50,195 nt of DNA. It comes from an uncultured Ruminobacter sp. (GTDB taxonomy: Bacteria; Pseudomonadota; Gammaproteobacteria; Enterobacterales; Succinivibrionaceae). The position numbers and the translations under genes are program-made. Under the pieces are notes generated by a model. The model saw nothing but the letters and a program-made list of their open reading frames with translations, made no database searches and was not told where the DNA came from. The stretch lies in NCBI GenBank assembly GCA_902764345.1, contig CACWVT010000012.1:1-50195 (forward strand), given 5' to 3'. This document shows positions 1-50,195 of the stretch, piece after piece (within the stretch, counting starts at the first letter, position 1; every line of letters starts with the position of its first letter).

Positions 1-1
1 T

Positions 2-913
2 AAAAAAGTTCTGGTCGCAGACAAGGGATATGGTTCAGTCAAAAATATACATAAGCTCTATCAGGACAATCAAAGCTTTATCCTCAACATGAAGCTCAAC
101 TTCAGCATCTGCAGGAATCTGATTGCAAAGAATCTTTCCTGTCTTCTTGATGACTGCAGTTATAACCGAAAACTTGAACAGAATGTTCTTACCACAGAGA
201 TTGACTGGAGCTATCCAGGTAACTACAACAAGGATTCCACAAGATGCAAACGCGAGAAAGGCAGAATGTTTATTCATATCTACCTTGATCATGAAATCAG
301 GAATGAGGCTGAAGATAAATTCAGAGCCAGGATAGCAGAGCTGTTGGATAAGCAGAGAGAAAGTATTGAGCCGCTTACTCAGGATGCGACTGATTTCCTT
401 TCTACCTATGTTACAGAAGATTCAAATGGAAGAAAGGTAATCAATAACATCAAGAAATTTGAATACATGCTGTGTAAGGGTATAAGAGTTCTGCTTTCAG
501 ATTTTGTAAGTGATCCTGTTGAAGCTTCACGCGCTTATACAGAACGAAATGAAGTTGAAGAAAGTTTCAGAAAACTCAAGGATTTCACGGGAGCAAGAAG
601 ATTGCACGTATCCTCATCCAAAACTCTTTCGGGAAAAATCTTTGTGCATTTCCTTTCATGCAGTATTCTCTGCATGCTAAGACATCGCATCCATTCCGCA
701 GAAGTAAAAGGTATAAAACTGCCGTTTGACTCAGTACCCAAAATGCTGTCTTCCCTGTCAAATATAACTCAGACGATATTCCCAAACGGAGGGTACTTCT
801 CTGAAATAGCAGGAAAGAAGAAGGAGCTGTTTGAAGGATTGGAAATTCCATTTCCAGAGTCTGAGATGAATATAGAGTACGAGGAAGATGCTGCAACGGA
901 AGCAGAGGATTAA
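2..913 (+). CDS. IS4-type transposase, C-terminal part (5' end outside window)
   Basis: The reading frame is already open at the left edge, so only the last 303 residues are present. DDE transposases of the IS4/IS1634 type cut and join the ends of their own element. The fragment carries the second catalytic Asp in the context VLVADKGYGS near its start. It also has a complete YREK signature (Y-x2-R-x3-E-x6-K, in YTERNEVEESFRKLK) about 60% of the way through, which supplies the catalytic Glu. The C-terminus is acidic (EDAATEAED). The visible part is not interrupted, so the element may be intact or recently active. The family is supported by motifs; the exact IS name is not claimed. Confidence 0.85.
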   Translation, partial: KKVLVADKGYGSVKNIHKLYQDNQSFILNMKLNFSICRNLIAKNLSCLLDDCSYNRKLEQNVLTTEIDWSYPGNYNKDSTRCKREKGRMFIHIYLDHEIRNEAEDKFRARIAELLDKQRESIEPLTQDATDFLSTYVTEDSNGRKVINNIKKFEYMLCKGIRVLLSDFVSDPVEASRAYTERNEVEESFRKLKDFTGARRLHVSSSKTLSGKIFVHFLSCSILCMLRHRIHSAEVKGIKLPFDSVPKMLSSLSNITQTIFPNGGYFSEIAGKKKELFEGLEIPFPESEMNIEYEEDAATEAED

Positions 914-1208
914 CCGCAGATAAAACAAATTCTCAGCACATGTGCTGAGAATTTGTTGATTTGCCCATAGTTACAAAAAAAGTGCAAAGAATGGGCCGTG
1001 TCCGTTTTCCGATGAATGTCCGCAGGCAATCAGTGATTACCTCACCATGTAAATCCCCATTCTCTGAATATTAGAGCAAATAATAACGGTTCCGTCATAC
1101 AGGATGTTTCAACAGAACCGTTATCGGACTGGTTCCCTATGTATTCTGCTTTTCGTCTTTTTTGGGGAACCCGCGTACACACATTTTCAGGGAAATCGTC
1201 GTAAACCG
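914..1208. other. IS 3' end and amylase downstream spacer
   Basis: No gene is visible. After the palindrome, roughly 967-1020 contains the probable IS terminus (CATAGTTACA followed by A-rich sequence), which recurs near 4740. An inverted repeat with arms 1083-1092 and 1115-1124 lies just beyond the 3' end of the amylase gene. It could end amylase transcription, although no T-run follows it. Confidence 0.45.
924..957 (+). terminator. Perfect 34-nt palindrome after the transposase gene
   Basis: Arms at 924-940 and 941-957 are exact reverse complements, so the RNA would form a long hairpin with a minimal loop directly after the transposase stop. There is no clear U-tract on the + strand; on the - strand the stem is followed by TTTTATC. 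It may stop transcription leaving the IS, or protect the element from read-through from the amylase side. A related hairpin lies at 4700-4729 after the decayed IS copy. Confidence 0.5.
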
Positions 1209-4200
1209 TTACTGAACCTCGGTAAATGCATAACTCATGTCGGCATCATTTACACTGAGAACATAAGTTCCGGAGAGACCTGTGTATTCATCCCCCGAAG
1301 TGGAGGTATTTACGGCAAGCTGACCGCCGGTTCCGGAGGAACCGTAAATGGTGCTTCCGCTCCATGAACAGCCGTCCACCACCTTAAAGCGCTGATTTTC
1401 AGAACCGTCAAGCGTTACCGTTATATTCCATAGTCCCGTAGAGGAATCAAAGGTCATGGCATCAAAGGTCCAGTTGTTTGAAGTACCGGCATAACAGAGA
1501 CTACCCCTGGTTTTGGCATATTCATTTTTCACCGTAACAACTCCGGTGTAGGTCACTGTCTTACCGGATACCGTGGCTGTAAGCATCACGGTATAATCAC
1601 CTTCCTCAGCATAATTTACGGTAACAGCGTCAGATGAATCTGATGTCGTACCATTTCCGAAATCCCAGCTCCAGCTGATTTCTTCGGCTGATGCCCCGTC
1701 AGGTATCACGGAGGTGTTTGCAAACTCTGCCGTAAGACCATCGGATGTATAACTGAATGATACGTCAGGTAAAGCTACAGTCCCGGACTCAACGAACTGA
1801 TAAGTCATGTCTGAATCCCTTACATAAAGAGTATGGTACCCGGACAGAGACGTGTATTCATCACCTGAAGTTGAGGTATTTACGGCAAGCTGACCGTTGG
1901 TTCCGGAAGAACCGTAAATGGTGCTTCCGTTCCATGAACAGCCGTCTACCACCTTAAAACGCTGATTTTCAGAACCGTCAAGATACAAATCCACGGACCA
2001 GTATCCGGTAGAGGAATCATAGGACATGGCATCAAAGGTCCACTCGTTAGAGGTTCCTGCATAGCACAGATTTCCCTTTGTCTGAACATAGGTTTCCGTA
2101 TCCACCTCAGTTGTGGCGGTCAGGGTAATAGTCTCTGAGTAGGAATCAGTTGTCCCGGAAGTATCGGTTACGGTAAGACTTACCGTATACGTTCCCGCCT
2201 CGTCATAGGTTACTGACGGATTCTTTTCGGAAGAGGAGTTTCCGTTACCGAAATCCCATGCATAAGACAGGCTGTCACCGTCGGCATCTGACGAAGCATC
2301 ACTGAAGTTTACGGTCAGACCGTCAGCTGTATGGGTGAATGAGGCAGACGGTGCCGTATTTTCAGTTGCAGCCGGCTGCTCCTCAAAATAATACGTCATG
2401 TCTGAGTCCTTAATGTTCAGCACGTAATCACCGCTTAATGAAACATATTCGTCACCTGAGGTTGAATTATTTACGGCAAGCTGACCACTGTTTCCGGAAG
2501 CCCCATAGACCGTACCGCTCCATGAGCAGTTCTCTGCCACTTTAAAACGCTGATTCTCCGAGCCGTCAAGACTTACGTTTAATGACCAGTAACCGGTCTT
2601 CGCATTGTATGTCATCTTTTCAAAAGACCATGAATTCGAGGTTCCTGCATAGCACAGAGCCGTCTTTGTATTGGCCGTAAGATTGGAGCATTCATCGCTG
2701 TCGGAATTCAGAATACATTCACAGCCGGCATCAGAAGAGTTGGCTTCACAGTATGAAAGGCAGAGTCCGTTGGCATCCGTTGATGAATTACGGCATAGAC
2801 AGGCTGCTCCGGTCGGATCGGTTTCACAGGGATCCGCCACGCTTCCGCACCATGTTTCATCGGAACAGATAGCCATTGCCGTCTTTGCCGGAATGGTAAC
2901 TGTAACCGTTCCGTTTGAAACGGTAACGTCATCACCGCACGGATTGTTAAGAGGATCGGAGGTACCGAGAATGTCACAGTACGTTCCGTCAGACATGGCC
3001 ACGCTGAACGTACGGGTTACGGAACCTGAGGTGGTGTTCATGGCATAGAACCCCTTTGCCCCTCTGTTAAACCAAAGAATACCGTCATCATATCCCTTGG
3101 TCGTAACAGCCTCGCCTCGTGTGGCTCTTGCGAATCTCGGAGCATTAAGCACAAAAGGAACACGGTGCTGACACAGCCAGCCACCCTCGCATCTGGCGGC
3201 ACTTAAAGGCCCTCCGGTATCGTGTTCCGTAAATGAATAACCTGAATATACCTGTCTCACGGTGCCTACAGGCCATACTGCCAGCCATGACTGAGCCAGA
3301 TTGTAGTTATCGTTATTCTGGGTGTTCATCGAACATGTTCCGGCTGAACAGCGGTATGCTTCATTATCATGGTTATTTACGAACACCTCGGCACTGGCTC
3401 CGTCTATTGAGGTATAGAGGTCGAAGGCTCCGCCATAGTTTCCGTTCCCGAAAACATTGGTCATCTGACTTACGTAATCGAAATCGGTAACCACCGCATT
3501 GTCTATATAGGTGTACTTTGAAGGCTGGATGTCATCGGCTTCCCCATAGGCGCCGATAACCTCAAGATATGCCGGGGGTCTTTTTCCGGCAATGTTCGCC
3601 GTCTTGGAAAGAATTGAATCAATGTCGGTATACCCCATGTGCTTGGCAGCATCAATGCGGAAACCGTAAATCCCCATATCCATGAGATTGGCAAGATAAT
3701 AGGCAATCTTGGTCTGGGTGGAATCATTGTCGGTGGCGGTATCAGGCATTCCGCTTAAGGCACAGTAACGTACCTGATAGGCGTCAGTATATGAATTTAT
3801 GGAGCATGATGAATGGAAATCACCTGAATTAAAACCGTCAGCATAACTGTAGTCCGAATAGGAACTGCCGCCTATACCGGTTCCGGAACCTGAAGCTCTC
3901 TGATTGAAAACGGCATCCGCAAACACCTTTACGCCGGCCTCGTTACAGGCCTTGATCATGGCTCTGAGTTCAGATTCATTGCCGGTCATGGTAGTATAGT
4001 TATAGAAATTTACCGGCTGGTACACGGCCCACCACACGTCACTGCGGTTAATATGTTCTGCAGGCTGGGAAATCTGCACACCGTCAAAACCCGCAGGTCC
4101 GAGATATTCGGTACATTCTGAAGCAATGCTGTTATAGGTCCATTGGAAAGGATGTACAATAACCATTTCCTGTTCGTAAGAATCCGCACGGGCGGTATTG

Positions 4201-4274
4201 AAAGCTGAAACCGACAGCGTCAGGGCAACAGCGGAAGAGAGAAGCTTGAGCCGCTTATGATTTTTTAAGTTCAT
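1209..4274 (-). CDS. Secreted GH13 alpha-amylase with PKD domains and three C-terminal repeat modules
   Basis: This enzyme is predicted to hydrolyse alpha-1,4 bonds in starch outside the cytoplasm. I chose the ATG at 4274 (1021 residues), preceded by AAGGAAAAAGG, over a GTG ten codons upstream. Residues 1-30 form a signal peptide ending ARA. The catalytic domain shows the GH13 regions: DAVFNQ (about 120-125), GFRID with the nucleophile Asp near 208, YLEVI with the acid/base Glu near 238, and VNNHD near 303. A Cys-rich linker follows. Three copies of a module of about 95 residues (CYAGTSN...GSENQRFKV) at roughly 540-640, 730-830 and 925-1021 alternate with two PKD domains (WDFGNG motifs). The repeated modules are probably starch-binding, which is inference. 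The region I His usual in GH13 is Gln here. The gene lies between two IS 3' ends. Confidence 0.92.
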   Translation of the reverse strand: MNLKNHKRLKLLSSAVALTLSVSAFNTARADSYEQEMVIVHPFQWTYNSIASECTEYLGPAGFDGVQISQPAEHINRSDVWWAVYQPVNFYNYTTMTGNESELRAMIKACNEAGVKVFADAVFNQRASGSGTGIGGSSYSDYSYADGFNSGDFHSSCSINSYTDAYQVRYCALSGMPDTATDNDSTQTKIAYYLANLMDMGIYGFRIDAAKHMGYTDIDSILSKTANIAGKRPPAYLEVIGAYGEADDIQPSKYTYIDNAVVTDFDYVSQMTNVFGNGNYGGAFDLYTSIDGASAEVFVNNHDNEAYRCSAGTCSMNTQNNDNYNLAQSWLAVWPVGTVRQVYSGYSFTEHDTGGPLSAARCEGGWLCQHRVPFVLNAPRFARATRGEAVTTKGYDDGILWFNRGAKGFYAMNTTSGSVTRTFSVAMSDGTYCDILGTSDPLNNPCGDDVTVSNGTVTVTIPAKTAMAICSDETWCGSVADPCETDPTGAACLCRNSSTDANGLCLSYCEANSSDAGCECILNSDSDECSNLTANTKTALCYAGTSNSWSFEKMTYNAKTGYWSLNVSLDGSENQRFKVAENCSWSGTVYGASGNSGQLAVNNSTSGDEYVSLSGDYVLNIKDSDMTYYFEEQPAATENTAPSASFTHTADGLTVNFSDASSDADGDSLSYAWDFGNGNSSSEKNPSVTYDEAGTYTVSLTVTDTSGTTDSYSETITLTATTEVDTETYVQTKGNLCYAGTSNEWTFDAMSYDSSTGYWSVDLYLDGSENQRFKVVDGCSWNGSTIYGSSGTNGQLAVNTSTSGDEYTSLSGYHTLYVRDSDMTYQFVESGTVALPDVSFSYTSDGLTAEFANTSVIPDGASAEEISWSWDFGNGTTSDSSDAVTVNYAEEGDYTVMLTATVSGKTVTYTGVVTVKNEYAKTRGSLCYAGTSNNWTFDAMTFDSSTGLWNITVTLDGSENQRFKVVDGCSWSGSTIYGSSGTGGQLAVNTSTSGDEYTGLSGTYVLSVNDADMSYAFTEVQ
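1213..2670 (-). repeat. Three intragenic repeats encoding the amylase C-terminal modules
   Basis: Three units of about 280-300 bp, near 1213-1512, 1793-2090 and 2390-2670, are similar at the nucleotide level. The two promoter-distal units are close enough to share long near-identical stretches (compare 1346-1400 with 1926-1980). Each encodes the block from CYAGTSN through FKV, CSW, YGSSG, QLAVN to SGDEY. The PKD-coding segments lie between them. The closeness of the last two suggests recent duplication or gene conversion. Confidence 0.8.
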
Positions 4275-4422
4275 TATCCTTTTTCCTTCATAAAGGTTGT
4301 TCACACATACAACTTCGGAAAAAATTTTCCTGATAATGACTTTGCTGATGACTGTATTTATCGACTTAAATATAGATTTATTTTATGTTTTTTTATTGAT
4401 TTTACATGACAAATAATAACAT

Positions 4423-4432
4423 AAAACGTTTT
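4423..4432. promoter_or_regulatory. LacI/GalR-type operator-like palindrome 1 upstream of the amylase
   Basis: The 10-bp palindrome AAAACGTTTT is centred about 150 bp upstream of the amylase start. LacI/GalR-family proteins typically bind palindromes with a central CG flanked by AAA/TTT. A second similar site lies about 110 bp further out. The pairing is suggestive, but the regulator is not in this window. Confidence 0.35.
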
Positions 4433-4533
4433 CAAAAATTCCATAAAGATCACATTTTAAACATTTGGTATTTACCCCCTATTCACAAAACACACTATAA
4501 AAATTAACACTGATTTCTTTCAAATTATTGCTG

Positions 4534-4546
4534 ACAAACGTTTACA
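4534..4546. promoter_or_regulatory. LacI/GalR-type operator-like palindrome 2 upstream of the amylase
   Basis: The sequence ACAAACGTTTACA contains the AAACGTTT palindrome at 4536-4543 and resembles binding sites of LacI-family sugar regulators. It shares its core with the site at 4423-4432. Its location upstream of a starch-degrading gene makes sugar-responsive control plausible. Confidence 0.35.
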
Positions 4547-4608
4547 CAGCTTTCGGAAAAATAAGATAAACGGTTCCCTGTTAAAAAAAATAAGCTCGAT
4601 TTTCGGGA

Positions 4609-4692
4609 AGACCGGATAATCCCTTTCAGGAACCTGAGATGAATACGAATGATGAAGATACAGCCACGGAAGCAACGGACTGTAGGATTTAA
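4609..4692 (+). pseudogene. Remnant of the IS transposase C-terminus
   Basis: Translating 4609-4692 gives a C-terminal peptide containing PEMN, then EDTATEATD and a stop. It aligns residue by residue with the end of the transposase at the left edge (SEMN...EDAATEAED). The following hairpin and a CATAGTTACA block also match. No upstream transposase frame remains, so this is the 3' scar of a lost or rearranged copy. It has the same orientation as the left copy, and the amylase gene lies between the two. Confidence 0.75.
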
Positions 4693-4693
4693 C

Positions 4694-4732
4694 GCAAAAA
4701 AATCCTCAGCATTGGAGTGCTGAGGATTTGGA
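4694..4732 (-). terminator. Rho-independent terminator of the M23 peptidase gene
   Basis: Read on the - strand, arms around 4719-4729 and 4701-4711 (AATCCTCAGCA / TGCTGAGGATT) form a stem with a six-base loop, followed by seven T residues. It lies about 75 bp past the peptidase stop. It derives from the IS-end hairpin, so the host gene may have adopted the IS sequence as its terminator. Confidence 0.75.
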
Positions 4733-4802
4733 CTATTCCATAGTTACACCAAAATGTGCATAGAACGGTTTTTTACCGATACGTCTCCGTATGTCCGACA
4801 GA

Positions 4803-5735
4803 CTATTTGTTTCTGAGCAGTGTACCGCTTACCGGTTCAACGCCGTTAAGTTTGAACTTTATGGACTTGACTCCCTTCGGCGTGTTTGTCTGAAGGGCAA
4901 AATGCAGATGAGGTCCGGTAGTATAGCCGGTATTGCCTGACAGGGCTATAACCTGTCCCTGCTGAACATAGTCACCAACCCTGACGACCTGGGAATTTCC
5001 CTTCAGATGAACATAAACGGTAATGGTACCGTCATCATGCTGTATTCTGATGTAGTTGGCCATAGGTCTGAAGCTTGGATTGTTTCCGCCGGTAACTGAG
5101 CCCATTCTCATATCCACAACCTTACCCTTCTTGGCGGCAAGTACAGGGGTTCCGACAGGCATTGAAACGTCAATTGCATAGCGGTTCTTAGGTCCCTGAT
5201 GGGTAAAACCGCCTTCCCATCCCTGAGTAACCTTATAGGCGCCCTTGAACGGAACAATGAGCTCGTTAGGATTTGTCGTATAGTAGAAGGTATCTGAACC
5301 GCGGAAGATCTTACCTATGTCAAAGGTTCTTGACAGGGTCAGTTCCCCGTCACCGCCGTAAATCACATAGCCCACGAGATAATTCTGATTTCCCTCAATT
5401 TCAATTGGTTCATCGAAAGGAATGTTCGTATCCTTTATTAATGACTTATCAGAAGCCTTGATTTTTACGGTTACTTCACTGGCGAACTCATTAACAATGT
5501 ACAGTTTGTGAGTCTTTGGATCAAAACTGAGAGAAACCTTATCCTGATCAGGCTCCCCCCAGTCATCATATGAATCATACTGATATCCGCTGCTCTGGGC
5601 TGAGTTCTCGTCATCAGTATAGTAAACCACACCGTTCTCATCCACATAGCGCAGTATCTTGCCCTCTGCCGAGCCAAAACCGGCCACACTTATTAACAGA
5701 CAGGCAACTACGGAAAATAACTTATTGCTCTTCAT
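4803..5735 (-). CDS. Secreted M23 (LytM-type) zinc metallopeptidase
   Basis: M23 peptidases cut peptide cross-links in peptidoglycan; this one would act in the periplasm. The N-terminus is a signal peptide, followed by a DUF4124-like segment (YVDENGVVYYTDD). The C-terminal half holds the M23 domain: His near 179 and Asp near 189 in HQGPKNRYAID, a catalytic His in VYVHL near 243, and the HLH pair near 276-278 in GPHLHFAL. The metal-binding His and Asp and the HxH motif are all present, so the enzyme should be active. The start is uncertain: ATG at 5735 is taken over a GTG two codons upstream, and neither has a clear ribosome binding site. The gene stands alone between the IS scar and rimI. Confidence 0.88.
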   Translation of the reverse strand: MKSNKLFSVVACLLISVAGFGSAEGKILRYVDENGVVYYTDDENSAQSSGYQYDSYDDWGEPDQDKVSLSFDPKTHKLYIVNEFASEVTVKIKASDKSLIKDTNIPFDEPIEIEGNQNYLVGYVIYGGDGELTLSRTFDIGKIFRGSDTFYYTTNPNELIVPFKGAYKVTQGWEGGFTHQGPKNRYAIDVSMPVGTPVLAAKKGKVVDMRMGSVTGGNNPSFRPMANYIRIQHDDGTITVYVHLKGNSQVVRVGDYVQQGQVIALSGNTGYTTGPHLHFALQTNTPKGVKSIKFKLNGVEPVSGTLLRNK

Positions 5736-5801
5736 AACCACAAAATTGAATCACTGAAATAATCTACAACCGCTCACGGAAAGCACCGGCCGCCGGAAGT
5801 C

Positions 5802-6260
5802 CTAATCCTGACACATGCTCATAAGCATTCCGTGCTCTCTGGAACCGTCCGACATAGGATAATAATTTTTTCTGATCATGTCCTGAGCAAAGCCCACACT
5901 TTTATAAAGATTAATGGCTTTTATGTTGGAAATACGCACCTCAAGCATCATTCTGACGATGCCGAGTTCATCCTTAAGCATTCTCATGCTTTCCAGAAGA
6001 AGATGTCGGCCAAGTCCCCTGCCCTGATTTTCCGCGGCAACCGAAATATTCTGCAGCGTTGATTCATCAAGAACATAATCATATACTGCATAACCCAGAA
6101 CGGTATCATCCTCCACGAGAACGTAGAATCTGTAGTTATCCCCAACCGAGTCGAGAAAAATCTTTTCCGACCACGGATGATCCTGAACCTGCCGTTCAAT
6201 ACTGATGATCTGCGGGAGATAAACCGCCAGTTCATCCTTATTAATTTTCTTTATCTGCAT
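5802..6260 (-). CDS. rimI: Ribosomal-protein S18-alanine N-acetyltransferase (GNAT family)
   Basis: RimI acetylates the N-terminal alanine of ribosomal protein S18. The protein has the GNAT acetyl-CoA site (NQGRGLGRHLL) and the RimI-type C-terminal block with NIKAINLYKSVGF and RKNYYP. From the ATG at 6260 it is 152 residues, close to the 148 of E. coli RimI. An upstream in-frame start at 6314 would add 18 atypical residues. The start lies inside the end of the holD-like gene (20-bp overlap), suggesting translational coupling. The holD-rimI order is the same in E. coli. Confidence 0.9.
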   Translation of the reverse strand: MQIKKINKDELAVYLPQIISIERQVQDHPWSEKIFLDSVGDNYRFYVLVEDDTVLGYAVYDYVLDESTLQNISVAAENQGRGLGRHLLLESMRMLKDELGIVRMMLEVRISNIKAINLYKSVGFAQDMIRKNYYPMSDGSREHGMLMSMCQD

Positions 6261-6957
6261 CTGTGTTATCCGCAAAATGATTTCCCAATGATATTTTTCC
6301 GGATTCGGAAACAAGGTATCCCCTGCTTAACAGAGCGGAAAACACTGCTCTTTTCTGTTCCTGCTCACCTTCACCGGTAATTCTGACGTTATGACCTGAC
6401 TCATCGGCATCCAGCGAGATAACAACGGTTTTGTCTGATGCCTCTGACCTGTTCCATGAATATGTAATCTCATTGTAGTCCAGAAAACCTGCCAGATTAA
6501 AAATCCATTTGCACTTGTCCGGAGTTTCAAGAATAAAAGAAGGATTATCCACAGGAGCCCTGACGACTTTCATCTTTTCCACTTCCCGAACGTACTTTCT
6601 GATTACGCTCCACAGATTTCTTTTTCCGCTTTCACCGGGATAGATTGGAATATCCGGTTCCTTTCCGTCCGGAAGCTGAGGCATTGAAGCCGGACAGATG
6701 GTAAGTCTGTTTTCCGCTCCGGCAGATTCCCTGCCGTACCACCCGCAGGGATATGACAGGTACCTGAGGTACCCCACAAGGTTAAAAACCCATTCCCTGT
6801 TGTAATTATCATCACCGACAAAAACAAAATACGGAAAACTCCGCAAAACGTCAGCGTAAAGGAGTCCCTTATCGGTATTTTTAATTAAAGACGGTCGGCG
6901 CAGTGAATATGACTTTATGTTCATTGCCCCGAGTATTTCACTGTTAAAGCTATCCAT
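6241..6957 (-). CDS. holD: Divergent HolD-like protein (DNA polymerase III psi subunit) with internal duplication
   Basis: The call rests on the position directly before rimI and on short matches to HolD: an N-terminal LGAM...YSLRRP resembling the LGI...WSLRRP of E. coli psi, a MPQLPDG segment, and an LW-x2-I helix near residue 115. Psi links the clamp loader to chi and SSB. At 238 residues it is much longer than E. coli HolD (137). Residues 44-76 and 141-173 resemble each other (EWVFNLVGYLRY...GWYGR versus KWIFNLAGFLDY...SWNRS), so a psi-like unit seems duplicated. The ATG overlaps the previous stop by one base (TAATG). The function is likely but not certain. Confidence 0.6.
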   Translation of the reverse strand: MDSFNSEILGAMNIKSYSLRRPSLIKNTDKGLLYADVLRSFPYFVFVGDDNYNREWVFNLVGYLRYLSYPCGWYGRESAGAENRLTICPASMPQLPDGKEPDIPIYPGESGKRNLWSVIRKYVREVEKMKVVRAPVDNPSFILETPDKCKWIFNLAGFLDYNEITYSWNRSEASDKTVVISLDADESGHNVRITGEGEQEQKRAVFSALLSRGYLVSESGKISLGNHFADNTDADKEN

Positions 6958-7238
6958 TATCTGACCAATATAATCCCTGAATGTTTGATCTCACGGACGG
7001 AATAACCGCAGTCACTTATAACCTTACTGATTTTAGCGAGATCCTGTTCCCTGTCTGACTCAACGATGACCACCTTCTTTTCTGAATCAACGTTTACCAT
7101 TACCACCCCGGAAACCTTCAGCAGGGCATTTCTTACTCTTTCAACGCACTTTTCACAACGCATTCCGTCCACATCGGCTGTAACCGAAAAAAGACGATTG
7201 TTACGGAACAGCCTGAATTTCTTAAACAGATTAAACAT
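6957..7238 (-). CDS. Heavy-metal-associated (HMA) domain protein
   Basis: A single HMA domain carries the metal-binding CxxC in DGMRCEKCVERV, followed by a ferredoxin-like pattern (VSGVVMVNVDSEKKVVIVES...CGYSV). Such domains carry Cu+ or similar ions to P-type ATPases, but no transporter is nearby. Before the domain is a basic N-terminus (FNLFKKFRLFRNNRLF). The start is uncertain: the ATG at 7238 is used because AGGTAGGG lies upstream, and an ATG at 7268 is possible. The gene ends one base into the holD-like start, so the three genes probably form one operon. The link between a metal chaperone and a polymerase subunit is unexplained. Confidence 0.75.
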   Translation of the reverse strand: MFNLFKKFRLFRNNRLFSVTADVDGMRCEKCVERVRNALLKVSGVVMVNVDSEKKVVIVESDREQDLAKISKVISDCGYSVREIKHSGIILVR

Positions 7239-7282
7239 ACCCTGTGCCCTACCTCTCGCATAAAACATCTTCCGACATCTAT

Positions 7283-7310
7283 TGTATAGCATTGACGGCT
7301 TAAAATCACA
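7283..7310 (-). promoter_or_regulatory. Candidate promoter of the HMA-holD-rimI unit
   Basis: On the - strand a TATACA -10 at 7283-7288 is preceded at 16 bp by TGTGAT as a weak -35. The 10-bp palindrome TCACATGTGA at 7306-7315 overlaps the -35 and could be an operator. If this promoter is used, the in-frame start at 7292 is excluded. Confidence 0.35.
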
Positions 7311-7893
7311 TGTGACAGGTCATAATTAGACATACCGACATTATTACCGGATGATACATCCTTACGGAAAACAGTCATAACTTGTCCGCCGGAAACACAC
7401 ATTCCCTTCACACCTTAATCACATAAAACAGACAGCATATTCCGGACATAAATAACACCGCAGGGAATAACCGCACAAAAAACGATTGTTTTTTAAGCAA
7501 TGGGAACAAATTTCATAAAATGCTGTTTATAATCTGTTTACAAAAAACCTGTGATTTTTCCCTGAGAAAAAGTTCTTTTTCATGAAAATATTTTCATAAA
7601 AATTTGAAAAAAGTCTCAAAAAGTTACCCACTGTTTCGCAGTCTCACATTGTGAACAAACATACAACTATATGTGTACATCTTTATAACAAAAAACTTAC
7701 TGTTCAACAAATAACCAGGTGTTAAATCGTCATGTCAGATTCACTCAGGTTATCTTTTCAATGTAAAAAGTTGTAAACAGAAAACGGGCTTCCGTACACA
7801 GCCTCCAGGAAGTTCTCCTTATTAAACACCGGTTAGAGCCTTACAGAGCACCGGCCTTAGGGGGAAATCATGCGGTTTTTCACCGGGAACGGG

Positions 7894-7920
7894 AAAAAAC
7901 ACGCATATATGCGTGTTTTC
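7894..7920 (-). terminator. Palindromic hairpin, probable pyrBI terminator
   Basis: A perfect 24-bp palindrome at 7896-7919 (core ACGCATATATGCGT) gives a hairpin with a T-run of six on the - strand side. It lies about 100 bp downstream of pyrI. The + strand side also has four Ts, so it may act in both directions. Confidence 0.55.
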
Positions 7921-8017
7921 GGGGAATAAAGGTACAGGCTCTTAAATGCGGTTATTGGTCTGAAGCCGCGGCAGCACATAATGCGCCGGCCCCGGCATAT
8001 ATCATTTAATACCGAAA

Positions 8018-8485
8018 TCAGATATTGTCGGTAACGATGTCCTTGTTAAACACCTTTTCACAGAAACGGCACTTTAACTGAATCTTACCGTTCTTGTTGA
8101 TCACCTTGAAGTTGGTAACGGCCGTTCTCTCCACATTGCTTATGCAGTTTGAGTTCGGACATTTGAACACTGCAGTCACACTGTCAGGAAGTTCAATCTT
8201 TCTCTTGGTCACAACCTTATAGTCTTCAATAATGTTGACTGTGGCATTAGGAGCAAAAATACTTAACTGATTGGCCTGTTCCTCGGTAATACGGACATTT
8301 TCAACCTTAATGAGGTCCTTGTGACCGTTTGCCTTTGAAGGAAGGTTAAAACCTACGGTGATACGGTCATTGTTGTCAAGAATATGAAAATGTTTGAGGA
8401 TGTTAAGAGCCTGACCGGCAGGAATGTGGTCTATAACTGTGCCGTTCTTTATGGCTTCAACCTGAAGCTGTTCTTTTTCTGACAT
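8018..8485 (-). CDS. pyrI: Aspartate carbamoyltransferase regulatory chain
   Basis: PyrI is the non-catalytic chain of ATCase; it binds CTP and ATP and gives feedback control of pyrimidine synthesis. The N-terminus LQVEAIKNGTVIDHIPAG is the nucleotide-binding domain. The zinc domain has CPNSNC and CRFC, the four Cys ligands that hold the contact with the catalytic chain. The ATG at 8485 is chosen because GAGG stands 7 bases before it and the N-terminus then matches E. coli PyrI (155 versus 153 residues). An ATG at 8500 would overlap pyrB. Only one base separates it from the pyrB stop. Confidence 0.97.
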   Translation of the reverse strand: MSEKEQLQVEAIKNGTVIDHIPAGQALNILKHFHILDNNDRITVGFNLPSKANGHKDLIKVENVRITEEQANQLSIFAPNATVNIIEDYKVVTKRKIELPDSVTAVFKCPNSNCISNVERTAVTNFKVINKNGKIQLKCRFCEKVFNKDIVTDNI

Positions 8486-8486
8486 A

Positions 8487-9410
8487 CTATACCTCTTCAT
8501 TTAATACTAATGACAACAAAGCCTGACGGGCGTATACACCGTTAGCCGCCTGCTGGAAATAATAGGCGTAAGGAGTATGGTCAACTTCAGGAGTGATTTC
8601 ATCAATTCTAGGAAGAGGATGTAATACCTTGAGGTTTGGCTTGGCCTCTTCAAGAAGCTCAGGAGTCAGAATGTACTTGGCTCTGATGTGACGATATTCG
8701 GTTTCGTCGAAACGTTCCTTCTGAACACGGGTCATATAGAGAATATCAACCTCAGGAATAACGTCTTCCATTCTGTCCATGACGTGATATTCAATGTTGT
8801 TTTCTTCGTATTCATCAATGATGTAGTCAGGCATTGCCAGAGAATCAGGAGAAACAAGAAATATCTTGGCATTATATTTACAAAGAGCCTGAGAAAGGGA
8901 ATGTACGGTTCTTCCGTACTTCAAATCGCCCACGAAGGCGATGCTCAGGTTATCAAGATGCTTCTGAGTTTCATAAATGGTAAACAGATCCAGAAGAGTC
9001 TGTGAAGGGTGCTGATTTGAACCGTCACCCGCGTTAATTACGGGAACCGGAGACACGTCAGCCGCAAGTCTTGCGGCACCCTCATGATGATGTCTCATAA
9101 CCAGCGCGTCCGCATATGAGGTAATGATGCGGATTGAATCCGCAAAGGTTTCACCCTTCTTGGCAAGAGAGGTGTTACCGGCATCGGAGAATCCTATTAC
9201 ACGTCCGCCCAAACGCTGAATCGCAGTCTCAAAAGACAGTCTGGTTCTTGTTGAAGCTTCAAAGAAGCAGCTTGCCACGATTTTGTTTTTAAGAAGATCG
9301 GTACGAGGATTGGATTTTAACAGCTGAGCTGTATGAATAATCAGTTCAAGATCATCACGAGAAAATTCAGATATTGAAATGATGTCTTTCTGGAATAAAT
9401 TGTTTGCCAT
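8487..9410 (-). CDS. pyrB: Aspartate carbamoyltransferase catalytic chain
   Basis: PyrB joins carbamoyl phosphate and aspartate, the committed step of de novo UMP synthesis. The protein has the carbamoyl-phosphate loop STRTR within [13 protein letters not shown], the HPSQTLLD motif, and LHPLPR near the C-terminus. Its length (307) matches the E. coli subunit. Two ATG codons are adjacent; the second is used because the product then begins [14 protein letters not shown] like E. coli PyrB, with AGGA upstream. It forms an operon with pyrI. Confidence 0.98.
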
Positions 9411-9522
9411 CATCTTTTCCTGGTTTGACTAACGGTAGATATCATCTACTCTCACAACCGAGCAAGGCTAAGGTGACATAAAGAAATTCGGTTCAGGACA
9501 TCAGATTAGCGTTGCTATCTGA

Positions 9523-9558
9523 AGTACACATTATATAGCTTTATTCCATCTGAAAAAA
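9523..9558 (-). promoter_or_regulatory. pyrBI promoter with structured leader
   Basis: A consensus -10 TATAAT lies at 9530-9535 on the - strand, with a T-rich weak -35 17 bp upstream. The leader to pyrB is about 110 nt. It contains two short hairpins (CAGAT...ATCTG near 9503-9522 and GTAGAT/ATCTAC near 9436-9450). Neither is followed by a U-tract, so the UTP-sensing attenuator of E. coli pyrBI is not evident. Confidence 0.6.
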
Positions 9559-9701
9559 TAAAAAAATTAGCAAAATTAAAATTTACCCAAAAAATAACCA
9601 TCACCACCACAAACAGGCATTGATTTTGCTCATGTTTTGTCCATACGGATAAAATTTTGCGTAAAAATTATTTTTTTACTTTATTTTTACTTTTTTATCT
9701 G

Positions 9702-9707
9702 TATAAT
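9702..9707 (+). promoter_or_regulatory. -10 element of the tRNA-Trp promoter
   Basis: TATAAT stands 16 bases before the mature tRNA 5' end and is followed by a GC-rich GGGC discriminator, as is common for stringently controlled stable-RNA promoters. The upstream sequence is a T-rich tract without a clear -35. Confidence 0.6.
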
Positions 9708-9722
9708 GATGGGCATGTGCTT

Positions 9723-9798
9723 AGGGGCGTAGTTCTAATGGTAGAACAGCGGTCTCCAAAACCGACGGTTGTGAGTTCGAGTCTTACCGCCCCTGCCA
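9723..9798 (+). tRNA. tRNA-Trp (CCA anticodon)
   Basis: The 76-nt sequence folds as a cloverleaf. The acceptor arms AGGGGCG and CGCCCCT pair, the anticodon loop is CTCCAAA with anticodon CCA, the T loop is GTTCGAG, and the 3' CCA is encoded. It closely resembles E. coli tRNA-Trp. It stands alone with its own promoter. Confidence 0.97.
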
Positions 9799-9918
9799 TT
9801 CAAAATCAATCAATGTTTTCAATTGTCTTATGTTATCCTGAAAAACATTATTATTTATTTGATTTTGTATATGACTGTTTTACAGTCAGGCTTTTTCTTA
9901 ATACCATTTAAACACAGA

Positions 9919-9955
9919 CCGGAAAATCGCATGATTTTCCGGTTCTTCGTTTCTG
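9919..9955 (+). terminator. Terminator between tRNA-Trp and the convergent gene
   Basis: Arms CCGGAAAATC (9919-9928) and GATTTTCCGG (9933-9942) enclose a GCAT loop, followed by TTCTTCGTTTCT. The position between two convergent units suggests it serves both. A 12-bp tandem duplication (9949-9960 and 9961-9972) follows. Confidence 0.65.
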
Positions 9956-10012
9956 TTAACGTTTCTGTTAACACTGCCGGTTTCTGTCAGCCCTGCTGCA
10001 GGTAACCGGATG

Positions 10013-10459
10013 CTATTTTGAATTGTAATACCTGATACCGTTATTCGGATTGAAATAGGTTCTAATATAGCCGTCGCGTGAAACAATGACGATTTCATTC
10101 GTGGCCTCGAGATAGTAGACGTCGTCACCGTCATCTTTCTCGTACTTGTGAAGTGCACGCGGATTGTTCACAACCCTTGCCGCGGCAGCCTGATATGATT
10201 CAGCCCCGGAAAATCCCATGTATTTTCCGTGCTTTTCATAATGATCTCTGAGAAGTCTGGCATTTCTGAATGTCTGTCCGCGACCTGAGCGTTCTTCACT
10301 CTGCTCATACCCGTAACCGCTCTCAGGCTGAAGTATCCTGCCGTCATCGGAATTTTTCTGGGTTATGAAATATGAAACGCCCAGGATAACCAGCAGCAGA
10401 ACAAAGCGCAAGGTACCGCCCGCTCTGCCCATCAGTGCGCGCAGCAATAGTTTAAGCAT
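10013..10459 (-). CDS. Membrane-anchored protein with BECR/EndoU-like nuclease domain (uncertain)
   Basis: The 148-residue protein has one N-terminal membrane segment (about 17-33), a charged linker, and a C-terminal domain. In that domain HYEKHG (73-78) is followed by a helical segment and then NEIVIVSRDG...IRTYFNP (121-138). From memory, this pattern of a His-rich helix and a closing strand pair with IRTYF occurs in the Barnase-EndoU-ColicinE5/D-RelE (BECR) nuclease domains of polymorphic toxins. The start has a strong AAAGGAG site 8 bases upstream. It follows the bcp gene and may be cotranscribed. No immunity-like gene is adjacent. The nuclease assignment is inference. Confidence 0.6.
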   Translation of the reverse strand: MLKLLLRALMGRAGGTLRFVLLLVILGVSYFITQKNSDDGRILQPESGYGYEQSEERSGRGQTFRNARLLRDHYEKHGKYMGFSGAESYQAAAARVVNNPRALHKYEKDDGDDVYYLEATNEIVIVSRDGYIRTYFNPNNGIRYYNSK

Positions 10460-10526
10460 TACAGTACTCCTTTGGAAACCGGCAGACTGTCACGGATACC
10501 GATGCATTCTGCCGGTTGTTTACCGA

Positions 10527-10982
10527 TTATTTGATTAGTTCGAGCATTTTAGCATAATCATCGGCGGCCTTCACTTTATCATTGGCCATGATGATAATTC
10601 CGGATTCATCTATAAGATAAGTGGTTCTCACCACCCCCATATAGCTTCTTCCGTACTGCTTCTTCTCTTTCCACACATCATAGCCACTTATTGCCGAAAG
10701 TTCAGGATCGGAAAGAATCGTAAAATTCAGCCCGAACTTTTCCGCAAATTTCAGATGTGAATTGACCGAATCCCTGCTTATTCCCAGAACAGTAACGTTC
10801 TTATCCGTAAAAAGTCCGATATTATCCGAATAGCCGCAGGCCTGTTTGCTGCATCCCGGAGTATTGTCCTTCGGATAAAAATAAAGAATCACCTTCCTTC
10901 CCCTGTAATCGCTCAGTCTGTGAATATTTCCCTGCTGATCGGGAAGGGCAAAATCAGGTGCCGGCGTACCTACTTCCAACAT
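10527..10982 (-). CDS. bcp: Thiol peroxidase of the Bcp (peroxiredoxin Q) family
   Basis: Bcp reduces hydrogen peroxide and organic hydroperoxides using thioredoxin. The active site is TPGCSKQACGYSD, holding the peroxidatic Cys and, five residues later, the resolving Cys of the atypical 2-Cys type. The N-terminus VGTPAPDFALPDQ is typical. The ATG at 10982 with GGAG 7 bases upstream is preferred over one eight codons earlier, giving 151 residues (E. coli has 156). Confidence 0.95.
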   Translation of the reverse strand: MLEVGTPAPDFALPDQQGNIHRLSDYRGRKVILYFYPKDNTPGCSKQACGYSDNIGLFTDKNVTVLGISRDSVNSHLKFAEKFGLNFTILSDPELSAISGYDVWKEKKQYGRSYMGVVRTTYLIDESGIIIMANDKVKAADDYAKMLELIK

Positions 10983-11140
10983 AAAAAACTCCAATAACCA
11001 AAACATAATAGATAACTGTTCACATTACATATGGTATATCAGGAAAACCTTACGGAAAACAGGGTAAAAACCAAAGTGCTAACGGAATCAGAACACTGAA
11101 AGGAATTTGAAGGAGAAATAAAGAAAATACGAGAAAAAAG

Positions 11141-11217
11141 TGGTGGCCCATTCCTGACTTGAACAGGAGACCAAACGATTATGAGTCGTCTGCTCTAACC
11201 GACTGAGCTAATGGGCC
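11141..11217 (-). tRNA. tRNA-Ile2 (CAT anticodon, lysidine type)
   Basis: On the - strand a 77-nt cloverleaf has acceptor arms GGCCCAT and ATGGGCC, anticodon CAT and an encoded CCA. The anticodon alone would suggest Met. The body (TTAGCTCAG, GAGCAG, CGACTCATAATCG, TTGGTC, GTTCAAGTC) matches the minor isoleucine tRNA rather than elongator tRNA-Met. It would read AUA after TilS converts C34 to lysidine. Confidence 0.85.
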
Positions 11218-11236
11218 TCTGAATAAAGACACGTGC

Positions 11237-11265
11237 ATTATACACATGAGATGATTGTTTGTCGA
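11237..11265 (-). promoter_or_regulatory. Promoter of tRNA-Ile2
   Basis: On the - strand, TCGACA (11260-11265) and TATAAT (11237-11242) are separated by exactly 17 bp. The -10 lies about 20 bp before the mature tRNA. Confidence 0.75.
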
Positions 11266-11344
11266 GATTAAAGTCAAGGTTTTGTGTTAAATCACAATTA
11301 TGGACAATCATTTGACTAATCTTTAAACACATTGACTCCATCAC

Positions 11345-11390
11345 GCAAAAAAAATACCGGAGCCCCTGCTCAGCGGCGGCATCCGGTACC
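11345..11390 (-). terminator. Rho-independent terminator of rpoD
   Basis: On the - strand TACCGGA and TCCGGTA form the stem, with a GC-rich apical part, followed by eight T residues. It begins about 30 bp after the rpoD stop. Confidence 0.85.
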
Positions 11391-11419
11391 TGGTTTCCTG
11401 TCAGCGGAAGCTGAAGGTT

Positions 11420-13342
11420 TTAATCATCAAGGAAGCTCTTGAGAGGTTCGGATCTGCTTGGGTGACGTAACTTACGCAGTGCCTTGGCTTCAATCTGACG
11501 GATACGTTCTCTGGTAACGTCAAACTGTCTGCCTACTTCCTCAAGAGTATGGTCGGTGTTCATACCGATACCGAAGCGCATTCTCAGAACCTTTGCCTCT
11601 CTTGGGGACAGAGCTGAAAGAACCTGTTCGGTAACAGCCTTCAGGCTTTCTGAGGTTGCAACGTCTGAAGGTAACGGCAGTGATTCGTCCTCGATAAAAT
11701 CTCCTAAATGCGAATCGTCATCATCACCGATAGGAGTTTCCATTGACATAGGCTCCTTGGAAATCTTCATAACCTTACGAATCTTGTCTTCAGGGATACC
11801 CATTTTCTTGGAAAGTTCCTCAGGTGTTGCCTCTCTGCCATTTTCCTGAAGCATCTGACGTGAAACCCTGTTGAGCTTGTTGATGGTTTCAATCATGTGA
11901 ACAGGAATACGGATGGTTCTGGCCTGATCCGCAATTGAACGGGTAATGGCCTGTCTGATCCACCATGTAGCATAAGTTGAGAACTTATAACCCCTGCGGT
12001 ATTCAAACTTATCCACAGCCTTCATAAGACCGATGTTGCCTTCCTGAATCAGATCCAGGAACTGCAGACCTCTGTTGGTATATTTCTTGGCTATGGAAAT
12101 AACCAGACGGAGGTTCGCTTCAATCATTTCTGATTTTGCGTTTCTTGCATGAGCATTGTTAACCTTAACGGTTGTGTTGATCTCACGGATCTTGAAAATA
12201 GGCAGCCCCGTTTCATTTTCAATCTCACGAAGACGTTCAACAATGCCGGTAATTTCATTTTCATAAGCCTTCATCTTTTCGGCAAAAGGCTTTTTCAGCT
12301 TAACGATCTTCTCGAACCATTCCATTGACGCCTCTTTATGGGAATCAATGAATCTGCCGCGGAAATCTTCAGGCTTCATGCCGCATCTGAGCATGATTTC
12401 ACGAATTCTTCTGTCCTGAACCTTAACCTTGTCCATAACGTCGTTCATGTTCTTGATCAGCTGATCAAAAACCTTAGGCACAAGACGGAACTGCTTGAAT
12501 ACTTCAGCCAGTTCCTTGATTGAATTCTGGGTTCTCTTGGAATCACGTCCGTACTTCTTAAGACATTCGATAGTTACATTGTACTTATCCTTAAGAAGTT
12601 CAAACATCTGAGCGGCATACACCGGATCAGGGCCTGATTCTTCGTCATCCATCATCTTTGAGGACTTTTCTTCATCGCCGTCCTCATCATCCTCATCGTC
12701 GTCATCATCAACAACGACCTTCTCCTCGGAATCGGAATCCTCAGTGTCGTCATCCATCGGTTCATCACCCTGATTGTCAATTGAACCGTCGATGTCAAGG
12801 TTAACGTCAAGTACCACGTCATTGCCGTCGTCCTTTACCGGAACATCCTCGTCGGACTCGGAAGTTTCGGCAAAACCGGTAATGATGTCACTGAGTCTTA
12901 TCTGCTCGTCGACATACTGATCATACAGCTTAAGCACAAAATCAATGGCACTCGGATATTCAGCCACACAGCTCTGAACCTTGTTTATGCCGTTTTCAAT
13001 TCTCTTGGCGATATCAACTTCCGCCCTTCTGTCAAGAAGGCCCACGCTGCCCATTTCACGCATGTACATTCTTACCGGGTCGGTAGTCTTACCGATGTCG
13101 GAAATAATGTTTTCGATTTCAGCCACATTCTGCGGCAGCATTAAATCATCAGTTGATTCAGGAGCCTTTTCACAGATCTGAATATCCATGTCGGCGCAAC
13201 GCTGGAAGAATTCTTCGAGCTTTTCGGAATCAAGATATTCCGCCGGGAAAAATTCCTTAATTTCTTCTGTTGTTAAGTAACCTTTGGATTTACCATCTCT
13301 TAGAAGCTGCTTCAAAGAAAAACTAACCGGTTTACTATCCAT
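11420..13342 (-). CDS. rpoD: RNA polymerase primary sigma factor (sigma-70)
   Basis: This is the housekeeping sigma factor, which recognises -10 and -35 elements. Region 1.1 is followed by region 1.2 ([18 protein letters not shown], about 86-103). A nonconserved insert follows, then region 2 ([44 protein letters not shown]), region 3 ([14 protein letters not shown]) and region 4 with the helix-turn-helix ([18 protein letters not shown]). It has 640 residues. The insert has a very acidic run, about residues 193-235, with long Asp/Glu blocks. rpoD follows dnaG, but with a 490-bp spacer and a terminator between them. Confidence 0.98.
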
Positions 13343-13832
13343 TGCTTAAATTTTCCTAGTTCAAATATAGAAACACCGCAGCCTTCACCGGTACACGATG
13401 AAAACTGAAGTCCTTTGGTGTATTTCCTGTTTTTGCACTTTTTCAATAACGTATAGCTGTCTCTAATCTACTTTCCGACCAGTCTATCTAAATCACAAAC
13501 AGAAAAAATATAACATAACACACTATGCAGACACGTAATTATAAATACTTCATCCGTATTTTTCAAAGACACACCCACTCTTTCGTGAATAATCTCAATC
13601 ATTTTATTGATTATCATTTCAATTATTGGACACGGATCGAAATTTATTTTGAATTGTCTGATATCCACACACATACATGGGTGCAAAAAATAATATTTCA
13701 AATGATTTTATAAAAAATAAAGGGGAAACGCCCCAGCGTTTTCCCCGGTATGTCAGACAGCCTTCCTGCGGAAAGAGACGGCACGACAGGTCTGAACCGG
13801 CCCCGTCCGGCCGACGGTGCGGCTCCGCCGCA
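13343..13832. other. rpoD upstream region, no gene
   Basis: The 490 bp between dnaG and rpoD must hold an rpoD promoter on the - strand, since a dnaG terminator lies at 13711-13746. The stretch is AT-rich, and its short ORFs have no recognisable features. I see no strong consensus promoter; TATACG near 13449-13454 is a weak -10 candidate. Confidence 0.4.
13711..13746 (-). terminator. Rho-independent terminator of dnaG
   Basis: On the - strand GGGGAAAACGC and GCGTTTCCCC pair around a short loop, followed by a T-rich tract. It lies about 90 bp after the dnaG stop, so rpoD is probably not mainly expressed from the dnaG promoter. Confidence 0.75.
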
Positions 13833-15623
13833 CTACTTCAGATTTCTGAGCTTCTGTTCCAGAAGGGTTGAGAGGGCAAGTTCCTCGTCCGTAAGGTTCC
13901 TTCTGGTTGCCTCACGGCGCAGCCAGGCTATCTTTGCCTCAACCGCCTCGGTGAGATAGAGCTTTATGAAACTCAGCATGCTTGAAATTTTAACATTTTC
14001 CAGACTGTCATCCATCTGAACGGCCGCCAGCAGATTCATAATCCTTTCGTATACGGTACCCCGGTACTGTTCCAGCAGTGCGCCGGTGGTGATGTCCGGT
14101 TTGGCACTGATTTTACTCAGTACGTCCAAAACTATACCGGCCTTTTCATCGGCATATTCGTTCAGCAGCTTATTGAGTCTTTCCTGTTCCGGTATGCTGT
14201 TCACGAGATAAGGATTCTGAATGATTCTGGCGACAAGTCCGCGAATCGGCGTGAGTTCCAGCTGGGCGGCTCCGGAGGCTGCAGTTCTCTGAACCTGCGG
14301 TTCACTGGAATGATCAGAACTCTTTTTATTCTGCAGACACATCTCGATGCGTCTTTCCTCCCAGCCCACCAGTCTGGCCATGGCCACAATCAGAGACTGA
14401 ACCATTACCGGAGCATCGGTTATCTGATTTGCCAGACTGCAGAATTCATCCACGGCCTTTATCTGCCCCTCATCGGTCCCCAGGTCAAATCTTCTGCTGA
14501 GTTCGGACAGCAGATAGTCCTTGAAATAGAGGGAATGCTCCAGATATTTTCTGAAGCCTTCCGCCCCCTGTTCGCGCACCAGCGAATCAGGATCGTGTTC
14601 CTTCGGCAGGAAGCAGAATGAAAGGGTCTTGTCGTCCCTTACGGCCGAAAGCGTCAGGCCGAAGGCTCTCCATGCGGCATGTCTGCCCGCATCGTCACCG
14701 TCGTAGCAGAAAACAATCCTGTCGGTCTGCTTGAACAGCAGTTCCAGCTGCATCGGCGTGGTTGCAGTGCCGAGAGACGCCACGGCATTATGCACGCCGT
14801 ACTGATCGAGGGCTATTACGTCCATGTACCCCTCGGTGATGATAATGCAGTCGAGCTCCTCCCGCGGAAGTTTTCTGACATAATCCAGATTAAATAACTC
14901 GTAGCCCTTTTTGTAGATTTCACTCTCTTTGGAATTGATGTACTTAGGCTTGGAGTTGTCAAGCACGCGACCGCCGAAGGCAATGACGTTGCCTTTCTTG
15001 TCCCTTATGGGAATGATTACGCGGTTACGGAACATGTCATAGTGACGACCGGTCTCATTGACCTTTATCAGACCGATGTCAAGAAGCCTTGAGGTTCTGT
15101 CGGCATCTCCGTGACTGTCAGTACACAGAGCCTTGTATATGAAATCCCAGGAATTCGGCGCAAAACCTATCTGATACTTTTCAATGGTTTCCTGAGTAAT
15201 TCCCCTGTTCTGCAGATAACTGCGGGCTTCAGGATGCTTGAAGAGCTCCTGGTGATAAAAACCTGCAGCCGCCTTGGTGAGTTCATAGATTCCGAGGGAC
15301 TTCTCATGATTGTATTTCGCATGTTCATCATACTCAACGGAAACCCCTGCTATTCCCGCCACGGTTTCCACGGCCTCAGCAAAGGACACGTTGTCATATT
15401 TCATGATGAAGTGATAGGCATTCCCCGCCTCATGGCAACCGAAACAGTTAAAAAATTGCTTCTGCTGGCTTACGCTGAAGCTTGGAGTTTTCTCGGAATG
15501 AAAAGGACAGCAGGCCATGTAGCCTGATCCCGTTTTCTTCAGTTTGATGCGTGAGCTGATGACGTCAACAATGTCGACCCTGTTCAGCAGCTCATTGATA
15601 AAGCTTTCCTTAATTCTTGGCAT
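13833..15623 (-). CDS. dnaG: DNA primase
   Basis: DnaG makes RNA primers at the replication fork. The N-terminal zinc ribbon has its CPFH and CFGC halves (about 39-62). The RNA polymerase core and TOPRIM domain show TEGYMDVIALDQYG and FCYDGDDAG, with the acidic metal-binding residues present. The C-terminal part would bind DnaB helicase. It has 596 residues, close to the usual 580. In many gammaproteobacteria rpsU precedes dnaG. Here the gene upstream is the divergent apaH and rpsU is absent. Confidence 0.97.
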   Translation of the reverse strand: MPRIKESFINELLNRVDIVDVISSRIKLKKTGSGYMACCPFHSEKTPSFSVSQQKQFFNCFGCHEAGNAYHFIMKYDNVSFAEAVETVAGIAGVSVEYDEHAKYNHEKSLGIYELTKAAAGFYHQELFKHPEARSYLQNRGITQETIEKYQIGFAPNSWDFIYKALCTDSHGDADRTSRLLDIGLIKVNETGRHYDMFRNRVIIPIRDKKGNVIAFGGRVLDNSKPKYINSKESEIYKKGYELFNLDYVRKLPREELDCIIITEGYMDVIALDQYGVHNAVASLGTATTPMQLELLFKQTDRIVFCYDGDDAGRHAAWRAFGLTLSAVRDDKTLSFCFLPKEHDPDSLVREQGAEGFRKYLEHSLYFKDYLLSELSRRFDLGTDEGQIKAVDEFCSLANQITDAPVMVQSLIVAMARLVGWEERRIEMCLQNKKSSDHSSEPQVQRTAASGAAQLELTPIRGLVARIIQNPYLVNSIPEQERLNKLLNEYADEKAGIVLDVLSKISAKPDITTGALLEQYRGTVYERIMNLLAAVQMDDSLENVKISSMLSFIKLYLTEAVEAKIAWLRREATRRNLTDEELALSTLLEQKLRNLK

Positions 15624-15898
15624 ATTACGACCTTAACACAATATATTCAGACTTATTTCCTAAATTACTTTCTTCTAAAACTACTTACTTTCTGCTTTAT
15701 CCTTAAAGCGGACATATGTGACTTTACCACAAAAGCCCGGTCATACCAATATATTTTTTGTACGAGACAATCGTATCCGTATACGACTCAAATTACTCCC
15801 GGATTCCGTTAATGATGCCTTAAGGAATCCGTGAGAACATAAAACCTCATACGCAAATATGGTATGATATGACACAACACATTGGAGGTATCAATATA

Positions 15899-16747
15899 AT
15901 GGCTGTTTACTGCATCGGTGACGTACATGCCTGCCACGATGAACTGAGGGCACTGCTTGAGGTAATGGATTTCAATCCTGAAAACGACGAACTTATATTC
16001 ACCGGAGACCTTATAGGGCGCGGACCTCAGCCTCTTCAGACATTAAGATTCATAAAAAATCTCGGAGAACGCGCACATACCGTTCTCGGCAACCACGACC
16101 TTAATCTTCTGGCGGTGATATACGGTCACAACCAGCCCAGAAAAAAAGATAATCTTGATGAAATACTCAAGTCAAAGGAACTGAATAAAATAACGGACTG
16201 GCTGCGTACCAAACCTCTTCTCTACCTGCACCCGCAGCATCCAATCTGCACGGTTCATGCCGGGATCTCCCCGCAGTGGAACATTGCCGATGCCATCAGG
16301 TGTGCCGATGAAATGAACGCGGTTATCCGTGATGATTCCGTCTTTGACTCATTCCTTGCCGGGATGTACAGTGACGAGCCTGATTCATGGTCCGAAGATC
16401 TTACCGGCATCGACAGATGGCGATACATAACCAACGTATTTACCAGAATAAGATTATGCAGAAGTGACCGGACCCTTGATCTCAAAAACAAGAACTCACC
16501 GGAGGAGGCCAGGGATGAAGGCCTGTTACCATGGTTCGACATGCTTGGTCACAATGCTCTGACCTCAGACAGAAACTACACGCTTGTTTTCGGACACTGG
16601 GCGGCGCTCACGGGCAAATGTCTCCATCCGAAAATAAAGTCACTGGACACCGGCTGCGTATGGGGAAACAGACTGACCGGATGGTGCTATGACACCGACA
16701 CTCTTTACAGTGTACCGAGCCTTCTGCCAAACAAATTCAAAAAGTAA
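15899..16747 (+). CDS. apaH: Bis(5'-nucleosyl)-tetraphosphatase (symmetrical)
   Basis: ApaH hydrolyses Ap4A to two ADP and can remove Np4 caps from RNA. It is a metallophosphoesterase with GDVHACHDEL, FTGDLIGRGP and VLGNHDLNLLAV near the N-terminus, giving the usual metal ligands. The ATG at 15899 with GGAGG upstream gives 282 residues, as in E. coli; an ATG at 15869 lacks such a site. folA follows after 15 bp, so the two are probably cotranscribed. Confidence 0.95.
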   Translation: MAVYCIGDVHACHDELRALLEVMDFNPENDELIFTGDLIGRGPQPLQTLRFIKNLGERAHTVLGNHDLNLLAVIYGHNQPRKKDNLDEILKSKELNKITDWLRTKPLLYLHPQHPICTVHAGISPQWNIADAIRCADEMNAVIRDDSVFDSFLAGMYSDEPDSWSEDLTGIDRWRYITNVFTRIRLCRSDRTLDLKNKNSPEEARDEGLLPWFDMLGHNALTSDRNYTLVFGHWAALTGKCLHPKIKSLDTGCVWGNRLTGWCYDTDTLYSVPSLLPNKFKK

Positions 16748-16762
16748 AGGATTCAAAACGAC

Positions 16763-17263
16763 ATGATTCTATCTCTAATAGTTGCACATACCAGAAATTT
16801 CACCATCGGCAGGGACGGAGGAATGCCGTGGCATCTGCCTGCCGACCTGGCCCATTTTAAAAAAACAACCATGGGCTCACCGGTTCTTATGGGCAGAAAA
16901 ACCTTTGAAAGCATCGGCAGACCGCTTCCCGGCAGACTGAACATCGTTATCACCGGCAGTCCGAAGCCTTCCGACAATGCGAATCTCCGTTACGTAAAAA
17001 CCGCGGAAGAGGCCGTCAAAGCCGCAGAGGAAGCAGGTGCGAAAGAGCTCTTTGTCATCGGTGGCGGCTCAGTTTACAGACAGTTCATTGACAGGGCCGA
17101 TCGTCTCTATATCACCCTGATTGATGCGGATATCGAAGGCGATACCACATTCCCGGAATATGACACACGTGATTACGAAATCATTGCGTCAGAACACTTC
17201 AGTGCTGATGAAAAAAATGCCTGCGACATGGATTTCATCACTTATGAAAAAATCAAAAAATAA
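16763..17263 (+). CDS. folA: Dihydrofolate reductase
   Basis: FolA reduces dihydrofolate to tetrahydrofolate with NADPH. The sequence has the substrate loop GGMPWHLPADLAHFKK, the NADPH-binding MGRKTFESIGRPLPGR, and FVIGGGSVYRQF. It has 166 residues, near the typical 159. The usual Asp of the active site (position 27 in E. coli) is present in PADLAHF. It lies directly after apaH. Confidence 0.97.
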   Translation: MILSLIVAHTRNFTIGRDGGMPWHLPADLAHFKKTTMGSPVLMGRKTFESIGRPLPGRLNIVITGSPKPSDNANLRYVKTAEEAVKAAEEAGAKELFVIGGGSVYRQFIDRADRLYITLIDADIEGDTTFPEYDTRDYEIIASEHFSADEKNACDMDFITYEKIKK

Positions 17264-17279
17264 ATTCCGATAAATGCCG

Positions 17280-17330
17280 TTACGGCAGGGTTTACCCGGG
17301 CTTTCCGGCTCAGCCTGCCGTAATTTCCCT
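17280..17330. terminator. Bidirectional terminator between folA and the convergent small gene
   Basis: Arms TTACGGCAGG (17280-17289) and CCTGCCGTAA (17314-17323) form a 10-bp stem with a GC-rich loop, then TTTCCCTT. The stem reaches into the last codons of the convergent gene. Confidence 0.6.
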
Positions 17331-17552
17331 TATTCTGCTTCTCTCAACGGCATAACGGCGGCAGAACTCGTCCATATCGTTGTCAGAGGTTATAAGCATC
17401 ACCTCCCGAAACCTGCCGTTTCTCAGACTGGAAAAACCCGCCACCTTTTCCCCGGTACAGATGCCGATGCGCAGCACCGGCTCCTCCTCTTCGGGATTAT
17501 ACGGTGTCACGCACTTTTCTTTTCCGAAAAGAAAACCTGTCAGAAAACTCAT
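17310..17552 (-). CDS. Small protein of unknown function
   Basis: I do not recognise this 80-residue protein. It begins MSFLTGFLFGKEK and continues with a compact segment (VLRIGICTGEKVAGFSS, REVMLITSDNDMDEFCRRY) that looks like a folded alpha/beta domain. The ATG at 17552 has GGAG 8 bases upstream, which supports a real gene. The overlapping + strand frames lack such features. It converges on folA and shares its terminator. Confidence 0.6.
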   Translation of the reverse strand: MSFLTGFLFGKEKCVTPYNPEEEEPVLRIGICTGEKVAGFSSLRNGRFREVMLITSDNDMDEFCRRYAVERSRIREITAG

Positions 17553-17724
17553 ACCCAAACTCCAAACCGGAAAACTCAGACGTCGGCATAAAAAATTATC
17601 CGCCCTCCTGCAGAATAGCAGATACGGAGGACGGATAAACAGGCATAAGTCAAAAAATTCACGCCGTCGTGAATAACGGTTCAGGCATCTTAGTCACGAC
17701 GGGAACGGATAAAAGAGACGGCTC

Positions 17725-19092
17725 TCAGGAATTTAATGCCTCACTGCCGGTCTTTCCCGCACGCCAGATGGTAACCGTAACAAACACGGCAAGCACGTAT
17801 GAATAAAACAGATAAGGAACTATCGATATACTGCTTATCTGCATGATGCTGGCCGCAACAAGAAGCTGGGCACCGTACGGAATAATCCCCTGAACGATAC
17901 AGGAGCTGGTATCAAGCAGTGAAGCCGTTATTTTTCCGGATATGCCGTATTCCCTGCTGATGTCCCTTGCCAGCGGCGCAGCCGCAACAATGGCAACCGT
18001 GTTGTTGGCGGTTGAAATATCCATCAGGGATGTCAGCAGTGCGATTCCCGCCATACCGCCACGCCTTTCATTGAAATTCCTTCTAATGTAGTTAAGAATG
18101 GCCGCAAAACCGCCGTTAACCTTAATCAGTGAGGAAATTGATGCCACCAGGATGGTTACAATCATGGTTTCAAACATTGAATTTGTTCCGGATCCCATCG
18201 CCTCGAATGACGCCGCATATGACAGACCGCCAAGCCCCATTCCCGTAAACAGAAACAGGATAATGCCGACAATAAGGACAATGAACACGTTTATCCCCAT
18301 GAGTGCCAGAATAAAAACCAGAAAGTACGGAAAGGCCAGAAAAAAGCTGAAATCGTATTTATTCACCACGCTGATTTTGCTGTTAAGCGACACGAAAAGC
18401 ATAATGATGAACGTTACTGCAGCAGCCGGAAGCACTATCTTCAGGTTGGTAAGAAACTTATCCTTCATCTCCACTCCCTGAGTCTTGGTGGCGGCAATTG
18501 TGGTGTCGGAGATAAATGACAGATTATCACCGAACATTGCGCCACCGATTACCGCACCTGCACAAAGCGGTACGGAAATACCGCCGTTCTGCGCCACGGT
18601 CAGGGCAATCGGCGACAGAACACTGATGGTTCCGACGCTTGTCCCCATGGCCATGGAAATCAGACAGGCTATGAGAAACAGCCCGGGCACGGAAAAATTG
18701 GCAGGAATGACGCTGAGCATCATGTTAGCGACACTGACGGCTCCGCCGGTTGCTGACGCCAGCCCGCTGAAGGCACCGGCCAGCAGAAAAATCAGAAGCA
18801 TGATTGTGATATTGCTGTCGCCGATTCCCCTGGCACAGACCGCTATTTTCTCGTCAAAGGAAAGACGGCGGTTCTGTATGAACGCCACAATCAGTGCTAT
18901 TCCGAAGGATACGACCACAGACGTTATGTAGAACCCCATTTTGCCTTCAATGGGACTCACATACTCAAAATACAGTCCGTTTCCGAGATATATGATAAGA
19001 AATACCAGAATTGGAAGTATCGCCGCGAAGTTCGGCTTTACTTTTGTGTTTATTTTATCTTCATTGTTTAATGTGTTTTCATTGTTGGACAT
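17725..19092 (-). CDS. nhaC: Na+/H+ antiporter, NhaC family
   Basis: This is a polytopic inner-membrane protein of 455 residues with about eleven hydrophobic segments. The diagnostic NhaC stretch GAMFGDNLSFISDTTIAATK is present, as is GTSVGTISVLSPIA. NhaC proteins exchange Na+ for H+, and some relatives carry malate/lactate or amino acids, so the substrate is not certain. It is a single gene with GAGG about 13 bases before the ATG. Confidence 0.88.
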   Translation of the reverse strand: MSNNENTLNNEDKINTKVKPNFAAILPILVFLIIYLGNGLYFEYVSPIEGKMGFYITSVVVSFGIALIVAFIQNRRLSFDEKIAVCARGIGDSNITIMLLIFLLAGAFSGLASATGGAVSVANMMLSVIPANFSVPGLFLIACLISMAMGTSVGTISVLSPIALTVAQNGGISVPLCAGAVIGGAMFGDNLSFISDTTIAATKTQGVEMKDKFLTNLKIVLPAAAVTFIIMLFVSLNSKISVVNKYDFSFFLAFPYFLVFILALMGINVFIVLIVGIILFLFTGMGLGGLSYAASFEAMGSGTNSMFETMIVTILVASISSLIKVNGGFAAILNYIRRNFNERRGGMAGIALLTSLMDISTANNTVAIVAAAPLARDISREYGISGKITASLLDTSSCIVQGIIPYGAQLLVAASIMQISSISIVPYLFYSYVLAVFVTVTIWRAGKTGSEALNS

Positions 19093-19267
19093 TTTATTAT
19101 AATTCCTCTCTTTTTGTGCCCATGACAGGACAATTTTACAGCAGAAAAAAATTGACTATCAACAATAATTTCATTTCACGGAAACGAAGGACAGGGACGG
19201 AATTTAACTCAGCCTCAGTCAGTCTGAGAACATAAGAGCGTAAGTGACGCACCGGGAAAACAGAAAC

Positions 19268-19300
19268 GGATGACCGTGGCAGGCACGGTCATCCGTTTTA
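19268..19300 (-). terminator. Terminator of obgE
   Basis: The 11-bp arms GGATGACCGTG (19268-19278) and CACGGTCATCC (19284-19294) form a strong stem. It is followed by GTTTCTGTTTT on the - strand and GTTTTA on the + strand. It lies between obgE and nhaC. Confidence 0.75.
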
Positions 19301-19333
19301 AGCAGTGTCTAAGGACAGACGGCAGTATCCGTT

Positions 19334-20650
<1,317 letters not shown>

Positions 20651-20687
20651 TCAGTAAATCCGTTAAACATGATAAATCAACAAAAAA

Positions 20688-20724
20688 AAAGACTCCACCT
20701 TAACACATAGGGTAGAGTCTCTTT
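20688..20724 (-). terminator. Terminator/attenuator between rpmA and obgE
   Basis: On the - strand AGACTC...GAGTCT forms a stem with a short CC/GG extension, followed by nine T residues. Its place inside the rplU-rpmA-obgE unit suggests it lowers obgE expression relative to the ribosomal proteins. Confidence 0.75.
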
Positions 20725-20740
20725 GTCAATTCCTTAGATA

Positions 20741-20998
20741 TTAATCAGCGATAACGCTTACATATCTACGATGCTTAGGACCGCCAACGGTGTACTTAAC
20801 CTTACCGTTGCTGGTTGCAAATAAAGTGTAATCCTTTGCAACACCTACATTGCTGCCTGCATGGAACTGAGTACCACGCTGACGAACAAGAATACTACCA
20901 GCTGAAACAGCCTGACCATCGAAAATCTTAACACCTAAACGCTGACCTTGGGAGTCACGACCGTTATGTGTACTACCACCAGCTTTCTTATGAGCCAT
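20741..20998 (-). CDS. rpmA: 50S ribosomal protein L27
   Basis: L27 lies at the peptidyl-transferase centre. The sequence starts [19 protein letters not shown] and has the typical [11 protein letters not shown] end. It has 85 residues, as in E. coli. It follows rplU after 10 bp. Confidence 0.98.
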
Positions 20999-21008
20999 TG
21001 TCTACTCC

Positions 21009-21323
21009 TTATGCATTAATACCGGTAATTTTAACCTGAGTGTACCACTGACGGTGACCGGTAACCTTCTGATGATGCTTACGACGACGGAACTTGGTAA
21101 TACTTACCTTTTCGCCACCAACAGACTTAATTACTTCAGCAACTACCTTACCACCTTCTACATATGGAGCACCAACCTTTACGTTGTCTCCATCGGCAAC
21201 CATGAGTACCTTATCGAAATCTACAGAATCGCCAACGTTCTTAGAAGCGTCTAAATCAACTTCTAATACATCGTCAACAGCTACCTGGTACTGCTTGCCG
21301 CTAGTTGAAATAACTGCGTACAT
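21009..21323 (-). CDS. rplU: 50S ribosomal protein L21
   Basis: L21 binds 23S rRNA in the 50S subunit. The start [14 protein letters not shown] and the basic [16 protein letters not shown] segment are diagnostic. It has 104 residues (E. coli has 103). It is the first gene of rplU-rpmA-obgE and is driven by the promoter at 21392-21420. Confidence 0.98.
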
Positions 21324-21683
21324 TATATATTCCTCTTAAAAGTATCCAGCTGAGCCGGATACATAAAAATCTTAAAATGATAATGGCGTGCATTATACAG
21401 ATTACTCACTTCTTATGCAAGGTAAAATTTGAATATAATCAAAAAAAATTTAAAGTCGCCTGTCTGAAATTTACACACCAAGGTATTCAGGTACACCTCA
21501 TATTCTTTCAGCTTCAGTCCGTTCCCTCATAATGCCGGCGCCGGCGGAAAAACACCTTTCACGCCGACAAAATCATTCACTTCGTAAATTTAAATTACAG
21601 GCCAAATGTAATATAATATCTCAGTGCAGGTCTTTTCACTGAGACAGGCGTAACGTTAAAACTGAAGTAATTAGGTGATTGAT
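21324..21683. other. Divergent promoter region of rplU and ispB
   Basis: The 360 bp contain no gene. They hold the rplU promoter on the - strand and an ispB promoter on the + strand, with TATAAT at 21612-21617 and a weak TTTAAA -35 at 17 bp spacing. Confidence 0.6.
21392..21420 (-). promoter_or_regulatory. rplU promoter
   Basis: On the - strand TTGCAT (21415-21420) and TATAAT (21392-21397) are spaced by 17 bp, with the start about 70 bp downstream. The TATAAT is followed by GCACGCC, a GC-rich discriminator typical of stringently controlled promoters. Confidence 0.8.
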
Positions 21684-22652
21684 ATGTCTGAATCTTTGTT
21701 TATGAAACTGACTGATGAACCCGTCAAGGAAATAGACAGACTGATAATGGAACAGATCAAGTCACCCGTCGAGCTTCTGAATCAGGCCTGTTTTCACCTC
21801 ATCACTGCCGGAGGCAAACGCATCCGTCCGCGGCTAATGGCACTGATAACCGGACTGATATCACCGGATGCGGTTCGCAACATGGACATTCTCTCCATGG
21901 GCGCCGCCGTGGAAATTCTGCATACAGCCACCCTGATGCATGACGACGTAATCGACGAAGGTCTGATGCGCCGAGGCATTCCCAGCGTCAACAGCGCCTA
22001 CGGCAATAAGGTAGCGGTACTTGGCGGCGATTACCTGTTTACCAAGGCCTACAATGCCACCATCAAAGCAACCGATGCCCGCATCAGCAGAGTTTTTTCA
22101 GACGCCCTGACAACCCTGGTACAGGGAGAACTCACCCAGATGACCAACACCGCCAATCTGGAGATTACCGAAGCCAGCTATTTCAAGACCATATATTCCA
22201 AAACGGCGGTTCTGTTTGAAATCACCACCAAAATTCCGGGACTCATTCTTAACCGCACGGACGCAGAGATTGAAGCTCTGGCAAAGTACGGACGCAACAT
22301 CGGCTACGCCTTCCAGATAGCTGATGACATTCTGGACTATACCTCAGACAGCGAAGTCCTCGGCAAGGTTGTGGGTAAGGACATGGATGAAAAGAAAATA
22401 ACCCTGCCGCTAATCTATGCACTGAACAATGACAGGGGCATAAGTCGCGAAACCATTTATGAAGCCATTAACGGCGGCCGGGTGGAAGAGATTCTGCAGC
22501 TCATTTCCGATACCGATGCAATCGCCTCCTGCGACAAAGTCGCCGAAAGACTAATCAGCGAAGCAATAGACGCCATAGCCGTATTCAGTGAATCAGACTA
22601 CATGCAGGCTCTGAGGGAACTGGCATACGCCTCATACAGACGCAAGTACTGA
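21684..22652 (+). CDS. ispB: Polyprenyl (octaprenyl) diphosphate synthase
   Basis: This trans-prenyltransferase lengthens isoprenoid chains to make the side chain of ubiquinone or menaquinone. The two Asp-rich motifs are present: HDDVIDEG (first) and ADDILDYTSD (second), with GGKRIRPRL near the start. The ATG at 21684 follows AGGTGA; an in-frame GTG three codons upstream is less likely. The length (322) matches E. coli IspB (323). The chain length of the product cannot be read from the sequence. Its 3' end overlaps the convergent HD-GYP gene. Confidence 0.93.
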   Translation: MSESLFMKLTDEPVKEIDRLIMEQIKSPVELLNQACFHLITAGGKRIRPRLMALITGLISPDAVRNMDILSMGAAVEILHTATLMHDDVIDEGLMRRGIPSVNSAYGNKVAVLGGDYLFTKAYNATIKATDARISRVFSDALTTLVQGELTQMTNTANLEITEASYFKTIYSKTAVLFEITTKIPGLILNRTDAEIEALAKYGRNIGYAFQIADDILDYTSDSEVLGKVVGKDMDEKKITLPLIYALNNDRGISRETIYEAINGGRVEEILQLISDTDAIASCDKVAERLISEAIDAIAVFSESDYMQALRELAYASYRRKY

Positions 22653-23727
22653 TATTTGACGGAAATAAATCAGGCAGCCCTGCCACCAGATTTTCGGATA
22701 CGCTGATTATCTCATTCTTAAGGTTCATGAAAACCTCAACAATCTTAGGGTCAAAATGTCTTCCTGCCTCATCCCTGATGATTTCAAAGGCAGTACGGTA
22801 ACTCATCGCATCCTTGTAGCATCTCTTTGACACAAGCGCATCAAACACGTCTGCTATTGCCATAATTCTCGCACAGAGAGGGATTTCCTCTTCCCTGAGG
22901 TTATACGGATACCCGGTACCATTCCACTTTTCATGGTGATACGTTGCCATGTCAACGGCAGTTGAAAGAATAAGGGTACTTTCCATTCCGGAAAGTGTTT
23001 CCGCTATCATCTTACCGCCAATCTGGGCATGAGTCTGCATAACCACAAATTCATCCAGGGTAAGCCTGCCGGGTTTACACAGAATAGCATCGGACACGGT
23101 GATTTTACCGATATCATGAAGCGGAGCTGCTGTTACGCATGCCTGACAGAAGTCATCGGTAAGCTCGTCAAGATAATATCCGGCATCAAGAAGTCCCCTG
23201 ATGACAATCTCAACATAGGACGCAGTTCTCTTGATGTGACTGCCTGTGGAAAAATCACGGCCTTCTATGATTGATGCAAATGACTCAATTATTTTCTTCT
23301 GCATCTGCTCGATTTTTTCTTCAGCAATCTCATCCTTGAGAGCAATCTCCCTGAGACAGCGCTGATAGTCAACGACTCTGAGTATTCTGGAACTGATGGT
23401 GGAAACTGATGACTTCAGGTTTATGAAATCATCCACTCCAAGTTCAAACGCACGGTCTTCAAGTGCGGAATTAACACCGTCACTGAGAACCACCACCGGA
23501 ATGGACTTGGTTAAAGGTAATCTTTTAAGGGATTCTATAAGATATATTGTATCGAGACCTTTGGTCTGCATGTTTATGATAATCAGCTCAAACAGACACA
23601 GGGATGCGACCTGCATGGTCTCCCTCATGGTTGTGGCTTCCATCAGTCTGAAGCCTTTTAAAAAATCCGCCAGAACCAGCACATTATTCTTGTCGTCATC
23701 GACAATCAGTATATTCTTAGGATGCAT
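22585..23727 (-). CDS. HD-GYP domain protein with degenerate receiver domain
   Basis: HD-GYP proteins degrade cyclic di-GMP. The C-terminal half has the metal site HDIGK, then HHEKWNGTGYP with the GYP triad, and RIMAIADVFDAL, so the hydrolase looks intact. The N-terminal receiver keeps the acidic pocket (IVDDDK). However, the residue that should be phosphorylated is Asn (LIIINMQ, about position 52 from the ATG), and the conserved Lys near the end is shifted by one. Classical phosphorelay control is therefore unlikely. The ATG at 23727 with GAGGGG 6 bases upstream is used over a GTG seven codons earlier. The last 68 bp are antisense to ispB. Confidence 0.88.
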   Translation of the reverse strand: MHPKNILIVDDDKNNVLVLADFLKGFRLMEATTMRETMQVASLCLFELIIINMQTKGLDTIYLIESLKRLPLTKSIPVVVLSDGVNSALEDRAFELGVDDFINLKSSVSTISSRILRVVDYQRCLREIALKDEIAEEKIEQMQKKIIESFASIIEGRDFSTGSHIKRTASYVEIVIRGLLDAGYYLDELTDDFCQACVTAAPLHDIGKITVSDAILCKPGRLTLDEFVVMQTHAQIGGKMIAETLSGMESTLILSTAVDMATYHHEKWNGTGYPYNLREEEIPLCARIMAIADVFDALVSKRCYKDAMSYRTAFEIIRDEAGRHFDPKIVEVFMNLKNEIISVSENLVAGLPDLFPSNISTCVCMRRMPVPSEPACSLIH

Positions 23728-24108
23728 AAAAACCCCTCGTCTGTACACTCGTAATCTTCTGATAATTCAGAACATCCTGTCAGACTTAGGATTTGCATGC
23801 TTTGAGCTTAGGCAGGATAAAATACAGACCAGATACTTATTTTTTATTTATTATCGGTATTTCTTTTTTATTATTATCTAAACGCTCCGACACCGGAACA
23901 TTATCAAAAATTATACAAAAAGGTATTTTTGATTTTATTACATAATTGTAATAATATATTTAAAATTTTGCAAATTATGTAAATACATCACATTTTTATT
24001 ACATAGCGATAACAAAAATGTGAACACCACCCAAACATAAAAAAAGAGTCTGACGCTCACGCATCAGACTCTCAGTACTCAGAATTTTATATCTGAACCG
24101 AACCGCTA
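23728..24108. other. AT-rich spacer between the HD-GYP gene and purA
   Basis: There is no gene. It includes the purA terminator at 24038-24072. An inverted repeat with 9-bp arms CACATTTTT (23989-23997) and AAAAATGTG (24014-24022) and a TTACATAATTGTAA palindrome near 23938 are visible, with no known meaning. Confidence 0.4.
24038..24072 (-). terminator. Rho-independent terminator of purA
   Basis: On the - strand an AGAGTCTGATGCG / CGTCAGACTCT stem with a TGAG loop is followed by seven Ts, about 40 bp after the purA stop. Confidence 0.9.
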
Positions 24109-25413
<1,305 letters not shown>

Positions 25414-25521
25414 TTATAACACTTCTATCTGGTTAACAAAAGATTCCGAATCAGCCGTTACGGCCCGCACGAAGCCGGCGGTGACGTCAGATTCACAATC
25501 ATGATTAAAAACAAACAATGA

Positions 25522-25550
25522 ATTCTATCATAAATCAGTCACAAATTAAA
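25522..25550 (-). promoter_or_regulatory. Candidate purA promoter
   Basis: On the - strand TTTAAT (25545-25550) and TAGAAT (25522-25527) are 17 bp apart, about 115 bp before purA. Both elements are only partial matches to consensus. No PurR-like palindrome is seen here. Confidence 0.35.
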
Positions 25551-25642
25551 CCCGGTAAAAGATCGCATCAGCATAAATTTTAAATTACAACGTTCAGGAT
25601 CCGTTACCGTTTCCCGTCCCGCTTCCTTTTCACAAAGAAGGA

Positions 25643-25680
25643 AAGGCCCGTCATGATTTATGACGGGCCTTCTTAGGTTA
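25643..25680 (-). terminator. Terminator of the hfl operon
   Basis: The 11-bp arms AAGGCCCGTCA (25643-25653) and TGACGGGCCTT (25661-25671) make a GC-rich hairpin, 26 bp after the hflC stop. The - strand continues with a pyrimidine-rich TCCTTC rather than a pure T-run. Confidence 0.75.
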
Positions 25681-25697
25681 CGCTCTGAATCAGCGGA

Positions 25698-26615
25698 TTA
25701 CCTGAAATACTTCAGGAACTCATTCTTACTGTCGGTAACGATTACGTTACCGCCGTTTGTCATGCTGTTGCCGTACGCATCCATGCTTCTCAGAAAATCA
25801 AAAAATTCAGGATTTTTTGAGTATGCATCGGCGTAGATTTTGGTGGCTGAGGCATCACCGGTACCGCGAATGATTTCGGCCTGACGTTCGGCTTCGGCAA
25901 TCTTAACCACCGCAAGTCTGTCAGCCTTTGCCCTGATGGCTTCGGCTTCCTGACGTCCCTGGGATCTGTGCAGTCTGGCCACGGCCTCACGTTCGGCACG
26001 CATGCGCTGATAGATTGAACTGGAAACCTCTCCGGGAAGCTCAATCTTCATAATACGCACGTCCACAATCCTGATACCGAGATCCTTTTCAGCCCCCGGA
26101 CCGGTTATGGTCAGGGTATTCTGCATAATCTGTTCACGCTTGGAAGAACCGCCCTCCTCAGGCTGTCCCTCTTCATTGCTGCTCTTTCCCGCAACAATCT
26201 CCCTGATGTTCAGAAGAGCGATCTGGCTTCTCAGACTGGTGGTGATTTTATCCCTCAGTCTGTCTTCGGCCATCAGGAAACTGCCCTGGTTTGCGGTGTA
26301 GAACTTTTCAAAATCAATAATCTTCCATTTTACGTAGGAATCAATGATGAGGTCCTTCTTTTCGGATGTTACGAATCTGTCCGCCGTTGAATTCAGGGTC
26401 TGAACCCTGGCATCAAGGTACATAACCTTGTCCACAAAAGGAATCTTTAATCCGGCACCCGGTTCATAAAGACTTACCGCACCGTCACCGTTTCTGACAA
26501 CCTTGGCAAAACGGGTGAGCAGAGCCTTCTGTCCCTCAGGAACCACGAAAATGGACTGATAGGCAAGAACGGCCAGCACAAGAAGACCAATGATTATCGT
26601 GTTAAGGTTTTTCAT
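25698..26615 (-). CDS. hflC: HflC, band-7 modulator of the FtsH protease
   Basis: HflC forms a membrane complex with HflK around FtsH and limits its access to substrates. An N-terminal membrane segment (TIIIGLLVLAVLAYQSIFVV) precedes the SPFH/band-7 domain and a helical region with alternating Ala/Glu/Arg. It has 305 residues (E. coli has 334). A polar insert, EGQPEEGGSSKREQ, lies in the middle. It starts directly after hflK. Confidence 0.95.
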   Translation of the reverse strand: MKNLNTIIIGLLVLAVLAYQSIFVVPEGQKALLTRFAKVVRNGDGAVSLYEPGAGLKIPFVDKVMYLDARVQTLNSTADRFVTSEKKDLIIDSYVKWKIIDFEKFYTANQGSFLMAEDRLRDKITTSLRSQIALLNIREIVAGKSSNEEGQPEEGGSSKREQIMQNTLTITGPGAEKDLGIRIVDVRIMKIELPGEVSSSIYQRMRAEREAVARLHRSQGRQEAEAIRAKADRLAVVKIAEAERQAEIIRGTGDASATKIYADAYSKNPEFFDFLRSMDAYGNSMTNGGNVIVTDSKNEFLKYFR

Positions 26616-27620
26616 TTACTTCTTTCCTCCGCTGTTCTTCTGTTCACCGACTGAATCAATAAGCTTGTCCAGAGGCATGTACATCAGAGGACCTCCTGAG
26701 TTCTTGTCAGCCCCGATAATCACCTTGGCACTGCTGCCGTACACCTTTTCCATGGTTTCCAGGAAAATTCTGCGTTTGGTAATCTGCGGAGCGGCCAGAT
26801 ATTCAGGGAGAATCTTTTCAAAACGTGCCACGTCACCCTCGGCCTGGGCAACAACCTTACGGCTGTAACCTTCGGCTTCCTCAAGAATTCTTTTTGCCTG
26901 ACCTTCAGCCTTCGGAACAACCTCGTTCTTATAGGCTTCAGCCTCTCTCTTGAAACGCTGCTCATCCTCCTGTGCCGCAATAGCGTCGTCAAAGGCAGCC
27001 TTAACCTGCTCCGGAGCGCGGGCCGGCAGGAAGTTGACATCCACTATGGTTATACCCATGTCATACTGGGAAATAATGGACTCCAGCAGCTCACGGGTGG
27101 ACTGACGGACCTTTTCACGTCCGTTTGTCAGCACGTCATCCATTTTGGTATGACCGATTACGTAGCGCAGGGCACTGTCGGTAGCCTGGGCAAGACTCAG
27201 ATCAGGATCCACCATGTTGTAGAGATACGCCTTCGGATCACTGATTCTGTACTGAACCTTCATTTCAACGTTAACCACATTCTCGTCCTCAGTCAGCATT
27301 GAACCGGAGGACTGGGTTGACTGAACGATTTTCACGTCCACGTTCGTAACCCTGTCTATTCCCGGTATTTTCCAGTGCAGTCCGGGCATTTCGATGTGGC
27401 TGAATTTTCCGAGACGCAGAACAACAGCCTGTTCGGCTTCCTTTACGGTATAGAAGTTATTTAACAGAATAACGACCAGAACGGCAACCGCAAAAACAAT
27501 CCAGGTCAGTGATGAACCTTTTTCAAAAAATTCATTGACCTTCTTTGCCAAATCGTTGGAATTGTTACGTTTCTGCTGTTGCTTCCAAGGATCATTATTA
27601 TTAGGCTCATTCCAGGCCAT
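26616..27620 (-). CDS. hflK: HflK, band-7 modulator of the FtsH protease
   Basis: HflK is the partner of HflC in the FtsH-holding complex. It begins MAWNEPNNNDPW, the typical Gly/Asn-rich cytoplasmic tail, here short. One membrane segment (about 38-55), the SPFH domain and a coiled-coil-like helix follow. It has 334 residues against about 419 in E. coli; the missing part is mostly low-complexity terminal sequence. hflX lies 35 bp upstream. Confidence 0.95.
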   Translation of the reverse strand: MAWNEPNNNDPWKQQQKRNNSNDLAKKVNEFFEKGSSLTWIVFAVAVLVVILLNNFYTVKEAEQAVVLRLGKFSHIEMPGLHWKIPGIDRVTNVDVKIVQSTQSSGSMLTEDENVVNVEMKVQYRISDPKAYLYNMVDPDLSLAQATDSALRYVIGHTKMDDVLTNGREKVRQSTRELLESIISQYDMGITIVDVNFLPARAPEQVKAAFDDAIAAQEDEQRFKREAEAYKNEVVPKAEGQAKRILEEAEGYSRKVVAQAEGDVARFEKILPEYLAAPQITKRRIFLETMEKVYGSSAKVIIGADKNSGGPLMYMPLDKLIDSVGEQKNSGGKK

Positions 27621-27655
27621 TTATTCCTCCAAATCAACAAATTAAAAATCTAAGA

Positions 27656-28987
27656 TTAGAATTCCGGCACCTTGAAGGTAAAATTCTTAGGCTTAACGCA
27701 GTACCTTTCCAGAGCTCCGTTACTGCGACTGTTGAGCTGAGCCAGTTCAACACGCTGATGTTTTACCGTCAGTATCATCTCTCCGGTCTGCGAATAGGTC
27801 TCACCGCTGACTGCTCCCATCTGGTACAGTCTGTTACGCAAACCGCCTTCGGTTCCGGGCAATTTTACCACAATTTCAATAAGGTCATTACCCAGTAATT
27901 CGGCTATGGCCTTGTAGAGAAAATCAATACCGACATTTCTGGCCGCACTTATGTAAACGGCCTCAGGCCTGCCGTGCTCATTGTATACAATACCGGGTTT
28001 TACCTTATCGAGACGGTCAATCTTATTGTAGACACGCAGCTGCGGAACGTCGTCCGCCTCTATCTGTTCAAGAACGCTGCGAACCGATTCGATATTGTCT
28101 TTTACCCTTTCATCACTGAAATCTATGACATGAAGCTGAAGATCGGCATCCCTGGTCTCACTCAGTGTGGACTTGAAGGCCGCAACAAGATCATGAGGCA
28201 GATGTCTTATGAATCCCACGGTGTCGGCCAGAATAATCTTTCCGATGTGCGGCATCTCAACGGATCTCAGCGTAGGATCAAGAGTGGCGAACAGCTGATC
28301 GGCCGCATACACTTCGGAATCTGTCAGAAGATTAAAGAGAGTGGACTTGCCGGCATTGGTATATCCCACAAAGGAAACCACGGGAACATTGTTGTGAACT
28401 CTGGCCCTGCCGCTCTGGGTACGGCGACGCTCCACCAGATCGAGATCAGCCTTTAAGGCCGTAATTCTCTCGCGAAGCAGACGGCGGTCACTTTCAAGCT
28501 GGGTTTCACCCGGACCTCCGCGCATGCCTATACCGCCCTTCTGGCGTTCCAGATGGGTCCACCCGCGGACAAGTCTGGTCTGAAGATACCTGAGCTGAGC
28601 CAGCTCCACCTGCAGCTTACCTTCCCTGGTACGGGCCCTCTGGGCAAAGATGTCAAGAATAAGCGCCGTTCTGGTGATAACCTTGCACTTTAATTCCTTT
28701 TCGAGATTTCGTTCCTGTGACGGAGAGAGTTCATGGTTGAAGATTACGGTTTCGGCTTCGGATTCGGAAACAAGCGTAAGCAGTTCCTCTACCTTGCCGC
28801 TGCCTATAAAGAAACGCGGATCGGGGATCTTGCGGTTGCATGATAAAATTCCGACAACCACAGCCCCTGCCGATTTTGCCAGAAGCTTCAGCTCATTGAG
28901 ATCCTCACAGCTGTTTTCCTGGACAAAATCAACATTAACAAGGACGGCGCGTTCACCGCCCTTATATCTTTCATCAAAATCAAACAA
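27656..28987 (-). CDS. hflX: Ribosome-associated GTPase HflX
   Basis: HflX splits stalled or stressed 70S ribosomes. The N-terminal domain ends with the glycine-rich QKGGIGMRGGPGETQLESDR linker. The G domain has GYTNAGKSTLFN (G1), DTVGFIRHLPHDLV (G3) and NKID (G4). It has 443 residues (E. coli has 426). It lies between hfq and hflK as in E. coli. Confidence 0.97.
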   Translation of the reverse strand: MFDFDERYKGGERAVLVNVDFVQENSCEDLNELKLLAKSAGAVVVGILSCNRKIPDPRFFIGSGKVEELLTLVSESEAETVIFNHELSPSQERNLEKELKCKVITRTALILDIFAQRARTREGKLQVELAQLRYLQTRLVRGWTHLERQKGGIGMRGGPGETQLESDRRLLRERITALKADLDLVERRRTQSGRARVHNNVPVVSFVGYTNAGKSTLFNLLTDSEVYAADQLFATLDPTLRSVEMPHIGKIILADTVGFIRHLPHDLVAAFKSTLSETRDADLQLHVIDFSDERVKDNIESVRSVLEQIEADDVPQLRVYNKIDRLDKVKPGIVYNEHGRPEAVYISAARNVGIDFLYKAIAELLGNDLIEIVVKLPGTEGGLRNRLYQMGAVSGETYSQTGEMILTVKHQRVELAQLNSRSNGALERYCVKPKNFTFKVPEF

Positions 28988-29023
28988 ATCCGATACCTAT
29001 CGTATATAACTTGAGGTTATATC

Positions 29024-29266
29024 CTACTCTGCCTTTTCAGACTCTGTGGTATTAAGATTTGCAATGGCTCTTGCGGGAACAATTGTTGAAACGGCGTGCT
29101 TATACACCATCTGACACACATTGTTTTTAAGTAAAATCACAAACTGGTCAAATGATTCAACCTGACCCTGAAGCTTTATTCCGTTAACTAAATAGATTGA
29201 AACAGGGATTCTTTCCTTGCGTAAGGCATTTAAAAACGGATCCTGTAAAGATTGTCCTTTGGACAT
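29024..29266 (-). CDS. hfq: RNA chaperone Hfq
   Basis: Hfq is a hexameric Sm-like protein that pairs small RNAs with mRNAs. Sm1 ([21 protein letters not shown]) and Sm2 ([13 protein letters not shown]) are intact, with the YKH proximal-face motif. It has 80 residues, so the C-terminal tail is shorter than that of E. coli (102). AAGGA precedes the ATG. Confidence 0.98.
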
Positions 29267-29618
29267 AATGCATTCCTTATATTATTGTTATTATATGTTT
29301 GTTATTATTTTTTTAGATTATTTGTAATAATGGTTATAATGTGTATAATCCAGCATGCAAAAAAAACTAAACGCGATATTGCGATATATAGAAATATCAT
29401 AATAAATTTATCATGTGAAACGCAGTTTTGCAAATATTGATACACATCACTATTTTTTTAATAAATATTTGAAGTTCCATTAAAATTTCAGTAGGAACAT
29501 CCGGTATTACCTTTATAAAAAATCAGCAAAAATCAAATTTTTAAATAAGATTTATTTATTGCATTTATATATACAGGCGATAATATATTTACTTACTATA
29601 CGTTTCTTTCGCATAATG
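29267..29618. other. AT-rich spacer between miaA and hfq
   Basis: The 352 bp hold no gene. The region is very AT-rich and probably contains the hfq promoter on the - strand; several TATAAT-like words occur, so no single one can be chosen. No strong terminator for miaA is seen. Confidence 0.4.
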
Positions 29619-30551
29619 TCAGAACCGGTTCTTCAGCACCGACATAATACGGCTCAGATTGTCCGGAGCCAGAGGGTCCAGAAACTCAACGGAGCTTTTC
29701 CAGCCTCTGAGCCACGTCATCTGTCTCTTTGCCAGCTGACAGGTGGCTATTACCGAAAGCTCACGCATTTTTTCATAATCAACCTCGCCTTCAAGGTACA
29801 TCCACATCTGTCTGTACCCCACGGAACGTATTGAAGGAAGTTCAGGACTCAGATCACCGCGATCGTAAAGTGCCCTGACCTCAGCCTCAAAGCCGTTTTC
29901 GAGCATCATGTCAAAACGCTTTGCAATCAGCGGCTTCAGATATTTTCTTTCCCGATCCGGCAGCAGCGCAAACTCCTGAAGATTAACCGGACACTCATAC
30001 TGACCGTGTTCCCTGTTTATTTCAGTCATGCTGCGTCCGCACAGGAGATATACCTCATAGGCTCTGCCGAGTCGCTGTGCGTCATTTTCATTTATTCTCA
30101 TCCAGGATTCCGGATCCACCTCATGCACCAGTTCCCTGAGTGCGGGAAGTCCCTCCCCGGCGATAATGGCATTAACCTTTGCCCTGACCTCTGCATTACT
30201 GTTCGGAAGCGGAGACAGACCTTCGGTTATCGCCTTGAAATAAAGCATGGTTCCCCCGACAAGTATCGGCATCTTTCCGCGGGAGGTTATATCGTCTATG
30301 AGTCTCAGGGCATCATTTCTGAAAGCCGCCACGCTGTAGCTTTCGGAAGGATCGATAATGTCTATGAGGTGATGTACAATCCCCGCCCTTTCCTCCATTG
30401 TCGGCTTGGCGGTACCGATGTCCATTCCCCTGTATATGAGTGCGGAATCGACACTTATTATTTCACCGTCGAGTTCCCCGGCAAGTTTTATGGCCAGGCT
30501 GGTTTTTCCGGAGGCGGTAGGCCCCATTAGTGAGATTGCGTTGGGCTTCAT
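29619..30551 (-). CDS. miaA: tRNA dimethylallyltransferase
   Basis: MiaA adds a dimethylallyl group to A37 of tRNAs that read UNN codons. The P-loop MGPTASGKTSLAIKLA, DSALIYRGMDIGTAKP and the DxxxxYxV region are present. It has 310 residues (E. coli has 316). The start overlaps the mutL stop by four bases (ATGA). Confidence 0.97.
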   Translation of the reverse strand: MKPNAISLMGPTASGKTSLAIKLAGELDGEIISVDSALIYRGMDIGTAKPTMEERAGIVHHLIDIIDPSESYSVAAFRNDALRLIDDITSRGKMPILVGGTMLYFKAITEGLSPLPNSNAEVRAKVNAIIAGEGLPALRELVHEVDPESWMRINENDAQRLGRAYEVYLLCGRSMTEINREHGQYECPVNLQEFALLPDRERKYLKPLIAKRFDMMLENGFEAEVRALYDRGDLSPELPSIRSVGYRQMWMYLEGEVDYEKMRELSVIATCQLAKRQMTWLRGWKSSVEFLDPLAPDNLSRIMSVLKNRF

Positions 30552-32788
30552 TTCTTTAACAAATTACTGATATGTTCCGATAAATCTATATTTTCAAAAC
30601 CGGTACTTAATTTTTCTTCAAAATACTTTTCATAGGTAATGCTCTGCACCAGTCTCGCCGTCATTTTGGAGCTGAAGGATGCGGGAACCCTGGCCTTAAA
30701 AAGAATCCCGGCAAGAATCCTTACGGCCTCCCTGATTCCGGTGTCCTCATCAATTCCGGCAACGATTTCCCCCATGACCCCTGCAAGATTCATTTTTCTC
30801 ACAACGGCAGGAACCGCGAGAACGGTAAATCCTGACTGACACGTTCTCAGCACAAATCCCAGCTCTTGCAGAACCGATGCCTTTGCCTGAGTTATGCCGC
30901 AGTCCCTGAAATCAAAGGGGACCAGGAGATTGACAGGTCTGAGAAGCTGTTTTCCGTCCGTCTCAAACGCATCCGTAAAAAGAGCTTCAGCAAGGACCTT
31001 CAGTCGGACAATCTTGAGGGACGAACCGTTGGAAATAACCGCACACTGCCCGTCATCGGTAATCATGACGGTTCTGTAGAGCGAATATTCACTGATTTCA
31101 TCCTTCATCCACGGATCAGGCAGATCCGGTATGGAGGCATCATCGGCTTCAGCAGTTCCGGTAAACCCAAGGGACTCCGAAACAGCGGCACCGGCTCCCT
31201 GGCCGGCGGCCAGCGCTGATACGGAAAGGCCGCTGACTTCCGCACTTTCACTGACGGGCTGTTCCATTTCTGCGGAAGAACGTTCGGTGCCGAACATTTT
31301 GCTCATGGCATCTTCAGACCACTTAACCTTTCCCGAATGGCCGCCCGAGAAAGTCGGACGCAGGGCGCCCGAACCGGCTCCGCGGTTAAGATTGAAGAGA
31401 CGGCCGTAGCCGTTATCTCCAGCGGGGGCTCCCGCTGATTCGGCAGCAGGTTTTCCGGAGGCTGCGTCATGACTTGCGGACCGGAAAACGTCTGAGGATT
31501 CCAATCCCTTGTTCAGGCCCGTGCCGGTTGCCGGCTTAAGCGCATTCTTGTCATTATCCGCACCGGCTCTCTCATCATTTCCTGATGACAGAAGTTCCGA
31601 AAGATCCTTCCTTTCAATTTCCGAAAAGATGCTTTTCGGAGCCGTCGTACCGGAGTTTTCCCGTTTATTCTCCGAAGAAGCCCCGTATCCGGCCCACAGA
31701 CCGGCAACGGCCTCCCTGTCAAAGGAGACTGGTTTTACGCCCGCATAATGATGATTCTGCTGAGACGAAGCGGTCTCACTCATGGTTTCCGGAAGAACCA
31801 TGCCGGCGTTTCTGAAAACATTCATGACGGATGTCTGGATAAAATCATGAACTCTTCTTGATTCCTGAAATCTTACTTCAAACTTCTGCGGATGCACGTT
31901 GATGTCCACATCCTCAGGATTCATGTCCAGAAAGCAGATATATGAAACATCCCCCTTCACTCCGAACACGGCCTCGTAGGCTTCCCTGACGGCATGAATT
32001 ACAACCTTGTCCCTGACAATGCGCCTGTTTACGAAAAAATACTGCACCGGCTTATTCTGAGCCCTGACTGACACATAGCCCCTTATTGACAGTGAGCAGT
32101 CTGACCATTCAAAAAAACTCATGTCGGAAGTTACGCTCCGGCCCAGAAGACTCTCAAGTCTTCTGATTTCATTCTGTCCTGTTACCGGTTTAAGGTCGTA
32201 GACCACCTTTCCGTTGTTTTTCAGCACAAAGGCCACGTCAGGTCTGCTTACCGCAATACGCCTGAAAACCTCCTCTATCTGCATAAACTCGGTTTTCTCG
32301 CTTTTAAGGAAACGGCGGCGGGCGGGAGTATTGAAAAACAGATCCAGGGCCTCGATGGTTGTTCCGTCGGGATGGGATGCCGGAGAAATTCTCGGCTCCT
32401 GACACAGGCCTTCCACCTCAACGGCGTAAGCCATGTCCTGTTCCCTCGGTTTGGACGTAAGGGTAAGTCTTGTCACGGCGGCAATGGATGCCAGGGCCTC
32501 ACCGCGGAATCCCATGCTGGTGAGGCGGTTAAGATCCTGTATGGATGAAAGCTTCGAGGTTGCATGACGTCTTAACGCCAGTGCCAGTTCATCATGCGGT
32601 ATGCCGCAGCCGTCATCCCTTATGAGTATTTTTTTGGCTCCGCCGTTTACGATTTCCACCAGAATTCTGGTGGCTCCCGCGTCAAGACAGTTCTCCACGA
32701 GTTCCTTGACAACGGCGGCCGGTCTTTCAACAACTTCACCGGCCGCAATCTGATTTGCGACCTGGGGCGGTAATACCTTAATTGTCAT
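30548..32788 (-). CDS. mutL: DNA mismatch repair protein MutL
   Basis: MutL couples MutS mismatch recognition to strand cutting and unwinding. The GHKL ATPase has IAAGEVVERPA, ENCLDAGA, DDGCGIP and GFRGEALASIA. A long Ser/Gly/Ala-rich linker (about 340-540) joins the C-terminal dimerisation domain. The DQHAxxE endonuclease motif is not seen, which fits a MutH-dependent system. It has 746 residues, longer than the 615 of E. coli because of the linker. The ATG overlaps the amiB stop by one base. Confidence 0.97.
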   Translation of the reverse strand: MTIKVLPPQVANQIAAGEVVERPAAVVKELVENCLDAGATRILVEIVNGGAKKILIRDDGCGIPHDELALALRRHATSKLSSIQDLNRLTSMGFRGEALASIAAVTRLTLTSKPREQDMAYAVEVEGLCQEPRISPASHPDGTTIEALDLFFNTPARRRFLKSEKTEFMQIEEVFRRIAVSRPDVAFVLKNNGKVVYDLKPVTGQNEIRRLESLLGRSVTSDMSFFEWSDCSLSIRGYVSVRAQNKPVQYFFVNRRIVRDKVVIHAVREAYEAVFGVKGDVSYICFLDMNPEDVDINVHPQKFEVRFQESRRVHDFIQTSVMNVFRNAGMVLPETMSETASSQQNHHYAGVKPVSFDREAVAGLWAGYGASSENKRENSGTTAPKSIFSEIERKDLSELLSSGNDERAGADNDKNALKPATGTGLNKGLESSDVFRSASHDAASGKPAAESAGAPAGDNGYGRLFNLNRGAGSGALRPTFSGGHSGKVKWSEDAMSKMFGTERSSAEMEQPVSESAEVSGLSVSALAAGQGAGAAVSESLGFTGTAEADDASIPDLPDPWMKDEISEYSLYRTVMITDDGQCAVISNGSSLKIVRLKVLAEALFTDAFETDGKQLLRPVNLLVPFDFRDCGITQAKASVLQELGFVLRTCQSGFTVLAVPAVVRKMNLAGVMGEIVAGIDEDTGIREAVRILAGILFKARVPASFSSKMTARLVQSITYEKYFEEKLSTGFENIDLSEHISNLLKK

Positions 32789-34404
32789 TATCTGATCCTG
32801 AGTTTCTGCCCCGCATTCACCTGGCCTGACTTCAGACCGTTCAGCTTCATGAGGGACGACACGCTTACACCGTACTTCTTGGCGATGAGCGAAAGATTCT
32901 CACCCTTTCTCACCACGTGTATGGTTACGTTTCTGGTTGCCGCAGCACCTGAAGCGTGTCCGCTGCTGCCGGATGAAACGGTAGCCGCATTGTTCAGACA
33001 TACGCTCGGATTCGCCTCAACAAAATCCTTGATGCCGAGATAAATGCCGTAGGCAAGTCGGCGTCTGTACTTATCGGTTGCGAGAAGACGCTCCTCGTCC
33101 GCATTGGAAAGATACCCGGTTTCAATGAGAAGTGACGGAATGTCAGGAGCCTTAAGCACCGCAAGCGATCTGCTTATCGGAGTCTTCTTATGCAGACGCG
33201 TAATCATCTTCAGACGGTCAAGCAGCTTGTTTGCCAGCTCAAAGCCGTAGTTCATGGATGAGCTGGAGGCGAGATCCACGACGAAGGAGCAGTCCTTGAG
33301 ATACTTGTTCTCGCCGCACATGTGGTTTATGGCATCACCGGCCCCGCCGATAAGCTTCGTCTGGTCCTTTGCGGTAATCTTGTCATTCTCACGGTCGGCA
33401 CGATCCTTTGAAAGCACCAGCACTGATGCACCGTTGGCCTCACTGTTCGCGGCGCTGTCGGCATGAATTGAAATCAGCATGTCCGCCTTTCTGGTACGCG
33501 CAATCTTGGATCTGTCACCGAGTGCGATGAACTTATCCGTTGATCTCGTAAGATATCCGGTCAGGGTCTTGTCGCCGTTCAGGTATTCAAGCAGATACTT
33601 TGAAACACCCAGCGTCACGTTCTTTTCATAGGTTCCCCTTTTACCGATGGCACCGGGATCCTTGCCTCCGTGGCCCGGGTCAATCACCACCACGCAGGTA
33701 TTCTGATTCTTTCTGATGTTTGCGGAAGGCTTCGGCGGTTCCGGATTTGACAGACGTTTTTCAACACTTTCCGTCGGATCATCGTTATCGCTTGCCTCGT
33801 TCAGGGTATCAAAAAGAGCGGCCTCAAGCTCTTCGGAATCCGTCCTTTTACCTGTTTTGACGCCGGTGGCAACGACAATGGAGGACTGACCCGAAGCAGG
33901 CTTTGCCGCGGTTCCGGTCTTCCTGACGTCATTCACGGCAGGAGCAACGGCGACGACCTTCTTCCGCTCAGGCACGGTCTGATTATGCGGGAACTCCATG
34001 ATAAGCTTGGCACCTGAGCTTCCGGTATTTCTGTATGAATTAAATGACGGAACCACCGGTTTCTTCAGTCCGAAGACGTAAAAGACCTCCTGATTCCCGG
34101 AGCCCCTCTTTACCGACTGAAGCACACTGCTGCTGGTAATCGTGGCCATGCCGTATTTCTTCTTCGGATTGGCGATATTCATTATTCTTACGGTATATTC
34201 GGTACCGTTTGGAGAAACACTGTAGCTGTACTTCGGTACATCTTCCGTTTCAATGATTATCCTGGTATAGTCCTTCGTCTGCGAAGCCTTGATTCCGATT
34301 ATGTCATTAGCCTCCGCACATGTCACGGACACTGCGAACAGGATGCACAAGGCCTTAATTAAAGACCTTCTGCCGATAAGAAATTTTAAACAAGCACACA
34401 TCAT
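32788..34404 (-). CDS. amiB: N-acetylmuramoyl-L-alanine amidase with AMIN and LysM domains
   Basis: AmiB cleaves peptide stems from peptidoglycan during cell separation. An N-terminal signal segment (about 12-30) is followed by an AMIN domain (about 35-125) that targets the septum. A variable linker comes next, then the Amidase_3 domain with VVVIDPGHGGKDPGA, ISIHADSAAN and LLIETGYLSN, which hold the zinc ligands and the catalytic Glu. One C-terminal LysM (VVRKGENLSLIAKKYG) follows. It has 538 residues. Two ATGs are adjacent and no good ribosome binding site is visible, so the start is tentative. Confidence 0.95.
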   Translation of the reverse strand: MMCACLKFLIGRRSLIKALCILFAVSVTCAEANDIIGIKASQTKDYTRIIIETEDVPKYSYSVSPNGTEYTVRIMNIANPKKKYGMATITSSSVLQSVKRGSGNQEVFYVFGLKKPVVPSFNSYRNTGSSGAKLIMEFPHNQTVPERKKVVAVAPAVNDVRKTGTAAKPASGQSSIVVATGVKTGKRTDSEELEAALFDTLNEASDNDDPTESVEKRLSNPEPPKPSANIRKNQNTCVVVIDPGHGGKDPGAIGKRGTYEKNVTLGVSKYLLEYLNGDKTLTGYLTRSTDKFIALGDRSKIARTRKADMLISIHADSAANSEANGASVLVLSKDRADRENDKITAKDQTKLIGGAGDAINHMCGENKYLKDCSFVVDLASSSSMNYGFELANKLLDRLKMITRLHKKTPISRSLAVLKAPDIPSLLIETGYLSNADEERLLATDKYRRRLAYGIYLGIKDFVEANPSVCLNNAATVSSGSSGHASGAAATRNVTIHVVRKGENLSLIAKKYGVSVSSLMKLNGLKSGQVNAGQKLRIR

Positions 34405-34436
34405 AAGCAGTTATAAGAATTATTATTCAAAGACAG

Positions 34437-34455
34437 GAAGGAGTCGCACTCCTTC
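34437..34455 (-). terminator. Hairpin between tsaE and amiB
   Basis: Arms GAAGGAGT (34437-34444) and ACTCCTTC (34448-34455) form an 8-bp stem with a CGC loop. No T-run follows on the - strand, so it is at most a weak attenuator. The palindrome AAAACGTTTT also occurs at 34539-34548. Confidence 0.35.
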
Positions 34456-34560
34456 ATAAAACCGACGTAAAAACAACATTTTCCCGTTCATTATACATCA
34501 AAAAAGCGACAAAAAAGAAACGGGACAGGTAGTTAACGAAAACGTTTTATCAAAATGGCG

Positions 34561-35040
34561 CTACAGTTCCGCAGGTTTCGGGAAAACCATCTTTTCAAGA
34601 ATCGCAGCTCCCTTTTCATTTCGGGCATGGATCACCGCATTTCTCGAGTTCCCGACAATCTCAAGATTAACATCAAGATCCGCCTCAGGGAGAATGCCTT
34701 CACCCTTTGAAGGCCACTCCACGATTCTTACTGATGAAGGAGAGAAATAGTCTCTTATGCCCATCATCTCAAGCTCCTCGGGATCATTAAGTCTGTACAG
34801 GTCAAAATGATAAACGTATACGCCGTCGGTCTGATACTCCTCAACCAGGGTATAGGTAGGACTCTTAACCACACCTTTATAGCCTCTTGACCTGACGAAA
34901 CCGCGGGTCATCGTGGTCTTGCCGGCTCCGAGATCACCGGTAAGATAGATTGTCGTGTCGGCGGGACAGACACTGCTGAGCACCGCGCCGAGAAGTTCGG
35001 TCTTTGTTTCATCGTGTAACGGAAAAACTTTAGTCTGCAT
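34561..35040 (-). CDS. tsaE: tRNA threonylcarbamoyladenosine biosynthesis ATPase
   Basis: TsaE supports the TsaB-TsaD complex in forming t6A37. The Walker A motif TGDLGAGKTTMTRGF, the SPTYTLVEEY segment and HFDLYRL are characteristic. It has 159 residues (E. coli has 153). It sits between nnr and amiB as in E. coli. Confidence 0.97.
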   Translation of the reverse strand: MQTKVFPLHDETKTELLGAVLSSVCPADTTIYLTGDLGAGKTTMTRGFVRSRGYKGVVKSPTYTLVEEYQTDGVYVYHFDLYRLNDPEELEMMGIRDYFSPSSVRIVEWPSKGEGILPEADLDVNLEIVGNSRNAVIHARNEKGAAILEKMVFPKPAEL

Positions 35041-35069
35041 CTATTGATTCCTTTAATAATCCTAACACC

Positions 35070-36653
35070 TCAGTTTCTGGGACTGATGCCGTTTACCAGC
35101 AGGCGCACGTACGGCAGCAGATCAGTTGCGCACATGCCTACATTACCGTTTGCTGCGGCATCGCACCTTCCGGCCTCCCCGTGAATCAGCACGCCGGACA
35201 CGGCCGCCTCAACCGGAGACAGTCCCTGCCCGAGCAGGGCGGTTATGATGCCTGACAGCAGGTCTCCCATGCCTCCGCCGGCCATTCCGGAGCATCCGGT
35301 TGACGTCAGATACGTCTTTCCGTCCGGGGTTGCTATGACGGTGGAAGCGGATTTAAGAACGCATACTGCCCTGTATTTTCGTGCTATCTCAAGTGCCGCA
35401 CCGACACTGTCAGCCTCTATTTCCGAAGCGTGTACGTCACACAGCATGGCGGCCTCGCCGACATGCGGAGTAAGAACGGATCTGACCGGACCTTCGTCGG
35501 CAACGGCATGCACCGCATGCAGATGATACAGTCCGTCTGCGTCTATGACCTTCGGAGAGGTACTCATTATACATTTTTTAAAGACTGTTTCAGCCTGGGC
35601 TTTGCGTCCCATTCCCGGACCAATCAGCACGGCTCCGGCAGATTTAAGCTTCTCCTCAAGATCCTCCGTCCCGGCCGTCATGATGCACGGATTCGCGGCA
35701 TTGAAGGCCGTCATGTCGCCTGAAAGCGCCAGAGAGGTGATAAGTCCGGCACCGCTCCGCAGTGCGGCAAGTGAAGCCAGAATCAGGGCTCCGGTCATGC
35801 CCTTTGAACCGCCCACAAGCAGCACCCTGCCGGCAGTACCCTTATGTGCGCAGTTGTTTCTCTTCGGGAGCAGCGGAAGGATGTCTCCGTAGGAAACGAA
35901 ATGCCTTAAAACACCGCCGTCACGTATTCTCATAAGATTGTCTTCAAAATCCGGCAGGGTATTTCCCACGACCTTCACGGTTCCGCAGTAATCCTTTGCC
36001 CTGCCCGTCAGTGTTCCGGTCTTTGCCGTAAAGACGGTATAGGTATAATCCGCCATGACCGCCTCTCCGCCCACCGGCATGCCGTTGTCCGCATTAAGCA
36101 GAGAAGGAATGTCCACGCTGAGAACCAGAAGCCTTTTCTCAGCCCTGAGGCTGTTCACAAGACGTACGGCATCCCTGATTTTCAGTGCGTTGGGGCTGTC
36201 GCCGCAGGAGGTGATGCCTATACCGAGAACGGCATCAACGATGACGGCGCCGTCACTCACATAAGAAGCAGCCTCGCTGACATTCTCAAAACCGATCTCC
36301 CTGCCGTTGTTATCCAGATAATGCCTGCGGGCGAGATTGGCGTCAATGCCCTCCTTCTGCGGAACTACCCTGACAACCGTTACGTCATCGTAACCGTCAC
36401 TCATGAAGGAGGCGGCTATTTCATAGCCGTCGCCTCCGTTGTTTCCGCTTCCCGCAAAAACCAGAATCTGCCTTTTTCTGTCAAGATTCAGTTCCTTAAT
36501 CTTATCGTATATGGCTCCGGCGGCATACCGCATCAGATCGTAGCCGGTATCCGGAAGGTATATTTTCTCCAGTTCCCTAATTTGTGAACAATCCAAAACC
36601 GTTTGTGTTAAAGTATCCGTATACGGTATCTGTGAAATGGAATAATCTGTCAT
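35070..36653 (-). CDS. nnr: Bifunctional NAD(P)H-hydrate repair enzyme
   Basis: Nnr repairs hydrated NAD(P)H. The N-terminal YjeF domain is the epimerase (FAGSGNNGGDGYEIA, DIPSLLNADNG) and the C-terminal domain is the ADP-dependent dehydratase (AGRVLLVGGSKGMTGA, GPGMGRKAQAE, GMAGGGMGDLLSGI). The ATG at 36653 is preferred, giving 527 residues (E. coli has 515). The longer frame to 36737 adds a Ser/Cys-rich stretch antisense to queG. The ATG overlaps the queG ATG on the other strand. Confidence 0.95.
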   Translation of the reverse strand: MTDYSISQIPYTDTLTQTVLDCSQIRELEKIYLPDTGYDLMRYAAGAIYDKIKELNLDRKRQILVFAGSGNNGGDGYEIAASFMSDGYDDVTVVRVVPQKEGIDANLARRHYLDNNGREIGFENVSEAASYVSDGAVIVDAVLGIGITSCGDSPNALKIRDAVRLVNSLRAEKRLLVLSVDIPSLLNADNGMPVGGEAVMADYTYTVFTAKTGTLTGRAKDYCGTVKVVGNTLPDFEDNLMRIRDGGVLRHFVSYGDILPLLPKRNNCAHKGTAGRVLLVGGSKGMTGALILASLAALRSGAGLITSLALSGDMTAFNAANPCIMTAGTEDLEEKLKSAGAVLIGPGMGRKAQAETVFKKCIMSTSPKVIDADGLYHLHAVHAVADEGPVRSVLTPHVGEAAMLCDVHASEIEADSVGAALEIARKYRAVCVLKSASTVIATPDGKTYLTSTGCSGMAGGGMGDLLSGIITALLGQGLSPVEAAVSGVLIHGEAGRCDAAANGNVGMCATDLLPYVRLLVNGISPRN

Positions 36654-37944
36654 GCATGCGCTCTCTGATGAACTGCCGGAACTGTCCGCCGATTTCTGGT
36701 TAAAACTGAAACAAAAATGTAATGAACTGCAAATCATTTCCCTTCACATTATACCAACTGGTTACGCCATTGGCGGCAAAAAGTCTTTTGATGAAAAGTT
36801 TGGCACGGACATTCCCGCGGATTTGGAGTATCTGTCACGCAATCGTGAGGTGAGGGACAATCCGTCCCTCATACTTGAGGGGGCCAGATCAGTCATCAGC
36901 ATCTCCCTGAGTTACCGTAATCTTGATTATAACGCCGATCCCCACTACGGCTGCATCAGTGCATATGCCAGGGGACGCGACTATCACAAGGTTATGAAGC
37001 AGCGTCTGGAACGGCTCGGCGAATGGCTCAGAAATATTTTTCCGGACATCCGTTACCGGGCAATAACCGACAGTGCCCCGTTTTACGAACAGCATTTTGC
37101 GGCCGCATCATCCTTCATGGTCAAAGGCAGAAACAACCTCATAAGACACCGGGACGCCGGCAGCATGATATTTCTCGGGGAACTGCTGGTTGACATGAAT
37201 CTTAACGCCGACGGCAGAATCATTACCCTGAACCTGACTACGGAATCATCTGACGGGAACCTTCTCACCTTTACCGGAATCAATCCCGTGACGGGTGAGA
37301 CGGAAGAAGCCGATAATCCGCCGTCTCCGGCCATTGCCTGTCCCGATAAATGTCACAGGTGTCTTGACGCCTGTCCCACCGGAGCCCTGAATCCGCAGAA
37401 ATTCATCGTATCGAAATGCATATCATATCTTACGATAGAATACGGCGGATACATACCTGACGATCTCTGGACAAAAATCGGCAACCGCATATACGGCTGT
37501 GACACCTGTCAGCTGACCTGTCCCTTTAACAGGAAGGTCTCCGTCGCGGCCGACCGCGAGTTTGCCGACAGATTCGGAAAGGATTTTCTTAAACTTACCG
37601 GAATGCTTTCACTCACTCCGGAAAAATTCAGGGAGAGTTTTGCGGGAACGCCGATTCTGCGCATCGGTTTCTGCAAAATGATGCGCAACTGCGTAATAGC
37701 GGCAGCCAACACGGGCTCAAAAATCTATCTGCCTTATCTTGTTATTCTGAGAAACTCAGTCATGAAGAAGCTTAATCTTCTGCGGAGTCAAATCGCGCTT
37801 TCAGCGGAATCTCCTGACGGCGGTTCCCCGGACCTATCCGCAGATTCAGCCGAAGAACGCAGAACCCTTCGGGAAATCAGAGAGTGCGAAATGGTCATTC
37901 AGCATATTACCCGGGCCGTAAAACTTCTGTCCGGCAGTTTCTGA
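36652..37944 (+). CDS. queG: Epoxyqueuosine reductase
   Basis: QueG reduces epoxyqueuosine to queuosine in tRNA with cobalamin and two [4Fe-4S] clusters. The clusters are visible as CPDKCHRCLDACPTGAL and CDTCQLTCP, after the QueG-specific YARGRDYHKV and FFLGELL-like (IFLGELLVD) segments. It has 430 residues against 379 in E. coli, with extra length after the ferredoxin part. queG is also next to nnr in E. coli. Confidence 0.95.
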   Translation: MHALSDELPELSADFWLKLKQKCNELQIISLHIIPTGYAIGGKKSFDEKFGTDIPADLEYLSRNREVRDNPSLILEGARSVISISLSYRNLDYNADPHYGCISAYARGRDYHKVMKQRLERLGEWLRNIFPDIRYRAITDSAPFYEQHFAAASSFMVKGRNNLIRHRDAGSMIFLGELLVDMNLNADGRIITLNLTTESSDGNLLTFTGINPVTGETEEADNPPSPAIACPDKCHRCLDACPTGALNPQKFIVSKCISYLTIEYGGYIPDDLWTKIGNRIYGCDTCQLTCPFNRKVSVAADREFADRFGKDFLKLTGMLSLTPEKFRESFAGTPILRIGFCKMMRNCVIAAANTGSKIYLPYLVILRNSVMKKLNLLRSQIALSAESPDGGSPDLSADSAEERRTLREIRECEMVIQHITRAVKLLSGSF

Positions 37945-38106
37945 AATAAAGCCCCTGACGCTTAATATCTTTCAAAATTTGTACAAACTCACATCAAATT
38001 GCATATTTTGAACGGATTTCTGATTATGAAAGACCGCGGTGTATTATGATGATAGGCATGGTTTGTGTGTTTTCCGACACGTTGCATTGGCATAAAGGAG
38101 TCAGAT

Positions 38107-38904
38107 ATGATTGTTCTGGGTGTTGATATCGGCGGTTCAGGCATAAAGGGTGCACTGGTTGATACCGAAAAAGGTGAGCTTGTCAGTGAGAGAATTCGTA
38201 TCGAAACCCCTCAGCCGGCAACTCCCGAAGCAGTGGCAAAGACTCTGAAGGATCTCGTATCCAGATTTGACTACAACGGCCCCGTCGGATGCGGTTTCCC
38301 TGCCACCGTTCATCACGGAACGGCCTTCACCGCGGCAAACATCGACAAGACCTGGATAAACACCCCGGCCGAAAAGCTGTTTACCGAAACCACCGGACTT
38401 GACTGCTATGTTCTGAACGATGCCGACGCCGCAGGTATTGCGGAGGTTGAATTCGGTGCCGGCCGAAACGTTCCCGGCGTGGTCATGATGATTACCATAG
38501 GAACCGGTCTCGGTTCCGCAATATTCGTTGACGGAAAGCTGTTCCCCAACACCGAACTCGGACACCTGATTCTCAATGATGACATTGCCGAGCATTACTG
38601 TTCGGATTCTGCAAGACAGAGACACGAGCTCTCATGGAAGAAATGGGGTAAACGTTTCAACAAATACCTCCACCGTCTGGAATTTCTCTTCAATCCCGAT
38701 CTCATCATTCTGGGTGGCGGAGCCTCAAAGAGCTTTGAAAAGTTTTCTGAAAAGATCGACGTCAGAACCAGGGTGGTTACTGCGGAAACCCTTAATACCG
38801 CAGGCATCATAGGTGCCGCACTCCATGCCGGCAGATGCTCGGATAACGGCATAAAACCGAACATGGAACCACAGGTAAGTGCTGAACCGGAAGAGAAAGC
38901 ATAA
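38107..38904 (+). CDS. ppgK: Polyphosphate glucokinase (ROK family)
   Basis: PpgK phosphorylates glucose with polyphosphate and often also ATP. The protein has the phosphate loop VDIGGSGIKGA, the catalytic Asp in LNDADAAGIAE, GTGLGSA and ELGHLIL. It lacks the Cys-rich zinc motif of ordinary ROK glucokinases. Instead it has the SDSARQR...LSWKKWGKRFNKYLHRLE block found in polyphosphate glucokinases. The ATG at 38107 has AAGGAG 6 bases upstream; 265 residues is the usual size. It stands alone with a strong terminator and would feed glucose from starch into metabolism. Confidence 0.85.
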   Translation: MIVLGVDIGGSGIKGALVDTEKGELVSERIRIETPQPATPEAVAKTLKDLVSRFDYNGPVGCGFPATVHHGTAFTAANIDKTWINTPAEKLFTETTGLDCYVLNDADAAGIAEVEFGAGRNVPGVVMMITIGTGLGSAIFVDGKLFPNTELGHLILNDDIAEHYCSDSARQRHELSWKKWGKRFNKYLHRLEFLFNPDLIILGGGASKSFEKFSEKIDVRTRVVTAETLNTAGIIGAALHAGRCSDNGIKPNMEPQVSAEPEEKA

Positions 38905-38942
38905 CGGTCGCCCTCCCCCGGTAGGACGGAATTAAGTAACTC

Positions 38943-38980
38943 AAAAAAAGGAAGAAGAGTCAGCCTCTTCTTCCTTTTTC
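38943..38980. terminator. Bidirectional terminator between ppgK and recJ
   Basis: The 10-bp arms GGAAGAAGAG (38950-38959) and CTCTTCTTCC (38965-38974) are flanked by seven A residues and five T residues. The hairpin therefore ends both convergent genes. Confidence 0.9.
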
Positions 38981-39026
38981 ATTCCCAAGATCCCGACATC
39001 CGGGCGACAGGAGCATTCCCGCCGCC

Positions 39027-40736
39027 TCAAATCTGCTCCATGTTACGGATTATCAGCCTCAATCCGGCATCACTGCTGTTTTTCTGAATGTCAAAACCGA
39101 AGACCACCCTGACATTGCGTACGGCATAGTTAGGCCATACCTTAACGTCGTGATTGTAATACATGCCTGACAGCATCGTTCCGTCTTCCATCCGCAGTCT
39201 GACATTGAGATGTTTTCCGCCGACCACATACTGGTTTACCAGCTGGAAGACCCCGTCAAAGACCGGTGACGCAAATTCCGCGCCCCACGGCTGATCAAAA
39301 ACCAGCACCCTGGCGAAATCCGACACGAAATAACCGCTTGGAAGTTCCCCGTCGGTTACAATTACCTCATCGGTTCTTTCACTGCTGTAGCGGCAGGAAT
39401 CAAGAATAAACAGTTCCTTGAAGGAGGCCAGATGCTCCCTTCTTATGGTCAGACCGCCGGCGCCCTTGTGGCCGCCGAAGGCCTTGAAGATTTCAGGATG
39501 ATCCTGATTGATTCTCTTCAGGGCATCACAAACGTGGTACCCCTCAACTCCGCGAACGGACCCCACCAGATAATCCCTGTCGGGAGAATCCGCCATCACC
39601 ACGGTGGTAAGCCCGGTAAGATCCTTTATCTTGGCGGCAACTATTCCCATGACACCGATATTAAAGGATGAATTGTATAAAACAAGCGCTTCGGGAAGTT
39701 CGGTGTCATACTCAAGACGAATCTGGGTAAGGGCCGTATTCATCATGTTTGACTCTATGCTGCGGCGATCCGCATTAAAGCTCTGAAGCAGCCCTGCTCC
39801 CACCTTGGCATCATCCTCGTTTTCCGCAAGAAGACATCTGACGCCGTAGCTCATTTCCGCCATGCGTCCTGCGGCATTAATGCGCGGACACAGGGAGAAC
39901 ACGATATCCGTGGCCTTGAAGTTCTGACTGCTCAGTCCGCATATCTTGATGAGCTCCGTCATTCCCCTTGTCGTTTTTCCGGCTCTTATCAGCCGGATGC
40001 CGTAGTCGGCCATAAGGCGGTTGTTATAATCCATCGGCACCATGTCGGCTATGGTTCCCAGAGCCACGAAGTCCAGATAGTTGCTGACAACCGGTACCTG
40101 CTTATCCTTAAAGAAACCGCGCCTGTTAAGCTCGGTTCTCAGAGAAGCCACCACGTAGAAAATAACTCCCACACCGGCCAGGTTTTTTGAAGGGAAAGTA
40201 CAGTGAGGCAGATGGGGATTTACGATGGCCTGCGCCTCAGGCAGCTCGTCACCCGGAATGTGATGATCCGTTATGACCACCTTTATGCCCATGCTTACCG
40301 CAAGAGCCACGGCCGCATTGGCGGAAATGCCGTTATCAACGGTCACAATCACGTCAACACTGTTTTCCGCCGCTCTGAGCACGATTGATTCGTTAAGTCC
40401 GTATCCGTCATCCTGTCTGTTGGGAATGTCAAAACTGACGTTGGCGTATCCGATGTCCCTGAAAAAGCGCATGGCAAGGGCTGTACTGGTAGCCCCGTCG
40501 GCATCATAATCACCGACAATCATGATTTTTCTGTTACTTATAACTGCCTCGGCCAGAATGTCAACGGCTCCGGACAGACCGTGGAGGGAAGGACTCAGAA
40601 TTCTGTTAAGATCATAAACAGCCTCAGACGGGCTGTTTACTCCGCGGCTCCACAGAATTCTTGTCAGGACCGGATCCAGATTCCAGTGGGGCAGATTCTT
40701 AAGTTCGGAGTCAGGGATCCTATGTACAATCTTCAT
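39027..40736 (-). CDS. recJ: Single-stranded-DNA exonuclease RecJ
   Basis: RecJ is the 5'-3' ssDNA exonuclease of recombination and mismatch repair. The DHH motifs are present: VGDYDADGATSTALA, VTVDNGISA, ITDHHIPG, and the DHHA1 GGHKGAGGLTI near residue 418, followed by an OB-like C-terminal domain. It has 569 residues (E. coli has 577). It is divergent from the PTS-like gene. Confidence 0.97.
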   Translation of the reverse strand: MKIVHRIPDSELKNLPHWNLDPVLTRILWSRGVNSPSEAVYDLNRILSPSLHGLSGAVDILAEAVISNRKIMIVGDYDADGATSTALAMRFFRDIGYANVSFDIPNRQDDGYGLNESIVLRAAENSVDVIVTVDNGISANAAVALAVSMGIKVVITDHHIPGDELPEAQAIVNPHLPHCTFPSKNLAGVGVIFYVVASLRTELNRRGFFKDKQVPVVSNYLDFVALGTIADMVPMDYNNRLMADYGIRLIRAGKTTRGMTELIKICGLSSQNFKATDIVFSLCPRINAAGRMAEMSYGVRCLLAENEDDAKVGAGLLQSFNADRRSIESNMMNTALTQIRLEYDTELPEALVLYNSSFNIGVMGIVAAKIKDLTGLTTVVMADSPDRDYLVGSVRGVEGYHVCDALKRINQDHPEIFKAFGGHKGAGGLTIRREHLASFKELFILDSCRYSSERTDEVIVTDGELPSGYFVSDFARVLVFDQPWGAEFASPVFDGVFQLVNQYVVGGKHLNVRLRMEDGTMLSGMYYNHDVKVWPNYAVRNVRVVFGFDIQKNSSDAGLRLIIRNMEQI

Positions 40737-40992
40737 AATCTAAAAGCGACTCATATCAGGGACGGTAAATCAATGTCAGACCTGCGGGAATTTCAGAAAA
40801 TATAAGAAAAGCATCTTTTTACATTATTTGAACATAAAATGTACGACAAGGATCACAAGTAAGTTATTATATAAATAGATAATATTATTGATATTATATA
40901 ATTTCAACATCCCAATTTATATAATAACTAAAATAATTCTTCAAATTTTTCGTTTATTCTCGCTTTTTTAGGTATTATATATGATATAGGTC

Positions 40993-42441
40993 ATGTTTTT
41001 CAGATTTTTATCAATGCAAGTTGAAATAAATAATCGTTCCCTTTTTATAATTCTGCCGATACTCTTCTGCACTGTGGCTCAGCTAACCGGTGCCGGCTTT
41101 CTTTTGCCTGACGGAAACGATCATTTTCTCACTGCGGTAATTCCGTGCCTTTTCGCTCTCGGCCTTGCGCTGGTCATCCCGTCAAGCAACCGTTCATGGC
41201 TTGTAATCGGCACGTGCTCATCCTTTTTTCTGATATACAAACTGCTGCATCTTCTTCAGCCGGACTATGCCTACTCGTCACTTGTGGCGGCATTTCTCGG
41301 ACCTCTGACCACGGCACTCCTGCACCCGCGCAGCCATAAAAAAATCACCCTGACGGCAAAAATACTCAACAGAACGATAACCTTCATCATCCTGATGATT
41401 CTGAGCTGCGTGCTGTGCTTTCTGTCGTCTTCGCTGTATGAGAACATTCAGACAGCCATAAACAACCTGTACATGAGTCACATCTATAACGACAGTTACT
41501 CATTCATTTACGGTATTATCTACCAGTTCTGCGAAACGTTCGGTTTCGGTAACTTTATTCTGGAAATCAGACACCTTATTGTCAATACCGGCGTATCTCA
41601 GAGTTTCTACAGCACCACAACGGCAATTTTCACCACCGGTCTCCCGGGAATTTTCCTGGCGATTACCCTGGCACAGAACAAGCGAAAGAAATTCCATTAT
41701 CTGATTCTTACGCTGCTGGCGGTGGCAAGTTCCACCACCGGCTACAGCATCAGCATGCTTCTCATATGCCTGCTGTGGATGCAGCCTTCCCTTTTCGGGC
41801 TCTATCTCATCAACTGCGTTTTCTATTACATCATCGGCTACCAGATAGCCTTTGAGCCGCAGACCATAAACAAGGCTTTCTATAACCCGAATCTCGATCT
41901 CGGTCAGATAAACCTCGGAGACATGAGATTCATCCTGTACTCCCTGTTTATCTTCCTGTGCAACTTCATGACCTCAACCGCAGTACTGAAGGAAAAGCAG
42001 CGCTATACCCAGAAGACGGGTCAGATTATCCGCGTAAAACCGCTCATCATTGACATACTGTCCGATCTCGGTACCCAGGACTACAGTCTGAAATCAATCA
42101 CCATAATCAAGGCTTTGGGCGGTTTTGACAACATCATTCATGCCACCAGACACGATGCAACCGTTACTTTTACGGTACGGGATCTTTATGTCATAGACAT
42201 GGACACGCTTAACAGCAACGGTTCCGCAACCAGATACACGGACGGTCTCAGCAAGTGTGTCTCATACACCATGCGTGACAATACCAATGACATATACTCC
42301 AACATGTTAAGCATTGCCACGCACAGTCTGACTGACATTACCAGTGAATACCACATGATTGAACCGTACTCAATTGAAAAAAGCAAATTCAAGAATCTGT
42401 ATACCTGTAAGGAAGAAATAAATGCCATGGATTCAAATTAA
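40993..42441 (+). CDS. Degenerate PTS EIIC-EIIB-like membrane protein
   Basis: This 482-residue protein resembles a glucose/maltose-family PTS permease with its catalytic residues replaced. The hydrophobic part has [33 protein letters not shown] and [20 protein letters not shown], in the order expected for EIIC. The GITEP-type motif is replaced by TGYSISML (about 249-256). Near the C-terminus [11 protein letters not shown]...[11 protein letters not shown] (about 371-402) matches EIIB. The site of the phosphorylated Cys aligns with His387, and the TRLR that follows is lost. Transport by phosphorylation is therefore unlikely, and a sensor role is possible. The frame is fully open. Its last 20 bp overlap prmA, so the two are coupled. 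The start is uncertain (40993 or 41014). Confidence 0.65.
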
Positions 42442-43297
42442 ACTGGGAACTACCGATAAGAAGGCGGAAAAAATCGCCGGTATGTTATCCGGTTTCGGAG
42501 CTGCGAGCGTTACCTATATGGATACCATCGATAATCCAGTATACGAACCTCTTCCGGGAGAAACCAAGCTGTGGACAAATACCACCGTAATCGGCCTTTT
42601 TGATGCCGATACGGATACCGGACGCATTATCGACTTTTTCTACGAGCACTTCGGTGACAAGATTACCTACAAGGTTGAACAGCTTGAAGACAAGGACTGG
42701 GTACGTGAATGGATGGATAACTTCCATCCGATCAAATGCGGTGAACGTCTGTGGATCTGCCCGAGCTGGTGCGACATTCCGGATCCTTCCGCCGTCAACG
42801 TCATGCTTGATCCGGGGCTTGCATTCGGTACGGGTACCCACCCTACCACCTTCCTGTGCCTGTCATGGCTCGACAGTCTGGATCTTAAGGGTAAAAACAT
42901 CATCGACTTCGGCTGCGGTTCGGGAATCCTGGCAGTGAGCGCCCTTAAGCTGGGAGCATCATGCGCCACCGGCATAGACATAGATCCTCAGGCAATTGAA
43001 GCCAGCACCGAAAACGCCTCAAGAAACGGCGTAAGCGACAGACTCAAGCTGTATCTGCCTCAGGAACAGCCTGAAAACCTTAAGGCTGATTTTCTGGTAG
43101 CCAACATTCTTGCCGGTCCTTTAAGAGAGCTTGCCCCTGCCATAGCATCAATGGTGAACCCGGGCGGACTGTTTGCCATCAGCGGCATTATTGAAAACCA
43201 GTGTCAGGAACTGATGGAGATCTACGGCCAGTGGTTTGATCTCGACGAACCGGTATTCAGGGATGAATGGTGCCGCATCACCGGCAGAAAAAAATAA
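42422..43297 (+). CDS. prmA: Ribosomal protein L11 methyltransferase
   Basis: PrmA trimethylates ribosomal protein L11. The N-terminal substrate-binding domain begins [11 protein letters not shown]. The SAM site is [20 protein letters not shown], with ANILAGPL as the later motif. It has 291 residues (E. coli has 293). AAGGAA stands before the ATG inside the previous gene. In E. coli-like genomes prmA is followed by dusB-fis; here fis follows directly. Confidence 0.97.
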
Positions 43298-43488
43298 TTT
43301 TAAATTTCAAGTTATTTTTTTTATAAATTTACGTTCGTAATCAAAAATTACACTTTAAAATTTGTTTAAAAAATAATAATATATGCCCTCGTCAGTTTAT
43401 ATTGTTTAACCAGTCCTGCAGATACACCCTTATGTGTGCGTAATCTCTTTGTCTGCAGTATTTTTATATTATCGTTGCAAGGTTTGAA

Positions 43489-43785
43489 ATGTTAAATATC
43501 AATAATAAAATGAATCCTCAGAGAACCATGACTTCAGAAGAAGTTCAGGCTGTACCACAGAAACCTTTATATGAATCAGTTTTAACTTCAGTAAACAACT
43601 TCCTTAACAATCCGGCAAATGCAGATACCACTGACCTTTATGAAATCGTGTTAAGTGAAGTTGAACGTCCGCTTCTTGACAGAGTAATGCAGTTCGTACA
43701 CGGCAACCAGACCAAGGCTGCAAAGATGATGGGCATCAACCGCGGTACCCTTCGCAAGAAGCTCAAGAAGTACAGCTTAAGCTAA
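43489..43785 (+). CDS. fis: DNA-binding protein Fis
   Basis: Fis is a nucleoid protein and growth-phase regulator of rRNA and other promoters. The C-terminal helix-turn-helix [23 protein letters not shown] is nearly identical to that of E. coli. It has 98 residues, the same as in E. coli. It has its own 190-bp upstream region with a 7-bp inverted repeat (CTGCAGA...TCTGCAG, about 43423-43460). Confidence 0.98.
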
Positions 43786-43815
43786 TACGCAGGCTAAGCC
43801 GTTAACAGATAAGAT

Positions 43816-43853
43816 AGACCCGTTATCGTTTAAACGATAACGGGTCTTCTTTT
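43816..43853 (+). terminator. Terminator of fis
   Basis: A perfect 32-nt palindrome (arms 43816-43831 and 43832-43847, core GTTTAAAC) is followed by TCTTTTAT. A second, weaker GCCGGA/TCCGGC hairpin with ATTTTTAAT follows at about 43867-43908. Confidence 0.88.
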
Positions 43854-43930
43854 ATACGTAAAAGAAGCCGGAGGCCGTGCGTAACCCGCCATCCGGCCTA
43901 ATTTTTAATGCAGAAATACACCGCCTGGGC

Positions 43931-43936
43931 TATAAT
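43931..43936 (+). promoter_or_regulatory. -10 element of the BrxD-like gene
   Basis: A consensus TATAAT lies 39 bp before the ATG and after the fis terminators, so the BrxD-like/helicase pair probably has its own promoter. No clear -35 is seen at 17 bp, which might indicate the need for an activator. Confidence 0.55.
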
Positions 43937-43975
43937 GAAATGATCGATTGGGAAATATAACAGGACAATACATAA

Positions 43976-45331
43976 ATGGCAGTAAAACTGAGACCTCGCG
44001 AAAGAGAATCCATTATTCAGTCATTACGTTCAGGCGTAACTCCCCGTACCGGCCTGCAGTTCATTCAGGTAGGCAGAGTAAAAGAAATTGAATCAATGAT
44101 TCATGATCTTGATCTGGTTGCAAACGAAGGCAGCACATTCAAACTCGTTATCGGCGACTTTGGTGCCGGTAAAAGCTTCTTTCTTCAGCTCGTACGCAGT
44201 ATTGCTCATGAAAAAGGTCTGGTAACCATGAACGCCGATCTGTCTCCCGACAGACGTCTTCAGTCATCCAAAGGTCAGGCTCTCAATCTCTATCAGGAAT
44301 TAAGCAGAAACATGTCAACCAGGGCCAAGCCTGACGGCAACGCCCTGAACTCCGTTGTGGAAAAATTCATAACCCTGGCCAGAACGGAAGCCGAGGAAAC
44401 CGGCACGGAATGTACCGAGGTCATCAAAAAACTTTTAAAGCCTCTTAACGACATGGTTGGCGGTTTTGACTTTACACTGGTAATCATGTCCTACTGGAAA
44501 GGCTTCAATGAAGGACGCAATTACCTCATCGACTGTGCCAACAAATGGCTCCGCGGTGAATATCACAGCCGCATCGAAGCCCGTCAGGATCTCGGTGTCA
44601 GAACCATAATTGATGATTCCTCAGTTTATGATTTCTACAAGCTATTAAGCGTATTTGTTCAGATTGCCGGATATCGCGGACTGCTTATTCTTATGGATGA
44701 GATGGTAAACCTCTATAAAATCCACAATCTCCGCTCCCGCGAAGCCAATTACGAACAGATTCTGCGCATCATCAATGACTGTCTTCAGGGTAACGTGAGA
44801 GGTCTGGGTTTTGTCATGGGCGGAACCGTGGACTTTCTCGAAGATCCTCGCAAGGGGCTTTACAGTTATGAGGCCCTGCATTCAAGACTTGCCGCCAACG
44901 TATTTGCCAAGGCTGCGGGCGTCAATGATCTCAGCGGTCCGGTAATGAGACTCAACAATCTGACTCCGGAAGAGCTCTATGTTCTTCTGCACAACATCCG
45001 CAACATCTTTGCCTACTACAACGAAGACAGCTATCTGGTACCGGATGAGGCCTTGTCAAAATTCCTGAGCCACTGTTCTTCCCGTATCGGCGAAGCATAT
45101 TTCAAAACTCCGAGAAACACCATAAAGGCATTTGTGGATCTGCTGTCCATTCTGGAACAGAATCCGGAGCTCAAATGGGCCGATCTTCTGAAGGACATTA
45201 ACATTAACCGCGAGGAAGAGGACTCATTCATGAGTTTCGATGACGGTACTGGCTCCGCAGACGGCAATACCGACGGCAGCGGTTCCGGTAACGATGACGA
45301 TGAAGACGAACTGGTAAGTTTCAGACTCTGA
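43976..45331 (+). CDS. DUF2791/BrxD-like P-loop ATPase
   Basis: This is an AAA-like ATPase of the family that includes BrxD of BREX type 2. The N-terminal LRPRERESIIQSLRSGVTPR is followed by Walker A GDFGAGKS (60-67), Walker B LLILMDEM (about 236-243), a sensor-like GFVMGGT (278-284) and a possible arginine finger LHSRL (301-305). The last 35 residues are acidic and low-complexity. It has 451 residues. The helicase follows after 83 bp. Pairing of DUF2791 ATPases with Lhr-like helicases is known in BREX type 2 and in TerB-linked clusters. Here neither PglX/PglZ nor TerB is seen. Confidence 0.8.
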   Translation: MAVKLRPRERESIIQSLRSGVTPRTGLQFIQVGRVKEIESMIHDLDLVANEGSTFKLVIGDFGAGKSFFLQLVRSIAHEKGLVTMNADLSPDRRLQSSKGQALNLYQELSRNMSTRAKPDGNALNSVVEKFITLARTEAEETGTECTEVIKKLLKPLNDMVGGFDFTLVIMSYWKGFNEGRNYLIDCANKWLRGEYHSRIEARQDLGVRTIIDDSSVYDFYKLLSVFVQIAGYRGLLILMDEMVNLYKIHNLRSREANYEQILRIINDCLQGNVRGLGFVMGGTVDFLEDPRKGLYSYEALHSRLAANVFAKAAGVNDLSGPVMRLNNLTPEELYVLLHNIRNIFAYYNEDSYLVPDEALSKFLSHCSSRIGEAYFKTPRNTIKAFVDLLSILEQNPELKWADLLKDININREEEDSFMSFDDGTGSADGNTDGSGSGNDDDEDELVSFRL

Positions 45332-45341
45332 TAACATAAAG

Positions 45342-45385
45342 GGAAAGGCGTTCCGCATTTCCGGCAGGTACGCTTTCCCCTCTCA
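45342..45385 (+). terminator. Hairpin between the ATPase and helicase genes
   Basis: GGGAAAGGCG and CGCTTTCCC form a stem with a central loop, then a short pyrimidine tract (CTCTC) without a T-run. It may attenuate helicase expression relative to the ATPase, or act only as an RNA-stabilising structure. Confidence 0.35.
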
Positions 45386-45414
45386 CAATTGAAACGGCAA
45401 AGGGCATTGACGTT

Positions 45415-47688
45415 ATGACTCAGAAATCAAATTCAGAGATGCTTCATCCCCTCATAATAAGGTATCTGCATCATCTGGGGTGGAAGCAGCTTAATGAAAT
45501 ACAGGAACAGTCCATTCCCCTTATTCTTGAAAACAAATCTGACGTGATCATCAGTGCGGCCACGGCAAGCGGTAAAACGGAAGCCGCTTTTCTGCCGGTA
45601 TGCACCTCAATTCTCAACAATAATCCTTCAGGAATAGCCGCCATATACATCAGCCCGCTGAAGGCCCTCATCAATGACCAGTTTAAACGAATCGAGGCCA
45701 TGGGGGATTTTGTGGGCATCAAGGTAACTCCGTGGCACGGAGACATAAACACCCACGTTAAGGCCAAAACCATTCAGGAGCCGTCCGGCATTCTGCTTAT
45801 AACACCGGAATCACTTGAATCCCTTCTGATAAACTACTCCACATGGTACCGTAAATATCTTAAGGATTTAAGATACATCATTATCGATGAGTTTCATGCC
45901 TTTATCGGCGTGGAGAGAGGTTATCAGCTGCTGAGTCAGATGCACAGGCTGGAAATGGTTCTTAAAAAGCGGATTACCCGCATAGCACTGAGCGCCACCC
46001 TCAACAACATTGAATCTGCGGGCCGCTGGCTGCGTTCCGCTCCGAACTCCAGACCGCACATTGTTGAAAGCGGAACGGGTAATAAAAAGCTGCTCCTGCA
46101 GCTGCGCGGGTACGACCGCATGACCGACGGTTCTGACCGGGATTCCTCCGGCAGGCCTTTCCGCTACGATGCCGTGGCGGCCGACCTTTTCAAACTGCTC
46201 CGCGGAACCACAAATCTGATTTTTGCAAACAGCCGTGGAAAGACTGAGTATCTGGCAACGATCATGGACAGGATATCCACGGACAACAATCTGCCGGTAG
46301 AATTCTTTCCTCACCACAGTTCACTGTCTAAGGATCTCAGGGAAAGACTTGAGAACCGCCTTAAATCGGCAAACCTGCCAACCACGGCAATCTGTACGCA
46401 GACCCTGGAACTGGGCATTGACATAGGTGACGTGGTTTCTATAGCGCAGGTTGACGCTCCGTCTTCGGTTGCAGGGCTGCGCCAGAGAATAGGACGCTCC
46501 GGACGAAGGGACAGGGCTGCGATACTGCGTCTTTTCATATCCGAACTGAGTCCCTATTCAGATACCTCTCACCCTCTTGAAACCAGACTGAGGGATGAAA
46601 CGTTTCTGTCAACCGCCCTGCTGGAACTCATGCTTAACAACTGGTATGAACCGCCGGCAACACACGAATACGCCATGTCCACTCTGATTCAGCAGATTCT
46701 GAGTGTAATCTCCGAAACCGGAAGCATCAAGGCTCTCAGCCTGTGGAAGCTGCTGTGCCAGACGGGACCGTTCTCACTGATTACCCCGAAGATATTTGCC
46801 ATGATCCTGAAATCCCTCGGTGAAAATGACCTTATCACGCAGATGCGGGACGGAGACCTTATTCTGGGGCTTACCGGGGAAAAGGTAGTTTCAAAATTCA
46901 GCTTCTACAGTTCCTTTAAGGTTCAGGAGGAATATACCATCGATTTTAACGGAGCCAACATAGGCACCGTTCCCCTGAATCAGCCTCTGAGTCTCGGGGA
47001 TTCATTCCTTTTTGCCGGTAAGGGCTGGCAGGTTATCTTCTTCAACAGTGAAAAACGCCAGATATCCGTCAAGCCTTATAAGGACAAGGCCAACCCGATT
47101 GTAATGGACGGAAGACCAAGCAGAATTCATGACGGCATACGTGAAAAGATGTATGAACTGTACTGCGGTAACGGCATTCCGGCCTATCTCAACAAAACGG
47201 CAGCCAGACATTTTCTGGAAGGCCGTGAGCTGTTCCGGGAACTGGGGCTTAAAGACAATAAATACATCATGGGTATGGACGGACTTTATATCTTCCCGTG
47301 GAGAGGAGATAAGATTATGAACACCATAGTGCAGATCCTCAAGCACTACAGGATTCAGGCCAAAAAGATCAGCAGCTACATTCTGCTCCCGGGACTCTCA
47401 ACCGTTACATACAAACAGGTGGTTAAAACCATACTGGAGGCTCCGAGACTCAGTGAGGAGGAGCTTGCGGCTAAAATCAGCAACCTTGAATACGACAAGT
47501 ATGACAAGTACCTCAGCAAGGATCTGAAGTGTCTGCAGTACGGCTATCGTAACTTTGACATAGACGGGGCAATGAGTTTCTTCGAAACCGCCCTTACCGC
47601 CAAAACTCCGTTTAACCCTGCAAATAACGCAGCCTACAACATCAGCAGTGACACGTCACAATCCTTCGAGCATCTGACTACGGCGTGA
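45415..47688 (+). CDS. Lhr/BrxHI-like superfamily 2 helicase
   Basis: This is a DEAD/DEAH-type helicase of the Lhr group. The visible motifs are a Q-like NEIQEQSIP, motif I AATASGKTE (48-56), Ia ISPLKALINDQ, motif II DEFH (158-161), III SAT (193-195), V LELGIDIGD, and VI QRIGRSGR (357-364). The C-terminal 390 residues are a helicase-associated region of the Lhr/BrxHI kind with no nuclease motif that I can see. It has 757 residues, much shorter than full Lhr (about 1500). With the preceding ATPase it forms a two-gene unit ended by a terminator. The role is inferred to be DNA or RNA remodelling in genome defence or stress. Confidence 0.82.
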   Translation: MTQKSNSEMLHPLIIRYLHHLGWKQLNEIQEQSIPLILENKSDVIISAATASGKTEAAFLPVCTSILNNNPSGIAAIYISPLKALINDQFKRIEAMGDFVGIKVTPWHGDINTHVKAKTIQEPSGILLITPESLESLLINYSTWYRKYLKDLRYIIIDEFHAFIGVERGYQLLSQMHRLEMVLKKRITRIALSATLNNIESAGRWLRSAPNSRPHIVESGTGNKKLLLQLRGYDRMTDGSDRDSSGRPFRYDAVAADLFKLLRGTTNLIFANSRGKTEYLATIMDRISTDNNLPVEFFPHHSSLSKDLRERLENRLKSANLPTTAICTQTLELGIDIGDVVSIAQVDAPSSVAGLRQRIGRSGRRDRAAILRLFISELSPYSDTSHPLETRLRDETFLSTALLELMLNNWYEPPATHEYAMSTLIQQILSVISETGSIKALSLWKLLCQTGPFSLITPKIFAMILKSLGENDLITQMRDGDLILGLTGEKVVSKFSFYSSFKVQEEYTIDFNGANIGTVPLNQPLSLGDSFLFAGKGWQVIFFNSEKRQISVKPYKDKANPIVMDGRPSRIHDGIREKMYELYCGNGIPAYLNKTAARHFLEGRELFRELGLKDNKYIMGMDGLYIFPWRGDKIMNTIVQILKHYRIQAKKISSYILLPGLSTVTYKQVVKTILEAPRLSEEELAAKISNLEYDKYDKYLSKDLKCLQYGYRNFDIDGAMSFFETALTAKTPFNPANNAAYNISSDTSQSFEHLTTA

Positions 47689-47750
47689 TTCTCCACGTCC
47701 GGGTTACCGGAAAAATCACACTTCGATTCAGGAACACAACGAACATAAAG

Positions 47751-47793
47751 AAAGGACAAAAGCCGTTACGACCTTTGTCCTTTATTCTTTCCC
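47751..47793. terminator. Bidirectional terminator between the helicase gene and pgpA
   Basis: AAAGGACAAA (47751-47760) and TTTGTCCTTT (47774-47783) pair, with a T-rich flank on each strand. It separates the two convergent units. Confidence 0.75.
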
Positions 47794-47842
47794 GTGACGT
47801 ATATCTGCTCCGCAACATGAACCGGGAGCTATACAACCACGG

Positions 47843-48388
47843 CTAGAGTGTACTCATCATCGGTATAAATACCACATACTGTAAGGACATGATAACCAGC
47901 ATGGAATATATGCCGGTTATAACGTCATCCAGGGCAACGCATACACCTGCCGGCAGATGCCTGAACATCAGGGATATAGGCCACGGCTTCAGCATGTCAA
48001 CAAACCTGAAGGTGAAAAAGGCAATGATGACGTAATACCACTGAGTCAGACAGAAACATGTCACCAGCATACCCACGAAATCATCAAACACGATTCTGTG
48101 CTTGTTTGACATGCCTATAAGATTAAGCATGGAGGTACAGATGTAAACTGATGCCGGTATCATGAACATCAGCACGGCAAGCTTCAGATACCACGGACAG
48201 AAGCTTATAAAAACAATGCAGAGCGGAATGGATGCAAGACAGGTAAACGTTCCGGGACGAGGAGTCTTTAAACTGATCCCGAAAGCAGTTCCCAGCAAAT
48301 GAATAGGATTGGATAGATTTATGTAACTAAGCTTTTCAGGATCAGACCTATACTCTTTATCTGAAGGCTGATTAGAATTGTCAGTCAT
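47843..48388 (-). CDS. pgpA: Phosphatidylglycerophosphatase A
   Basis: PgpA removes phosphate from phosphatidylglycerophosphate in the inner membrane. The motifs GTAFGISLKTPRPGTFTCLASIPL, RIVFDDFVGM and FRFVDMLKPWPI...ALDDVITG match the family. Four hydrophobic segments are visible. The ATG at 48388 with GGAG 5-6 bases upstream gives 181 residues; an upstream frame to 48439 runs through a terminator. It lies between the helicase and the WYL regulator and is probably unrelated to them. Confidence 0.92.
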   Translation of the reverse strand: MTDNSNQPSDKEYRSDPEKLSYINLSNPIHLLGTAFGISLKTPRPGTFTCLASIPLCIVFISFCPWYLKLAVLMFMIPASVYICTSMLNLIGMSNKHRIVFDDFVGMLVTCFCLTQWYYVIIAFFTFRFVDMLKPWPISLMFRHLPAGVCVALDDVITGIYSMLVIMSLQYVVFIPMMSTL

Positions 48389-48407
48389 ATCTGCTCCATA
48401 AAAATGC

Positions 48408-48436
48408 ACAAAACAAAACCGCACAAACGTGCGGTT
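48408..48436 (-). terminator. Terminator of the WYL regulator gene
   Basis: Arms AACCGCAC (48417-48424) and GTGCGGTT (48429-48436) with an AAAC loop are followed on the - strand by TTGTTTTGTG. It stands about 30 bp before the pgpA start. Confidence 0.75.
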
Positions 48437-48490
48437 CATTGTATCATAAATATCAGCTTACATACTAAATATGTGAACCCGGATCAGAAA

Positions 48491-49420
48491 TTACATATTC
48501 AGCAGAACAAATATCTCGTTCTTATTCTTAAGCACAATCTGGTTATTATCGGCTTCATTATCATCAGGACTCAGACGGAGAGTTCTTAAGGTATAGAACA
48601 GCAGAGCCTGACGGCACTTGTACACAACCTCGCCGTTTTCCATACCGTAATCGAGCTCAATGGCCTTTCTCTGGCTTTCTGAGAGGTTAGGATTTGGAAT
48701 GATGTGAAGAGATACCACGAAATTCCATCTCATGTCTTCGTTAGGATCAATGTTTGAAACATCAATCTTACCTACTGAAAGAATACGGGAAAGAACAAAG
48801 TCCCTGAAATCATGCTTTTCATGACAGTATGCGCGAACATGCCATCTGATACCGTCAAAACCGAGTGCATGAGGTGAAATTACTCTGCTTGCAGGATCGA
48901 TTCTGCTCATGGACTGGTAAGTGATGCGGAGGGAGCACTTGTTTAAAATACAGTAAACAATGGTTGAAAGGATTTCAAAATCCACACTGCGCTTTGGCGG
49001 TACAAAGCAGGCTACGTTAGGAGTCTGAAGGAGGTAGTTACTGGTATCGTGAATAATGCCCTGCGCATTCATGTAAAGGTCATTAAGATAGGAGGTTGCA
49101 CTACAGATTGAATATAAAGGTCTGTACTTTGCAGTCTTAACATAAACCTTTTGATGACGATCGTACTCAAGATTATGAGGAGCCATTTCAGTATACTTGG
49201 CAAGGTCCAGAGAAGACTGAGGAATTGAGATACCGAAGAATTCAACCAGGTCAGATCTGTTTATGTGTCCACTCCAGCATAAACGGTAATCAATGAATTC
49301 CAATCTACGTTCCTGATTCCATTTATTGTTTCCTGGCTTGGCAATTGCCGGCTTCTTCAGAGCTGCGGCCATCCCCTTGGAAGTTCTAGCAGATCTACCA
49401 TTAGCATTAACTGTGTTCAT
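48491..49420 (-). CDS. BrxR/CapW-like WYL-domain transcriptional regulator
   Basis: The protein has an N-terminal winged helix (RLEFIDYRLCWSGHINRSDL, FGISIPQSSLDLAKY), a WYL domain (ISPHALGFDGIRWHVRAYCHE, FRDFVLSRILSVG) and a C-terminal WCX-like part. The two cited blocks are typical of the BrxR/CapW group, dimeric regulators that repress phage-defence operons such as BREX and CBASS and that sense a ligand through WYL. It has 309 residues from the ATG at 49420; a GTG seven codons upstream is possible. It lies 1.8 kb from the BrxD/BrxHI-like pair, on the other strand. That it controls this pair is inference. Confidence 0.85.
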   Translation of the reverse strand: MNTVNANGRSARTSKGMAAALKKPAIAKPGNNKWNQERRLEFIDYRLCWSGHINRSDLVEFFGISIPQSSLDLAKYTEMAPHNLEYDRHQKVYVKTAKYRPLYSICSATSYLNDLYMNAQGIIHDTSNYLLQTPNVACFVPPKRSVDFEILSTIVYCILNKCSLRITYQSMSRIDPASRVISPHALGFDGIRWHVRAYCHEKHDFRDFVLSRILSVGKIDVSNIDPNEDMRWNFVVSLHIIPNPNLSESQRKAIELDYGMENGEVVYKCRQALLFYTLRTLRLSPDDNEADNNQIVLKNKNEIFVLLNM

Positions 49421-50069
49421 AGTATTTTCCGTTATATTCACTGAGCGTAATTAATGGCTACATAAGTAGCTTAAATTAACTAAAAATAATAAATAATAAT
49501 TAGTAAAATAAAATTTATTAATATAAATATAGTTCCTGCTATTATTGATCATTTAGCAAGACTTTTGCAAACAAAAAAAACATTTTGTGTCGACTAAAAA
49601 CAAAAATAAGGTTATTAAACCCCATCACAATAAATCATAAATTAGCTTATAAAACATGCTATCTTCAAATAAATGATATATCAGCATCAAATAATTTTAT
49701 ACTTAGATATCATGAACCCTATGCGTATTTATAAATTTATAAAATATATTATCACGATCTTATATTGAGTTTGATCGGCAAAAATTTTTAAGAGGACATT
49801 ATTGGCAGGAATGATGATGGTGTCCCTTGTATATAATTATTTTATAGCCCCGAATAATTCGCGGTTTAAACGGATGGATATACGGCAAAACCCTCTTAAG
49901 ATGCGTAATTAAAGACAGGTAACCAAAAGACATCTCAAATATCAGGTCACGCGTTGAAGAGGCAATGAGAACCGATTACGGCGTGAATAAGGTTATGTTA
50001 TGACGGCAGAGGAAATGATCCGTAAAAGGAATATTTATAAATAAAACTTCATTTCCCCAAAAACGAAAA
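49421..50069. other. AT-rich gene-free region upstream of the WYL regulator
   Basis: About 49440-49800 is extremely AT-rich, must contain the WYL gene promoter on the - strand, and holds no ORF. The remainder, to the tRNA-Asp terminator, has the decayed ORF at 49872-50044. No clear att-type direct repeat of the tRNA 3' end is seen inside the window. Confidence 0.45.
49872..50044 (+). pseudogene. Decayed ORF fragment, possibly DUF1697-like
   Basis: With a stop at 49920-49922 and a frame change near 50000, the conceptual translation includes RVEEAMRTDYGVNKVML and then MTAEEMIRKRN. This amphipathic pattern recalls the middle of DUF1697 proteins (helix, F/YG-x-V, T-x-EE). No start or intact frame is present. 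The family is a weak guess from memory; that it is a broken coding sequence is somewhat better supported. Confidence 0.3.
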
Positions 50070-50089
50070 AACCGACCTTAAGGTCGGTT
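50061..50089 (-). terminator. Terminator of tRNA-Asp
   Basis: The perfect palindrome AACCGACCTT/AAGGTCGGTT (50070-50089) is followed on the - strand by TTTT, CG and TTTTT. It lies 10 bp after the tRNA 3' end. Confidence 0.88.
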
Positions 50090-50099
50090 AATGAAATAG

Positions 50100-50177
50100 T
50101 GGCGGAACGGACGGGGCTCGAACCCGCGACCTCCTGCGTGACAGGCAGGCATTCTAACCAAGCTGAACTACCGCTCC
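50100..50177 (-). tRNA. tRNA-Asp (GTC anticodon)
   Basis: On the - strand a 78-nt cloverleaf has acceptor arms GGAGCGG and CCGTTCC, anticodon loop CTGTCAC with anticodon GTC, T loop GTTCGAG and an encoded CCA. It is very close to E. coli tRNA-Asp, with one extra base in the D loop. The promoter lies outside the window. Confidence 0.97.
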
Positions 50178-50195
50178 GCATAAAAAAAATGCCTG

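Follow-up and report, generated by a model that had tools for sequence, protein, structure and literature searches.

The closest described counterpart of the locus analysed here is Shango, a system made up of SngA, SngB and SngC. The canonical version from Pseudomonas aeruginosa PA14 is reported to restrict phages (PMC10250203), and two studies, in their available text, place Shango in variable islands or in hotspots (PMC10250203, PMC11096173). SngC has been placed, together with BrxHI, DruE and DpdJ, in what may be a separate defence clade, according to the accessible part of the study concerned (PMC12278908). A rumen survey includes Shango without connecting it, in the available text, to the Succinivibrionaceae, and contains neither "Succinivibrio" nor "Ruminobacter" (PMC13356809). 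In the portions of the literature that were accessible, we found no paper linking Shango with the Succinivibrionaceae or describing a split of the kind reported below.

Gene content of the locus

The window, i.e., the whole 50,195-nucleotide stretch of DNA analysed, comes from an uncultured Ruminobacter species and carries the following genes and elements:

42422..43297, plus strand: prmA, the gene conserved upstream of SngBC that anchors the locus (named from sequence)
43489..43785, plus strand: fis, the upstream neighbour of SngB (named from sequence)
43816..43847, plus strand: terminator-like stem 3' of fis, separating fis from SngB
43931..43936, plus strand: TATAAT, a -10-like element upstream of SngB (read from sequence)
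43976..45331, plus strand: SngB-like AAA+ ATPase of 451 aa (DUF2791/PF10923), with Walker A GDFGAGKS and Walker B LILMDE
45415..47688, plus strand: SngC-like Lhr-type SF2 helicase of 757 aa, with the motifs ATASGKTE, IIDEFH and QRIGRSGR
47843..48439, minus strand: pgpA (PF04608), between SngC and the regulator
48491..49441, minus strand: CapW/BrxR-family WYL regulator, starting with GTG; the boundary of 49420 used in the earlier note corresponds to an in-frame ATG

The ATPase and helicase genes are intact and real. At the superfamily level, the three assignments made earlier from the letters alone hold: Pfam models recover PF10923 (BrxC_BrxD, 478 bits) in the ATPase, DEAD and Helicase_C in the helicase and WYL (PF13280) in the regulator. 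The pair had also been credited with its own -10 element and terminator, of which the former is seen and the latter is unconfirmed. The TATAAT at 43931-43936 lies between the fis stem and SngB and recurs, as read by eye, upstream of SngB in three congeners (G001, G003 and G002); it is absent from the output of the promoter scan. The stem at 47751-47783 was called by the terminator scan in the pgpA direction only, and terminator-like stems as a class occur at 12 sites in the region against 6.1 expected by shuffling.

Identity of the ATPase and the helicase

The pair had been read as BREX parts, namely a stand-alone BrxD and BrxHI. Profile comparisons place it elsewhere: the ATPase scores 551 bits with the PADLOC SngB model against 156 with BrxD, and the helicase 758 bits with SngC against 389 with BrxHI. 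The NCBIfam BrxD equivalog is missed by the ATPase (152.9 bits, cut-off 350). The absence of PglZ, previously noted for the window, extends to the genome (~92% complete), in which no protein passes the Pfam cut-off for PglZ and one match of 18.8 bits falls below it. Judged by these scores, the two proteins are SngB and SngC of Shango and not BREX parts. On the profile scores and the lack of a PglZ over the cut-off we rejected BREX membership of the pair, and derivation of the module from BREX, to which the placement of both proteins within the wider BrxC/BrxD and BrxHI superfamilies might point, is in our estimate highly improbable.

The predicted fold of the helicase resembles that of Lhr (5v9x; TM 0.71, E 2.8e-30), and no nuclease domain was detected in the protein. 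The AlphaFold2 model of SngB, of moderate confidence (pLDDT 73.7), gives weak matches to Cdc6/Orc1-type folds, with a TM to query of at most about 0.4 among the matches listed.

An SngA relative at a second locus

The three genes do not form one contiguous sngA-sngB-sngC operon: a TerB search covering the neighbouring genes of the window recovered no SngA beside the pair, and the SngA relative of this genome lies on another contig. The notion of a module without any TerB protein fails, for TerB-family proteins are encoded elsewhere in the same genome and one of them, of about 1,093 aa and with a TerB_C domain, is SngA-like. This protein scores 84.9 bits with the SngA model and 70.9 bits with TerB_C, in its C-terminal region only. 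A profile of 29 family members matches both canonical SngA proteins in their TerB_C region with 98.3% probability, and the homology is established for TerB_C only. Among five SngA-like proteins of the family that were scanned, neither TerB_N nor TerB was detected, and in one of them TerB_C fell just under the cut-off. Full-length frames range from 1,027 to 2,198 aa; in G015, G016 and G021 the protein was seen as N-terminal parts only.

In the one-contig genome G065 sngA and sngBC are 1.4 Mb apart, and in G011, again on a single contig, 0.9 Mb. No SngA was found in those gaps between prmA and SngB that were examined, the g2 gap proteins being scanned by profile and the g3 and g8 ORFs (L061 and L164-L166) being listed. 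The large gaps in genus g2 were considered as a hiding place for SngA and rejected as such: the five g2 proteins scanned look methyltransferase-like, mostly below the Pfam cut-offs, and a profile of eight g2 gap proteins found no SngA. The SngA-like proteins of G005, G065, G066 and G078 are located away from this gap, and 10 of the 44 SngBC pieces stop short of prmA, in genomes with an SngA-like match on another contig.

Distribution and synteny

SngB is present in 48 of 56 Succinivibrionaceae genomes, spanning 12 genera; in G063, which lacks a SngB match, SngC sits at the start of a contig. SngA-like proteins were recovered by the family profile from 46/56 genomes and from all 12 SngB-positive genera (43/56 with the PADLOC SngA model). 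Neither protein was found in any of the seven genomes of the sister genera g5 and g11, and an SngA-like protein was not found in three of the 48 SngB-positive genomes (G070, G071 and G073, of 89, 69 and 89% completeness). In the class beyond the family SngB is rare, occurring in 6 of 368 other Gammaproteobacteria, whereas almost all genomes of one clade carry it.

Both loci show conserved synteny. SngC directly follows SngB in 44/44 family loci, and prmA lies upstream of SngB on the same strand in all 34 pieces carrying both. A fis-homologous stretch appears in 8/45 SngBC pieces, all from genera g1, g6, g7 and g9. At the second locus xseA is near sngA in 27 of 43 SngA pieces from 11 genera, 17 of these being convergent at <=250 bases, and the remaining 16/43 are without xseA. 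Outside the family SngA abuts SngB in 19 of the 21 loci opened; in four outside loci only an ORF of 182-228 aa abuts SngB. The earlier note had named presence of the pair in relatives at this same locus as speaking against its reading, and this is largely what is seen, with the pair being core in most of the family.

In a rpoB tree, g5 and g11 form a clade (support 100) that is sister to the SngB-positive clade. Of the 30 genomes requested, 27 are included (rpoB was not matched in G002 or G070, and a partial piece from G030 was left out), and the placement of G016 is to be ignored, its extreme branch being probably due to a wrong ORF. Because these two clades are sisters, the joint presence pattern needs one event only, and we therefore dropped presence and absence as independent evidence of partnership. 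The pattern is also shared by a CapW homologue that gives no sign of being a partner.

Phylogeny, selection and rates

The family sequences of SngB and of SngC are each monophyletic (SH support 0.994 and 0.999), and the nearest outside group differs between the two trees. Within Ruminobacter, dN/dS is 0.041-0.074 for SngB, 0.026-0.097 for SngC and 0.10-0.26 for SngA. Tree lengths across the family (SngA 16.4, SngC 6.5, SngB 3.2) give a speed order of A > C > B, which is also that of canonical Shango; the rate of SngA is ~5x that of SngB and 2x that of RecJ. Rate covariation between SngA and SngC was the highest of 21 gene pairs (r = 0.73) and reached 0.77 with control genes as reference, a comparison in which SngB and recJ also reached 0.74. 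In a second genome set, prmA covaried with SngA, SngB and SngC at 0.69-0.71, above the SngA-SngC value of 0.67, and the pair expected to be positive, SngB-SngC, failed at 0.15 under one setting and 0.44 under the other.

These data bear on the proposal that the pair is a remnant. The position of SngA away from the pair, as against its adjacency in most of the outside loci, could suggest a Shango decaying after the loss of SngA. However, the SngB frames of the 48 genomes are open and free of internal stops, the helicase motifs are kept, the pair has been retained over 12 genera, and dN/dS of 0.03-0.10 in Ruminobacter indicates strong purifying selection; decay is thus a reading to which we give next to no weight. 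There are two exceptions: SngC is broken into two frames in G008, and SngB runs across two contigs in G077.

The CapW/BrxR-type regulator

The regulator is a real member of the CapW/BrxR family, as had been proposed, its nearest solved relatives being CapW (7tb6, 4.7e-71 over residues 39-309) and BrxR (7t8k, 1.3e-44 over 46-290), which cover most of the protein. Its link to SngBC is weak, bearing out the doubt voiced earlier. That the protein encoded at 48491-49441 might be a dedicated regulator of the Shango locus is suggested by its nearness to SngBC in g1, g6, g7 and g9, by the same presence pattern in the family as that of the Shango genes, and by the available text of a study in which known defence systems lie close to 48% of BrxR-family homologues (PMC9122601). 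Nevertheless, the CapW homologue, found in 45/56 family genomes, is near SngBC in those four genera only; among 30 CapW loci listed, those of other genera that were read adjoin, as judged by eye, apparent transporters and other genes. Its evolutionary rate does not covary with that of SngA, SngB or SngC (r -0.10, 0.06 and -0.38), and pgpA intervenes. The upstream regions of capW, sngB and sngA have no convincing motif in common, only AT-rich stretches or isolated 11-mers, and a search of eight capW upstream regions for perfect repeats returned one, AT-rich with 7-base arms, in G002 only; in the study just cited, inverted repeats accompany 193/347 homologues (PMC9122601). Motifs, neighbourhoods and rate covariation thus fail to support CapW as a Shango regulator, and a dedicated role appears improbable.

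A probable split, vertically inherited Shango

On balance, we consider it fairly likely that the pair makes up the SngB and SngC portion of Shango, with SngA encoded at a second locus of the chromosome, the two being split, vertically inherited core loci with cooperating products. Most simply, Shango would have been acquired once in the succinivibrionacean clade containing Ruminobacter and Succinimonas, then split in two, with sngBC placed after prmA and sngA beside xseA, and since then inherited vertically as core genes. The most likely mechanism is one in which the three products still cooperate, SngA partnering SngBC in trans. Under such a division of labour, the conserved C-terminal TerB_C domain of SngA may serve as a coupling module, and its N-terminal part, long and quick to change, as the recognition or effector part; SngB would be an AAA+ (Cdc6/Orc-like) loader or switch; and SngC, as an Lhr-type helicase, would move along and remodel the recognised DNA. 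In a putative antiviral role, the three would interfere with replicating phage or other foreign DNA.

Defence systems are not usually retained as core genes at housekeeping loci. The principal alternative is that SngBC, alone or together with SngA, no longer serves immunity and, as a domesticated genome-maintenance module, performs housekeeping DNA work, which would explain both the clade-wide fixation and the siting beside DNA-metabolism genes. The core status, synteny and housekeeping-like dN/dS are consistent with it, as are the likeness of the SngC fold to the DNA helicase Lhr and the nearness of xseA to sngA in 11 genera. Against it stand the speed and variable length of SngA, unlike a typical housekeeping protein, and the lack of any sign that RecBCD has been replaced. 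Replacement of RecBCD is unsupported because RecB-model matches occur in 56/56 family genomes, though the model picks up related helicases too and just 7/56 pass the RecB cut-off. Overall, we regard domestication as a serious but rather unlikely alternative, and hold the same of its possible work in clearing stalled forks or R-loops.

We tentatively raise a combined history, itself somewhat doubtful, in which a mobile defence against phages entered the ancestor of most Succinivibrionaceae in a single capture, was split into two loci, next to xseA and to prmA, and became fixed as core machinery of the chromosome, possibly with a new task in DNA maintenance. If true, it would be a case of domestication of a bacterial immune system, for which the sister clade lacking the Shango genes offers a natural control. 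It poses the question of whether the family has kept an immune system or turned it into housekeeping machinery. As the parts occupy two loci, the role of SngA is separable from that of SngBC for study; detection tools based on adjacency would probably miss a split Shango.

Comparison with known systems

With BREX the pair shares the ATPase and helicase superfamilies of BrxD and BrxHI, but its scores with those models are far under its Shango scores and the genome has no PglZ over the cut-off. The Lhr/MrfA DNA repair helicases resemble SngC in fold, as the TM value to Lhr indicates; in contrast to them, SngC is encoded with an AAA+ partner and its best-matching model is SngC itself. Shango of the PA14 and Escherichia coli type is the nearest counterpart, with which the family shares the SngB and SngC profile matches, an SngA relative with TerB_C and the order of evolutionary speeds. 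It differs in that the family SngA is encoded apart from SngBC, exceeds the two canonical proteins in length and is without detected TerB_N or TerB, and in that its genes are core and sited at two housekeeping loci rather than in a variable island, with antiviral activity here being putative.

Identity of the ATPase and helicase

The open reading frames (ORFs) reported by the earlier note are present, and with two upstream neighbours they form the following series in the window:

42422-43297, + strand: prmA
43489-43785, + strand: fis
43976-45331, + strand: ATPase (SngB)
45415-47688, + strand: helicase (SngC)
48491-49441, - strand: CapW/BrxR-type WYL regulator (CapW)

The ATPase matched Pfam PF10923, confirming its reading as a DUF2791 protein. 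The proposal that the pair is built from BREX parts did not hold: PADLOC favours components of the Shango defence system, scoring the ATPase at 551 bits as SngB against 156 as BrxD and the helicase at 758 bits as SngC against 389 as BrxHI, and the ATPase falls short of the NCBIfam BrxD model (153 of 350 bits). SngB relatives include those of Ruminobacter sp. (97% identity) and R. amylophilus DSM 1361 (93%), and these related loci point to Ruminobacter or a very near relative as the host.

Walker motifs are present in SngB and helicase motifs in SngC. The latter, whose model (pLDDT 81.8) superimposes on 5v9x at TM 0.71, is a predicted Lhr-type helicase. The SngB model (pLDDT 73.7) gave weak AAA+ fold matches, led by Cdc6/Orc1 and including NLR and BrxC structures; sequence searches recovered no solved SngB relative at E below 0.08.

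A SngA-like protein at a second locus

Canonical Shango is described as a TerB-like SngA with an ATPase and a helicase (PMC10250203). No SngA adjoins the pair. Against the SngA model, the window's own genome yielded a single match at E <= 1, which scores 84.9 bits over positions 329-524 of the 528 in the model. It lies on contig C42 and marks a SngA-like gene at a second chromosomal locus:

L040, 6902-10183: SngA-like protein, 1,093 aa, C-terminal TerB_C (70.9 bits, cut-off 26.3)

Beyond TerB_C this protein has no further Pfam or PADLOC match. Two canonical SngA proteins align with a profile of 29 Succinivibrionaceae members across a C-terminal region of 163 columns (98.3% probability). In four Shango loci from outside the family (L110, L112-L114) the ORF abutting SngB is just 182-228 aa long and has the same type of sequence at its end, so the portion of SngA that stays constant seems to be TerB_C. 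Apart from the SngA-like gene, the same genome has clustered TerB-like matches, one over the cut-off, at C37 11181-13822 (L001, L006-L008).

Distribution and origin

SngB occurs in 48 of 56 Succinivibrionaceae genomes (36/41 among those of good quality), missing from G063, where SngC stands at the contig start, and from all seven genomes of genera g5 and g11. SngA-like proteins were found in 46/56 genomes with a family profile, itself built from 29 of these 56, and in 43/56 with the PADLOC SngA model alone; they are present in all 12 SngB-positive genera, and the profile misses the seven g5/g11 genomes plus G070, G071 and G073 (completeness 89, 69 and 89%). Elsewhere, SngB at E <= 1e-60 is found in 6/368 other Gammaproteobacteria, and by tblastn the window SngB matches 690 of 72,556 plasmid records, 452 of them from Klebsiella.

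In an rpoB tree sampling three of five g5 and both g11 genomes, g5 and g11 form a clade (support 100) that is sister to the SngB-positive clade (100). The presence pattern therefore amounts to one gain or one loss and, being explained by a single event, co-occurrence alone cannot prove interaction. In the same rpoB loci (L241-L267), RpoB frames span ~1,450-1,550 aa in SngB-positive genera; those of g5, g11 and the outgroups span ~1,346-1,396 aa, so the SngB-positive clade may carry an insertion.

In trees including 12 outside sequences, family SngB (support 0.994) and SngC (0.999) each form one clade, which fits one acquisition. The two trees differ in the nearest outside group, which under midpoint rooting is gammaproteobacterial for SngB and Bacteroidales-type for SngC. 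Outside the family clade falls a second, distant SngB of G008 (L066:9584-10906, 45% identity), which has no recognisable SngC adjoining and one weak SngA-model match nearby (E 0.0048).

Gene neighbourhoods

The family yielded 45 SngBC pieces; on 44 SngB is followed by SngC, and the other (G063) carries SngC alone. On 34 of the 44, prmA lies upstream, always on the same strand and 48 to 5,793 bases off; the remaining 10 pieces end before reaching it. A 482-aa, apparently membrane-rich ORF (40993-42441) overlaps prmA by 20 bases in the window; it goes unmatched in Pfam, PADLOC and NCBIfam at E 0.001, yet its homologues precede prmA in several genera and also in g5. Loci of genus g2 have a protein of ~760-1,150 aa, weakly methyltransferase-like and evolving fast, between prmA and SngB (L047, L048, L050, L052, L059, L169, L170) or, in L276, between prmA and SngC.

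The sister genus g5 lacks SngBC, and in three of its five genomes (L270, L272, L273) a large ORF fills the slot after prmA-fis, two of these being PDC-S37 genes by PADLOC:

L270, 366-5576: DUF4011/MTES_1575 helicase-nuclease (PDC-S37, 975 bits)
L273, 304-5778: DUF4011/MTES_1575 helicase-nuclease (PDC-S37, 990 bits)

These ORFs may be a hint that the slot takes in defence genes. The family calls cover L270 and L273; the N-terminus of the L272 ORF (7405-11001) resembles both.

Among 43 SngA loci (two more G012 fragments were excluded), 27 from 11 genera carry xseA, its identity checked by PF02601 in three members; it is convergent within 250 bases in 17, convergent but further in 4 and otherwise placed in 6. 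The 16 without xseA include those of most g8 genomes and that of the genome to which the window belongs, which retains the ycjX side of the order xseA-SngA-ycjX seen in G003. The distance from SngA to SngB is 1.4 Mb in G065, a genome of one contig, and 0.9 Mb in G011, where a single contig carries both. Outside the family, SngA adjoins SngB in 19 of 21 loci opened (11/13 relatives, 2/2 plasmid, 6/6 gammaproteobacterial), the exceptions being L116, where SngB reaches the contig end and no SngA is seen, and L117, with a truncated SngB.

The family assignment of the CapW/BrxR-type regulator stands. Its homologues occur in 45/56 family genomes and, like the Sng genes, are absent from g5/g11. They lie near SngBC solely in g1, g6, g7 and g9, and in the remaining loci read their neighbours are apparent transporters and other genes. 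Upstream regions of CapW and the Sng genes share no convincing operator, and CapW rates do not covary with theirs. CapW is probably an independent conserved regulator.

Evolutionary rates and function

Three Ruminobacter comparisons, two with most dS >1 and near saturation, gave dN/dS of 0.041-0.074 for SngB, 0.026-0.097 for SngC, 0.017-0.074 for CapW, 0.10-0.26 for SngA and 0 to 0.16 for six flanking genes. Tree lengths over 15 genomes were 16.4 for SngA, 7.8 for recJ, 6.5 for SngC, 5.8 for CapW, 4.6 for prmA, 3.8 for a hexokinase-like gene and 3.2 for SngB. The rates of SngA and SngC covary most strongly of 21 pairs (partial r = 0.73), followed by SngB-SngC (0.61); SngA gives 0.27 with SngB and -0.15 to 0.01 with prmA, recJ, hexokinase-like and CapW. 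With control genes as reference SngA-SngC remains top (0.77), and in a second set (14 genomes, with rpoB) its values are 0.61 (top) under the first setting and 0.67 under the second. On the contrary side, SngB covaries with recJ (0.59-0.74), the expected positive SngB-SngC gives just 0.15 and 0.44 in the second set, and in its second setting prmA exceeds SngA-SngC in its covariation with SngA, SngB and SngC (0.69-0.71). Rate covariation thus lends weak support to a SngA-SngC tie, short of proof.

An immune role is favoured by how fast SngA evolves and by the homology to an antiviral system. Domestication to housekeeping would also fit, given the fixation, the synteny and the strong constraint on SngB and SngC; the family genomes bear no visible sign of RecBCD replacement. 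The part of the Shango literature covered offered no published mechanism. In a proposed model, SngA would recognise a target and couple through TerB_C, SngB would serve as an ATP-driven loader or switch, and SngC would translocate. Between Pseudoalteromonas and Moraxella, canonical Shango proteins share identities of 0.42 (SngA), 0.59 (SngC) and 0.80 (SngB), so that the order of speed, A > C > B, is the same as in the family.
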